50,468 nucleotides of DNA, from NCBI GenBank assembly GCA_001797315.1, contig MGPC01000039.1, forward strand, positions 1 to 50,468, in the 5' to 3' direction. Both the position numbers and the translations under genes were made by a program. The stretch's first letter is position 1; each line of letters starts with the position of its first letter. The notes beneath the pieces are model-generated. The model made no database searches, had not been told where the DNA came from, and saw only the letters and a list, made by a program, of their open reading frames with translations. This document shows positions 1 through 50,468 of this stretch, in pieces. This DNA is from Curvibacter sp. GWA2_64_110. Its GTDB lineage: Bacteria > Pseudomonadota > Gammaproteobacteria > Burkholderiales > Burkholderiaceae_C.

Positions 1-2078
<2,078 letters not shown>

Positions 2079-2105
2079 GCTCAACGGCCGCTCAAGAAGC
2101 GTGAT

Positions 2106-2166
2106 TTGCTATTGATTCAGTAGCTTCTCGCGCTTTCTAATCAAGGGCTGTGGCCCTGTTTGATGC
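2106..2166 (+). repeat. Comamonadaceae-type intergenic repeat, copy 1
   Basis: This copy begins TTGCTATTGATTCAGTAGC and ends AAGGGCTGTGGCCCTGTTTGATGC-like. It shares an exact 18-base core (TGCTATTGATTCAGTAGC) and a similar tail (AAGGGCT, GGCC, TTTGATGC) with the copy at 15696-15755. A more diverged relative is at 38857-38904. The AGGGC/GCCCT part can form a small hairpin. Repeats of this look are frequent between genes in Comamonadaceae as I recall them. Like copy 2, it is followed directly by an intrinsic terminator. Confidence 0.75.
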
Positions 2167-2173
2167 AAAAAAG

Positions 2174-2208
2174 AACCCGCCACCTGCACATGCAGGCGGC
2201 GGGTTTTT
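2174..2208. terminator. Intrinsic terminator between convergent clpB and LysR genes
   Basis: The stem pairs AACCCGCC with GGCGGGTT, with an inner CTGCA/TGCAG stem. A T-run follows on the plus strand and an A-rich run precedes it, so it could terminate both clpB and the opposing LysR gene. Confidence 0.85.
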
Positions 2209-2243
2209 CATGAGGGGTACACCGGGGCCGGTGGTGGGCGGTT

Positions 2244-3128
2244 TCATTCCTGGAACAGATCCGCCATCTGCGACCGCAGCCAGCGGTTCGCCGGATCGTG
2301 CTGGTAGCGCTCGTGCCAGTGCTGCTTGATCATGAAGCTGGGGAACGCGATGGGCGGCGCCAGCAGCTTCACCTGCGCAATGCGCACCAGCGTCTGGGCC
2401 ACGCGCACGGGCACGGTGGCGACCAGGTCCGTGTTGGCCAGCAGGTTGCCCAGGCCCGGCAGGGTGGGCAAGGAGAGGGCGATCTTCCGCTGGATGCCCT
2501 TGCGCGTGAGTGTCTTCTCGACCAGGTCCTGCCCGGTTCCTGCGGCCGTGATGACCACGTGGCTTTCGCGCTTGTAGAGGTTTTCCGTCATGCGTGCGCC
2601 GATGCGCGGGTGCGTCTTGCGCACGACGCAGGCGAAGTTCTGCTGGAACAGGTTCTGCTGGAAGAAGCCTGCATCCAGCTCCGGCATGAAGCCCACCGCC
2701 AGGTCCGAGTCGCCGGACTCCAGCAGGCTCGCCGTGTCCGGTGTGATTCTCAAAATTTCAATCTGCACTGATGGTGCCAGTTCGTTGACGCGATTGATCA
2801 GCGAGGGCAGGAACTCCAGGTGGCTGAAGTCCGTCATGCTGATGCGGAACTGCCGCTCCGAACGCGCCGGGTCGAAGACCACCTGTTGCCGCGTGGCCGC
2901 TTGCAGGATCTGCAACGCCTGGCGCAGCGGCTTGACCAGCTCCTTGGCATGGGGGGTGGGCTCCATGCCCTTGGAGGTGCGCACGAACAGCGGGTCGTTG
3001 AACTGGTGGCGCAGGCGGCCCAGGGCCAGGCTGACGGAGGTCTGGGGCAGGTCCAGGTTTTGCCCTGCGCGGGTGACACTCTTGGTCTTGTAGATCTCGT
3101 CGAAGATGGCAAGCAGTCGCATGTCCAT
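2244..3128 (-). CDS. LysR-family transcriptional regulator
   Basis: This 294-residue protein has an N-terminal winged helix-turn-helix (about residues 1-60; SVTRAGQNLDLPQTSVSLAL is the HTH) and a LysR-type effector-binding domain from about residue 90. The ATG at 3128 is preceded by AGGAA at a suitable distance on the minus strand. It is transcribed divergently from the Bug binding protein and FAD oxidoreductase at 3284-5613, which it most likely controls. Family knowledge says it binds a T-N11-A palindrome and responds to a small ligand; a candidate site is at 3158-3176. The ligand is unknown. It may be the compound bound by the neighbouring periplasmic protein, but that is inference. Confidence 0.92.
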   Translation of the reverse strand: MDMRLLAIFDEIYKTKSVTRAGQNLDLPQTSVSLALGRLRHQFNDPLFVRTSKGMEPTPHAKELVKPLRQALQILQAATRQQVVFDPARSERQFRISMTDFSHLEFLPSLINRVNELAPSVQIEILRITPDTASLLESGDSDLAVGFMPELDAGFFQQNLFQQNFACVVRKTHPRIGARMTENLYKRESHVVITAAGTGQDLVEKTLTRKGIQRKIALSLPTLPGLGNLLANTDLVATVPVRVAQTLVRIAQVKLLAPPIAFPSFMIKQHWHERYQHDPANRWLRSQMADLFQE

Positions 3129-3157
3129 TATTCAAATTCCTGCTGATATTTATTTTG

Positions 3158-3176
3158 ATTATGCGATGGACGTAAT
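3158..3176. promoter_or_regulatory. Candidate LysR box between divergent genes
   Basis: The imperfect inverted repeat ATTATG-N7-CGTAAT lies between the divergent LysR gene (start 3128) and the Bug gene (start 3284). It contains the T-N11-A arrangement typical of LysR sites. The assignment rests only on position and symmetry. Confidence 0.4.
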
Positions 3177-3283
3177 AGTGGTCTGTGATTAATCTTGCGT
3201 TTGCTGCGCCGTGCGCGCAGCCGCTGCCCCGTGGCGGCGTCCAGTTGCAAGAACCACCCCGTTGAGTGAACAAGGAGATTTCC

Positions 3284-4264
3284 ATGCCTGTCCATCTGCA
3301 AAAACGTGCCTGGCTCGGCGCCCTGGCGTTGCTTGGCCTGCTTGCCAGCACGCCGCCCGCATGGGCAGAAACCTGGCCGAGCAAGCCGGTGCACCTGCTG
3401 GTGGGCTTCCCCGGCGGCTCCACACCTGACGGCGCGGCACGCGCCATTGCCGAGCCGCTGTCCAAGGCACTGGGTCAACCGGTGATCGTCGAGAACAAGG
3501 TCGGTTCTTCCGGCAACATTGCCACCGCCCAGATCGCCAGGGCGGATGATGACCACACCTTGGGCATCGTCATCAACGGCAACCTGACGTCGGCCAAGAT
3601 GCTGTTCCCCAAGTTGCCTTACGACCCCGCGCGTGATTTCACCTATCTGACCTTGGTCGGTACCGCGCCGCTGGTGCTGGTGGCGCAACCCGATGCGCCC
3701 AGCGGCAAAGCCTTTTTCAGTGCGGCTGTTGCGGCCGGTGACAAATGGAACTACGGCTCGGTTGGCACCGGTTCGGTGGCCCATCTGGGCATGGAGTTGC
3801 TGAAAGCCCGTGTTCCGGGCCTCGCTGCGGTGCACGTGCCTTACCAGGGCAACCCCTTTGTCGTGACGGCCCTGCTGGGCAAGCAGATCGAGATGGCGCT
3901 CATGCCGCCGGGCATTGCACTGCCGCAGATCAAGGCGGGAAAGCTGAAAGCCATCGGCATCACCAGTGGCCGTAGCACGCTGGCGCCGGAGGTCCCGCCG
4001 CTGGGGGAAGCGGGCGTGAAGGATTTTCAGCTCGAAGTGTGGACGGCGCTGGTGGGGCCAGCCAAGCTCAGCAAGGCCGCGCAGGACCGTCTGGCCATCG
4101 TGCTGCCCGCTGTGCTGCAGGACGCTGGCGTACGCCAGAAGCTGTTCGGCCAGGGCTGGCAGGCGCCGGCCACGGCCTCGTCGCTTGCGCTGAAGTCGCG
4201 CGTCCAGGACGAGGCGAAGATCATGCAGAACATCATCACCAGCCGCGGCATCAAGATCGAATGA
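3284..4264 (+). CDS. Bug-family (TctC-like) periplasmic binding protein
   Basis: The product is 326 residues from ATG 3284, chosen over the upstream in-frame GTG 3266 because AAGGAG at 3272-3277 is correctly spaced. The first 26 residues form a Sec signal peptide ending ...PPAWA, cleaved before ETWPSKPVHLL. The mature protein has family hallmarks: VGFPGGSTPDGAAR, QPVIVENKVGSSGNIA and a late KLKAIGITS block. Bug proteins bind carboxylates, amides or aromatic acids in the periplasm. No TctA/TctB membrane genes are nearby, so it is either served by a distant permease or acts as a sensor. Its stop overlaps the FAD oxidoreductase start by 4 bases, implying co-translation. Confidence 0.92.
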   Translation: MPVHLQKRAWLGALALLGLLASTPPAWAETWPSKPVHLLVGFPGGSTPDGAARAIAEPLSKALGQPVIVENKVGSSGNIATAQIARADDDHTLGIVINGNLTSAKMLFPKLPYDPARDFTYLTLVGTAPLVLVAQPDAPSGKAFFSAAVAAGDKWNYGSVGTGSVAHLGMELLKARVPGLAAVHVPYQGNPFVVTALLGKQIEMALMPPGIALPQIKAGKLKAIGITSGRSTLAPEVPPLGEAGVKDFQLEVWTALVGPAKLSKAAQDRLAIVLPAVLQDAGVRQKLFGQGWQAPATASSLALKSRVQDEAKIMQNIITSRGIKIE

Positions 4265-5613
4265 GCAAGCAACCATCCATGCAGGAGCCCAGCCGCAGTC
4301 TGCCCATTTACGGCGAATATGACGTGGTGGTGGTCGGCGGTGGGCCGGCCGGTCTGGCTGCTGCGGTGAGCGCCGCGCGCCATGGCGCCCGCACGCTGCT
4401 GGTGGAGCGCTACGGTTTTCTGGGCGGCATGGGCACGGCGGGCGGGGTGACCAATTTCGCTGGTCTTTACGGACGACGCAACGGCGACATGCAGCAGCTC
4501 GTTCATGGCGTGGTCAATGACCTGCTGGCACGCATGGAGGCCCTGGGCGGCTTGAACAAGCCGCAGGATGGCATGCAAGGTCGGATCCGCGTGCGCTCCT
4601 ATGACACCTCCATCTACAAGTGTGCTGCCGACCAGTTGCTGCTGGCCACCGGGGTTGAGATTCTTTTCCATGCCTACGCGGCATCCGTTTTGAAGGATGC
4701 CGATCGCATTGAAGCCCTGGTGGTGGAAACCAAATCCGGGCGCCAGGCGATACGCGGCCAGGTCTTCATTGATTGCTCGGGCGACGCCGATGTGGCCGCT
4801 TTTGCCGGCGTGCCGTATGAGGTGGGCGATGGCCACGGCAGCGGCTTGTTTCCGACCACCATGTTCCGCGTCGGCCATGTGGACGCGCCCGTCGCGCTGG
4901 CCGCCATCGGTGAATTCAGCGCGATCAACGACTACATGGCGCGCGCGCAAGCCGCGTACCCCGGACGTTACGCATTTCCCCGGCTTGGTGCCATCATCCG
5001 ACCGCAAATCAACCCAACCGAATGGCGCGCCAATGTGACGCAGGTGAAAAATTCCCAAGGGCACGCCATGAACGGCGTGGACGCCCGGGAGTTGAGCGCG
5101 GGAGAGCTGGAAGGCCGGCGTCAAGTCGTCAATTACTTTGAATTCCTGCGTGAACAGATTCCTGGTTTTTCAAAAGCGCAAATCGTGGAAATCGCGCCAC
5201 AGGTCGGCATTCGCGAGACGCGGCGCATCGAAGGGCTGTATGCGCTGACCAGGGAAGACATTCTGGGCTCGGCACGGTTTGAGGACAGCATCGGCATCAA
5301 CGCCTGGCCCATGGAATTACACCAGGACGGCCGCATTGACTGGGGTTTCCCGCGCGATGCCAATCGAAGCTACAACGACCTGCCGTGGCGCATGCTGGTG
5401 CCGCGTGCCGTCAGCAACCTGCTGGTGGCCGGCCGCTGTGCCTCGATGACGCACGAAGGCCAATCGGCGGCGCGCGCCAGTGGCGGCTGCTTCGTCATGG
5501 GGCAGGCCGCGGGTACGGCGGCTGCCATGGCAGGGGGGCAACCCATGCAGACGCTGGATGTGGCCCGCTTGCAAGCGCAATTGACGCGCGATGGCGCCTC
5601 GATTGAGCGCTGA
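4261..5613 (+). CDS. FAD-dependent oxidoreductase (FAD_oxidored family)
   Basis: The protein is 450 residues from ATG 4261, which overlaps the preceding TGA (ATGA). An N-terminal Rossmann fold carries the dinucleotide motif GGGPAG (residues 26-31) and the acidic residue of LLVERYG that normally contacts the FAD ribose. YGFLGGMGTAGG follows, typical of the FAD-dependent oxidoreductase family PF12831, and a C-terminal block LLVAGRCAS...GQAAGTAAA closes the FAD site. The substrate is unknown. Co-transcription with a Bug binding protein under a divergent LysR regulator suggests oxidation of an imported organic acid. It converges on the MFS gene at 5653. Confidence 0.88.
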   Translation: MSKQPSMQEPSRSLPIYGEYDVVVVGGGPAGLAAAVSAARHGARTLLVERYGFLGGMGTAGGVTNFAGLYGRRNGDMQQLVHGVVNDLLARMEALGGLNKPQDGMQGRIRVRSYDTSIYKCAADQLLLATGVEILFHAYAASVLKDADRIEALVVETKSGRQAIRGQVFIDCSGDADVAAFAGVPYEVGDGHGSGLFPTTMFRVGHVDAPVALAAIGEFSAINDYMARAQAAYPGRYAFPRLGAIIRPQINPTEWRANVTQVKNSQGHAMNGVDARELSAGELEGRRQVVNYFEFLREQIPGFSKAQIVEIAPQVGIRETRRIEGLYALTREDILGSARFEDSIGINAWPMELHQDGRIDWGFPRDANRSYNDLPWRMLVPRAVSNLLVAGRCASMTHEGQSAARASGGCFVMGQAAGTAAAMAGGQPMQTLDVARLQAQLTRDGASIER

Positions 5614-5619
5614 GATCCC

Positions 5620-5637
5620 CCAGCGCCAAGACGCTGG
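5620..5637. terminator. Possible hairpin between convergent genes
   Basis: A perfect 6-bp stem, CCAGCG-CCAAGA-CGCTGG, lies in the short gap between the FAD oxidoreductase and the opposing MFS gene. There is no T-tract, so termination is uncertain. Confidence 0.35.
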
Positions 5638-5652
5638 CCATCACGGAGGCCG

Positions 5653-6879
5653 CTATGAGCGCAAGGGCACCTTCAGCCAGACACGCCCGACGGCCAGATG
5701 CGCCAGCAGGGCGATGACGCCGTTGAGCAGCAGGGCTTCCCGCACACCCAGCAGGTGCACCGTGATGCCCGTCACCAGGCTACCCAGCGCCATGCCGCCG
5801 CGCATGGAGAGCATGAACAGGCTGACCGTCTGGCCGCGTATGCGCGCCGGTGCACTCGATTGCAGCAGTGCATTGGCCGAGGCGTTGCTGGCCGTCATCG
5901 TTATGCCGGCCAGTACCATCAGCGCGGGCAGGCCCCAAGTCCAGGGGTTGAGCGCGGCCAACACCACGATGGCACCGTAGCCCGCTGCAAACCAGGTGCT
6001 GAGCGGGCGCCGGTCATGCAGCGGATTGACGGCCAACAAACCGGTCGCCCCGATCAGGCCGCCCACACCAAAAGCGCCTAGCGCCGTACTGAACTGGCCC
6101 GCACTGGCGTGGAACACATCCTTCACCAGGACAGGAGTGAAGGTGATGAGCGGCGCACTGAGCAAGGACGTCAAAAAAACCGTGAGCAGCGCGCCGCGCA
6201 GACCCGGCTCGTGCAACACCTCGCGCACGCCGGCTTTCAGCTTGTGCCGGTCGATCCCGCCGGTGCCGGCGGGTGCGGGCGTGCCGCGTGGCAGGATCCA
6301 CAAGGCCACCAGGATGAAGGGGACATACGACGCTGCGCTGACCGCAAACGCCCCGGCCAAGCCCACGCTGGCCATCAGCACCCCGGCCACCGCCGGCCCC
6401 AGAATGCGCGAGAGGTTGAACTGCGTGGTGTTCAAGGCAATGCCGGACGGGATCTGTTCGCGCTCGACGATGGAGGGCACGATCGACTGGAAGGACGGCA
6501 TCGACAGTGCATCGGTGACGCCCACCACCAGTGAGAGCACGATCACCATCCAGGGCTGCACCATCCCCAGGACGAGCAGGATCACCAGCAACACCGGGCA
6601 CAGCATCTGGATGGACTGGAAGACGGCGATGATGCGCCGGCGGTCCCCATGGTCAGCCAGCGCGCCGCCCACCAAGATGAGCAGCAGCACCGGGGCGCCC
6701 AGGGCAAAGGCATCGAGCCCGAGCAGGAAGGGCGAGGCGCCCAGGCTCAACATCAGCCACGGCTGTGCCACCTGCTGCGCCCAGGTGCCGATATTGGCCA
6801 GCAGACTGGCAAACCAGAAGGTGCCAAAGCGCCGCGTGCCGAGCAGGCGAAGGGAATTTCGGAAGGCGACGTTGGGCAT
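5653..6879 (-). CDS. MFS transporter (exporter type)
   Basis: From the ATG at 6879 (MPNVAFRNSLRLLG) the product is 408 residues with about 12 hydrophobic segments. It has the loop 2-3 motif GGALADHGDRRR, characteristic of MFS_3/EntS-like exporters, and a second-half counterpart around LLAVNPLHDRRPLS. The inner-membrane substrate is unknown. The start is uncertain: no good ribosome site precedes 6879, in-frame GTG 6909 and TTG 6915 lie behind a GAGGT at 6920-6924, and the frame stays open to ATG 7143 through an 8-bp tandem repeat. Translation of the repeat would give a Ser/Leu/Pro/Phe 8-residue period that looks artificial. See the tandem-repeat finding for possible slippage effects. Confidence 0.88.
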   Translation of the reverse strand: MPNVAFRNSLRLLGTRRFGTFWFASLLANIGTWAQQVAQPWLMLSLGASPFLLGLDAFALGAPVLLLILVGGALADHGDRRRIIAVFQSIQMLCPVLLVILLVLGMVQPWMVIVLSLVVGVTDALSMPSFQSIVPSIVEREQIPSGIALNTTQFNLSRILGPAVAGVLMASVGLAGAFAVSAASYVPFILVALWILPRGTPAPAGTGGIDRHKLKAGVREVLHEPGLRGALLTVFLTSLLSAPLITFTPVLVKDVFHASAGQFSTALGAFGVGGLIGATGLLAVNPLHDRRPLSTWFAAGYGAIVVLAALNPWTWGLPALMVLAGITMTASNASANALLQSSAPARIRGQTVSLFMLSMRGGMALGSLVTGITVHLLGVREALLLNGVIALLAHLAVGRVWLKVPLRS

Positions 6880-6990
6880 GGGGAAGGGCAGGCGTGCACG
6901 GGTCGGCACAGACAAGCTTACCTCACGGATTTCAGGGCGTCTTGGCCGCTCAGCTTCGAGAAGTTCTAAGTTGCCGATTGGCCGGAGCGA

Positions 6991-7070
6991 GGAAGAGAGG
7001 AAGAGAGGAAGAGAGGAAGAGAGGAAGAGAGGAAGAGAGGAAGAGAGGAAGAGAGGAAGAGAGGAAGAGT
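6991..7070. repeat. Tandem repeat of GGAAGAGA, ten copies
   Basis: Ten head-to-tail 8-base units (GGAAGAGA) fill this stretch; only the last base of the last copy differs (T). It lies 112 bases upstream of the likely MFS start and inside its upstream open frame. The unit length is not a multiple of three, so slippage would change the frame of anything starting upstream, or the spacing to a promoter. The 430 bases between 6879 and 7310 otherwise hold only the promoter region of the plus-strand operon. Confidence 0.97.
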
Positions 7071-7260
7071 GCCTTTTCTTGCACGAGCAGGGGGACGTCC
7101 TGGGGTTTATGTAATGTGACTGCTTTCGACACGTTGCGGACATCTGAGTCGTCTGCTCATCGCTGGCTCAGAAATTCGGGGTGGCTTCAACGCACTCCAA
7201 TTTCTGATTGCAATGTCCTCTTGCATTTATTTGCGTACAAGACGGCCTGCAGTTCTTTCT

Positions 7261-7276
7261 TGGCACACATTTTGCA
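7261..7276 (+). promoter_or_regulatory. Sigma-54 (RpoN) promoter of the allophanate hydrolase/ABC operon
   Basis: TGGCACACATTTTGCA matches the sigma-54 consensus TGGCACG-N4-TTGCA at every fixed position but one. The invariant GG (7262-7263) and GC (7274-7275) are exactly ten bases apart. The predicted start is near 7287, 23 bases before the ATG at 7310. RpoN control fits a nitrogen-acquisition operon. I did not see a convincing NtrC enhancer site upstream, so the activator is unknown. Confidence 0.75.
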
Positions 7277-7284
7277 TCTACGCA

Positions 7285-7292
7285 TGTATACA
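7285..7292. promoter_or_regulatory. Candidate GntR/FCD operator at the predicted transcription start
   Basis: TGTATACA, a perfect 8-base palindrome of the kind bound by FCD-type GntR regulators, sits over the start point expected from the sigma-54 promoter. The operon ends with such a regulator (13819-14538), so it is the natural candidate ligand of this site. Confidence 0.5.
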
Positions 7293-7309
7293 AGATCGAA
7301 TTTAACAAC

Positions 7310-9046
7310 ATGGTGCACCTCTCAACCATTGCTCATGACTGCCAGGCGCCGGTCGCCGCAGCCCCGCAAGCCTGGATATCACGCTTCGAGCCAGCACTAC
7401 CTGGGACGAGCTCTGGGCCGCTGGCCGGATTGCATTTCGCGGTCAAGGACAACATTGATGCAGCGGGGCAACGCACTACGGCAGCCTGTGCAGCCTTTGC
7501 TTATGAGCCATCCGGCCATTCGACGGTGGTGCACAAACTGCTCGCTTCTGGTGCATCGCTACTGGGCAAGACCAACCTGGATCAGTTTGCCTGCGGCTTG
7601 AATGGCACACGATCACCTTGGGGCGCGGTACCCAATGCCTTCAATCCTTTGTTTGTCTCGGGCGGTTCGAGCTCTGGTTCGGCCTATGTAGTGGCCACGG
7701 GACAGGTGGATTTTTCCTTGGGGACGGACACGGCCGGTTCGGGCCGTGTGCCGGCTGGGCTCAACAACATTGTTGGTCTCAAGCCTTCCAAAGGGTTGAT
7801 CAGCGCGTGCGGTGTACTGCCTGCTGCGCAGAGCGTGGACTGCGTGTCCATCTTCGCTCGCAGCGTGGGCCTGGCGGCACAGGTGCTGGACGCAGCGCGC
7901 GGGTATGACCCGCAAGACCCCTATTCGCGTGAACTCGAGCTGGCTACGCAACCTTTCCCTGCGAGCTTTCGATTCGGTATACCAGATCAGTTGGAGTTTT
8001 ACGGTGATGCGCAGGCTGAGGCCGCTTTCAAGGAGGCGAGGGATCGCCTGTGCAGTCTTGGGGGTGTGGAGGTGCGTATTCCTTTCGAATCTTTCGCTGA
8101 GGCCGCCGCACTGCTTTATGAAAGCGCGCTGGTGGCCGAGCGTTATGCAGCGATTCGCGAGTTCTTCGATACGCACGAAGATCAGGTGATGGAGCCGGTG
8201 CGCAGCATCATCGGCAAGGGGCGCCATTACAGCGCCGCCGATCTCTACGCTGCGCAGACGCAGCTGCGCGCCCTGGGTCAGCGCGCCGCCAAGGCCTGGA
8301 AGAGCATGGATCTGCTGTGTGTCCCCACCGCGCCCACGCACTACACCATCGCGCAGATGCAAGCCGATCCGGTGGTGCTCAACCGCAATCTCGGTGCCTA
8401 TACGAATTTCGTCAACCTGCTCGATTACGCTGCGTTGTCGGTGCCCAGCAGCATCCGTCCCGACGGACTGCCCTTTGGTATCACGCTGATCGGTCCCTGC
8501 GGCAGCGACTGGCAACTGGCCGAGTTGGGGCAGCGATATCACCTTGCCACCGGACTCACGCAAGGCGTCACGGGCGAACCGTTGCCGGCGGAGCAACCCA
8601 TTCCCGGGATCCGTCCGGCAGCAATGGTGAAGGTGGCGGTGGTAGGTGCTCATCTTTCAGGCATGCCGCTTAACAGCCAACTCACTGAGCGCGGTGCACG
8701 TTTGCTGGTGGCCACTGAAACTGCGTCGAACTATCGCTTCTATGCCCTGGCTGACACTGTGCCGCCCAAACCCGGTCTGTTGCGCGTAGCCGAGGGGGAA
8801 GGCGCATGCATACAGATCGAGCTTTGGGAGATGCCGATCGAGCACTACGGATCTTTCGTCGCGCTGGTGCCTGCGCCTCTATCCATAGGTACGCTGAAGC
8901 TGGCGGATGGCAGCAGCGTGCAGGGATTTCTTTGCGAGCCGCAGGCGCTACAGGGTGCGCAGGACATCACGCAATTCGGCGGCTGGCGTGCCTATCTGGC
9001 TTCGCGGCAGGGCTCCGTCGCCTCCACAACCTTTTCCCATCCTTAA
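7310..9046 (+). CDS. atzF: Allophanate hydrolase, AtzF-like
   Basis: It hydrolyses allophanate (urea-1-carboxylate) to ammonia and CO2. From ATG 7310 it is 578 residues; the frame is open upstream, but 7310 lies just after the sigma-54 promoter. The amidase-signature domain has the Ser-cisSer-Lys triad: Lys46 (HFAVKDNID), Ser120 in GGSSSGS and nucleophile Ser144 in TDTAGSGR, with the 74- and 24-residue spacing known for AtzF. A second domain (about residues 440-578; VVGAHLSGMPLN, ASNYRFYALADT, GGWRAYLAS) is the allophanate hydrolase C-terminal domain. Presence of both domains argues against a plain amidase. No urea carboxylase is encoded here, so allophanate should come from the AtzE/AtzH-like enzymes downstream. 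First gene of the operon. Confidence 0.9.
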   Translation: MVHLSTIAHDCQAPVAAAPQAWISRFEPALPGTSSGPLAGLHFAVKDNIDAAGQRTTAACAAFAYEPSGHSTVVHKLLASGASLLGKTNLDQFACGLNGTRSPWGAVPNAFNPLFVSGGSSSGSAYVVATGQVDFSLGTDTAGSGRVPAGLNNIVGLKPSKGLISACGVLPAAQSVDCVSIFARSVGLAAQVLDAARGYDPQDPYSRELELATQPFPASFRFGIPDQLEFYGDAQAEAAFKEARDRLCSLGGVEVRIPFESFAEAAALLYESALVAERYAAIREFFDTHEDQVMEPVRSIIGKGRHYSAADLYAAQTQLRALGQRAAKAWKSMDLLCVPTAPTHYTIAQMQADPVVLNRNLGAYTNFVNLLDYAALSVPSSIRPDGLPFGITLIGPCGSDWQLAELGQRYHLATGLTQGVTGEPLPAEQPIPGIRPAAMVKVAVVGAHLSGMPLNSQLTERGARLLVATETASNYRFYALADTVPPKPGLLRVAEGEGACIQIELWEMPIEHYGSFVALVPAPLSIGTLKLADGSSVQGFLCEPQALQGAQDITQFGGWRAYLASRQGSVASTTFSHP

Positions 9047-9065
9047 CCATCAACAGGAGTGATCC

Positions 9066-10082
9066 ATGAAAGCCACGACTCAAACAACTTTAACCGCAAG
9101 TACCTCGCGTCGTAAATTGATACAGGTGGGTAGTGCCAGCCTTGCGCTGGCGGCGCTGGGCGCGCCCATGCTGGTGCGTGCGCAAAGCGGCCCCAAGATT
9201 CGCATCGGCTACTGGCCCATCGCGGCGGGCCTGCCTTTTTATGCGGCTATCGAGCGCGGCTACTTCAAGGAGGCTGGTCTGGATGTGGAAGCCCTGCGCT
9301 TCGCCGGTGCCCAGCAGGTGATGGAGGCCGTGTTGTCCGAACGCGCAGATGGCACTGCCAACGGCACGGGCTCGGCCAACATCGCAATTGGTGAACTGGC
9401 GGCACCGGGCACCTTCAAGATCTTCTGCTCCAACCCCAGCAATGTGAAGAACGTGTTGGACGAGGTGATCGTGCCGGTCAACAGCCCGGCCAAGACCATG
9501 GCTGACCTCAAGGGCAAGCGAATCGGCTCCGGCCCCGGCATCCAGAACGTGACCCTGGCCAAGACCATCCTGGAGCGCGGTGGCGCGACCGGCGCTACCG
9601 TGGTGGAGCTGCCGATAGGTCAGCACGTGGCTGCGTTGGCCGCTGGCCAGCTCGATGGTTGCTACACCCTGGAGCCTACGGGCACCATCGGCCGCCTGAA
9701 CGGTACCACACGTGTGCTGGAAGCCGGCGTGATTGCCAGGTACGTGCTGGGCGATCCCATGGCCCCTTGGTTTGGTGGCTCGGCCTCGCTTTCCTCGGCC
9801 TTCATCAAGAAAAATCCTGATGCGGCAAAGAAATTCATTGCTGCCTACGGCAAGGGGGTTGCCTATGTGCGCGCCAACAACGTGGAGGCGCGCCAGTATC
9901 TCAAGGGTTATACCGCCATCGAGGGCGCACTGACTGCCGAAGTGCCGCTGGCGGCGTACATGATGTACAACGAATTCAAGCCGGCTGACGTCGCCCACTT
10001 TCAGAAGTTCTTCGACCTGTTTGCCGAGAAGGGCATCTTCTCTTCACGCCTGATGGTCGATTCCATGCTCTATAAAGGTTGA
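9066..10082 (+). CDS. ABC transporter substrate-binding protein (NMT1/SsuA type)
   Basis: The product is 338 residues, with AGGAG just before ATG 9066. The N-terminus has a twin-arginine pattern (TSRRKLIQVGSASLALAAL) followed by a hydrophobic stretch ending MLVRAQ, so export is probably by Tat. The mature part resembles NMT1/THI5-like binding proteins: IRIGYWPIAAGLPFYAAIERGYFKEAGL at the start, then a DLKGKRIGSGPG block. Proteins of this fold bind nitrate, sulfonates, thiamine precursors or other small nitrogen compounds. Here the flanking genes suggest a urea- or biuret-like, or ureido, compound; that is inference. It lies directly upstream of its permease. Confidence 0.9.
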   Translation: MKATTQTTLTASTSRRKLIQVGSASLALAALGAPMLVRAQSGPKIRIGYWPIAAGLPFYAAIERGYFKEAGLDVEALRFAGAQQVMEAVLSERADGTANGTGSANIAIGELAAPGTFKIFCSNPSNVKNVLDEVIVPVNSPAKTMADLKGKRIGSGPGIQNVTLAKTILERGGATGATVVELPIGQHVAALAAGQLDGCYTLEPTGTIGRLNGTTRVLEAGVIARYVLGDPMAPWFGGSASLSSAFIKKNPDAAKKFIAAYGKGVAYVRANNVEARQYLKGYTAIEGALTAEVPLAAYMMYNEFKPADVAHFQKFFDLFAEKGIFSSRLMVDSMLYKG

Positions 10083-10087
10083 ACGTC

Positions 10088-10921
10088 ATGGCTGACTCCA
10101 CCGCTGCCGGCCCAGTGCCGGCTCTTTGGGCTCAGGCGGCAGCTGCGCCCGCAGCTCCGCCGCGCAAGAGCAGTTGGGGCAAGACCTTGCCTTTCATCGG
10201 GCCGGTTCTGCTCTTCATCGTGTGGGATCTGGTGGTGCGTCTCGGTGCCATCAAGGCCATTCTGTTGCCGCCACCTGCCGAGACCGTGACCACTCTGATC
10301 AATGGTCTGGCCGGCGGACCGCTGCTCAAGGACTTTGCCATCACCCTGTGGCGAACCATCCAGGCCTTCCTGATCGCGGCCGTGGTCGGCGTTCCCCTTG
10401 GAGTGGTGCTGGGCAGCACCGAGAAGGCCTACCGCAGTGTGGAGTTCCTGATTGACTTCTTCCGTTCCACGCCTTCTTCCGCATTGATCCCGTTGTTCCT
10501 GATGATCTTCGGGGTATCCGACATCAACAAGGTGGCCATCGCTGCCTTTGGTGCGATCCTGATCGTGATCTTCAATAGCGCTTACGGTGTGATCAATGCG
10601 CGCAAGCAGCGTGTGATGGCGGCCAAGGTGATGGGCGCATCACGCTGGCAGATCTTCAAGGACGTACTGGTCTGGGAAAGCCTGCAGCCCAGTTTCGTGG
10701 GCCTGCGCTCGGCGGTGTCCATGGCGCTGGTGATCGTGATCGTGGCTGAAATGTTCATCGGCTCCGACAGCGGGTTGGGCAATCGCATCATCAACTCCCA
10801 ACAGATCATGAATGTGCGCGACATGTACGCCTCGATTCTTTCGGCAGGGGCCCTGGGGTATGCGCTCAACATCCTGTTCCTGGTTTTTGAACGCCGCATC
10901 GTGCATTGGAGTGGAAGATGA
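10088..10921 (+). CDS. ABC transporter permease (SsuC/TauC type)
   Basis: It is a 277-residue inner-membrane protein from ATG 10088 (AAAGG upstream; a TTG at 10079 is less likely). It has about six transmembrane segments and the family's cytoplasmic EAA-like loop (AAKVMGASRWQIFKDVLVWES, about residues 180-200), which contacts the ATPase. It starts five bases after the binding-protein stop and its own stop overlaps the ATPase start (ATGA), so the importer genes are translationally coupled. Confidence 0.92.
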   Translation: MADSTAAGPVPALWAQAAAAPAAPPRKSSWGKTLPFIGPVLLFIVWDLVVRLGAIKAILLPPPAETVTTLINGLAGGPLLKDFAITLWRTIQAFLIAAVVGVPLGVVLGSTEKAYRSVEFLIDFFRSTPSSALIPLFLMIFGVSDINKVAIAAFGAILIVIFNSAYGVINARKQRVMAAKVMGASRWQIFKDVLVWESLQPSFVGLRSAVSMALVIVIVAEMFIGSDSGLGNRIINSQQIMNVRDMYASILSAGALGYALNILFLVFERRIVHWSGR

Positions 10922-11739
10922 GTGTCGTATTGAATGCCCCTGTTGTGGCCGATGTGCCGGTGTCAACCTTCAAACCCGGTCCGGCCGGCACGCACATCAC
11001 CATCCGCGGCCTGACCAAGTACTTTGCGGGATGGCCGCTGTACGAGAACTTCGATCTCGACATTCCCAAAGGCAAGATCGTCTCGGTCTTCGGGCCCAAC
11101 GGCTGCGGCAAGTCAACGCTGATCAACATGATCGCCGGGCTCATCCCGGTCGACGCCGGAGAAATCCTGTTCGACGGCAAGTCACTCAAGGACACCAAGA
11201 TCGGCTACGTCTTCCAGAACTACCGCGAGGCAATGTTCCCCTGGATGCGCACCATCGACAACATTGCCTACCCGCTCAAGCTGGAGGGCAAGTCCAAGGC
11301 CGAGGTGGACCGGCGCATGGCCGAACTGGTGGCCAGCTTCGATGTCAAGTTCGACCTGAACCGCTATCCCTACGAACTTTCAGGCGGCCAGCAGCAGACG
11401 GCCTCCATCATGCGCGCGCTGGCACCCAAGCCCGAGGTGCTGTTTCTGGATGAACCCTTCTCGGCGCTTGACTTCGAGATGACGCTGTTCATCCGCGAGA
11501 AGCTGCAGGAGGTCTTCATGCAGACGGGTACCACCATGCTGCTGGTCTCGCACGATCTGGAAGAGGCGGTTTACCTGGCTGACCAGGTGCTGCTACTGAC
11601 CAAGCGGCCTACCCGCGTCGCCGAGATACTGCCCTACAACGACCCGCGTCCGCGTACGGTTGAGACCCTGTCCGAGCCTAGCTTCGTCCGTACCAAGAAG
11701 CTCAGTCTGGAGATCTTTCAGCGCGAGGTGCGGCGCTAG
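10918..11739 (+). CDS. ABC transporter ATP-binding protein (SsuB/TauB type)
   Basis: The product is 273 residues from ATG 10918, overlapping the permease stop. It has Walker A GPNGCGKST, a Q-loop (VFQNYREAMFPWM), signature LSGGQQQTASIMRAL, Walker B VLFLDEPFSALD and a switch His in LLVSHDLEEA. The signature helix has Thr where most importer ATPases have Arg (LSGGQQQR); this does not remove a catalytic residue. It energises uptake of the compound bound by the 9066-10082 product. Confidence 0.93.
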   Translation: MSVVLNAPVVADVPVSTFKPGPAGTHITIRGLTKYFAGWPLYENFDLDIPKGKIVSVFGPNGCGKSTLINMIAGLIPVDAGEILFDGKSLKDTKIGYVFQNYREAMFPWMRTIDNIAYPLKLEGKSKAEVDRRMAELVASFDVKFDLNRYPYELSGGQQQTASIMRALAPKPEVLFLDEPFSALDFEMTLFIREKLQEVFMQTGTTMLLVSHDLEEAVYLADQVLLLTKRPTRVAEILPYNDPRPRTVETLSEPSFVRTKKLSLEIFQREVRR

Positions 11740-11758
11740 CACGCAGCAGGAGCAGATC

Positions 11759-11974
11759 ATGAGCGAGAGTGAAGCCCTCAGTTACGTACAAGCCAGCGCC
11801 CTGGCCTTGGGTCTACCGCTGAGCGCGGACCGCGCACAGCGCGTGGCGATCCACTTGCAGCGCACCGCCGCTCTGGCCGAACGGCTGGAGCAGTTTCCGT
11901 TGACGCCCGAAGACGAGCTGGCCGAGATCTATCATCCGCAGCGGCCCGAGCCGGGACAGGATTCCAAGCGATGA
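11759..11974 (+). CDS. atzG: AtzG-like small subunit (DUF4089)
   Basis: This 71-residue protein starts at ATG 11759 behind CAGGAG. It resembles DUF4089/AtzG, a GatC-like partner that stabilises the amidohydrolase AtzE: helical N-terminus (ALSYVQASALALGLPLSADR) and a short acidic-proline tail (PEDELAEIYHPQ) of the type that wraps around the amidase. Its stop overlaps the AtzE-like start by 4 bases, as expected for subunits of one complex. The call depends on context as well as sequence because the protein is short. Confidence 0.85.
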   Translation: MSESEALSYVQASALALGLPLSADRAQRVAIHLQRTAALAERLEQFPLTPEDELAEIYHPQRPEPGQDSKR

Positions 11975-13368
11975 CCCATTCCATTCTGCGCACGCACGCA
12001 CTGGCCAGCGCCATTGCCAGCGGCGAACTCGCCGCCGTCGAAGTGCTGGAGCAATACATCGAGCGCATCGAGGTCACCGACAGTCGTGTCAATGCTTTCA
12101 CGGGCAAGAGCTACGCGCGCGCCCGCGGCGAAGCTGCGGCCGTTGATGCAGCGCGCGCGCGTGGCGAGGCGTTGCCACCACTGGCCGGCGTTCCCTACGC
12201 AGTGAAAAATCTGTTTGATATTGAGGGCGGGATCACGCTGGCGGGATCGAAAATCAACTGCACCCACGCACCCGCAGAAGCGGACGCCGTGCTAGTGCAG
12301 CGCATGCAGCAGGCAGGTGCGGTATTGGTGGGCTCGCTCAACATGGACGAGTATGCCTACGGTTTCACCACAGAGAACACGCATTACGGACCTTGCCGCA
12401 ATCCGCACAACCTCTCACGCATCGCTGGCGGCTCCTCCGGCGGTTCAGGGGCTGCCGTGGCAGCTGGCCAGGTGCCGCTGGCGCTCGGCTCGGACACCAA
12501 CGGTTCGATCCGCGTGCCGTCTTCCCTATGTGGAGTCTGGGGCCTCAAGCCTACCTTCGGCCGTCTATCGCGCCGCGGCAGCTACCCTTTCGTGCACAGT
12601 ATCGACCATCTCGGCCCCTTTGCCGATTCGGTCGAAGGCTTGACCCTGGCTTATGACGCGCTGCAATACCCTGATCCGCTGGATCCTGGTTGCCACGTAC
12701 TGCAAGTGCAGCCGATCGGCGGCAGTCTTGGCTTGGGTGTGGCAGGCTTGCGCGTCGGCATGCTGGGCGGTTACTTTCATGAAAATGCGACGCCACCAGC
12801 CCGCGCGGCTGTGATGGCTGCCGCGCGAATTCTGGGAGCGACCGACCTAGTTGAGTGGCCCGAACCGGAGCTTGCTCGCGCTGCAGCTTTCATTGTCACC
12901 GCCAGCGAGGGCGGCAGCCTGCACCTGACCGACCTGCGCACCCGCGCTGACGATTTCGAGCCGCTATCGGTGGACCGTTTCATCGCCGGGGCTCTACAGC
13001 CAGCGGCGTGGTACCTGCGAGCCCAGCGCTTTCGCCGGATTTATCGCACCCAGGTCCAGGCGCTGTTCAGCCAGTGGGATGTGCTGCTGGCGCCAGCCAC
13101 ACCCGTGGCCGCGCCGCCCATCGGTACCGAGTGGCTGGACATCAACGGCCAGCAGCATCCTTGCCGCCCGGCCATGGGTTTGCTGACCCAGCCCATTTCC
13201 TTTGCCGGCTGCCCTGTGGTGGCCGCACCGCTGTGGCCCGAAGGCACGGACGGGCTACCCATTGGTGTGCAGGTAATCGCTGCGCCGTGGCGTGAGGACC
13301 TGGCCTTGCGTGCTGCGCTGCTGTTGCAGCAGTCTGGTCTTGCTGGCCTTAAGGCCGTGGAGCTCTGA
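11971..13368 (+). CDS. atzE: AtzE-family amidohydrolase (1-carboxybiuret hydrolase-like)
   Basis: It is a 465-residue amidase-signature enzyme. Catalytic residues are visible: Lys79 (GVPYAVKNLFD), cis-Ser155 in GGSSGGSG and nucleophile Ser179 in SDTNGSIR. The GatA-like fold and the adjacent AtzG subunit identify the AtzEG complex. In the cyanuric-acid pathway AtzEG deaminates 1-carboxybiuret to 1,3-dicarboxyurea. No cyanuric acid hydrolase (atzD) is present here, so the natural substrate may be another carboxylated ureide. It is followed without a gap by the AtzH-like gene. Confidence 0.88.
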   Translation: MTHSILRTHALASAIASGELAAVEVLEQYIERIEVTDSRVNAFTGKSYARARGEAAAVDAARARGEALPPLAGVPYAVKNLFDIEGGITLAGSKINCTHAPAEADAVLVQRMQQAGAVLVGSLNMDEYAYGFTTENTHYGPCRNPHNLSRIAGGSSGGSGAAVAAGQVPLALGSDTNGSIRVPSSLCGVWGLKPTFGRLSRRGSYPFVHSIDHLGPFADSVEGLTLAYDALQYPDPLDPGCHVLQVQPIGGSLGLGVAGLRVGMLGGYFHENATPPARAAVMAAARILGATDLVEWPEPELARAAAFIVTASEGGSLHLTDLRTRADDFEPLSVDRFIAGALQPAAWYLRAQRFRRIYRTQVQALFSQWDVLLAPATPVAAPPIGTEWLDINGQQHPCRPAMGLLTQPISFAGCPVVAAPLWPEGTDGLPIGVQVIAAPWREDLALRAALLLQQSGLAGLKAVEL

Positions 13369-13755
13369 ATGGAAATCAACCTGCCAGATGTGCTGGCTGA
13401 AGTCACCGCGGTATTCCTGCGCTATGAGCAGGCGCTGGTGGGCAATGATGTAGCCGTGCTCGACGAGCTGTTCTGGGATAGCCCGCACACGCTGCGCTAC
13501 GGTGCGACCGAAAACCTCTACGGTTATGGCGCCATCTGCGCCTTCCGGGCAGGACGCTCACCGCAGGGACTGGCGCGTGAACTCGTCCACACCGTCATCA
13601 CCACCTACGGCCACGACTTCGCGACCGCCAACACAGAGTTCCGGCGCCAGGGCAATGCACGCTCCGGACGTCAGAGTCAGACCTGGCTGCGTACGGCGCA
13701 GGGTTGGCGAGTGGTGGCTGCGCATGTTAGTCTGCTTGACCCGCCGGCATTCTGA
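13369..13755 (+). CDS. atzH: AtzH-like protein (DUF3225, SnoaL-like fold)
   Basis: The product is 128 residues; its ATG abuts the preceding TGA. It matches DUF3225/AtzH, reported to convert 1,3-dicarboxyurea to allophanate. The two residues reported as essential in AtzH (Tyr22 and Arg46, recalled from the literature) have counterparts at Tyr19 (FLRYEQAL) and Arg43 (HTLRYG) with the same 24-residue spacing. The block [12 protein letters not shown] and C-terminal [18 protein letters not shown] fit a SnoaL-like cone. Its place between AtzE-like and the regulator completes a G-E-H-F set with the upstream hydrolase. Confidence 0.87.
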
Positions 13756-13818
13756 ATCATGAGTCGATTCTCGCCGTTTCCTTGCCCCGCCTTGCGGAAT
13801 CCTAAGTAGAGTTTCGCC

Positions 13819-14538
13819 GTGTACACCGTCAGTCGTCGTCCTCATCCTAGCCTTGCCGATGCGCCGGCCTTCCATTCGCGTGCCGACATGGTCTATGACC
13901 AGCTCAAGCGTGACGTGGCCGACTTCAAGCTGATCCCCGGTGACCGCTTCACCGAAAACGAACTCAGCGAACGTTTGGGCGTGTCACGCACGCCGGTGCG
14001 ACAAGCGCTGTTCCGGTTGCAGCAGGAAGGCTATGTCGAAGTGCTGTTTCGCAACGGCTGGCGTGTGCTGCCCTTCGACTTCGAACTGTTCGAGCAGCTG
14101 TACGACCTGCGCATGGTGCTGGAGACAACGGCTGTGCAGCGCCTGTGTTCCGACAGCGTCAAAATCGATCGTGCCCTGCTGGATCAGTTGGCTGCCATCT
14201 GGCTAGCTCCTGTCGCAGATCGCAGCACAGATATCCGCCAGGTCGCGCAGTGGGACGAAGCGTTCCATTGCACTCTTATGGCTGCTGCAGGCAATGCCGA
14301 GATGGCGCGCGTGCACCGGGATGTGACCGAGCGCATCCGCATCATCCGCCGGCTTGATTTCACCAAGCAGGCCCGCATCAACGCGACCTACGATGAACAC
14401 GCCGAGATATTGCGCGCCATCCAATACAAGCGCAGCGACCAAGCCATGCTTCTGCTGCGCGCCCACATCCAGACCAGCCAGTCCGAGGTGCGCAAGATCA
14501 CCCTGCATCAGATACATCTGGCGCGTGAGCACGATTGA
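13819..14538 (+). CDS. GntR-family regulator, FCD type
   Basis: The product is 239 residues from GTG 13819; ATG 13888 is an alternative, but family members usually have some residues before the VYDQLKRDVADF helix. The winged helix includes SERLGVSRTPVRQALFRLQQ, and an FCD ligand domain (about residues 90-230; YDLRMVLETTAVQRL, Asp/His-rich metal-type pocket) follows. It is last in the nitrogen operon and the likely regulator of it through TGTATACA at 7285-7292. The start region itself contains the palindrome GTGTACAC, which may allow autoregulation (inference). Confidence 0.9.
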   Translation: MYTVSRRPHPSLADAPAFHSRADMVYDQLKRDVADFKLIPGDRFTENELSERLGVSRTPVRQALFRLQQEGYVEVLFRNGWRVLPFDFELFEQLYDLRMVLETTAVQRLCSDSVKIDRALLDQLAAIWLAPVADRSTDIRQVAQWDEAFHCTLMAAAGNAEMARVHRDVTERIRIIRRLDFTKQARINATYDEHAEILRAIQYKRSDQAMLLLRAHIQTSQSEVRKITLHQIHLAREHD

Positions 14539-14734
14539 GCAGGCTGCCGTGGTTGAAACACCTGGTTCCCTGCAAGGTAATGAAAGTGCAGTCCTTTTGT
14601 TAGCGCTGGTCGGAACTCAGGCGTAGCGGCTTGCTCGCATGGTTCGATACAATTCAAAATCATCTTCCTGACGACTGCGTTGTACGTCTCGCAATCAAGA
14701 CGCGGCGCCCGAACATGAGAGGAAGACACGCACC

Positions 14735-15667
14735 ATGAGCACCCTGATCTACACCCACCAAGCCTGTTTCGACCACAAACCCGGCCCACACCACCCCGAG
14801 TCGCCCGAGCGTCTGGAAGCTGTGCTGGCCGCGTTGAAGACGCCGGAGTTCGCCGACGCCGTCTGGCGCGATGCCCCGCTGGGCACCTTCGAGCAGGTGC
14901 TGCACATCCACACGCCCGATTACGTGGAGGACGTGCAGGCCGCGTCGCCCACCGAGGGCTACCGCGCGCTGGACGCCGGCGACACCATCCTGTCGCCCGG
15001 CTCGCTGGAGGCGGTGATGCGTTGCGTGGGCGCGGCCTGCGCCGGGGTGGACGATGTGGTGGCCCAGCAGGCCAGGAATGTGTTTTGTGCCACGCGCCCC
15101 TGCGGCCACCACGCCGAGGCGGACAAGGCCATGGGCTTTTGCGTCTTCAATCAGGCGGCCATTGCCGCCATCCATGCGCGCCAGCAGCACGGCATCCAGC
15201 GTGTGGCGGTGGTGGACTTTGACGTGCACCACGGCAACGGCACGCAGAGCTCGTTTTACGACGACCCGGACCTGTTCTACGGCTCCTGCCACCAGGGGCA
15301 GTTCTACCCGGGCACCGGTGCGCGCCACGAGACCGGCGTGGCCCACAACATCGTCAACATGCCGTTCCCCCGCGGCACTGGCTCGGCGGCCTTTCGCGCG
15401 GCCATGTCGGACGTGCTGCTGCCGGCGCTGCGCGAGTTCGCGCCCGAGCTGCTCATCATCTCGGCAGGCTTCGACGCCCACCACCTGGACCCGCTGGGTG
15501 GCCTGAAGTTCACCGATGACGACTACCACTGGATCACACGCGAGCTGCTGCAGGTGGCCGATGAGACGGCCGGCGGCCGCGTGGTGTCGGTGCTCGAAGG
15601 CGGCTACAGCCTGGAAGGCCTGGCCAGCGGCACCGCTGCGCACGTGCGCGCCTTGATGGGGCGCTAA
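14735..15667 (+). CDS. Histone deacetylase-family deacetylase
   Basis: It is a 310-residue class II HDAC-like enzyme with GAGAGGAAG upstream of the ATG. Zn-amidohydrolase features are present: the His pair in RPCGHHAEADKAMGFC (about residues 125-126), the metal ligands in VDFDVHHGNGTQ (Asp163, His165), a third Asp in ISAGFDAHHLDPL, and LEGGYSLEGLA near the C-terminus. Bacterial members deacetylate acetyl-polyamines, acetyl-lysines or similar amides in the cytoplasm. The exact substrate cannot be read from the sequence. It is a single-gene unit ended by the terminator at 15763. Confidence 0.93.
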   Translation: MSTLIYTHQACFDHKPGPHHPESPERLEAVLAALKTPEFADAVWRDAPLGTFEQVLHIHTPDYVEDVQAASPTEGYRALDAGDTILSPGSLEAVMRCVGAACAGVDDVVAQQARNVFCATRPCGHHAEADKAMGFCVFNQAAIAAIHARQQHGIQRVAVVDFDVHHGNGTQSSFYDDPDLFYGSCHQGQFYPGTGARHETGVAHNIVNMPFPRGTGSAAFRAAMSDVLLPALREFAPELLIISAGFDAHHLDPLGGLKFTDDDYHWITRELLQVADETAGGRVVSVLEGGYSLEGLASGTAAHVRALMGR

Positions 15668-15695
15668 CGTCGTGCTACTCTGCAACGACGCAAGA

Positions 15696-15755
15696 TGCTA
15701 TTGATTCAGTAGCGCCTTGCGCATATTCAGAAAGGGCTACAGGCCTTTTTGATGC
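15696..15755 (+). repeat. Comamonadaceae-type intergenic repeat, copy 2
   Basis: It shares TGCTATTGATTCAGTAGC exactly with copy 1 at 2106-2166 and has the same layout (AAGGGCT, GGCC, TTTTTGATGC). As with copy 1, a terminator starting with an A-rich run and ACCCGCC follows within ten bases, which suggests the repeat and terminator travel or evolve together. Confidence 0.75.
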
Positions 15756-15762
15756 CTAAAAT

Positions 15763-15797
15763 AAAACCCGCCCTTGGCTTATGCCAGAGCGGGTTTT
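15763..15797. terminator. Intrinsic terminator between convergent HDAC and copA genes
   Basis: AAAACCCGC pairs with GCGGGTTTT and an inner TGGC/GCCA extends the stem. A/T runs on both sides make it usable in both directions. Confidence 0.85.
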
Positions 15798-15841
15798 CTC
15801 ATGTAGGGTGGCAACAGCGTGCCTGTAGCCGCAGCCTTCGG

Positions 15842-18007
<2,166 letters not shown>

Positions 18008-18034
18008 GGGAACTTCCTGACGCATGCCCTGTCG

Positions 18035-18526
18035 CTAGCGCCCCCATTTGCGCCGCAGCTGCTCCTTCTGTTCGTTGGTCAGAATGGCGTCGATCCGTTT
18101 GCGCGCCTTGAGGGAGGACTCGAACATTTCCTTCTGCGCGTCCACCATGGTGTTGAACGCCTTGCGGGCCTCCGTCTCGTCCAGCCCGCCGGGGCCGAAC
18201 ATGTTGTTCATGTGGAAGCCTTGCTGCTGCATGTTGCCCATGAGCTGCCAGTGCGCCTTTGCGGTTTCCTCCTGGATCTGGTCGATCTTCTTGCGCTGAT
18301 CCGCGCTGAGGTCGAGCCCCCAGTAGTCACCGCGCCCGGCATAACCGCCCATCATGCCGGGGCCCATGCCATAGCCATAGCCGCCTTGGCCATAGCCGCC
18401 CATCATGCCCGGGCCGATGCCACCGCCGTAGCCCCCCATCATCCCGGCGCCCATGCCGTAGGGCTGGGCCCAGGCCGAACCGACGAGTAAAAGACCGGCT
18501 ATCGTCGTCGACAGTACTTTTTTCAT
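18035..18526 (-). CDS. Periplasmic Spy/CpxP-like protein with Met/Gly-rich segment
   Basis: The product is 163 residues from ATG 18526 (MKKVLSTTIAG), preceded by AGGAG; upstream in-frame starts are less likely. A signal peptide ends ...GSAWAQ. The mature N-terminus has three copies of a GMMGGY unit within a Gly/Met/Tyr-rich stretch (about residues 24-65), a plausible Cu(I)-binding region. The remainder is helical with LTXXQ-type motifs (LSADQRKKIDQIQ and LTNEQKEQLRR), as in Spy, CpxP and CnrX-like proteins. Position directly upstream of copA suggests a periplasmic copper buffer or sensor. The copper role is inferred from Met content and neighbourhood. Confidence 0.85.
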   Translation of the reverse strand: MKKVLSTTIAGLLLVGSAWAQPYGMGAGMMGGYGGGIGPGMMGGYGQGGYGYGMGPGMMGGYAGRGDYWGLDLSADQRKKIDQIQEETAKAHWQLMGNMQQQGFHMNNMFGPGGLDETEARKAFNTMVDAQKEMFESSLKARKRIDAILTNEQKEQLRRKWGR

Positions 18527-18721
18527 AGTCATCTCCTGTGCAGTTGATGGGCGCTGAATCATGACGTCGAGAAGCTGCGCCCTGAACTCTCCCCGGTATC
18601 TGCATTCTCTTCCCGCCTGCAGTGCCGTGTGCATATCCACACTCTGCGCTCAGGTATCAGGCGCATGCGGCATGCCGGTGGGGCCGTTGGTGGGGGATAG
18701 CGGGTAGACGCTGCAGACGGA

Positions 18722-19156
18722 TCAATCGTCGTCGGCTCGGCGAGTGCGGGCGCGTTGCACGAGCACCGCGACCAGCAGCACCGCAGCGGCCGAACCTGCC
18801 ATGACCGGCGAGGCCGAGAGCAGCTTGGTCAGACTATCGACAGAGTTGACGCTGACCTGTTGCACACGCTCGACCAGGGCCATCACATCTTTGGCTTGCA
18901 CTTTCTGTGCATCCTCGAAGCGGATCGGCATGTTCGGCCACCCGCTGCTGAAGCGGATTTTGGCGAAGATGCCATCGGCAACGGCGATGAGCGAGAGAAT
19001 GCCCAGCGGTTTGAGCAGTTGCTCCAGCAAACTGATGCGCAACTCCGGCGGCGCCGTTTCATAGACTTGCGCCACCAGCTGTGCGATCTGGCTCTCCGAC
19101 GCTTGGCCGCCTGGGGCCTCCACGGCAGGGACTTTCTGGGTATCGTTGAGATTCAT
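18722..19156 (-). CDS. Small membrane-anchored protein of unknown function
   Basis: This 144-residue protein is not recognised. GAGGGTGG lies about six bases before the ATG, supporting expression. It has a hydrophilic N-terminus, a hydrophobic patch (about residues 50-65; LGILSLIAVADGIFAKI), a central region predicted to be helical (KVQAKDVMALVERVQQVSV) and one C-terminal transmembrane segment (about 116-134; VMAGSAAAVLLVAVLVQ) followed by a basic, then acidic tail. This looks like a tail-anchored protein. It is on the same strand as the copper genes but separated from them by 195 bases, so co-transcription is unclear. Confidence 0.7.
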   Translation of the reverse strand: MNLNDTQKVPAVEAPGGQASESQIAQLVAQVYETAPPELRISLLEQLLKPLGILSLIAVADGIFAKIRFSSGWPNMPIRFEDAQKVQAKDVMALVERVQQVSVNSVDSLTKLLSASPVMAGSAAAVLLVAVLVQRARTRRADDD

Positions 19157-19531
19157 GGCATGCCACCCTCATTGATTGGGCCAACGCAAATGCACTCCAT
19201 CCGCCCAAAAATCGAAGTGCATCAATTCATCAAGACAATGATGAACAACCTGACGGTATGGGCCCCAACAATGGCTTCCGTCATGCCATCGCGCAAAGTC
19301 TTTCTGCGAAACAAATGCGAGCGGCTATCTTGACGGCGGATCATGAATCTTTCATGGCAACTTTGTAAGTTTCTGTGATGCTTTTTCTCCTGCCGAGGCT
19401 TGGTGGCGGAAAGACCACATGAATTCTCCGTAGCGCCCCGAGCGCAGACCTGATGCGGCCTGGCCTGATGAGCGCTCGGTGGCACAATCGCCCGTCCTGA
19501 CTCCGGGCCTTGGCCATCACGTTTTCTTTTC
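19157..19531. other. Gene-free stretch between divergent genes
   Basis: These 375 bases separate the minus-strand membrane protein from the plus-strand Hsp70-like gene and must hold both promoters. TTGACG at 19333 and its surroundings look promoter-like, but no convincing -10 element is at standard spacing. I see no gene, repeat or RNA motif here. Confidence 0.6.
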
Positions 19532-20788
19532 ATGACACTTTCACTCCAGGGCACCCTCGGCATTGACTTCGGTACCTCCAATTCGGCCATCGCCTGGGCC
19601 GAGCCCCATGGCGCGGCGCGCCTGATTCCGCTGGAGGGCGCGGCCACCGCCATGCCCACGGCGGTGTTCTACAACAGCGAAGACCTCAGCACCCATTTCG
19701 GCCGCGACGCCGTGGCGCAGTACCTGGACGGCACCGAGGGGCGGCTGATGCGCTCGCTCAAGAGTCTGCTGGGCAGCCCGCTGCTGCTGGAGACGACCGT
19801 CGTCAACCACCGGCAGGTGAGTTTCCAGGACATCATTGCCACCTTCCTGGCCACGCTGCGCGAGCGCGCCACCCAGGCGCTGGGCGCTGCGCCCACGCGC
19901 GTGGTGATGGGGCGGCCGGTGCACTTTGTGGACGACGACCCCGAGCGCGATGCGCTGGCACAAGCGTCCTTGCTGCAGGCGGCGCAGGCGGTGGGTTTTA
20001 CCGAGGTGTCGTTCCAGCTGGAGCCGATTGCCGCGGCGCTGGACTACGAGCGCCGACTGGACAAGGAGAGCACGGTGTTGGTGGTGGACCTGGGCGGCGG
20101 CACCTCGGACTTCTCCGTGGTGCGCCTGGGGCCGCAGCGGATGGCGCAGGCCGACCGCTCGCAGGACGTGCTGGCCACCACCGGCGTGCACATCGGTGGC
20201 ACCGACTTCGACCAGAAACTTAGCCTGGAGCAGGTGATGCCGCTGCTGGGCTACCGCCATCTGGGGCCGCAGGGGCGCGAGGTGCCCAGCCGCATCTTCT
20301 TCGACCTCTCCACCTGGCACCTGATCAACTGGCTGTACCAGCCGCGGGCCCTGAGCGACGCGCAGGCTCTGTGGACCAACTACGCCGATGCGCGCCTGCA
20401 CCAGCGACTGATGCGCGTGCTGACACAGCGTTATGGCCACCACATTGCGCACGAGGTGGAGCAGGCCAAGATCCGCTGCTCGCAGCAGGATGCCGATGCC
20501 ACCATGGACTTGTCGTATGTAGAGGCGAATCTGGCCGCGCCGATGACGGGGAGCGCCATGCAGGCGCACCTGCACGCCCTGCTGGCACGCACCGTGGCCT
20601 GCGCGCGCGAGTGCGTGCAGCGCGCGGGCCTGACGAACAGCGCGCTGGATGCCATCTACCTCACCGGCGGTTCCTCGGCCCTGCGGCCGTTCCAGCGTGC
20701 CTTGCAAGCCGAGTTTGCCGGCGTGGCGCTGGTGGAGGGCGACCTCTTTGGCGGCGTGGCCTCAGGCCTGGCCTACACCCGGCGTTAA
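19532..20788 (+). CDS. Hsp70-family ATPase, YegD-like (no peptide-binding domain)
   Basis: The 418-residue protein consists of little more than the actin/Hsp70 nucleotide-binding fold. Visible are phosphate 1 (GIDFGTSNSAIAW), phosphate 2 (VVDLGGGTSDFSVV) and the adenosine motif (YLTGGSSALRPFQ). It ends shortly after the ATPase core (GGVASGLAYTRR), so the substrate-binding and lid domains of DnaK are absent, as in E. coli YegD (about 450 residues). It is cytosolic; the function of this subfamily is unsettled. No strong ribosome-binding site precedes the ATG. It converges on the DUF3297 gene. Confidence 0.88.
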   Translation: MTLSLQGTLGIDFGTSNSAIAWAEPHGAARLIPLEGAATAMPTAVFYNSEDLSTHFGRDAVAQYLDGTEGRLMRSLKSLLGSPLLLETTVVNHRQVSFQDIIATFLATLRERATQALGAAPTRVVMGRPVHFVDDDPERDALAQASLLQAAQAVGFTEVSFQLEPIAAALDYERRLDKESTVLVVDLGGGTSDFSVVRLGPQRMAQADRSQDVLATTGVHIGGTDFDQKLSLEQVMPLLGYRHLGPQGREVPSRIFFDLSTWHLINWLYQPRALSDAQALWTNYADARLHQRLMRVLTQRYGHHIAHEVEQAKIRCSQQDADATMDLSYVEANLAAPMTGSAMQAHLHALLARTVACARECVQRAGLTNSALDAIYLTGGSSALRPFQRALQAEFAGVALVEGDLFGGVASGLAYTRR

Positions 20789-20826
20789 GCCGCGGCCGAG
20801 CCGCGCTGATGGCCTGGCCGCGTCGC

Positions 20827-21075
20827 TCAGAGGTAAAACGCTTCGACCTTGCCCTTGAGCTTGAGCATCAACGGGTTGCCCTTGCGGTCCAGCGTCTTGC
20901 CGGCGGGCACTTTCACCCAGCCTTCGCTGATGCAGTATTCCTCGACGTCCATGCGTACCTTGTCGTTGAAGCGGATGCCGACCTCATGCTCGAACACGGC
21001 GGCCACGTAATGCGGGCTGCGCGGGTCGATGGAGAGGTGGTCGGGCAAGGCGGGGCGTTGCGTGGTGTCGGTCAT
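20827..21075 (-). CDS. DUF3297 family protein
   Basis: This 82-residue cytosolic protein matches the DUF3297 pattern: LPDHLSIDPRSPHYV at the N-terminus, GIRFNDKVRMDVEEYCISEGW in the middle and GKTLDRKGNPLMLKLKGKV near the end. Such proteins are common and short in proteobacteria and have no assigned role. It starts 38 bases after the yebC-like stop on the same strand and may be co-transcribed with it. Confidence 0.82.
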   Translation of the reverse strand: MTDTTQRPALPDHLSIDPRSPHYVAAVFEHEVGIRFNDKVRMDVEEYCISEGWVKVPAGKTLDRKGNPLMLKLKGKVEAFYL

Positions 21076-21113
21076 GGCGGTCGGTTGTCAAGGAATGCAA
21101 GTCGGGCCGGGGG

Positions 21114-21827
21114 TCAGTTGCCCAGGCCGGCAAAGATATTCTGCACGTCGTCGTTGGCGTCGATGGCGGCCAGGAAGGCCTCCACCTCTTCCAGCGCTTC
21201 GGCGCTCAGGCTGGCCGGGTCAACCGGGTTCTTGGCCTTGTAGCCCAGTTTGGCCGACAGGACGGTGAAACCCTGGGCGGGCAGGGCGCGGCTCACCAGG
21301 TCGAGGTCGGTGGGGTCGGTCAGGAACAGCGTGGTGCCACCTTCCTCGCCCGGCTCGAAGTCCTGGGCGCCGGCTTCGATGGCGGCCAGCTCGGGGTCGG
21401 CGCCGGCCGCAGCGGGTTCGGCTTCGATCATGCCGACGTGGTCAAAGTCCCAGGCCACCGAGCCGGAGGTGCCCAGCTGACCCTTGCGGAACAGCACGCG
21501 CATTTCAGGGGCGGTGCGGTTGACGTTGTCGGTCAGGCATTCCACCATCACCGGCACGCGGTGCGGCGCGAAGCCTTCGTAGATCACGTGCTCGAAGTGG
21601 ACCGCTTCACCGGTGAGGCCGGCGCCTTTCTTGATGGCGCGCTCCAGCGTGTCCTTGGGCATGGAGACCTTGCGGGCCTGTTCCACCACCAGCCGCAGGC
21701 GGGCGTTCAGGGCCGGGTCGGCGCCGTTGCGTGCCGCCACCATGATTTCCTTGGCCAGCTTGCCAAACAGTTTGCCTCTGGCATCTGCGGCCTGTGCCTT
21801 GCCTTTTGCTTTCCACTGCGCGCCCAT
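21114..21827 (-). CDS. yebC: YebC/PmpR (TACO1) family protein
   Basis: The product is 237 residues. It begins [19 protein letters not shown] and continues [19 protein letters not shown], the typical YebC start, followed by the conserved [15 protein letters not shown] and [19 protein letters not shown] blocks. Family members were described as DNA-binding regulators and more recently as translation factors acting on ribosomes stalled at proline-rich stretches. The sequence does not decide which applies. The 268 bases upstream (21828-22095) hold no gene; they contain its presumed promoter. Confidence 0.93.
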
Positions 21828-22095
21828 GTCGGATCTTTCTTGCGGTTGCGGCGCTCCAGGGCGCCTGGCTTGTTGTGTGTGATGGGGCCTGCGCGCAAGT
21901 TGAACGACGTGGCGCAGGACCGGGGGCCCTGTTTATACACCCGGACGATGAGCCTTGACCTTGAGGGGGGGCAATGGTCAGCGCGATCGCGTCGATGGCT
22001 GCCGTGTGTTGCCTCCAGCGGTTGAAACTTCAGACCGAAGCAGCCATTCGAAATCGTATGCAGGTGTGCTTTCTGGGACCGTGCCCAGACGCAAC

Positions 22096-23016
22096 TCAAT
22101 TGCCTGACGCTGCAACCACGAAGTCAAGAAATGTCTTCACACGCAAAGAGGCCCTGTTTTGCTGGGCATAGATGGCATAAATATCGGCGTCCGGGCTGTT
22201 GTAGCCGGGTAGCAGCTGAACCAGCCGGCCCGACTGCAGATACTTCTGAACATCCCACTCGGCCCGGAGCAGGATGCCGTGACCATCCAGTGCCCAGTTG
22301 ACAGCAATGCCGCCGTCGTTGGTCGTCAGATTTCCCCGAATCCTGACGCTCTGCGTTGATTCGGTTTTGCTTTTGCCCTTGCCTTTTGTGCTTGTGAATC
22401 GCCACAGCCCATACGCCTCATCGCCTTGACGAATGCCTATGCAGTTGTGCTTTGCGAGATCGCCAGGCGTCTTGGGTTCCCCGTGCTTCTTCAAGTACAT
22501 GGGCGAGGCCACAACGATTCTGCGATTCGCGGCGATCAGTCGAGCGACAGAACGGGAGTCCGGCGGATTGCCGAACCTGAAACAGATGTCGTAAGCGTCG
22601 TCGCCACTGGGCGGTGGATTGACTGACAACTGCAGCTGGATGTCCACCTTGGGGTACTTCCGGACAAATTCGGAAATCAGGGGGGCAATATGGTTTCGGC
22701 CGAACCCAAGCGTGGCATTCACCCTCAGCAATCCCTGGGGCGCAGCGGTAGACCCCAAAAGCTGGTCCTCCATCTCGCTGATGCCGGCAATGATCTTGCG
22801 CGCGTGTTCCAGATAGACCTCCCCCTCAGGGGTGAGGCTCATGCTCCGGGTGGTCCGATTGAAAAGCGGGATGCCAAGACGCGTTTCCATCAGAGACAGG
22901 TGTCTGCTGACAGCCGCGGGGGTAATGCCCTGCTCGCGTGCCGTCTTGCTGATAGAGCAGGCGGTGGCCAAGGCCAGGAAAAATTCAATGTCTGCAGGGT
23001 TGATCAACTTGGCCAT
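22096..23016 (-). CDS. LysR-family regulator of the tartrate genes
   Basis: The product is 306 residues from ATG 23016; an upstream in-frame TTG at 23031 would add five residues. The HTH lies in ACSISKTAREQGITPAAVSRHLS (within residues 15-40) and the C-terminal effector domain resembles the CrgA/DsdC-like group. No clear ribosome site precedes the ATG. It is divergent from the Bug protein and ttdAB genes and is probably their regulator, with L-tartrate or a related hydroxy acid as a guess for the inducer. Confidence 0.9.
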   Translation of the reverse strand: MAKLINPADIEFFLALATACSISKTAREQGITPAAVSRHLSLMETRLGIPLFNRTTRSMSLTPEGEVYLEHARKIIAGISEMEDQLLGSTAAPQGLLRVNATLGFGRNHIAPLISEFVRKYPKVDIQLQLSVNPPPSGDDAYDICFRFGNPPDSRSVARLIAANRRIVVASPMYLKKHGEPKTPGDLAKHNCIGIRQGDEAYGLWRFTSTKGKGKSKTESTQSVRIRGNLTTNDGGIAVNWALDGHGILLRAEWDVQKYLQSGRLVQLLPGYNSPDADIYAIYAQQNRASLRVKTFLDFVVAASGN

Positions 23017-23050
23017 GATTTTTAAATTCAAGTTAAGAATGATTTAAATT

Positions 23051-23060
23051 TTCGGCCGAA
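23051..23060. promoter_or_regulatory. Candidate LysR operator palindrome
   Basis: TTCGGCCGAA, a perfect 10-base palindrome, lies within AT-rich flanks in the 125-base divergent region between the LysR gene and the Bug gene. It is a plausible regulator site by position only. Confidence 0.35.
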
Positions 23061-23141
23061 TTTTAAAGTTGAAAGAATCTAAAGTGCAACCTAGCCGATA
23101 CCGGCAGAGAGACGAAACCCTCAAGATCCAAGGAGACAAAC

Positions 23142-24110
23142 ATGGCTCACAAATTCGCCAAACAAGTTCTGGCAACTGTCCTGTGCGGCGCCGCCGGATT
23201 GGCCTCAGCGCAAGCCTGGCCCACCAAAAACGTCACGATTGTGGTTCCGTTCCCAGCGGGGGGGACGACCGATGTGTTGGCGCGGGCGGTCTCGACAAAG
23301 CTGTCGGCTGCAATTGGCCAACCCGTGATCGTCGAGAACAAGCCCGGTGCCGGCGCCACCCTGGGGGCGGCGGTCGTCGCCAAGGCTCCCGCTGACGGCT
23401 ACACCTTGCTGATGGGTGCGGTCCATCACACGGTAGCCACCAGCGTCTACAAGAATTTGCAGTACAGCTTTGAAAAAGACTTTGCACCCATCACGACCGT
23501 GGCCCTGGTGCCCAACGTCCTGGTCGTGAGCAGCAAGGCCCCCTACAACAGCGTCAACGACCTGGTTGCAGTTGGCAAGGCATCCCCGGAAAAGCTGTCC
23601 TACGGCTCGAACGGAACTGGCACGGCACAGCACATGATCGGAACGCAGTTCCAGATCGAAACAGGCGCAAAGATCCTGCACGTGCCCTACAAGGGAAGTG
23701 CGCCTTTGACGACCGATTTGCTGGGCGGTCAAGTGAGCATGTCGTTTGACACCATCACGCCTGTCCTCCCCTTCATCAAGGAAGGCAAGCTGAAGGCCCT
23801 GGCCGTGACCACGGCCAAGCGTTCCTCAACCCTTCCCAACGTACCGACCTTGCAAGAAGCGGGGATCCCCAACATCGCGATTGGCACCTGGTTCGGTTTG
23901 CTGGCTCCGGCTGCAACACCCAAAGACGTCGTGGCTCGACTGAACGCCGAGGTGGTCAAGATCATCAAGTCCCCTGAGTTCACAAAGCAGATGATGGACA
24001 TCGGGGCAGAGCCCATCGGCAACAAGCCGGAGGAAATGGCCAAGCAGATCAAAGACGAGACCCAGAAATTTGCCCGGCTGATCAAGGTGGGCAAGATCAC
24101 TTTGGACTGA
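23142..24110 (+). CDS. Bug-family (TctC-like) periplasmic binding protein, tartrate cluster
   Basis: The product is 322 residues from ATG 23142 behind AAGGAG. The signal peptide ends around GLASAQA. The mature protein shows the family blocks VPFPAGGTTDVLAR, QPVIVENKPGAGATLGA, SYGSNGTGTAQHMIG and KLKALAVTTAKRS. It is 29 bases upstream of ttdA, so it probably captures tartrate or another dicarboxylate in the periplasm. No membrane permease gene is adjacent. It resembles the other Bug protein at 3284 only at the family level. Confidence 0.93.
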   Translation: MAHKFAKQVLATVLCGAAGLASAQAWPTKNVTIVVPFPAGGTTDVLARAVSTKLSAAIGQPVIVENKPGAGATLGAAVVAKAPADGYTLLMGAVHHTVATSVYKNLQYSFEKDFAPITTVALVPNVLVVSSKAPYNSVNDLVAVGKASPEKLSYGSNGTGTAQHMIGTQFQIETGAKILHVPYKGSAPLTTDLLGGQVSMSFDTITPVLPFIKEGKLKALAVTTAKRSSTLPNVPTLQEAGIPNIAIGTWFGLLAPAATPKDVVARLNAEVVKIIKSPEFTKQMMDIGAEPIGNKPEEMAKQIKDETQKFARLIKVGKITLD

Positions 24111-24139
24111 GCCCAAGACTCAATATCCTGGAGTATTCC

Positions 24140-25039
24140 GTGAATAAAGAAGCAGCAGTAGCAGATCTGACCCACCTGATGTCGAAGTTCACTTCGTACA
24201 TCGGGAAACGGTTGCCCACCGATGTGACGCAAAAACTTGGTGAGCTGCGCGAGAAGGAAGTGAACTTCCTGGCCAAGGAAGTCTATGAATCCATGCGCCT
24301 GAACCAGGAAGCTGCGGACAAGCTGGACCGCCCCAGCTGCCAGGACACCGGTGTGATCCAGTATTTCCTGACGGCCGGCGCGAACTTCCCGCTGCTGGGG
24401 GAGCTGGAGGACATATTGCTGGGGGCGACCGAAGGTGCCACGAAGGATGGCCCCCTGCGCCATAACGCCGTGGAGACTTTCGTCGAGAAAAACACGGGAA
24501 CGAATACCGGCACCAAGATTCCATGGCTGGACTGGGAGATCGTGCCCAATGACGACAGCGTCATCATCGACGTCTACATGGCCGGCGGCGGCTGCACGCT
24601 GCCGGGTGCAGCCAAGGTGCTGATGCCGGGCCAAGGCTATGAGGGTGTTGCTGAATTCGTGTTCGACGTCATCACCTCGCGCGGCGTCAACGCCTGTCCG
24701 CCGCTGCTGGTGGGCGTGGGCGTGTCAACCTCGGCCGAAACAGCGGCGCGCCTGTCCAAAAAAGCCATCTTGCGCCCGGTAACCTCCCGCCACAGCAATG
24801 ACAACGCCGCCCTGATGGAAGAGCTGATGGCCGAAGGCCTGAACGAGCTGGGTCTGGGGCCACAAGGCCTGACCGGTAACGCCAGCGTGATGGGCGTGAA
24901 CATCGAGTCGTCGGCTCGCCATCCCTCCACCATCGGCGTGGCGGTTTCCACCGGCTGCTGGGCGCATCGCCGCGGCAAGATCAAGATCAAAGCCGATCTG
25001 TCTTACGAGGTCATTTCGCACGAAGGATTCAAGCTGTGA
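24140..25039 (+). CDS. ttdA: L(+)-tartrate dehydratase, alpha subunit
   Basis: The product is 299 residues from GTG 24140 with TGGAG upstream. It is the catalytic [4Fe-4S] half of a class I fumarase-type hydro-lyase. Cluster cysteines are seen in [16 protein letters not shown] and [10 protein letters not shown]. Other family blocks are [11 protein letters not shown] and [15 protein letters not shown]. Close similarity in length and sequence to E. coli TtdA (303 residues), and the separate beta subunit downstream, favour tartrate dehydratase (L-tartrate to oxaloacetate and water) over fumarase, but activity on fumarate or other hydroxy diacids cannot be excluded. Confidence 0.88.
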
Positions 25040-25644
25040 AAAAAGTTCTTACCACTCCCATCAAGGACGAAGACCTCGAAGCGCTGAACATCGGGGACGT
25101 GGTCTATCTCACAGGAACACTGGTGACCTGCCGTGACGTGGCGCACCGGCGCCTGATCGAGCTCGGCCGCGAGTTGCCGGTGGATCTCAGGGGCGGTGCC
25201 ATCTTCCACGCGGGGCCGATCGTGCGCCAGAAGGAAGACGGCGAGTACGAGATGGTCTCGATCGGTCCGACCACCAGCATGCGCATGGAGAAGTTTGAGA
25301 AGGAGTTCATCAAGCAGACCGGCGTGAAGCTGATCGTGGGCAAGGGCGGCATGGGCCCGGAAACCCAGGAAGGTTGTGTCGAGAACAAAGCGGTTCACGC
25401 CATCTTCCCGGGCGGTTGTGCCGTATTGGCCGCCACCAAGGTCGAGAAGATCGAAGCCGCTGAATGGAAAGACCTGGGTATGCCCGAGACACTGTGGGTC
25501 AACCGCGTGAAGGAGTTCGGCCCGCTGATCATCTCGATTGACACCAAAGGCAAGAATCTGATCGAGGAAAACAAGGCGATCTTCAACCAGAAGAAGAAGC
25601 CTATTCTTGAACGGATCAACGCCCAGGTCCGTTTTATCAAGTAA
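25036..25644 (+). CDS. ttdB: L(+)-tartrate dehydratase, beta subunit
   Basis: The product is 202 residues from GTG 25036, which overlaps the ttdA stop (GTGA). It is very similar to E. coli TtdB (201 residues): KKVLTTPIK start, [42 protein letters not shown] and [13 protein letters not shown]. It is the second half of the heterodimeric class I hydro-lyase and binds substrate carboxylates. The beta subunit matches TtdB more clearly than fumarase beta chains, which supports the tartrate assignment for the pair. Confidence 0.88.
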
Positions 25645-25658
25645 GCGGTGAGTAACTG

Positions 25659-25680
25659 AAAGCTGCCTCGCGGGGGCTTC
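25659..25680 (+). terminator. Weak terminator after ttdAB
   Basis: AAGC pairs with GCTT around an interrupted CC/GG stem, followed by a T-rich stretch. The 238 bases from 25645 to 25882 contain no gene I can support. Confidence 0.45.
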
Positions 25681-25882
25681 TTGTTGTTGGCAATATGAGC
25701 GGCGACTCAGTCCTCGCTGGGTGACAGGTGTGCAACACGCCTGCCACCTTGTTCCAGGCCGTGCGGGTGGCGGCCAGCCCCGAGATGTCGCGCGCATCGG
25801 CCATGAAGCTGTCGAAATCGGGTGAGGCGCATTGGTACACCGGCAGGATGGGCCGACGCGGCCCGTCCGGCCTGTGCCGCGC

Positions 25883-26587
25883 TCAAATGCGCTTGGGAAT
25901 GTTCAAACCCTTGGCCACCGCCGGCCGTGCCACAAATGCGGCCAGCACACGCGTGACGTTCGGGAAATCCTGGATGCCGACCAACTCACCGGCTTCGTAA
26001 AAGCCGACCAGGTTGCGCACCCAGCCGAAGGTGGCGATGTCGGCAATCGTGTAGTCGCGGCCCATGATCCAGTCGCGGCCTTCGAGCCGCTGGTCCAGCA
26101 CCTTCAGCAGGCGCTTGGTCTCGGCCACGTAGCGGTCGCGCGGGCGCTTGTCTTCATAGTCCTTGCCGGCGAACTTATGGAAGAAACCGAGCTGGCCGAA
26201 CATGGGGCCGATGCCGCCCATCTGGAACATCAGCCACTGCAGGGTTTCGTAGCGCGCGGCCGGGTCGGCGGGCAGGAATTGGCCGGTTTTCTCGGCCAGG
26301 TAGATCAGGATGGCGCCGGACTCGAACAGCGCCAGCGGCTGGCCGCCGGGGCCGTTGGGGTCGAGGATGGCCGGGATCTTGTTGTTGGGGTTGAGCGAGA
26401 GGAATTCCGGCGAGAGCTGGTCGTTGGTTTCGAAGTTCACCAGGTGCGGCTCGTAGGGCAGGCCGGTCTCTTCCAGCATGATCGAGACCTTGACGCCGTT
26501 GGGCGTGGGCAGCGAATAGAGCTGTAGCCGGTCAGGGTGCTGGGCGGGCCATTTTTTCGTGATGGGGAAGTCGGCGAGGGTGGTCAT
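25883..26587 (-). CDS. Glutathione S-transferase, YfcG/YghU-like
   Basis: From ATG 26587 (MTTLADFPITKKW) the product is 234 residues. The frame is open for another 1.8 kb upstream, but that part is antisense to other genes. The N-terminal thioredoxin-fold domain has LYSLPTPNGVKVSIMLEE, typical of Nu-class GSTs in which Thr/Asn near the active site replace Ser/Tyr. NKIPAILDPNGP and LFESGAILIYLAEKTG complete the glutathione site. The all-helical C-terminal domain ends PAVAKGLNIPKRI. YfcG-type enzymes act as disulfide-bond reductases using glutathione. No operon partner is apparent. Confidence 0.9.
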   Translation of the reverse strand: MTTLADFPITKKWPAQHPDRLQLYSLPTPNGVKVSIMLEETGLPYEPHLVNFETNDQLSPEFLSLNPNNKIPAILDPNGPGGQPLALFESGAILIYLAEKTGQFLPADPAARYETLQWLMFQMGGIGPMFGQLGFFHKFAGKDYEDKRPRDRYVAETKRLLKVLDQRLEGRDWIMGRDYTIADIATFGWVRNLVGFYEAGELVGIQDFPNVTRVLAAFVARPAVAKGLNIPKRI

Positions 26588-26670
26588 GGGCGCTGAAGTG
26601 TGAGAGTGAAATGCAGCGCCCACTGTAGCCCAAGCACGTTGAGTCTGCAGCGTGCGACGCTGCCGCCACT

Positions 26671-27354
26671 TCACGCCGTGCGGTTGCGCCAGGCGAAGAA
26701 GCCGCGGTACAGCGCGACGCTGAACGCCATGCCCCAGGTCATGCCGACAAACATGCCGCCCAGCATGCCGGGCAGGGTGCTGGTGCCGATGTTGAGTTGC
26801 CAGCGTGCCAGCCACAGTGCACCGGCCGTCATGCCGAGCAGCATCCAGCCCGAGCAAATCAAGTTCTGTGCCAAGAGGGAACAGAGATAGCGGCCACAGT
26901 GCGGACGCAGCAGACGCAGGCTGGGGATGGCCAGCAGGCCGCCAGCCAGCATGCCGATGTGCATGCCGGGCAGGAATTCGATGTGCAGTGCCAGACTGTC
27001 CATGAAGCTCAGGCCCGCTGATTGGCTGCACAGGCTGTCGAGTCGGGACGGGCCAGCTTGCGCCACGTCGTACAGCAAGCCGAGCAGCATACCGCCGAAG
27101 CCGAGAGAGAGCATGACGTGCGGTGGCGACAGGCCGGCGCGCTGCGGCCGGATCCAGGCCAGCGCCGCGCAGCCGGCAGCGACGGCCACCAGCGTCAAGG
27201 CGATGAGCAAGGCCTGGTTGCTGCTGGCCAGACTGGAGGAGTGCCCCAGTGCCCACAACGTCAGCCCCACCACGCCGACCAGCAGTGCGGGCGTCAGGGC
27301 GGCCGAGCCGATGCTGCGGGCCAGCCAGTGCGGTTGCGGGTCGAGGTTCATCAT
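26671..27354 (-). CDS. Multi-pass membrane protein of unknown function
   Basis: The 227-residue product has about six hydrophobic segments (roughly residues 15-35, 45-65, 80-98, 128-146, 160-182 and 195-217). The layout resembles DUF1109/NrsF anti-sigma membrane proteins, with which short Met/Gly-rich helices are shared (GMLLGLLYD, GMHIGMLAGGLLAIP), but I cannot assign it firmly, and no ECF sigma gene is adjacent. Cys residues at about 110, 152, 157 and 166 are notable. It stands alone, 83 bases from the GST gene on the same strand. Confidence 0.68.
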   Translation of the reverse strand: MMNLDPQPHWLARSIGSAALTPALLVGVVGLTLWALGHSSSLASSNQALLIALTLVAVAAGCAALAWIRPQRAGLSPPHVMLSLGFGGMLLGLLYDVAQAGPSRLDSLCSQSAGLSFMDSLALHIEFLPGMHIGMLAGGLLAIPSLRLLRPHCGRYLCSLLAQNLICSGWMLLGMTAGALWLARWQLNIGTSTLPGMLGGMFVGMTWGMAFSVALYRGFFAWRNRTA

Positions 27355-27613
27355 CTGTCGGACAGGGCCATTCTTGAATATTTGCTAACGGGTGCTTGGT
27401 TGAAATCAATCGACCGTCTAGGGTAAACCCGATAGCCGCTGGTGCGTGACTCCATAACACTTGCGCGTAGTTCAACGGATGGACTCTATTCCGGCCTGGT
27501 GTCTGCGGGCGACTGGATGAACGAAGCGCGCCAGCGCTGCATGAGCGTCCGTCAGCCGGCACGAGAGGGCCGGTAAGCTCCGACCCCACTGCTGTCACAG
27601 GAATGCTGCTTCC

Positions 27614-28411
27614 ATGAAAACCTGCCCCGTCGCCGCTGCCCAAACCGCCAATGCCAGCTCCTGGCTGTACCTGCTGGAGCGTTTCGATGTCGGCGTCATC
27701 CATCTGGACATGAACCTGCATGTGGTGGGCATGAATGACTTTGCCCGCCGCAGCCTGCCGGTACAGGACAAGTTGCCGTTCGACAAGTACGTGCTGGATT
27801 TCCATCCCGATGCGGCGAAGAACAAGGTGAAGTTCCTGCTCGACCAGGCGGAATGCCCGGTGAACAATGCGCCACCCATGGCGATGATGATCAACATTCC
27901 GGACCGAATGCTGCTGATCAAAGTGTCCAAGATCGGTGATGCCCAAGGTAGCACCACCGGCTATACGCTGGTGTTCTATGACATTACCGACGTGGTGAGC
28001 CAGGAAGCCGAGGCCGGTACGTCCAAGACCAGCCGCGAAGGCGGGGAGAAGCGTCAACTGCGCAAGATTCCGACCATCAAGCAAAATCGCGTGCTGCTGG
28101 TGGATGTCCCGAATGTTTCCTTCATTCGTTCCGAAGGGCACTACACCTGGGTGCACACCAACCAGGGCAGCCAGTTTTGCAATCTCAACATCGGTGACCT
28201 GGAAAGTCGGCTCGACCCGCAGCTCTTCTTGCGCGTGCACCGCAGCTACATCGTCAACCTGTCGCACGTGGACGAGATCGTGCGCGACGACGGCCGCATG
28301 ACCTTGCGCATGATGGGCTCGACACCGTTGGAAATTCCCGTCTCGCGCGCTAGCGCGCCGCGCCTGATGGAGCAGCTCGGCCTGGTCGATCCGGTGCCGG
28401 CCCGCAGCTGA
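27614..28411 (+). CDS. rcoM: RcoM-like CO-responsive regulator (haem PAS + LytTR)
   Basis: The 265-residue protein has an N-terminal PAS domain (about 15-130) and a C-terminal LytTR DNA-binding domain (about 160-260; FIRSEGHYTWVHT, LRVHRSYIVNLSHVDEIV). This pairing, beside cox genes, matches RcoM, a single-component CO sensor with haem in its PAS domain. Candidate ligands are His64 (VLDFHPDAAKNK) with Cys81 and Met91 or Met92; the characterised protein uses His74 and Met104 with Cys94 nearby (recalled), so ligand spacing differs by about three residues. It should activate coxM onward via the direct repeats at 28466-28494. The 259-base gap upstream contains only a tRNA-like fragment. Confidence 0.82.
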   Translation: MKTCPVAAAQTANASSWLYLLERFDVGVIHLDMNLHVVGMNDFARRSLPVQDKLPFDKYVLDFHPDAAKNKVKFLLDQAECPVNNAPPMAMMINIPDRMLLIKVSKIGDAQGSTTGYTLVFYDITDVVSQEAEAGTSKTSREGGEKRQLRKIPTIKQNRVLLVDVPNVSFIRSEGHYTWVHTNQGSQFCNLNIGDLESRLDPQLFLRVHRSYIVNLSHVDEIVRDDGRMTLRMMGSTPLEIPVSRASAPRLMEQLGLVDPVPARS

Positions 28412-28465
28412 GCGAAGCCCATCCAACATAAGTACCTGCTTATGCGAAGAAATTCTGGCGCTGAT

Positions 28466-28494
28466 CGTTCGTGCAATCCAGCTGCCGTTCGTGC
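28466..28494 (+). promoter_or_regulatory. Direct repeats CGTTCGTGC x2, candidate RcoM/LytTR site
   Basis: CGTTCGTGC occurs at 28466-28474 and again at 28486-28494, exactly 20 bases apart. The repeat resembles the CCGTTCGTC-type half-sites of LytTR regulators and lies 100-125 bases before coxM. A degenerate third copy may sit another 20 bases on (near 28506), next to a TTGATT hexamer that could be the -35 element. A separate inverted repeat CATAAG-N6-CTTATG is at 28427-28444. Confidence 0.6.
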
Positions 28495-28592
28495 GATGTG
28501 AACGGCGGTTGATTGTTTAGCTGCCCCGGCGCAAAACGCTGGCGCTAGAGTCGCGCTCCTAAAGGTCATCAGACCGCATAAAAGGAGACAAC

Positions 28593-29456
28593 GTGATTCC
28601 ACCTACCTTCGCGTACCACGCACCACGCTCCGTGGGCGAGGCGATTTCCCTGCTGTCCACCCTGGGCGACGAGGCCAAGTTGCTGGCCGGCGGCCACAGC
28701 CTGTTGCCGATGATGAAGCTGCGTTTTGCGCAGCCCGGCGCGCTGATCGACATCAACCGCATTCCTGAACTGCGCGGGATTACAGAAGCCGGTGGCCTGA
28801 TCCGCATTGGTGCCATGACAACCGAAAACGAGTTGATAGGCTCCGCGCTGCTGCAGGGCAAGCTGCCCTTGCTGCCGGAAGCGGCGTTGCTGATCGCCGA
28901 CCCGCAGGTGCGCAACCGCGGCACCATCGGCGGCGACATTGCCCACGGCGACCCCGGCAACGACCATCCTGCGATCTGCATGGCGCTCGACGCCACCTTT
29001 GTACTGCAGGGCCCCAAGGGCGAGCGCCAGGTGAAGGCGGTGGACTTCTTCCACGGCACCTACATGACGGCGCTGGCCGAGGACGAGATCCTCACAGCCA
29101 TCCTGGTGGCACCGTTTGCCGCCGGCACCGGCTATGCCTACCAGAAACTCAAGCGCAAGACGGGTGACTGGGCTACCGCCGGCGCTGCCGTAGTGCTCAC
29201 CATGGCCGGAGGGGTGGTCAAACAGGCCCGTATCGGCCTGACCAACGTAGCGCCCACCGCACTGCGCGCGTTGGAGGCTGAGGCGGCACTGCTTGGCAAG
29301 CCGATCAATGATGCCGCGTTGAACGTCGCTGCGGCGGCGGTGCGTGCCGCCTGCGACCCGGCCGAAGACCTGCGGGGTGACGCCGAATACAAGACTGCCA
29401 TGGCCGGCGAGATGGCCAAGCGCGCCATCCGTGCCGCCGCTGCGCGCTGCAAATAA
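28593..29456 (+). CDS. coxM: CO dehydrogenase medium (FAD) subunit
   Basis: The product is 287 residues from GTG 28593 behind AAAGGAGA. It is the flavin subunit of the xanthine oxidase-family CO dehydrogenase. FAD-binding blocks are [11 protein letters not shown] (about residues 32-42) and [17 protein letters not shown] (about 109-125); the C-terminal CO_deh_flav_C domain follows. It passes electrons from the CoxS iron-sulfur centres via FAD towards the respiratory chain. First gene of the cluster; coxS follows after 23 bases. Confidence 0.94.
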
Positions 29457-29479
29457 AAGAACAAAAGGAGAGACACCAC

Positions 29480-29971
29480 ATGAGCAAGCACATCGTTTCC
29501 ATGAATCTCAACGGCCGCAAGATGGAGGAGGCCATCGAGCCGCGCACGCTGCTGATCCATTTCCTGCGCGAGAAGATGAACCTGACCGGCGCCCACATCG
29601 GCTGCGAGACCAGCCATTGCGGCGCCTGCACGGTCGACATCGACAACAAGTCGGTCAAGAGCTGCACGCACCTGGCGGTGCAGTGCGACGGCAGCGAGGT
29701 CAAGACGGTGGAGGGTCTGGCCAACGCGGGCGTGCTGCATGCGGTGCAGGACGGTTTCTACAAGGAGCACGGCCTGCAGTGCGGCTTCTGTACGCCCGGC
29801 ATGCTGATGCGGGCCTACCGCTTCCTGCAGGACAACCCGAACCCGACCGAGGAACAGGTGCGCATCGGCATGGCCGGCAACCTGTGCCGTTGCACCGGCT
29901 ACCAGAACATCGTCAAGGCCGTGCTGCACGCAGCCAAGACGCTGCAACAACAAGAGAAAGTGGCTGCCTGA
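29480..29971 (+). CDS. coxS: CO dehydrogenase small (2Fe-2S) subunit
   Basis: The product is 163 residues with AAAGGAGA upstream. It has two [2Fe-2S] clusters: plant-ferredoxin type with Cys42, 47, 50 and 62 ([12 protein letters not shown]...SC), and an all-alpha second cluster with Cys101, 104, 136 and 138 (CGFCTPGM and CRCTGY). It relays electrons from the Mo-Cu site of CoxL to CoxM FAD. The order M-S-L is that of known carboxydotrophs. Confidence 0.95.
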
Positions 29972-29995
29972 GCGCGCCCCACAGGAGACAGACAC

Positions 29996-32401
29996 ATGAA
30001 CGCACCAATGAGTGATCGTGAAAAAGCCCTGATGGGCATGGGCGAGTCCCGCCTGCGCAAGGAAGATGCGCGTTTCATCCAGGGCAAGGGCAACTACGTG
30101 GATGACATCAAGCTGCCCGGCATGGTGCACATGGACATCGTGCGCTCGCCGGTGGCCCACGCCCGCATCAAGAAAATCAACAAGGAAGCGGCGCTGAAGG
30201 TGCCCGGCGTGATTGCCGTGCTGACGGCGGAAGATCTCAAACCGCTCAAGCTGCACTGGATGCCCACGCTGGCCGGTGACGTGGCTGCCGTGCTGGCCGA
30301 CGAGAAGGTGCATTTCCAGATGCAGGAAGTTGCCGTCGTGATTGCCGAAGACCGCTACGCTGCCGCCGACGGTGTGGAGGCGGTGGAGGTGGAGTACGAG
30401 GAACTGCCGGTGGTGGTGGACCCGTTCGAGGCGCTCAAGCCCGGCGCGCCGGTGTTGCGCGAAGACCTGGCCGGCAAGACCGAAGGCGCGCACGGCAAGC
30501 GCTACCACCACAACCACATCTTCACCTGGGATGCCGGCGACAAGGAGGCGACCGACGCCGCCTTTGCCAGCGCGCCCGTGACGGTGAAACAGGATATGTT
30601 CTACCCGCGCGTGCACCCATGCCCGCTGGAAACCTGTGGTTCGGTCGCGTCGTTCGATCCGGTGCGCGGCGAACTCACCACCTGGATGACCAGCCAGGCG
30701 CCGCACGTGGTGCGTACCGTGGTGTCCATGCTGTCGGGCATACCGGAGTCCAAGGTCCGCATCATCTCGCCGGACATCGGTGGCGGCTTCGGCAACAAGG
30801 TCGGCATTTACCCGGGCTATGTTTGCTCCATCGTGGCGTCCATCGTGCTGGGCCGTCCGGTGAAGTGGGTCGAGGACCGCATCGAGAACTTGTCTTCAAC
30901 TGCTTTTGCCCGTGATTACCACATGACCGGCGAGTTGGCGGCCACGGCCAACGGCAAGATCCTGGCGCTGCGCACCAACGTGATTGCCGACCACGGCGCC
31001 TTCGACGCCTGTGCCGACCCGACCAAGTTCCCGGCTGGCATGTTCCACATCTGTTCCGGCAGCTACGACATCCCCGCCGCCTACTGCAAGGTGGATGGCG
31101 TCTACACCAACAAGGCGCCAGGGGGGGTGGCCTACCGCTGCTCCTTCCGTGTGACCGAGGCGGTGTATCTGGTCGAGCGCATGGTGGACGTGCTGGCGCA
31201 AAAACTCGGCATGGACAAGGCCGAGATCCGCGCCAAGAACTTCATCAGGAAAGAACAGTTTCCCTACACCAGCGCCTTCGGCTTCGAGTACGACTCGGGC
31301 GACTACCAGACCGCACTGGACAAGGTGCTCAAGGCGGTGGACTACAAGGGCCTGCGCGCCGAGCAGGCGGCCAAGCGCGCTGACCCGAACTGTCCGACGC
31401 TGATGGGTATCGGCCTGGTGACCTTCACCGAGGTGGTGGGCGCCGGCCCGAGCAAGATGTGCGACATCCTGGGCGTGGGCATGTTCGATTCGTGCGAGAT
31501 CCGTGTGCATCCCACCGGCAGCGCGATCGCTCGCATGGGCACGATTTCGCAAGGCCAGGCGCATCAGACCACTTACGCCCAGATCATTGCGACCGAACTT
31601 GGTATTTCTTCCGAGGTGATCCAGGTGGAGGAGGGCGACACCAGCACCGCACCCTACGGCCTGGGTACCTACGGCTCGCGTTCCACGCCGGTGGCCGGTG
31701 CCGCTATCGCGCTGGCGGCGCGCAAGATCCACGCCAAGGCCAAGAAGATCGCTGCCCATCTGCTGGAGGTGAGTGAGGCCGATCTTGAATGGGAGATCGA
31801 TCGCTTCAAGGTCAAGGGTAATGACGCCAAGTTCAAGACCATGAAGGACATCGCCTGGGCGGCCTACAACCAGCCGCCGGCGGGCCTCGAACCTGGGCTG
31901 GAGGCGGTGCACTACTACGATCCGCCGAACTTCACCTTTCCCTTCGGCATCTACCTGTGCGTGGTCGACATCGACAAGGGCACAGGCGAGACCAAGATCC
32001 GCCGTTTCTACGCGCTCGACGATTGCGGCACCCGCATCAACCCGATGATCATTGAAGGCCAGATTCACGGTGGCCTGACCGAGGGCTTTGCGGTGGCCAT
32101 GGGTCAATTGCTGTCATTCGACAAACAGGGAAACATTCAGGGCAATACGCTGATGGACTACTTCCTGCCAACGGCCGTGGAAACGCCGAAGTGGGAAACC
32201 GACTACACGGTGACACCGTCACCGCACCACCCGATTGGTGCCAAGGGCGTGGCCGAGTCGCCGCACGTGGGCAGCATTCCCACCTTCACCAGCGCCATGG
32301 TGGACGCCTTCGCCCACCTCGGTGTGACGCACTTCAACATGCCGCACACGGCTTACCGGGTGTGGCAGGAGCTGAAGAAAAACGGGGTTGCCGCCAACTG
32401 A
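29996..32401 (+). CDS. coxL: CO dehydrogenase large (Mo-Cu) subunit, form I
   Basis: The 801-residue catalytic subunit contains AYRCSFR at about 379-385; Cys382 (codon 31139-31141) corresponds to the Cu-binding Cys388 of Oligotropha CoxL. This motif defines form I, true CO-oxidising enzymes, as opposed to AYRGAGR of form II. The base catalyst Glu lies in GAKGVAESPH (about residue 754). Molybdenum-cofactor contacts include SPDIGGGFGNKVG and the GQAHQTTYAQ region. It oxidises CO with water to CO2, two protons and two electrons in the cytoplasm. GGAGACAG precedes the ATG. Confidence 0.96.
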   Translation: MNAPMSDREKALMGMGESRLRKEDARFIQGKGNYVDDIKLPGMVHMDIVRSPVAHARIKKINKEAALKVPGVIAVLTAEDLKPLKLHWMPTLAGDVAAVLADEKVHFQMQEVAVVIAEDRYAAADGVEAVEVEYEELPVVVDPFEALKPGAPVLREDLAGKTEGAHGKRYHHNHIFTWDAGDKEATDAAFASAPVTVKQDMFYPRVHPCPLETCGSVASFDPVRGELTTWMTSQAPHVVRTVVSMLSGIPESKVRIISPDIGGGFGNKVGIYPGYVCSIVASIVLGRPVKWVEDRIENLSSTAFARDYHMTGELAATANGKILALRTNVIADHGAFDACADPTKFPAGMFHICSGSYDIPAAYCKVDGVYTNKAPGGVAYRCSFRVTEAVYLVERMVDVLAQKLGMDKAEIRAKNFIRKEQFPYTSAFGFEYDSGDYQTALDKVLKAVDYKGLRAEQAAKRADPNCPTLMGIGLVTFTEVVGAGPSKMCDILGVGMFDSCEIRVHPTGSAIARMGTISQGQAHQTTYAQIIATELGISSEVIQVEEGDTSTAPYGLGTYGSRSTPVAGAAIALAARKIHAKAKKIAAHLLEVSEADLEWEIDRFKVKGNDAKFKTMKDIAWAAYNQPPAGLEPGLEAVHYYDPPNFTFPFGIYLCVVDIDKGTGETKIRRFYALDDCGTRINPMIIEGQIHGGLTEGFAVAMGQLLSFDKQGNIQGNTLMDYFLPTAVETPKWETDYTVTPSPHHPIGAKGVAESPHVGSIPTFTSAMVDAFAHLGVTHFNMPHTAYRVWQELKKNGVAAN

Positions 32402-32467
32402 TGGTGCTACTTGCTGGACGGGGGCATTTCGGTGCACCCGTCTGTTTGCTTTATTTGGAAAGTTTTC

Positions 32468-33067
32468 ATGGAAGTTGTTCTCGATAAACAGTACCCCGTG
32501 GCCGCCGGCACAGACGCCGCCTGGACCGTGTTGTCCAACATGCACGAGCTCGCCACCTGCATGCCCGGGGCGCAGATCACCGAAGACATCGATGCCACCC
32601 ACTACAAGGGCAGCGTGCGCGTCAAGGTCGGCCCGGCGGTAGCGGCCTTTGCCGGCACCATCGAAGTGCTGGCGATCGATCCGACCAACCGCATGCTGAA
32701 GATGATCGGCAAGGGTGCCGACAAGGGCGGCTCGTCCGCCTCGATGGAACTCACGGCCAGGCTGGTGCCGGCCGACAACGGCCACAGCACGCTGGAAGGC
32801 CATGCCGAAGTCATCGTCAACGGCAAGTTCGCCCAGTTCGGCGGTCGCATGATGACCTCGGTGTCCGACATGATCCTGGCCCAGTTCGCCGAAGTGTTCT
32901 CGCAAAAAGCACAGGCCATGCAGAGCGCGTCTGCGCCTGCCGCCGCAGGAGCTGCTTCGGCTGCGGCGCCCGCTGCCCCCGTGGTGGCCAAGGAGTTCAA
33001 TGCCCTGGGACTGGTGTGGGCCTTGGTGAAAAATTTCTTTGCCAGTCTGTTCGGTCGCAAGGCCTGA
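32468..33067 (+). CDS. coxG: CoxG, membrane-recruiting subunit of CO dehydrogenase
   Basis: From ATG 32468 the product is 199 residues; an upstream TTG at 32411 is possible but less likely. The N-terminal SRPBCC fold (about 1-150) has CoxG features: WTVLSNMHELATCMPGAQI, KGSVRVKVGP and GHAEVIVNGKFAQFGGRM. An Ala/Pro-rich linker (about 155-178) leads to a hydrophobic C-terminal helix (LGLVWALVKNFFASLF), fitting the reported role of tethering the dehydrogenase to the membrane and handling quinone. In this cluster coxG sits between coxL and coxD rather than further downstream. Confidence 0.9.
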   Translation: MEVVLDKQYPVAAGTDAAWTVLSNMHELATCMPGAQITEDIDATHYKGSVRVKVGPAVAAFAGTIEVLAIDPTNRMLKMIGKGADKGGSSASMELTARLVPADNGHSTLEGHAEVIVNGKFAQFGGRMMTSVSDMILAQFAEVFSQKAQAMQSASAPAAAGAASAAAPAAPVVAKEFNALGLVWALVKNFFASLFGRKA

Positions 33068-33077
33068 TTCCCTGGCC

Positions 33078-34007
33078 ATGGCACTGACTGAAGCGCTCGC
33101 CACGCCCGAGGGGCTACGCGAGCGCCTGTTCCTGGCCGGCTACATTGCCGATGAAGACCTCGCCAGCCTGATCTGGATGGGGCTGATGCTGGAACGTCCA
33201 CTGCTGCTGGAAGGCGAGGCCGGTGTCGGCAAGACCGCGATTGCAGGTGCCTGCGCGCGCGCCCTGGGCCGGCCGCTGCTGCGCCTGCAGTGCTACGAAG
33301 GGCTGGACCTGAACCAGGCCGTGTATGAGTGGAATTACAGCCGCCAGCTGCTGGAAATCCGTCTGGCCGAAGCCGGGCAGGGCGACAAGTCGGCCTTGCG
33401 CGATAACCTGTTTTCCGAAGCCTTCCTGCTGGAACGCCCGCTGCTGCAGGCGATCCGCTCGCCCCAGCACTGCGTGTTGCTGATTGACGAGATTGACCGC
33501 GCCGACGAAGCCTTCGAAGCTTTTCTGCTGGAAATGCTGTCCGAATACCAGGTGACGGTGCCGGAGATCGGAACACTAAAAGCGATCACCAAGCCGCTGG
33601 TGATACTGACCAGCAACGGTACGCGCGACCTGTCGGACGCACTGCGCCGGCGCTGCCTGTTCCATTACGTCGATTTTCCGACGCTTTCGCGCGAGATCCA
33701 GATCGTGCGTACCCTGGTGCCCGAGGCAGCTTCCAGGCTGGTGGAGGAGGCGGTGGCCTTTGTGCAGCGTCTGCGCAAGGACGATCTGGACAAGACGCCT
33801 GGTGTGGCCGAAACGCTGGACTGGGTGCGCGTGCTGTTCAAGCTCGGCTATGGCGAACTGCCGGTGGACCCGCAGGCGCTGGTGCCCACGCTGGCGGCCT
33901 TGCTCAAGACGCGCAACGACCGCTGGCAGGTGACGGCCGAGCGCGTGGCCAAGCTGGTCGATGACCCGCGCATCGCGCAGGACGTCGGCATTGAGGGGAT
34001 GAAGTGA
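33078..34007 (+). CDS. coxD: CoxD, MoxR-type AAA+ ATPase
   Basis: The product is 309 residues from ATG 33078, ten bases after coxG (a TTG at 33039 would overlap coxG). Walker A is EGEAGVGKT, Walker B LLIDEIDRAD, and sensor 1 is LTSNGTRDL. The arginine-finger region is DALRRRCLFHY. CoxD is a membrane-associated chaperone-like ATPase needed to install sulfur and copper at the Mo-Cu site. It partners with the VWA protein CoxE, as MoxR ATPases generally do. Confidence 0.92.
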   Translation: MALTEALATPEGLRERLFLAGYIADEDLASLIWMGLMLERPLLLEGEAGVGKTAIAGACARALGRPLLRLQCYEGLDLNQAVYEWNYSRQLLEIRLAEAGQGDKSALRDNLFSEAFLLERPLLQAIRSPQHCVLLIDEIDRADEAFEAFLLEMLSEYQVTVPEIGTLKAITKPLVILTSNGTRDLSDALRRRCLFHYVDFPTLSREIQIVRTLVPEAASRLVEEAVAFVQRLRKDDLDKTPGVAETLDWVRVLFKLGYGELPVDPQALVPTLAALLKTRNDRWQVTAERVAKLVDDPRIAQDVGIEGMK

Positions 34008-34118
34008 AGCACCCCCAGGCTGCGCGCACTTCGTGTCGCTTCGCCACCTCCCTCAAGGGGGCAACGCCTGTGGCCCGGCGAAGCCGGTTCCACGGCGTTC
34101 CCCGGTTTGACTGCCTCA
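34008..34118 (+). repeat. Comamonadaceae GC-rich intergenic repeat between coxD and coxE
   Basis: Starting just after the coxD stop with AGCACCCCCAGGCTGCGCGC, this stretch contains CACTTCGTGTCGCTTCGCC, CCTCAAGGGGG and GCCCGGCGAAGCCGG, with several potential hairpins. I recognise it as a repeat scattered between genes in Comamonadaceae genomes. It explains the unusual 147-base gap in an otherwise tight operon. Confidence 0.7.
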
Positions 34119-34154
34119 CGCTCGCGGCGTTCGCGGTTCACGGAGTGCGCCTTC

Positions 34155-35336
34155 ATGCAGGCGACTGATCCGCGCCAGCAGCTCGGCGAGTTCGCCCACT
34201 ACTTGCGCGAGCACGGGTTCGCGCTGGGTTATGCCGAGGTAGAACTGATGATGCGTGCCGCTGCGGCCCTGCCGCTGGCGCAGTGGCCGCGCATCGAAGC
34301 GCTGTGGCATGGCATTGCCAGTGGCAGTCGCAAGCAGTGGCTCAAGTATCCGGAGCTGCACCAAGCCTTCTGGTTCCCGCACAAGGTCAAGGGCAGCACG
34401 CGCAGCAGCGGCCTGACGCGCAAGGGCCGCTCCCTGCCCGAGTTGATGCAGCAGATGCACAGCGAGATGGGGCAGACACCACCCGCTGGTCAGCAAGATC
34501 AACAGGCCGCCCAGCCCACGCTGGGCCTGGCCGATCAGGCCGGTGCAGGTGAGCTGGAAGAAGCAGCAAGTCCACCGCGTGCCCAGGGGGGGGCCAGCCG
34601 CACCGCCCCGCTGGAGCAGCGCGACTTCGCCGATTGGCAACTGAGTGACATGGACCGTTTTGAGCCGCTGGTCGAGGCGCTCAAGCGCCGGCTGCGCAGC
34701 CAACTGCTGCGTCGCCTGCGACATGACCAGAGCAGTGGCCATATTCACCTGCGCCGCTCCTTGCGCGGAGCGCTGGCCACCGGTGGCGAGCTGGTGCGGT
34801 TGCACCATGTGCGACGCCAGAGGCGTCTGCCGCGTGTGGTGGTGCTGGTGGATGTGAGCCGCTCGATGGAGGTGCATGCGCAGTTCTTTTTGCGTTTGAG
34901 TCGCGCCTTCGTCGAGGTGATGGACGCACGTGCCTTTGTCTTTCACACCCGACTAGCCGAGGTGACGCCGCTGATGAAGCGGCGCAGCGAACGCGTGCAG
35001 GAAAAGGTCAATGCCGTGACCTTCGGCTTCGGCGGCGGTACGCGCATTGCCAGCTGCCTGCATGAGGCGCTGCACACACACCTGGGGTGCGGCTTGCATC
35101 GTGGCGACCTGTTCCTGGTGTTCAGCGACGGCTACGATACCGACGAGCCCGAGGCGCTGGCTGCGGTGCTGGCGCAAGTGCGTGCCCGCGGTGCACGCGT
35201 GGGCTGGCTGCACCCGACGGTACAAGTGCCTCAGTCGGCCGCGATGGCGCTGGCCGCGCAGCACGTGACGCGCTTTCTGCCGGCGCACAATCTGGCCAGC
35301 TTGGCGCGGCTGCCGGAACTGTTGAATTCGAACTAG
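34155..35336 (+). CDS. coxE: CoxE, von Willebrand factor A protein
   Basis: The product is 393 residues from ATG 34155. The C-terminal VWA_CoxE domain (about 190-390) has the metal-ion-dependent adhesion motif DVSRSM (in VVVLVDVSRSMEVH), a later Thr in FGGGTRIASCL and an Asp in VFSDGYDTDE. The N-terminal half is helical, with a low-complexity Gln/Ala-rich linker near residues 120-165. It works with CoxD in maturation of the CO dehydrogenase active site. Confidence 0.92.
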   Translation: MQATDPRQQLGEFAHYLREHGFALGYAEVELMMRAAAALPLAQWPRIEALWHGIASGSRKQWLKYPELHQAFWFPHKVKGSTRSSGLTRKGRSLPELMQQMHSEMGQTPPAGQQDQQAAQPTLGLADQAGAGELEEAASPPRAQGGASRTAPLEQRDFADWQLSDMDRFEPLVEALKRRLRSQLLRRLRHDQSSGHIHLRRSLRGALATGGELVRLHHVRRQRRLPRVVVLVDVSRSMEVHAQFFLRLSRAFVEVMDARAFVFHTRLAEVTPLMKRRSERVQEKVNAVTFGFGGGTRIASCLHEALHTHLGCGLHRGDLFLVFSDGYDTDEPEALAAVLAQVRARGARVGWLHPTVQVPQSAAMALAAQHVTRFLPAHNLASLARLPELLNSN

Positions 35337-35355
35337 TCAACGAGGAAACAAGACT

Positions 35356-36039
35356 ATGGGATGCCTGCTCAAACAAGGTGGCGGACTTTACGCCCGCCTG
35401 CGCATTGGTGCCGTGCTGTTGGCTGCCGGTGAAGGTGCGCGCATGGGCGGTGTGGCCAAGCCGTTGATCCGTCTGCAGGGTGTGCCGTTGATCAAGCGTC
35501 AGCTGATCGCCTTAAGTGGTGCTGGTGTCGACGAGGTGGTGGTAGTGACCGGCTTCGAGCGCGAGGCAGTGGAGGCGCAGGTACAGGAGTTCCCGGTCAC
35601 GCTGGCGTACAACGTCGATTACACGCAGGGTCAGCAGGGTTCGGTGCGTACCGGCCTGGCGGCGCTGAATGGCCGCTTCGATGCCGTGCTGGTGGTGCTG
35701 GCCGACCAACCGTTGATCGGCGCCAATGATCTGATCGAGCTGATTGCCGCTTTCAAGAAGAGTCAGAAGCGCGAGGGCGGCCAGGTGGTGGTGCCGGTGG
35801 TGGGCGGCCAGCGCGGCAACCCCATCCTGCTCGACGAGGAAGCGCGCACGCAGATCCTGGCCAGCGAGACCAACCTGGGCTGCCGTCACCTGATCGAGCG
35901 CAACCCCGCACTGGTGCATGTGCACGAGACCACCAACCCCCGATTCATCACCGACCTCGACACGCTGGACGACGTGCAACAACTGGCCGAGCGCACCGGC
36001 TGGAAGTTCGAGTTGCCGACGCGTGAGGCCGCAGCGTGA
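35356..36039 (+). CDS. MobA/MocA-like molybdopterin nucleotidyltransferase
   Basis: The 227-residue protein starts at ATG 35356 (GAGGAAA upstream). Its nucleotidyltransferase fold has VLLAAGEGARMGGVAKPLI near the N-terminus, VDYTQGQQGSVRTG and the metal-binding VLADQPLIG. It probably transfers CMP to molybdopterin, forming the MCD cofactor required by CoxL. This resembles MocA, which is often encoded in cox and xdh operons. Its stop overlaps the next start (GTGA). Confidence 0.86.
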   Translation: MGCLLKQGGGLYARLRIGAVLLAAGEGARMGGVAKPLIRLQGVPLIKRQLIALSGAGVDEVVVVTGFEREAVEAQVQEFPVTLAYNVDYTQGQQGSVRTGLAALNGRFDAVLVVLADQPLIGANDLIELIAAFKKSQKREGGQVVVPVVGGQRGNPILLDEEARTQILASETNLGCRHLIERNPALVHVHETTNPRFITDLDTLDDVQQLAERTGWKFELPTREAAA

Positions 36040-36725
36040 CAGCCGGCGGTAGTTTGCAGCAGCACTGGCCGGTGCCACTGGCGGTGCACCGCTTCGCGCG
36101 TGCGGCCGAGGTCAATGCCACGCTGGAACGGGTGTTTTCCGCCATGCGTGCGACCGACGCGTCAGCCCCGGCCGGGCACTTCTATGCCAGCCCGGACGAC
36201 CTGCTGCGCCGTATCGAGTTGCCCGAATTTCACGAGCTGGTGCGCTTCATCGCACAGTCCGTTCAGACCACGGCGCAGCAGGCCAATGCCGGCCTGTGGC
36301 CGAGCGGTCGCCACAACCTGCAACTGGAGCTGATGGGGGTGTGGTTCCAGATTCAGAACGGTGCCACCTTCCACGACATCCACACCCATGGCAACTGCTC
36401 CTGGTCGGGTGTGTACTACGTGCAGATCGATCCGGCCGAGCAGCGGGCGCAGCATCCGGATTTCGGCGTGCTCAATGGTGCCACGCGCTTCTACAGCCCG
36501 CTGTTCCCGTTGCTCGGTGGCGCGCACATCGACATGGGCAATGCGTTTTTGCAGCAGGCCACACTGGACGTGACGCCGCAGGCGGGTGAGCTGGTGCTGT
36601 TTCCGTCCTTCCTGCCGCACAAGGCCATGCCCTATGTGGGCGAGCGTGACCGCATCATCGTGTCGTTCAACGCCCAGATCCGTGCGCCCGACGGCGACCA
36701 GCTGTTTCGCTACGCCGGAGCCTGA
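36036..36725 (+). CDS. 2OG-Fe(II) oxygenase-like protein (TIGR02466/PF13759 type)
   Basis: The 229-residue product starts at GTG 36036, overlapping the nucleotidyltransferase stop. The double-stranded beta-helix core has His113, 116 and 118 (FHDIHTHGNCSWSGVYYV) and the second half LVLFPSFLPHKAMPYVGERDRIIVSFN with His195 and Arg206, as in putative 2-oxoglutarate/Fe(II) oxygenases of unknown substrate. It is the last gene of the cox operon. I know of no established role for this family in CO oxidation. A protein or cofactor modification role is speculation. Confidence 0.82.
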   Translation: MTAGGSLQQHWPVPLAVHRFARAAEVNATLERVFSAMRATDASAPAGHFYASPDDLLRRIELPEFHELVRFIAQSVQTTAQQANAGLWPSGRHNLQLELMGVWFQIQNGATFHDIHTHGNCSWSGVYYVQIDPAEQRAQHPDFGVLNGATRFYSPLFPLLGGAHIDMGNAFLQQATLDVTPQAGELVLFPSFLPHKAMPYVGERDRIIVSFNAQIRAPDGDQLFRYAGA

Positions 36726-36743
36726 GGCCTTGCCGTGAGCGGT

Positions 36744-38081
36744 TCAGTGTTCCGGCGGCAGCCGTTCGGCCACCAGTTCCACCAGGCTGGCGATGCGGGT
36801 GGGCCACTGGTCGATCTCGGCCGCTTCCATGAAGTTCAGGCGGCAACTGGCGCACGACAGCACCACGGTGTCGGCGCCGGTGGCGTCGATCTGCTCGCGC
36901 TTGATCTCCCAGGCCTTGTGCCGTAGCGGTGCGGCGCGGTTGATGAGGAAGGCGCCGGCACCGCCGCCGCAGCACCAGTTGAGTTCGGCCGTCGGGGTGC
37001 CCTCGCGGAAGTCGGCGCCCAGGGCCTGCAGCGCGGCACGCGGCTCGTCGATCACGCCGCCGTGGCGCGCCAGCTTGCAGGCGTCGTGGTAGGTCAGCTT
37101 GGCGCTGCCGTCGCCGGCTTGCAGCTGCAGCCGCCCGGCCTGGATTTCGCGGCCGACGAACTCCGACGCGGCCAGCACCTCGAAGGGCAGGGGCCGGCCA
37201 TCGTCGAGCCGGCCTTCCCAGCGCAGCGCCGGGTAGGCATGGCCGCACTCGGGCAGGATGAGGGTGCGGGCGCCGATGGTCAGCGCCTCGTCCACCAGCC
37301 GCTTGCTGGCGGCTTTCTGCAGCGCCTCGTTGCCCGAGAGCAGGCCGAAGTTGGCGGCTTCGAAGCCGGCGCTGCGCAGCGTCCACTTGAGGCCGAGGTG
37401 GTTGAGGATGCGTGCCGTGGCCGCCAGCGCGTCCTGGAACAGCAGCACGTCGATGACGGTGGTGACCAGCATCACGTCGGCCTGCGGCTCGTCCAGCGGG
37501 ATGGCGATGCCCTGGGCGCGCAGGGCCTGCACGCAGCCGGCCAGTTCTTTCGGACCGACGCCGAACACCGTGCCGCGGCCGGCCTGTTCCTGCGCCACAG
37601 CCATCAGCTCCAGCGGCACCAGACCGGCCTGCGACAGTGCCTCGCGCATGACGTTGACGCCGCGCGCGATGTTGATGCCCATGGGGCAGGCCATGCTGCA
37701 GCGGCCGCATTCGGTGCAGCTGTCGTAGACCAGTTCCTGCCATTGCTGCAGCTCGTCGACCGTGATGTCGGGGGTGTAGAGGCGGCGCAGCGGCGCGAAG
37801 GCCGAGGTCTCGCGCGCATGCACGCGGCGCAGCAGATCGAGCTTGCGTGTCGGCGTGTACTTGGGGTCGTGCGTGCTCTGGTAGAAGTGGCAGGCTTCGG
37901 AGCAGTAGCCGCAGTTGACGCAGGCCTCTAGGTCGAGTGCCAGCGCGCGGTCGGTCTTGGCATGCATGACGGCCTTGGCGCGCGCCAGCCGTTGCGCATC
38001 GGTGAGGGATTCGGGCTGTGCCATCTCGCCCAGGTGGCGGATGGCTTCCTGGAACTGCTTGAAGACGGTCATGTCGATCAT
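36744..38081 (-). CDS. Fe-S oxidoreductase, HdrD/GlpC-like
   Basis: The product is 445 residues from ATG 38081, overlapping the upstream membrane-protein stop (ATGA). The N-terminal half has two [4Fe-4S] motifs (CVNCGYCSEAC and CTECGRCSMACP). The C-terminal half has two CCG-type regions: CGHAYPAL with YHDACKLARHGG, and WCCGGGAGAF with SCASCRLNF; the first is partly degenerate. Soluble or peripheral proteins of this kind pass electrons to a membrane cytochrome b. With the NarI-like partner it forms a quinone-linked redox module. It converges on the cox operon with an 18-base gap. Its electron donor is unknown. Confidence 0.87.
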   Translation of the reverse strand: MIDMTVFKQFQEAIRHLGEMAQPESLTDAQRLARAKAVMHAKTDRALALDLEACVNCGYCSEACHFYQSTHDPKYTPTRKLDLLRRVHARETSAFAPLRRLYTPDITVDELQQWQELVYDSCTECGRCSMACPMGINIARGVNVMREALSQAGLVPLELMAVAQEQAGRGTVFGVGPKELAGCVQALRAQGIAIPLDEPQADVMLVTTVIDVLLFQDALAATARILNHLGLKWTLRSAGFEAANFGLLSGNEALQKAASKRLVDEALTIGARTLILPECGHAYPALRWEGRLDDGRPLPFEVLAASEFVGREIQAGRLQLQAGDGSAKLTYHDACKLARHGGVIDEPRAALQALGADFREGTPTAELNWCCGGGAGAFLINRAAPLRHKAWEIKREQIDATGADTVVLSCASCRLNFMEAAEIDQWPTRIASLVELVAERLPPEH

Positions 38082-38758
38082 GTGCGGACTCCCCGGCGGC
38101 CCAGGAAGCGGGCCAGTTGCATGCGGTTGGGCAGCACCAGAAAGGCGTGCATCAGCTTGCCGAAGGGAAACCACAGCAGCAGCAGCTCCAGGCTCAGCAG
38201 ATGAACGGCCAGCGGGTCGCGGTAGACCGGGCTGGCATGTGCCAGCAAGGCGCTGGAGGGCTCGCCCACCACGCCCATGCCGGTGAGCAGCGGCAGCAGG
38301 GTGATGGCCCAGGTGATCTGGTCATCGGCGCGGGAGATTTTGCGCAGCACCGGGTCGGTCAGGCGAAACAGCAGTGCCATCAGCAGCGAGATGATGCTGG
38401 CCGCAGCCGCCAGGTACATCACCAGATCCGGCAGCGCCGGCCAGCTCAGGCCGGTGAGGCGGTGGATGAAGGCGATGTGCGGCGCGTAGCCGAAGAACAC
38501 CAGTGCCAGACCGATGTGGAAGACGTAGGGGTTGACCGTGACCAGCGTGGCGCTGGCATGAAAGCCGCGGTGCGGGAACATGCGCCCGAGGCTGCTCTGC
38601 AGTGCCGCTGCCGGACCGAAAGGCTGGCGCGCAGGTGCCTGGGACAAGGGAGCGGCCGGCAGGCGCCACAGCGCCCAGAACCGCCAGCCGACGCCCAGTG
38701 CAAAGACGAGGAGGGCGGCGATGAGCAAGGGGCCGCGTACCCAGTCAAGAAAATCCAT
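38078..38758 (-). CDS. NarI-like cytochrome b membrane subunit
   Basis: The 226-residue protein has about five transmembrane segments and paired histidines suited to b haems: His residues in FHIGLALVFFGYAPHIAFIHRL (within 80-105) and in VHLLSLELLLLWFPFGKLMH (within 185-205). This matches the nitrate reductase gamma family but without narGHJ. It is translationally coupled to the Fe-S protein and probably reduces quinone with electrons from it. First gene of the two-gene unit. Confidence 0.87.
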   Translation of the reverse strand: MDFLDWVRGPLLIAALLVFALGVGWRFWALWRLPAAPLSQAPARQPFGPAAALQSSLGRMFPHRGFHASATLVTVNPYVFHIGLALVFFGYAPHIAFIHRLTGLSWPALPDLVMYLAAAASIISLLMALLFRLTDPVLRKISRADDQITWAITLLPLLTGMGVVGEPSSALLAHASPVYRDPLAVHLLSLELLLLWFPFGKLMHAFLVLPNRMQLARFLGRRGVRT

Positions 38759-38856
38759 GCCCGGTCTCCTTTCGCCAAGCTGGCGAGGTCATCACAGGAT
38801 GGTCATGTTAACGCCGTTGGCAGGGGTTTCAATCCGGCGGGTTCGTATTGTGTCGA

Positions 38857-38904
38857 TTGCTATCAAATATGTAGCTACCGGCGCAATGAAGAAAGGGGCT
38901 AGAT
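38857..38904. repeat. Comamonadaceae-type intergenic repeat, copy 3 (diverged)
   Basis: TTGCTATCAAATATGTAGC followed by GGCGC and AAAGGGGCTAGATGCC has the layout of the copies at 2106 and 15696 but many changes. Its GGGGCTAG segment supplies the stop codon (38899-38901) of the cation exporter gene, so the repeat overlaps its coding end. Confidence 0.65.
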
Positions 38905-39840
38905 GCCGTTTTCTTCATGAAAATCACGGCAGGCCGGCATCAGCGATGTGCCGCTGATCTGCAGCGTGGCATGGGCAATGCCGAAGTGTTCGTGCAGCGC
39001 TTCGCTGGTTTCGCGCAGGAAGTCGTCACCCGGATGGCCCTGCGGCATGAGCAGATGTGCGGTCAGCGCCACCTGCGTGGTGCTCAGGGCCCAGACGTGC
39101 AGGTCGTCCACGCGCGCCACGCCGGGGCGGGCCGTCAGCCAGGCGTGCAGGGCTGGCAGGTCGATGTGCGGCGGCACGCCGTCGAACAGCAGGTGCAGCG
39201 ACTGGCGCAGCAGCCCCCAGCTGCCGGCCACGATGACGGCGGCAATGCCGAGGCTGATCACCGGGTCGAGCCAGGCCCAGCCCTGCCACAGGTAGAGCGC
39301 GCCGCCGATCACCACACCGAGCGACACCAGTGCATCGGCTGCCATGTGTACGAAGGCGCCGCGCACATTCAGGTCGTTTGCGCGTCCGCGCAGGAAAAGC
39401 AGGGCGGTGGCGCTGTTGACCGCGATGCCGATGGCCGCCACCGTGATGAGGGTCCAGCCCTGCGTGGCCTCGGGTGAGCCGAGTCGCTGCAGCGCTTCCA
39501 GCGCCAGCGAGCCCATGGCGACCAGCAACAGCACGGCGTTGGCGAAGGCGGCCAGGATGGAGGCGCGCCGCCAGCCGTAGGTGTGGCGCACATTGGGCTG
39601 CAGCCGGCCGGCGAGGGCGGCCACCCAGGCCAGCAGCAGGCCGGCGACGTCGCTCAGGTTGTGGCCGGCATCGGCCAGCAGGGCCAGCGAGTTGATCTGC
39701 CAGCCGTACCAGGCTTCCACCGCGACGAAGCCGGTGTTGAGCGCGATGCCGAGGGCGAAGGCGCGGTTGAAGTCGGCCGGGGGCGCGTGATGGTGATGGC
39801 CGTGCGCGTCGTGGTGCTCGTGAGGGGGATGGGCGTTCAT
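38899..39840 (-). CDS. Cation diffusion facilitator (CzcD-like metal exporter)
   Basis: The product is 313 residues from ATG 39840. A His-rich N-terminus (HEHHDAHGHHHHAP, residues 8-21) precedes six transmembrane segments. The Zn site is DAGHNLSD in TM2 and HMAADALVSLG in TM5 (HxxxD). The cytoplasmic C-terminal domain ends in a short tail encoded in an intergenic repeat. It exports Zn2+ or Co2+/Cd2+ in exchange for protons. The His/Asp pairing favours zinc. It is divergent from the MFS gene at 39930. Confidence 0.93.
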   Translation of the reverse strand: MNAHPPHEHHDAHGHHHHAPPADFNRAFALGIALNTGFVAVEAWYGWQINSLALLADAGHNLSDVAGLLLAWVAALAGRLQPNVRHTYGWRRASILAAFANAVLLLVAMGSLALEALQRLGSPEATQGWTLITVAAIGIAVNSATALLFLRGRANDLNVRGAFVHMAADALVSLGVVIGGALYLWQGWAWLDPVISLGIAAVIVAGSWGLLRQSLHLLFDGVPPHIDLPALHAWLTARPGVARVDDLHVWALSTTQVALTAHLLMPQGHPGDDFLRETSEALHEHFGIAHATLQISGTSLMPACRDFHEENGI

Positions 39841-39929
39841 GAAATCCGGGTACTGGCAAGGCATGTCTGCGCAGTATGCCGCGCAACGCATCCCCCCGGG
39901 CTGTGGTGACTCTGGGCTACGATGGCGGC

Positions 39930-41177
39930 ATGTCGAATACCGCCCCATGCTCAGCGACGCCCGCCGGCGCTGTCAGCCTGCGCCAGGACGCCAGTTTGAT
40001 CGGTCTCATCGGTCTGGCGCACCTGGTCAGCCATTTCAGTCAGCTGCTGCTGCCGCCGCTGTTTCCGTGGCTGAAGGAGGCGTTCAACGCCAGTTATGCC
40101 GAGTTGGGTTTTCTGATGACGATTTTTTTCGTCGTTTCCTGCTCGGTGCAGACGCTCTCCGGTTTCTGGGTCGACCGCTTCGGGCCGCGTCCGGTGCTGT
40201 ATGCGGGCCTGGGCTTGCTGGCATTGGCCGCCTTCGGCTTTGCCCTGAGCACCAGCTACGTGATGCTGATGCTGTTTGCCGTGGTGGCCGGTGCCGGCAA
40301 CGGCGTGTTCCACCCGGTGGACTACACGCTGATCAACCGCAAGGTCAGCGCGCCGCGCCTGGGCCATGCCTACAGCGCGCACGGCATCAGCGGCAACCTG
40401 GGCTGGGCTGTGGCACCGGCCTTGCTGGTGCCGCTGGCGCTGCTGTTTTCCTGGCGGGTGGCGCTGGCGGTGGCCGGTACCCTGGTGCTGGCGGTGCTCG
40501 TCCTGTGCTGGTTCCAGCGGCCCCGGCTGGCCTTGCCCGCCAGTGCACCGGCCGGCCGGCCGGCTGCCGGTGCCGCAGCCGAGGGTAGCCTGGCCTTTCT
40601 GCGCATTCCAGCGGTCTGGATGTGCTTCGCCTTTTTCTTCATCTTTGCCATGGCCTTGAGCGTGGTGCAGGCCTTTGCACCGGAGGCCTCGCGCCAGCTG
40701 CATGCCGTTCCGTTGAGCCTGGTGGCGGTCTGTCTGACGGCCTACATGGTGGCCAGCGCCAGCGGCATGCTGGTGGGTGGCTTTCTCGCTACCGACCCAG
40801 CGCGCAGCGAGCAGGTGGTCGGCAGCGGCTTTGCCGTGGCCGCAAGCGTTTCGCTGCTGCTGGGGTTGGCTTCGCTGCCGGCGGTGGCTGTGCCGCTGCT
40901 GTTTGCCCTGATGGGTTTTGCGGCCGGCTTTGCCGGTCCTTCGCGCGATCTGCTGATCAAACGCTCCACGCCGGAGAACGCCAGCGGCCGCGTCTACGGC
41001 GTGGTGTATTCGGGGCTCGATATCGGGCAGGCCGTCTCGCCGCTGATCTTCGGCGTGCTGATGGACCAGCAGGCCTACCGCCTGCTGTTCGTCGGCCTGG
41101 CGCTGGTGCAGCTGACGCTGGTGGTGACGGCTTTCCGGGTGCGGCGCGTGCGGCGTACCGTCGCGGTGTCGGCCTGA
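39930..41177 (+). CDS. MFS transporter (fosmidomycin-resistance-like)
   Basis: The product is 415 residues from ATG 39930, with twelve membrane segments. The loop 2-3 motif is GFWVDRFGPRPVLY. GNGVFHPVDYTLINRKV, with its FHP motif, is characteristic of the Fsr-like group, and a matching block in the second half is GFAGPSRDLLIKRSTP. The substrate is not evident. It starts 90 bases from the divergent metal exporter and converges on the glycine-zipper gene. Confidence 0.9.
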   Translation: MSNTAPCSATPAGAVSLRQDASLIGLIGLAHLVSHFSQLLLPPLFPWLKEAFNASYAELGFLMTIFFVVSCSVQTLSGFWVDRFGPRPVLYAGLGLLALAAFGFALSTSYVMLMLFAVVAGAGNGVFHPVDYTLINRKVSAPRLGHAYSAHGISGNLGWAVAPALLVPLALLFSWRVALAVAGTLVLAVLVLCWFQRPRLALPASAPAGRPAAGAAAEGSLAFLRIPAVWMCFAFFFIFAMALSVVQAFAPEASRQLHAVPLSLVAVCLTAYMVASASGMLVGGFLATDPARSEQVVGSGFAVAASVSLLLGLASLPAVAVPLLFALMGFAAGFAGPSRDLLIKRSTPENASGRVYGVVYSGLDIGQAVSPLIFGVLMDQQAYRLLFVGLALVQLTLVVTAFRVRRVRRTVAVSA

Positions 41178-41213
41178 GGGTGGTTGGCCGGGCTCAATCG
41201 ACGACGGTTTTCC

Positions 41214-41999
41214 TCATTCCAAGGTTTCAAGCCTGCCTTCGGCACCCGCCCTCACGCGCTGTCCCACGGTGAAATTCGGCATCTCCTTGAATTTCCAGGT
41301 TCGCATGGTGCCGTTGTCGAGCTTCACATCCACGTGCCAGACCTTGTATTTGAGTCGCTTGGCCACCTCGTTGCCCGCATAGGCGCCCGCGCCGGCACCT
41401 GCGATGGTTGCCAGGTCCTTGCCGGACCCGCTGCCGACTTGACTGCCCAGCAAGCCGCCGACGACACCACCGGCCACCATGCCCGGCACACTCGTCTCGC
41501 CCGACTCTTCCCACGCTTCCTTCACCGCCACCACGCGTCCGCAGCCGGCGCAACTGGGGGTCTTGACGGCCGTGCTTGTTTTCGCCGCCGGTGCTGCCCC
41601 CGGGGCCTGCGCCCAGGCTTCGCTCACGACGCCGCGTTTGCTCAGGCTCGCAGCGAAAGAGCGCTTGTCGAAGCGGTCACTGCGACGGATCACGTAAGCG
41701 CCCTCATAGACGCCCATGTCCGTCTCCTTGAGCGCCACCGTCCTGGAGCCGCTGGCGAGCTTGAACATGACTTGCGCCTTGCCCCCGGGCTCGCCTCGAA
41801 TCACGAAATTGATCTTCGCATCGGCCTTGTATTCGGCGGGCTCCTGCACCGAAAACTCATCCAGCATTTTGGAGCCTTCCCCATAACGGGTCTTCAAACC
41901 CGGAAGGCCCTCGGCCAAGGCACTCATGCACACGCCTAACCACAAGGCCAGGACCAATGAACACCCTGCGCGTTGGATCGACATTCGCTTGTCACTCAT
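41214..41999 (-). CDS. Glycine-zipper 2TM-domain protein, exported
   Basis: The product is 261 residues from ATG 41999 behind AGGAGA. A signal peptide (residues 7-30; ALWLGVCMSALAEG) is present without a clear lipobox. The central part (about 35-130) resembles a periplasmic beta domain with the block DMGVYEGAYVIRRSD. The glycine zipper is GMVAGGVVGGLLGSQVGSG...GAGAGAYAGNEVAKR (about 178-215), as in SlyB/PcP-type outer-membrane proteins. CAGCGRV may bind metal or form a disulfide. A role in envelope integrity is inferred from the family. Divergent from the ThDP enzyme gene. Confidence 0.8.
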   Translation of the reverse strand: MSDKRMSIQRAGCSLVLALWLGVCMSALAEGLPGLKTRYGEGSKMLDEFSVQEPAEYKADAKINFVIRGEPGGKAQVMFKLASGSRTVALKETDMGVYEGAYVIRRSDRFDKRSFAASLSKRGVVSEAWAQAPGAAPAAKTSTAVKTPSCAGCGRVVAVKEAWEESGETSVPGMVAGGVVGGLLGSQVGSGSGKDLATIAGAGAGAYAGNEVAKRLKYKVWHVDVKLDNGTMRTWKFKEMPNFTVGQRVRAGAEGRLETLE

Positions 42000-42266
42000 G
42001 GCATTTCTCCTGGGTCGGTTCCGGATCGACCGGTTTCCTGCCCGCTTGCTTTGCTGGGGCATCGTCATTAAGCGCCCGAAACGCGCTCGCGCGCAAGTGC
42101 TGAAGATCGGCAATTCACCGGCATCAACTGGGCGAGCCCACTGCGTGGTGAATTGCATCAAGCGTCCAGGTGCTTTGCCGGCCCTTGTCGTCCCGGCTGT
42201 GACCGGGCCGGGGCAAGGCTGCAAGGATAATCAGCGCCCATCACAGCAAGTACTTGGATTTCAAAC

Positions 42267-43958
42267 ATGGCTAAGCAAGCAGCAGGGCATCTGATCGTCG
42301 AATGTCTGGTGGCCCAGGGGGTCGAAGTCGCCTTCGGTGTGCCGGGCGAGAGCTACCTGGCCGTGCTCGACGGCTTTCATGCCTACCGCGACCAGATCCG
42401 CTTCGTCACCAACCGGCAGGAGGGCGGCGCCGCCTTCATGGCCGAGGCGCAGGGCAAGCTGACCGGACGGCCCGGGGTGTGCTTCGTGACGCGCGGCCCC
42501 GGCGCCACCAACGCCTCCATCGGCGTGCACACGGCGTTTCAGGACTCGACGCCCATGGTGCTGTTCGTCGGCGACGTGGCCAGCGACATGCGCGACCGAG
42601 AAGCGTTCCAGGAGGTGGACTACTGTTCCTTCTTCGGCCCCAGTACCAAGGGTTTTGCCAAGCGCGTGGAGCGCATCGACGACGCGCGTCGTATCCCCGA
42701 GTACGTGGCGCGCGCCTTCGCCACCGCCATGAACGGCCGGCCCGGCCCGGTGGTGCTGGTGCTGCCGGAAGACATGCTGGTGCAGGAGGTGGACGTGGCA
42801 CCGCTGCCGCGCGTTGATGCGGTTGAGGCTTGGAGTGACCCCGGTGCCTTGCGCAGCCTGCGCGAGCTGCTATTGAAATCGGAGCGTCCGCTGGTCATTG
42901 CCGGTGGCGGCGGCTGGACGCCGCAGGCGGCCCAGGCGCTGCAGCGCTTTGCCGAGAACTGGAAATTGCCGGTGGCCAACGCCTTCCGCTTTCAGGACAC
43001 CTTCGACAACCACCACCCGCAATACGCCGGCGACGTGGGCATTGCGCCCAACCCGAAGCTGGCCCAGCGCGTCAAGGACAGCGACCTGATCATCGCCATC
43101 GGCCCGCGCCTGGGCGAGATGACGACCGGCGGCTACACCTTGCTGGAGGCGCCGCGCACCCGGCAGAAGCTGGTGCACCTCCACGCCAGCGCCGAGGAAC
43201 TCAACCGCGTCTACCAGGCGGACCTGGCGATCAACGCCAGCATGAATGCCGCGGCGCGTTCGCTCGAGGTGCTGAGCGCGCCGCCCTCGGTGCCGTGGGA
43301 GAGCTGGACCCAGGGCTGCCAGGCCGACTACCTGGCCAACCTGCAGCCGCAGGCGCTGCCGGGCGACATCGACATGCCGGCCATCGTGGCCACGCTGCAG
43401 AAGCACTTGCCGGCGGATGCGGTGGTCACCAACGGCGCCGGCAACTTCGCCAGCTGGGTACACCGCTTCTGGCGCTACACCGGCCTGGCCAAGGGCCACA
43501 AGACGCAACTGGCACCCACCAACGGCGCCATGGGCTACGGCGTGCCGGCCGGTATCGCGGCGGCCATCCTGACCGGTCGCACCGTGTTCACCATTGCCGG
43601 CGACGGCGACTTCCTGATGAACGGGCAGGAGCTGGCCACCGCGGTGCAGCATGGCGCCAAGACCATCATCGTGCTGCTCAACAACAGCATGTACGGCACC
43701 ATCCGCATGCACCAGGAGCGCGAGTACCCGCAGCACGTGAGCGGCTCGCAGCTGCAGAATCCGGACTTCGCAGCGCTGGCGCGCGCCTACGGCTATGCCG
43801 GCGTGCGCATCACGCGCACCGCTGAGTTCGAAGCCGAGCTGAAGGCGGCGCTGGCGCGTGCCGAGGGCACGCTGATCGAGGTCACGCTCGACCCGGAGGT
43901 CATCACCACGCGTGGCACCTTGAGCGCCATCACGCAGACCGCTCTGGCCAAGGGCTGA
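42267..43958 (+). CDS. Thiamine-diphosphate-dependent enzyme (acetolactate synthase-like)
   Basis: The 563-residue enzyme has three ThDP-family domains. The N-terminal Pyr domain has the catalytic Glu52 in VTNRQEGGAAFMAEA. A central domain follows (about 195-330). The C-terminal PP domain has the metal/ThDP motif GDGDFLMNGQELATAVQ...LLNNSMYG (GDG-X-NN, about 445-475). It resembles catabolic IlvB-like and sulfoacetaldehyde or glyoxylate carboligase relatives. There is no regulatory subunit gene nearby, which argues against biosynthetic acetolactate synthase. The substrate is undetermined. Confidence 0.88.
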   Translation: MAKQAAGHLIVECLVAQGVEVAFGVPGESYLAVLDGFHAYRDQIRFVTNRQEGGAAFMAEAQGKLTGRPGVCFVTRGPGATNASIGVHTAFQDSTPMVLFVGDVASDMRDREAFQEVDYCSFFGPSTKGFAKRVERIDDARRIPEYVARAFATAMNGRPGPVVLVLPEDMLVQEVDVAPLPRVDAVEAWSDPGALRSLRELLLKSERPLVIAGGGGWTPQAAQALQRFAENWKLPVANAFRFQDTFDNHHPQYAGDVGIAPNPKLAQRVKDSDLIIAIGPRLGEMTTGGYTLLEAPRTRQKLVHLHASAEELNRVYQADLAINASMNAAARSLEVLSAPPSVPWESWTQGCQADYLANLQPQALPGDIDMPAIVATLQKHLPADAVVTNGAGNFASWVHRFWRYTGLAKGHKTQLAPTNGAMGYGVPAGIAAAILTGRTVFTIAGDGDFLMNGQELATAVQHGAKTIIVLLNNSMYGTIRMHQEREYPQHVSGSQLQNPDFAALARAYGYAGVRITRTAEFEAELKAALARAEGTLIEVTLDPEVITTRGTLSAITQTALAKG

Positions 43959-44002
43959 TCCCGTTGAGAGACGCCTCCCCGCAGCGGGAGGCGCGCCCAA
44001 GA

Positions 44003-44031
44003 AAAAAGGCCGACTTTGCAGCCGGCCTTTT
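44003..44031. terminator. Bidirectional terminator after ThDP enzyme and H1-like gene
   Basis: AAAAGGCCG pairs with CGGCCTTTT, giving A- and T-runs on either side. A further 8-bp hairpin, CGCCTCCC/GGGAGGCG, lies at 43972-43993. Confidence 0.88.
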
Positions 44032-44050
44032 GCGTCACAGGCGAACCTGA

Positions 44051-44515
44051 TTACTTGAGGTGCTTGCCGATCAGGCCAGCCATCTCGAACATGGACACCT
44101 GGGCCTTGTTGAAGACTTCCTTCAGCTTGGCGTCGGCGTTGATCATGCGCTTGTTGACGGCGTCCTGCAGCTTGTTCTTCTTGATGTAAGCCCACAGCTT
44201 GCTGACCACTTCGGTGCGCGGCAGCGGGCTGTTGCCCACGATGGAAGCCAGAGCGGCGCTGGGGGTCAGGGCCTTCATGAAGGCGGCATTCGGCGTGCGC
44301 TTCTTGGCCGGAGCCTTCTTGGCGGCTACTTTCTTTGCCGGAGCCTTCTTGGCGACGACCTTCTTCGCAACGACCTTCTTGGCCGGAGCCTTCTTAGCCG
44401 GAGCCTTCTTCGCGACTACTTTCTTAGCCGGAGCTTTCTTAGCAGCGACTTTCTTAGCCGGAGCAGCCTTCTTTGCGGGCGCCTTTTTAGCCGGAGCTTT
44501 CTTTGCAGTTGCCAT
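44051..44515 (-). CDS. Histone H1-like tail fused to a SWIB domain
   Basis: From ATG 44515 (AAGGA upstream) the product is 154 residues. The first 70 are low-complexity KKAPAKK/KKVAAKK/KKVVAKK repeats, strongly basic like bacterial H1 homologues, encoded by degenerate 15-base units. The rest (about 73-150) is a SWIB/MDM2 domain ([41 protein letters not shown]). It probably coats or compacts DNA. Family members occur in many Burkholderiales. The tail length is likely to vary between strains because of the repeats. Confidence 0.9.
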
Positions 44516-44756
44516 GATTGATTGTCCTTCTAGAAGTTGATTAATCACCAGCGAAGAACTGCTTCCTAGCTGGCATTGCGGATGCTACTGGAGAAAAATC
44601 GCATTTCCAAGCGAAAAATCGTTTTTTCCCCTCTGAGCTGTTGTTTTTTTCATCGTAAGTCGCAAGGCAGTTTCACTTGGAAAATAGCGCAAGCTCCCCT
44701 TGAGTTCCCTTTCGGGGACCATTCAACCTACCTTGACCGAGAGGAATTCACGCCAA

Positions 44757-45254
44757 ATGAGCATCTCTTTTGCAACCTGCGACCTGTGCGACAGCTTCAA
44801 GAACGACAGCACGGGAGACTTCCGTGTCCTGCCCCCGGTGTTCCGCGATTACGGCGCCGTGCGCGCCTTCTGCGGCCCGGTGGTGACGGTCAAATGCTTC
44901 GAGGACAACTCGCTCGTGAAGGCGGCGGTCGATTCTCCCGGGCAGGGCCGCGTGCTGGTGGTCGACGGCGGCGGCTCGTTGCGCCGGGCTCTGCTGGGCG
45001 GCAATCTCGGTGCCGCCGCAGCGCGCAACGGCTGGGCCGGTGTGGTGATCGACGGTTGCGTGCGCGACGTGGCCGAGCTGGCGACGCACCCGGTCGGCAT
45101 CCGCGCGCTGGCCAGCATGCCGCTGCCAACCGAGAAGCGCAACGAGGGCCAGCGTGATGTGGCGGTGCAGATCCAGGGCGTCTGGGTGCGCCCGGGCGAC
45201 TGGCTGTATGCCGATGCCGACGGCATCGTGATCAGTAGCAAGCCGCTGGTCTGA
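44757..45254 (+). CDS. rraA: RraA family: ribonuclease E inhibitor / HMG aldolase
   Basis: The product is 165 residues from ATG 44757 behind GAGAGGAA. It has the RraA pattern: FRDYGAVRAFCGPVVTVKC, then GGNLGAAAARNGWAGVVIDGCVRD (the G-X20-R-D motif used by 4-hydroxy-4-methyl-2-oxoglutarate aldolases to bind a divalent metal and substrate), and VWVRPGDWLYADADGIV. It may act as an aldolase/oxaloacetate decarboxylase or modulate RNase E; the sequence supports the metal-binding aldolase residues. It is divergent from the H1-like gene. Confidence 0.9.
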   Translation: MSISFATCDLCDSFKNDSTGDFRVLPPVFRDYGAVRAFCGPVVTVKCFEDNSLVKAAVDSPGQGRVLVVDGGGSLRRALLGGNLGAAAARNGWAGVVIDGCVRDVAELATHPVGIRALASMPLPTEKRNEGQRDVAVQIQGVWVRPGDWLYADADGIVISSKPLV

Positions 45255-45525
45255 GCTGTGCCTGTGCGGGCGCATGGCTCGCACGGTACAGCGCATGCAT
45301 GGCATGTCTGCCTGGGGGGCGCCCAGTGCGGGCCGGCCTGAACGCGCCATGTCGATGCATGCAGACCCGTGTGCCGCATGCGGTGCAGCGGCTGCCGTGG
45401 CGTCATTTCAAAATGCATTCTTTGATTTCATATTGAGAAATGTTCGATTGATGCGCTGCGTCAAATTTTCTCAATACGAGATATGAGATTTCATATCGCG
45501 AGTTATTGTATGTAACTCATTGATT

Positions 45526-45555
45526 TTGCTTGATTAAATTTATGTCTTGTATAAG
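45526..45555 (+). promoter_or_regulatory. Candidate sigma-70 promoter of aceA
   Basis: TTGCTT at 45526-45531 and TATAAG at 45550-45555 are separated by 18 bases. The -10 element lies inside the first operator palindrome. Confidence 0.5.
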
Positions 45556-45589
45556 ACATAAGAGGTGTGCAAAGTCTTATAGAAGACTT
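45540..45589. promoter_or_regulatory. Paired operators GTCTT-N4-AAGAC upstream of aceA
   Basis: Two palindromes share the core GTCTT-N4-AAGAC. One (45540-45561) has 9-base arms TTATGTCTT/AAGACATAA. The second (45572-45589) has 7-base arms AAGTCTT/AAGACTT. Their centres are 30 bases apart, about three helical turns. They overlap or follow the predicted -10, as repressor sites would. Confidence 0.65.
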
Positions 45590-45678
45590 AAAGTTCAGTC
45601 ATCGGTTCTCGAAATGTGCCAATCCGCCAAGCGCAGCGGCACCACCGACTGGTTTCATGTAACTCAAGGAGAAATCTC

Positions 45679-46998
45679 ATGCCGCAAACCCTGACTGAAC
45701 AACTCAGCCGCGAACAGCAGATCGCCGCCCTGGAAAAAGACTGGGCCACCAACCCCCGTTGGAAGGGCATCGAGCGCGGCTACACCGCCGCCGACGTGGT
45801 GCGCCTGCGTGGCTCTTTCCCGATCGAGCACACGATTGCCCGCCGCACCGCCGAGAAGCTGTGGGACATGCTGCAGACCGAGCCCTTCATCAACTGCCTG
45901 GGCGCCCTGACCGGTGGCCAGGCCATGCAGCAGGTCAAGGCTGGCGTGAAGGCCATCTACCTGTCGGGCTGGCAGGTTGCTGCCGACAACAACACCTACA
46001 CCTCCATGTACCCGGACCAGTCACTGTACCCGGTGGACTCGGTACCGCGCGTCGTGGAAAGCATCAACAACACCTTCCGCCGCGCTGACGAGATCCAGCA
46101 CGCCAAGGGTATCAATGCCGGCGACAAGGGCTACATCGATTACTTCGCGCCGATCGTGGCCGACGCCGAAGCCGGTTTCGGCGGTGTGCTCAACGCCTTC
46201 GAGCTGATGAAGGCCATGATCCGCGCCGGTGCCGGCGGCGTGCACTGGGAAGACCAGCTGGCTTCCGTCAAGAAGTGCGGCCACATGGGCGGCAAGGTGC
46301 TGCTGCCCACCCGTGAGTCCTGCCAGAAGCTGATCGCTGCCCGCATGGCAGCCGACGTGATGGGCGTGCCCACCCTGGTGATTGCCCGTACCGACGCGGA
46401 AGCTGCCGACCTGCTGACCTCCGACTACGACGAGATCGACAAGCCCTTCCTGACCGGTGAGCGCACCAGCGAAGGTTTCTACAAGACCCGCAAGGGCCTG
46501 GACCAGGCTGTCGCCCGCGCCAACGCCTACGCCCGCTACGCCGACCTGGTGTGGTGCGAGACCGGCACCCCGGACCTGGACTTCGCCAAGAAGTTCGCCG
46601 ATGCCGTGCACAAGGTTCACCCCGGCAAGATGCTGGCTTACAACTGCTCGCCTTCGTTCAACTGGAAGAAGAACCTGGACGATGCCACCATCGCCAAGTT
46701 CCAGCGCGAACTCGGTGCCATGGGCTACAAGTACCAGTTCATCACGCTGGCCGGCATCCACTCCATGTGGTACAACATGTTCGACCTCTCGCAGGACTAC
46801 GTGAAGCGCGGCATGAGTGCCTACGTGGAGCGCGTGCAGGAGCCCGAATTCGCGGCTCGCGACCGCGGTTATACCTTCGTGTCGCACCAGCAGGAAGTCG
46901 GTACCGGTTACTTCGACGATGTCACCACCGTGATCCAGGGCGGCAAGTCCAGCGTGACCGCGCTGACCGGCTCCACCGAGGAAGAACAGTTCCACTAA
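45679..46998 (+). CDS. aceA: Isocitrate lyase
   Basis: The product is 439 residues from ATG 45679 behind AAGGAG. The isocitrate lyase signature KKCGHMGGK contains catalytic Cys200. Metal and substrate residues are present in [20 protein letters not shown] and [10 protein letters not shown], and the conserved [10 protein letters not shown] follows. It cleaves isocitrate to glyoxylate and succinate, the first step of the glyoxylate shunt during growth on acetate or other C2 sources. No malate synthase gene is in the window. Expression is probably controlled through the palindromes in its promoter. Confidence 0.96.
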
Positions 46999-47027
46999 GC
47001 ACGAAGTACTAAGTACTCAGCCATCCT

Positions 47028-47071
47028 ACGGGGCTGACGCACCTGCGATATCGCAGGTCCGTCGGCCCCGT
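47028..47071. terminator. Long hairpin downstream of aceA
   Basis: ACGGGGC...CCTGCGA pairs with TCGCAGG...GCCCCGT over about 20 base pairs with one mismatch and one G-U. The T-tract after it is weak (CAATTTTC), so it may stabilise the aceA mRNA end or terminate poorly. Two overlapping AGTACT palindromes precede it near 47006. Confidence 0.55.
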
Positions 47072-47108
47072 GCAATTTTCGGGATCGATTTTGATTACTT
47101 TGGGAAAT

Positions 47109-47153
47109 GCCGTCATTCAATAAGATTAATAAAGTCTTATTGTGATTGACGGT
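47109..47153. promoter_or_regulatory. Long palindrome upstream of the ketopantoate reductase-like gene
   Basis: Nested inverted repeats CCGTCA...TGACGG and CAATAAGA-N9-TCTTATTG are centred near 47130 in an AT-rich stretch, about 160 bases before the next start. The inner arm includes GTCTTATTG, similar to the second aceA operator (GTCTTATAG), which hints at a shared regulator. Confidence 0.5.
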
Positions 47154-47289
47154 AAAAGAATTTAATTTACCTTATTAGCTGCTGTTTATATATTTGCGGC
47201 ATACCGAGCTGGCTGCCTCGTTTTCTCGACGAGCATCCCCCCGCTGAAACGATTTCTGAAACTACGGGCCCGAAGGGGCATATATCACC

Positions 47290-48390
47290 ATGAGCAAGAA
47301 ATTCAACATCCTTATCCTGGGCGCGTCTTATGGCTCCCTGCTCGCCAGCAAGCTGCTCATGGCCGGGCACTCGGTCAGCCTGGTGTGCCGTCGTGACACT
47401 GCCACCCTGATCAACAGCGAGGGCACCCGCGTGCGCATGCCGGTCAAGGGCCGCGAGGGCCTGGTCGAAATCGATTCGCGCCAACTGCCTGGAAAACTCA
47501 GTGCCGTCACCCCCACGGATGTCAAGCCCGAGCAGTACGACCTGGTCTGTCTGGCCATGCAGGAGCCGCAGTACAGCGCTTCCGGCGTGCGCGAGTTGAT
47601 GAAGGCCATCGCCTTGGCCAAGGTGCCTTGCATGTCCATCATGAACATGCCGCCGCTGCCTTACCTGGCCCGCATTCCTGGTCTGGATGCCAGCGGCCTG
47701 CGTGCCTGCTTCCACGACGCGACCGTCTGGGATGACTTCGAGCCCGGTCTGATGACCCTGTGCAGCCCCGATCCGCAGGCCTTCCGTCCGCCGGAAGAAA
47801 AGCCGAACGTGCTGCAGGTCGGCCTGCCGACCAACTTCAAGGTGGCCCGCTTCGAGAACCCCGCCCATACCGCCATGCTCGAGCAGATGGAAGCCGACAT
47901 TGCCGCTGCTCGCCTGACGGTGAACGGCGAAGCGATCGATCTGCCCGTCAAGCTCAAGGTGCACGACTCCATCTTCGTGCCGCTGGCCAAGTGGGCCATG
48001 CTGCTGACGGGCAACTACCGCTGCGTCGGTGCCGATGGCATGCGCCCCATCCGCGATGCCGTGCACGGCGACATCGAGCTGTCGCGCCAGATCTACGGCT
48101 GGGTGGTGGACCTGTGCGTGCAGTTGGGCGCTTCGCGTGACGACATGGTGCCGTTCGAGAAGTATGCTGCTGCCGGGCAAGGGCTGATGAAGCCGTCCTC
48201 CGCGGCCCGGGCTCTGGCGGCCGGTGCCACCGACATCGAGCGTATCGACCTGCTGGTCAAGCTGGTGGCTGAGCAGAAGGGCTTGCGTTCCGAGTCGGTG
48301 TGCGAGACGGTCCGGCTGATCAACGGCTGGCTTGAGCGCAACCGCAAGGCAGCCGCCGAGAAGAAGGCGGCCGAAGCGGTCGTCGCCTGA
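47290..48390 (+). CDS. Ketopantoate reductase (ApbA/PanE)-family protein
   Basis: The 366-residue protein has an N-terminal Rossmann fold with ILGASYGSLLASKLLMAGHSVSLVCRR (NAD(P) binding; GASYGS replaces the usual GxGxxG). LVCLAMQEPQYSASGV is the cofactor-site region, and a helical C-terminal domain ends in an Ala/Lys-rich tail. The catalytic Lys/Glu arrangement of PanE (N-K...S-ND-E) is not obvious, so the true substrate is probably another 2-oxo acid or opine-like compound. It stands downstream of aceA but has its own regulatory palindrome. Confidence 0.75.
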   Translation: MSKKFNILILGASYGSLLASKLLMAGHSVSLVCRRDTATLINSEGTRVRMPVKGREGLVEIDSRQLPGKLSAVTPTDVKPEQYDLVCLAMQEPQYSASGVRELMKAIALAKVPCMSIMNMPPLPYLARIPGLDASGLRACFHDATVWDDFEPGLMTLCSPDPQAFRPPEEKPNVLQVGLPTNFKVARFENPAHTAMLEQMEADIAAARLTVNGEAIDLPVKLKVHDSIFVPLAKWAMLLTGNYRCVGADGMRPIRDAVHGDIELSRQIYGWVVDLCVQLGASRDDMVPFEKYAAAGQGLMKPSSAARALAAGATDIERIDLLVKLVAEQKGLRSESVCETVRLINGWLERNRKAAAEKKAAEAVVA

Positions 48391-48411
48391 GCAGGACCTG
48401 AGGCTGACAAG

Positions 48412-48436
48412 AAGCCGGGTGTCTGCCCGGCTTTTT
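48412..48436 (+). terminator. Intrinsic terminator after the ketopantoate reductase-like gene
   Basis: AAGCCGGG pairs with CCCGGCTT and is followed by a T-run. Confidence 0.88.
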
Positions 48437-48494
48437 CATATGTGTCTGCGGGGCAGGGCGTGTCTCACCGCTGCCTTGCGGGCCGGCTCTCGGG

Positions 48495-48500
48495 TAGAAT
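48495..48500 (+). promoter_or_regulatory. Probable -10 element of the thrS leader transcript
   Basis: TAGAAT lies 58 bases before the leader-peptide ATG and just after the preceding terminator. No good -35 is seen at standard spacing, so this is tentative. Confidence 0.4.
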
Positions 48501-48552
48501 CGAGCCTTCGGACGCGTCGTCCAGTCACAAGAGCGAGAAAGGCACCCCGGTT

Positions 48553-48603
48553 ATGACACCGCGAACTACCACCACCCGATTGATACGTCTCAGGGGTTGC
48601 TAG
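48553..48603 (+). CDS. Threonine-rich leader peptide of thrS
   Basis: ATG 48553 opens a 16-codon frame, [16 protein letters not shown], ending at TAG 48601-48603. Five of sixteen codons are Thr, with four consecutive ones (ACT ACC ACC ACC, 48565-48576). AAAGG at 48538-48542 lies ten bases upstream. Position between a promoter-like element and a strong terminator directly in front of thrS is that of an attenuation leader. Ribosomes would stall at the Thr codons when charged tRNA-Thr is scarce. Confidence 0.8.
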
Positions 48604-48604
48604 T

Positions 48605-48671
48605 CCGCGCGCCCCGGGCGCAAGGTGCTATCGAATTCAAAGCAAGGCGCGGTCTCTACCGCGCCTTTTTT
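48605..48671 (+). promoter_or_regulatory. thrS attenuator (antiterminator strand plus terminator)
   Basis: The terminator is AAGGCGCGGT (48644-48653), loop CTCT, ACCGCGCCTT and a run of six T (48666-48671), ending 20 bases before thrS. CCGCGC at 48605-48610 is complementary to GCGCGG (48647-48652) of the terminator's left arm, so it can form a competing antiterminator. A ribosome that finishes the leader would cover 48605-48613 and allow termination; one stalled at the Thr codons would leave it free. A further small stem, GCGCC-CCG-GGCGC, could form at 48608-48620. Confidence 0.75.
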
Positions 48672-48691
48672 CTTTTCTGCGAGTGAGTAAT

Positions 48692-50468
48692 ATGGTTCAG
48701 ATTACGCTTCCTGACGGTTCCAAACGTGATTTTCCCGGCCCGGTGACGGTGGCCGAGGTGGCGGCCTCCATCGGTGCCGGCCTGGCCAAGGCGGCGCTGG
48801 CCGGCAAGATCGGCGACAAGGTGGTGGACACGAGCTACCAGATCACCGCCGACAGCCCGCTGTCCATCGTCACCGCCAAGGATGCCGACGGCCTGGAAGT
48901 CATTCGACATTCCACCGCCCACTTGCTGGCCTATGCCGTCAAGGAACTGTTCCCTGATGCCCAGGTGACCATCGGCCCGGTGATCGACAACGGTTTCTAT
49001 TACGACTTCTCCTACAAGCGCCCGTTCACGCCTGAGGACCTGACCGCGATCGAGAAGAAGATGGCCGAGCTGGCCGCCAAGGACGAGCCGGTGGTGCGCC
49101 GCGTGCTGCCGCGCGACGAGGCGGTGGCCTATTTCAAATCGCTGGGCGAGCACTACAAGGCGGAGATCATCGCCAGCATTCCGGCCGATCAGGACGTGAG
49201 CCTGTACCGCGAAGGCCAGTTCGAAGACCTGTGCCGTGGCCCGCACGTGCCCAGCACCGGGAAACTCAAGCATTTCAAGCTCATGAAAGTGGCCGGTGCC
49301 TACTGGCGCGGCGACCACCGCAACGAGATGCTGCAGCGGGTCTATGGCACCGCCTGGGCCAGCAAGGAAGAGCTGCAGCAGTACCTGACCATGCTGGAGG
49401 AAGCCGAGAAGCGCGACCATCGCAGGCTGGGCCGCGAGCTCGACCTGTTCCACATCGACGACCATGCCCCGGGCCTGGTGTTCTGGCACCCCAAGGGCTG
49501 GACCGTGTGGCAGGGCGTGGAGCAGTACATGCGCCAGGTCTACCGCGACAACGGCTACCAGGAGGTCAAGGGTCCGCAGGTGATCGACAAGACGCTGTGG
49601 GAGAAGACCGGCCATTGGGACAAGTACCGCGAGAACATGTTCACCACCGAGAGCGAGAAGCGTGAATATGCTTTGAAGCCGATGAACTGCCCGGGCCACA
49701 TCCTGATCTTCAAGCAGGGCATCAAGAGCTACCGCGACCTGCCGCTGCGCTACGGCGAGTTCGGCCAGTGCCACCGCAACGAGCCCTCGGGCGGCCTGCA
49801 CGGCATCATGCGTGTGCGCGGCTTCACGCAGGACGACGGCCACATCTTCTGTACCGAAGACCAGATCCTGGACGAGTGCGTCAACTTCACGGCGCTGCTG
49901 CAGAAGGTCTACAAGGACTTCGGCTTCACCAACATCATCTACAAGATTGCGACCCGGCCGGAAAAGCGCATCGGCTCGGACGAGAGCTGGGACAAGGCCG
50001 AAGCCGCCTTGATGGCCAGCCTGAAGGCCGCCAACTGCGAGTACGAGATCGCCCCCGGCGACGGCGCCTTCTACGGCCCGAAGATCGAGTACACGCTGAA
50101 AGACGCCATTGGCCGCCACTGGCAGTGCGGCACCATCCAGGTCGACTTTTCCATGCCGGAGCGACTGGATGCCGAGTACGTGGGCGAGGACGGCGGCCGC
50201 CACCGCCCGGTCATGCTGCACCGGGCCATCGTCGGCAGCCTGGAGCGTTTCATCGGGATTTTGATCGAGGAACACGCCGGCGCGCTGCCCACCTGGCTGG
50301 CGCCGGTGCAGGTGGCGGTGCTCAATATCACCGACTCACAGGCCGATTACTGTCGTGAAATTGCGGAAAAACTGCGAAAATCTCTGCCGAATCAAGAACT
50401 TAGAGTCATCACGGACCTGCGCAACGAGAAAATTACGTATAAAATACGGGAGCATTCAATGCAGAAGC
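48692..50468 (+). CDS. thrS: Threonyl-tRNA synthetase, 3' end outside window
   Basis: The frame runs from ATG 48692 (GAGTGAG upstream) off the window end, giving 592 of about 635-640 residues. The TGS domain occupies roughly 1-62. The editing domain has [13 protein letters not shown] (HxxxH) and [12 protein letters not shown]. The class II catalytic core follows, with motif 2 around [21 protein letters not shown] and Zn ligands Cys (MNCPGH), His (DDGHIFC) and His (MLHRAIVGS). Part of the anticodon-binding domain is present up to the edge. It attaches Thr to tRNA-Thr in the cytoplasm. infC and the ribosomal protein genes commonly follow thrS but are outside the window. Confidence 0.97.

Follow-up and report, generated by a model that had tools for sequence, protein, structure and literature searches.

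A predicted threonine leader-peptide attenuator upstream of thrS in Curvibacter and related Betaproteobacteria

Results

Organization of the thrS locus in Curvibacter

The sequence analysed here, hereafter the window, is a stretch of 50,468 nucleotides from contig MGPC01000039.1 of Curvibacter sp. GWA2_64_110 (assembly GCA_001797315.1). Its last gene, with an ATG at 48692, matches four Pfam domains of threonyl-tRNA synthetase (ThrRS), namely TGS, tRNA_SAD, tRNA-synt_2b and HGTP_anticodon, and is assigned as thrS. Between this gene and its upstream neighbor lie a short open reading frame, designated thrL, and a predicted intrinsic terminator (Table 1). The predicted thrL peptide comprises 16 residues with threonine at codons 2, 5, 6, 7 and 8, the last four of them consecutive, and a purine-rich stretch resembling a Shine-Dalgarno sequence, GAGAAAGG, immediately precedes the frame. 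Translation of this Thr-rich frame is predicted. The terminator consists of a 10-bp stem, a 4-nt loop and a T run behind it, and its folding energy of -17.3 kcal/mol, calculated on the window sequence, is matched by none of 200 shuffles. A preliminary description of this DNA reported a 16-residue leader with four consecutive Thr codons, the strand CCGCGC after its stop codon and a strong terminator with a 10-bp stem before thrS; each of these elements is present, CCGCGC occupying 48605-48610 from the second base past the TAG.

Table 1. Coordinates of the features upstream of and including thrS in the window.
Feature	Position	Strand	Basis or remark
Candidate -10 box TAGAAT, putative leader promoter	48495..48500	+	Read in sequence; no good -35 recognised
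Near-invariant 19-mer GGTTATGACACCGCGAACT over leader start	48549..48567	+	Comparison of 204 regions
thrL, predicted leader peptide ORF	48553..48603	+	ATG 48553, TAG 48601-48603; read in sequence
Region 1, CCGCGAAC	48559..48566	+	Would pair with post-stop segment if ribosome-free; complement enrichment
Region 2, CCGCGCGCC	48605..48613	+	Would compete between region 1 and terminator 5' arm
Region 3, terminator 5' arm AAGGCGCGGT	48644..48653	+	Terminator scan; core GYGCGG conserved
Region 4, terminator 3' arm ACCGCGCCTT	48658..48667	+	Leads into T run; terminator scan, folding
T run after terminator stem	48668-48675
thrS, threonyl-tRNA synthetase	48692..50467	+	Pfam match; continues past contig end

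A 19-mer spanning the leader start, GGTTATGACACCGCGAACT, occurs once in the window, where 0.01 copies are expected with up to three mismatches. A search of the Curvibacter genome at two mismatches found no second copy of this motif, and positions 48540-48691 returned one match in the same genome. The gene on the 5' side is a 366-amino-acid open reading frame (47290-48390) whose N-terminus is Rossmann-like and for which Pfam gives no match at 1e-5; it is situated between an isocitrate-lyase-like frame and the thrS leader. It is followed at approximately 48412-48436 by an inverted repeat and T run that were read by eye and were not listed by the terminator scans. In several relatives without the leader, an isocitrate-lyase-like frame lies directly 5' of thrS.

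The leader and its promoter element in near relatives

Regions upstream of thrS were assembled from two sources. The first comprises 80 named loci, the best 80 of 579 candidates, mostly from Comamonadaceae and with Massilia, Achromobacter, Cupriavidus and others represented. The second comprises genomes of the same family, 148 of 150 of which yielded a match; 130 of these 148 regions were read, made up of the Curvibacter genome itself, 29 loci and 100 further regions. The combined 210 regions, three with an unsure thrS start being retained, reduce to 204 distinct sequences that represent near relatives and not one family. Because these sequences are related, counts across regions are not independent.

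A frame fitting M-[TSAP]-P-[RK]-[TS], a rule that leaves residues 2, 4 and 5 partly free, is present in 157 of the 204 distinct regions and reads MTPRT in 156 of the 157. Best matches to the 19-mer fall into two groups over the same 204 regions, 158 with zero to three mismatches and 46 with at least six. Named carriers of the leader include Acidovorax, Comamonas, Polaromonas, Hylemonella, Roseateles, Massilia and Janthinobacterium.

Closer examination of 176 motif-bearing leaders, whose codons 2-5 were largely fixed by the selection and whose codons from 6 onward lie outside the selected part, reveals threonine at codon 6 in 131 (74%) and at codon 7 in 87 (49%), with all four wobble bases represented at both positions; the background is approximately 5% of codons in long window frames (634/12,651). 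Since threonine is frequent beyond the selected part and is written with all four wobbles, the amino acid itself seems to be selected at codons 6-7, and past codon 5 the leader looks conserved at the protein level. A four-Thr run was rejected as a conserved feature: threonine occupies codon 6 in 74% of leaders but codon 8 in 20%. Only two Thr codons occur in 19 of the 176 leaders. What persists of the earlier emphasis on the Thr run is thus a conserved Thr-containing leader, whereas the element held constant is a nucleotide string, GGTTATGACACCGCGAACT, wobble bases included.

Of 153 regions (two others being dropped for short upstream sequence), 126 have the hexamer TANAAT within the 20-100 nt preceding the motif, compared to 4.9 expected by single-base shuffling. 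The box lies mostly 41-55 nt before the motif and at 54 nt in the window; a strict sigma-70 scan of the window found no promoter. Because this box is upstream of the motif, transcription probably begins before the leader, a placement indicated by the -10 box enrichment. A transcription start downstream of the leader, named in the preliminary description as an observation that would speak against attenuation, is not borne out by these data.

At eight loci in which a leader frame was not found (L022, L025, L041, L051, L052, L101, L109 and L151), a GYGCGG hairpin precedes thrS by approximately 36-48 nt and is itself preceded, at 33-37 nt, by a TANAAT box; such leaderless hairpins would be close to the 5' end of the RNA.

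Conservation and covariation of the terminator

A permissive finder places a terminator in 175 of the 176 motif-bearing regions, with a median of -15.9 kcal/mol, and a strict finder does so in 137 of 155. Of the 204 regions, 48 lie outside the motif set, and 25 of these 48 retain the GYGCGG hairpin near thrS, several of them with no detected leader. Covariation was scored on 160 stems anchored on the GYGCGG core, 15 others being dropped, which gave 118 distinct rows; the anchor permits only purine/pyrimidine choices at three pairs. Forty-six cells are changed on both sides of the stem, compared to 12.0 in shuffles, and 0 of 500 shuffles reach 46. The proposed check of the terminator, conservation of its stem in relatives with compensatory changes, thus gave a positive outcome.

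Competing pairings between leader and terminator

An attenuator of this type would rely on three mutually exclusive pairings, namely region 1 with region 2 (1:2), region 2 with the terminator 5' arm (2:3) and the terminator itself (3:4). Among 172 post-stop spacers, complements of region 1 are enriched (GTTCG 54 vs 12.6 expected, TCGCG 56 vs 22.0), and so are complements of region 3 (CGCGCC 64 vs 9.7, CGCGC 83 vs 25.1). In 148 of the 172, the best partner segment for region 1 overlaps that for region 3, and the mean duplex z-scores of the two pairings over these sequences are -1.01 and -0.99. The median distance between the first base of the stop codon and the start of the 2:3 segment is 6 nt, a position that a terminating ribosome would cover. 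Elsewhere in the leader frame, complements of region 1 are underrepresented (GCGG 9 vs 23.1 expected, GTTC 9 vs 21.6), and GCGG is so upstream as well (13 vs 34.4). An extension of 2:3 to AGCGCG was rejected, its complement CGCGCT occurring 5 times vs 6.4 expected.

The competing antiterminator of the preliminary description is thus convincing across genomes, where the complements are enriched, but in the window alone it performs no better than shuffled sequence. There, 46 of 200 shuffled spacers form 2:3 equally well and 84 of 200 form 1:2 equally well, and upon simulated stalling region 2 folds into a local hairpin and 172 of 200 shuffles fold equally well. Mutually exclusive pairings are consequently indicated in aggregate over the 172 sequences and are not significant in the window alone.

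Folding across genomes with simulated ribosome positions gives a pairing of the terminator arm of 0.69 in the stalled state (0.61 in shuffled sequences) and of 0.58 with the ribosome at the stop codon (shuffled 0.57), a shift in the expected direction. In ribosome-free leader RNA the value is 0.68, near that of the stalled state, which a simple model does not predict; folding alone therefore fails to show that 1:2 protects the terminator. In a separate inspection by eye, four loci (L212, L223, L229 and L230) displayed a possible hairpin after the stop codon, CGAC-NCUA-GUCG, whose loop contains or adjoins the leader UAG.

A nearly invariant nucleotide block at the leader start

Eighteen of the 19 motif positions are conserved at 95% or above in 155 regions, some of these positions being fixed by the search pattern. 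That pattern fixed several first- and second-codon-position bases; the wobbles at codons 2-5 were free, as were the four bases preceding the ATG. Under the looser peptide selection, 157 leaders use ACA at codon 2 in 155 cases, CCG at codon 3 in 157, CGA at codon 4 in 150 and ACT at codon 5 in 139, and GGTT precedes the start codon in 151. To set a scale, 86 fourfold-degenerate thrS codons with a conserved box were compared in 50 of these genomes; their median majority wobble frequency is 0.70, one of them reaches 0.95, and A is the commonest wobble base in none. In window frames the codons ACA, CGA and ACT are minor ones, contributing 7.6%, 7.2% and 6.9% of their respective boxes. The NGU before the start codon is mostly GGU, with CGU in families f3, f35 and f47.

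The segment around the start codon, GGTTATGACA (48549-48558), is nearly invariant among relatives. Pairing of this segment with the post-stop spacer was rejected, since its complements are mostly not enriched there (TAACC 1 vs 3.2 expected, ATAAC 0 vs 1.5, CATAA 0 vs 2.5), with TCATA (11 vs 3.7) as the exception. Self-pairing within the 19-mer, GGUU with AACU, was likewise rejected upon reading the exceptions, which occur without compensation. Compensation for the CGCTGACT variant of families f10 and f23 appeared good by eye at one locus and failed at others, and is not claimed. Judged by these comparisons, the invariant start-codon block is accounted for by neither coding nor pairing.

Distribution beyond near relatives

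With up to two mismatches, the 19-mer is found in 42 of 300 genomes of the order, compared to approximately 11 for a reversed control pattern. Forty of the 42 matches sit before thrS, in 9 of 51 families, and two (G169 and G222) are elsewhere by position or reading. A sample of the class gave matches in 5 of 185 genomes, comprising the Curvibacter genome, one of its family and three not before thrS. The motif outside the order was rejected: these three matches carry two mismatches and lie away from thrS, and the reversed control matched six genomes.

Forty deeper regions of the order, chosen for family spread and motif variants, were read, and the leader is absent from many of them. Adding the 48 regions of near relatives that fall outside the motif set gives 88 regions, including one duplicate pair. 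A short frame with Arg-Thr plus more Thr occurs in 22 of the 88, compared to 5.3 expected by shuffling; one of these 22 is the duplicate and one (L117) resembles chance. CGA-AC[T/G] is used by 21 of the 22, examples being MFKRTTTTRISR, MQLNRTTTTS and MFLPLARTTTRNFRPMSR, and on this account CGA-ACU plus Thr codons may be the ancestral core of the leader. The 1:2 pairing was rejected as a rule in the deeper families, GTTCG occurring in 6 of 22 deeper leader-bearing regions, selected by eye, vs 3.4 expected.

At nine order loci picked by eye (L245, L248, L258, L263, L264, L268, L270, L274 and L281), a tRNA-Val(GAC) gene lies close 5' of thrS, an arrangement that suggests a joint tRNA-thrS transcript. 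A leader was found in only two of these nine regions.

Discussion

A ribosome-mediated attenuator and its alternatives

The conserved leader, the covarying terminator and the -10 box upstream support the reading of this locus first offered in the preliminary description, and we consider it highly probable that a ribosome-mediated transcription attenuator sensing charged tRNA-Thr precedes thrS. The transcript would begin a short distance past the -10 box near 48495, with immediate translation of the leader peptide. With abundant threonyl-tRNA, the ribosome would reach the stop codon and cover region 2, the 3:4 terminator would form and thrS would be off. When threonyl-tRNA is scarce, the ribosome would stall at the Thr codons and cover region 1, leaving region 2 free to pair with the terminator 5' arm, and RNA polymerase would then read into thrS and probably also into the genes behind it. 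Because a Thr leader and a switchable terminator are conserved together in relatives, more ThrRS is probably made when charged threonine tRNA is low.

A more elaborate form of this attenuator, which we put forward tentatively and regard as rather unlikely, would add a second input to codon sensing. The invariant start block GGUUAUGACA would be recognised in a sequence-specific manner and would gate leader translation, so that stalling is tuned jointly by the start site and by three minor codons, ACA, CGA and ACU; candidate recognisers are the initiating ribosome, ThrRS, a trans RNA and RNA polymerase pausing. If so, CGA-ACU, mainly kept in the deeper leader-bearing families, would represent an ancestral Arg-Thr codon-pair sensor.

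The same block invites comparison with autoregulation by ThrRS, under which the invariant leader segment would be a protein-binding operator as in E. coli thrS and the peptide incidental. The invariance is indeed at the nucleotide level, wobbles included, and is partly unexplained by pairing, and the NGU in front of the start codon might be seen as a Thr anticodon. However, the motif lies approximately 140 nt before the thrS start, and in the 155 regions the flank 5' of the invariant NGU is variable, so that a conserved anticodon-like stem of the E. coli type was not seen. Moreover, Thr codons remain frequent past the motif with their wobble free, and what is conserved between the leader and thrS is a terminator. 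Together these observations make operator control improbable at this locus.

About equally improbable is a model without sensing, in which the thrS mRNA level is set by a plain terminator, or a 5' hairpin, whose strength is constant. The persistence of the hairpin in regions outside the motif set, several with no detected leader, would fit such a role, as would the near identity of the ribosome-free and stalled folds. A hairpin of this kind does not explain the coding signature and Thr enrichment of the leader, the -10 box placed before it, or the complementarity of the post-stop segment to both the leader core and the terminator arm. Finally, that the hairpin terminates the upstream gene and the leader frame arose by chance is scarcely credible: the hairpin does lie between two same-strand genes, but the 366-amino-acid frame appears by eye to have its own inverted repeat and T run, and leader and hairpin stay with thrS despite different neighbors.

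Assuming an attenuator, its effect may extend past thrS. The genes that come after thrS in six genomes are infC, rpmI, rplT, pheS and pheT, these five having been checked by Pfam in one genome, and we infer that they are cotranscribed with thrS. With infC through pheT behind thrS, initiation factor 3, two ribosomal proteins and phenylalanyl-tRNA synthetase could also come under the same threonine signal. The invariant start block is an oddity that would bear on ideas of how leader frames evolve.

Comparison with known systems

The Thr operon leader (thrL-thrABC) combines a Thr-rich leader peptide with a terminator in response to a threonine signal. It controls biosynthesis genes; the leader described here precedes a tRNA synthetase gene and encodes an MTPRT-type peptide. 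An Rfam search of 40000-50468 with E up to 1 returned a chance hit and no match to this leader family, which we take to be Thr_leader (RF00506), nor to a T-box. The pheST attenuator of E. coli, in which the pheM leader peptide controls an aminoacyl-tRNA synthetase gene, is likewise leader-peptide control of a synthetase, with Phe codons and another gene. In E. coli thrS, the same gene and also controlled at its leader, ThrRS itself represses translation and no leader peptide takes part.

T-boxes precede thrS in at least 29 of 34 Firmicutes, as given in an excerpt of PMC2494555; they share with the predicted attenuator antitermination that responds to tRNA-Thr charging, and differ in binding uncharged tRNA directly (PMC2494555). 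Attenuators of leuS and trpS have been predicted in Streptomyces (excerpt of PMC1262725), and His leaders are described before hisS paralogues in bacilli (excerpt of PMC2965389); the excerpts of PMC3766115 and PMC4833913 contain nothing on thrS. Closest in kind is Streptomyces lividans, for which an excerpt of PMC8079986 lists a Thr-containing leader, thrL, before thrS as an attenuator. As given in that excerpt, the peptide is MKRVRPFLETTPGFVPAR, with two Thr, on a leaderless transcript with one hairpin and no U-rich run, and it bears no resemblance to MTPRT (PMC8079986).

We found no report of a betaproteobacterial thrS attenuator in the literature searched, which excluded Lopatovskaya 2010 (a survey of synthetase attenuators) and Vitreschak 2004, and an earlier prediction may exist. 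The preliminary description had called a leader-peptide attenuator for thrS unusual and possibly undescribed; a Thr leader before thrS is a known kind, being annotated in S. lividans (PMC8079986, in part), but the betaproteobacterial family may well be undescribed. If the present reading is correct, a widespread leader-peptide attenuator of a tRNA synthetase would be added in Betaproteobacteria, with thrS then answering to a T-box in Firmicutes, an operator in E. coli and, here, a leader peptide.
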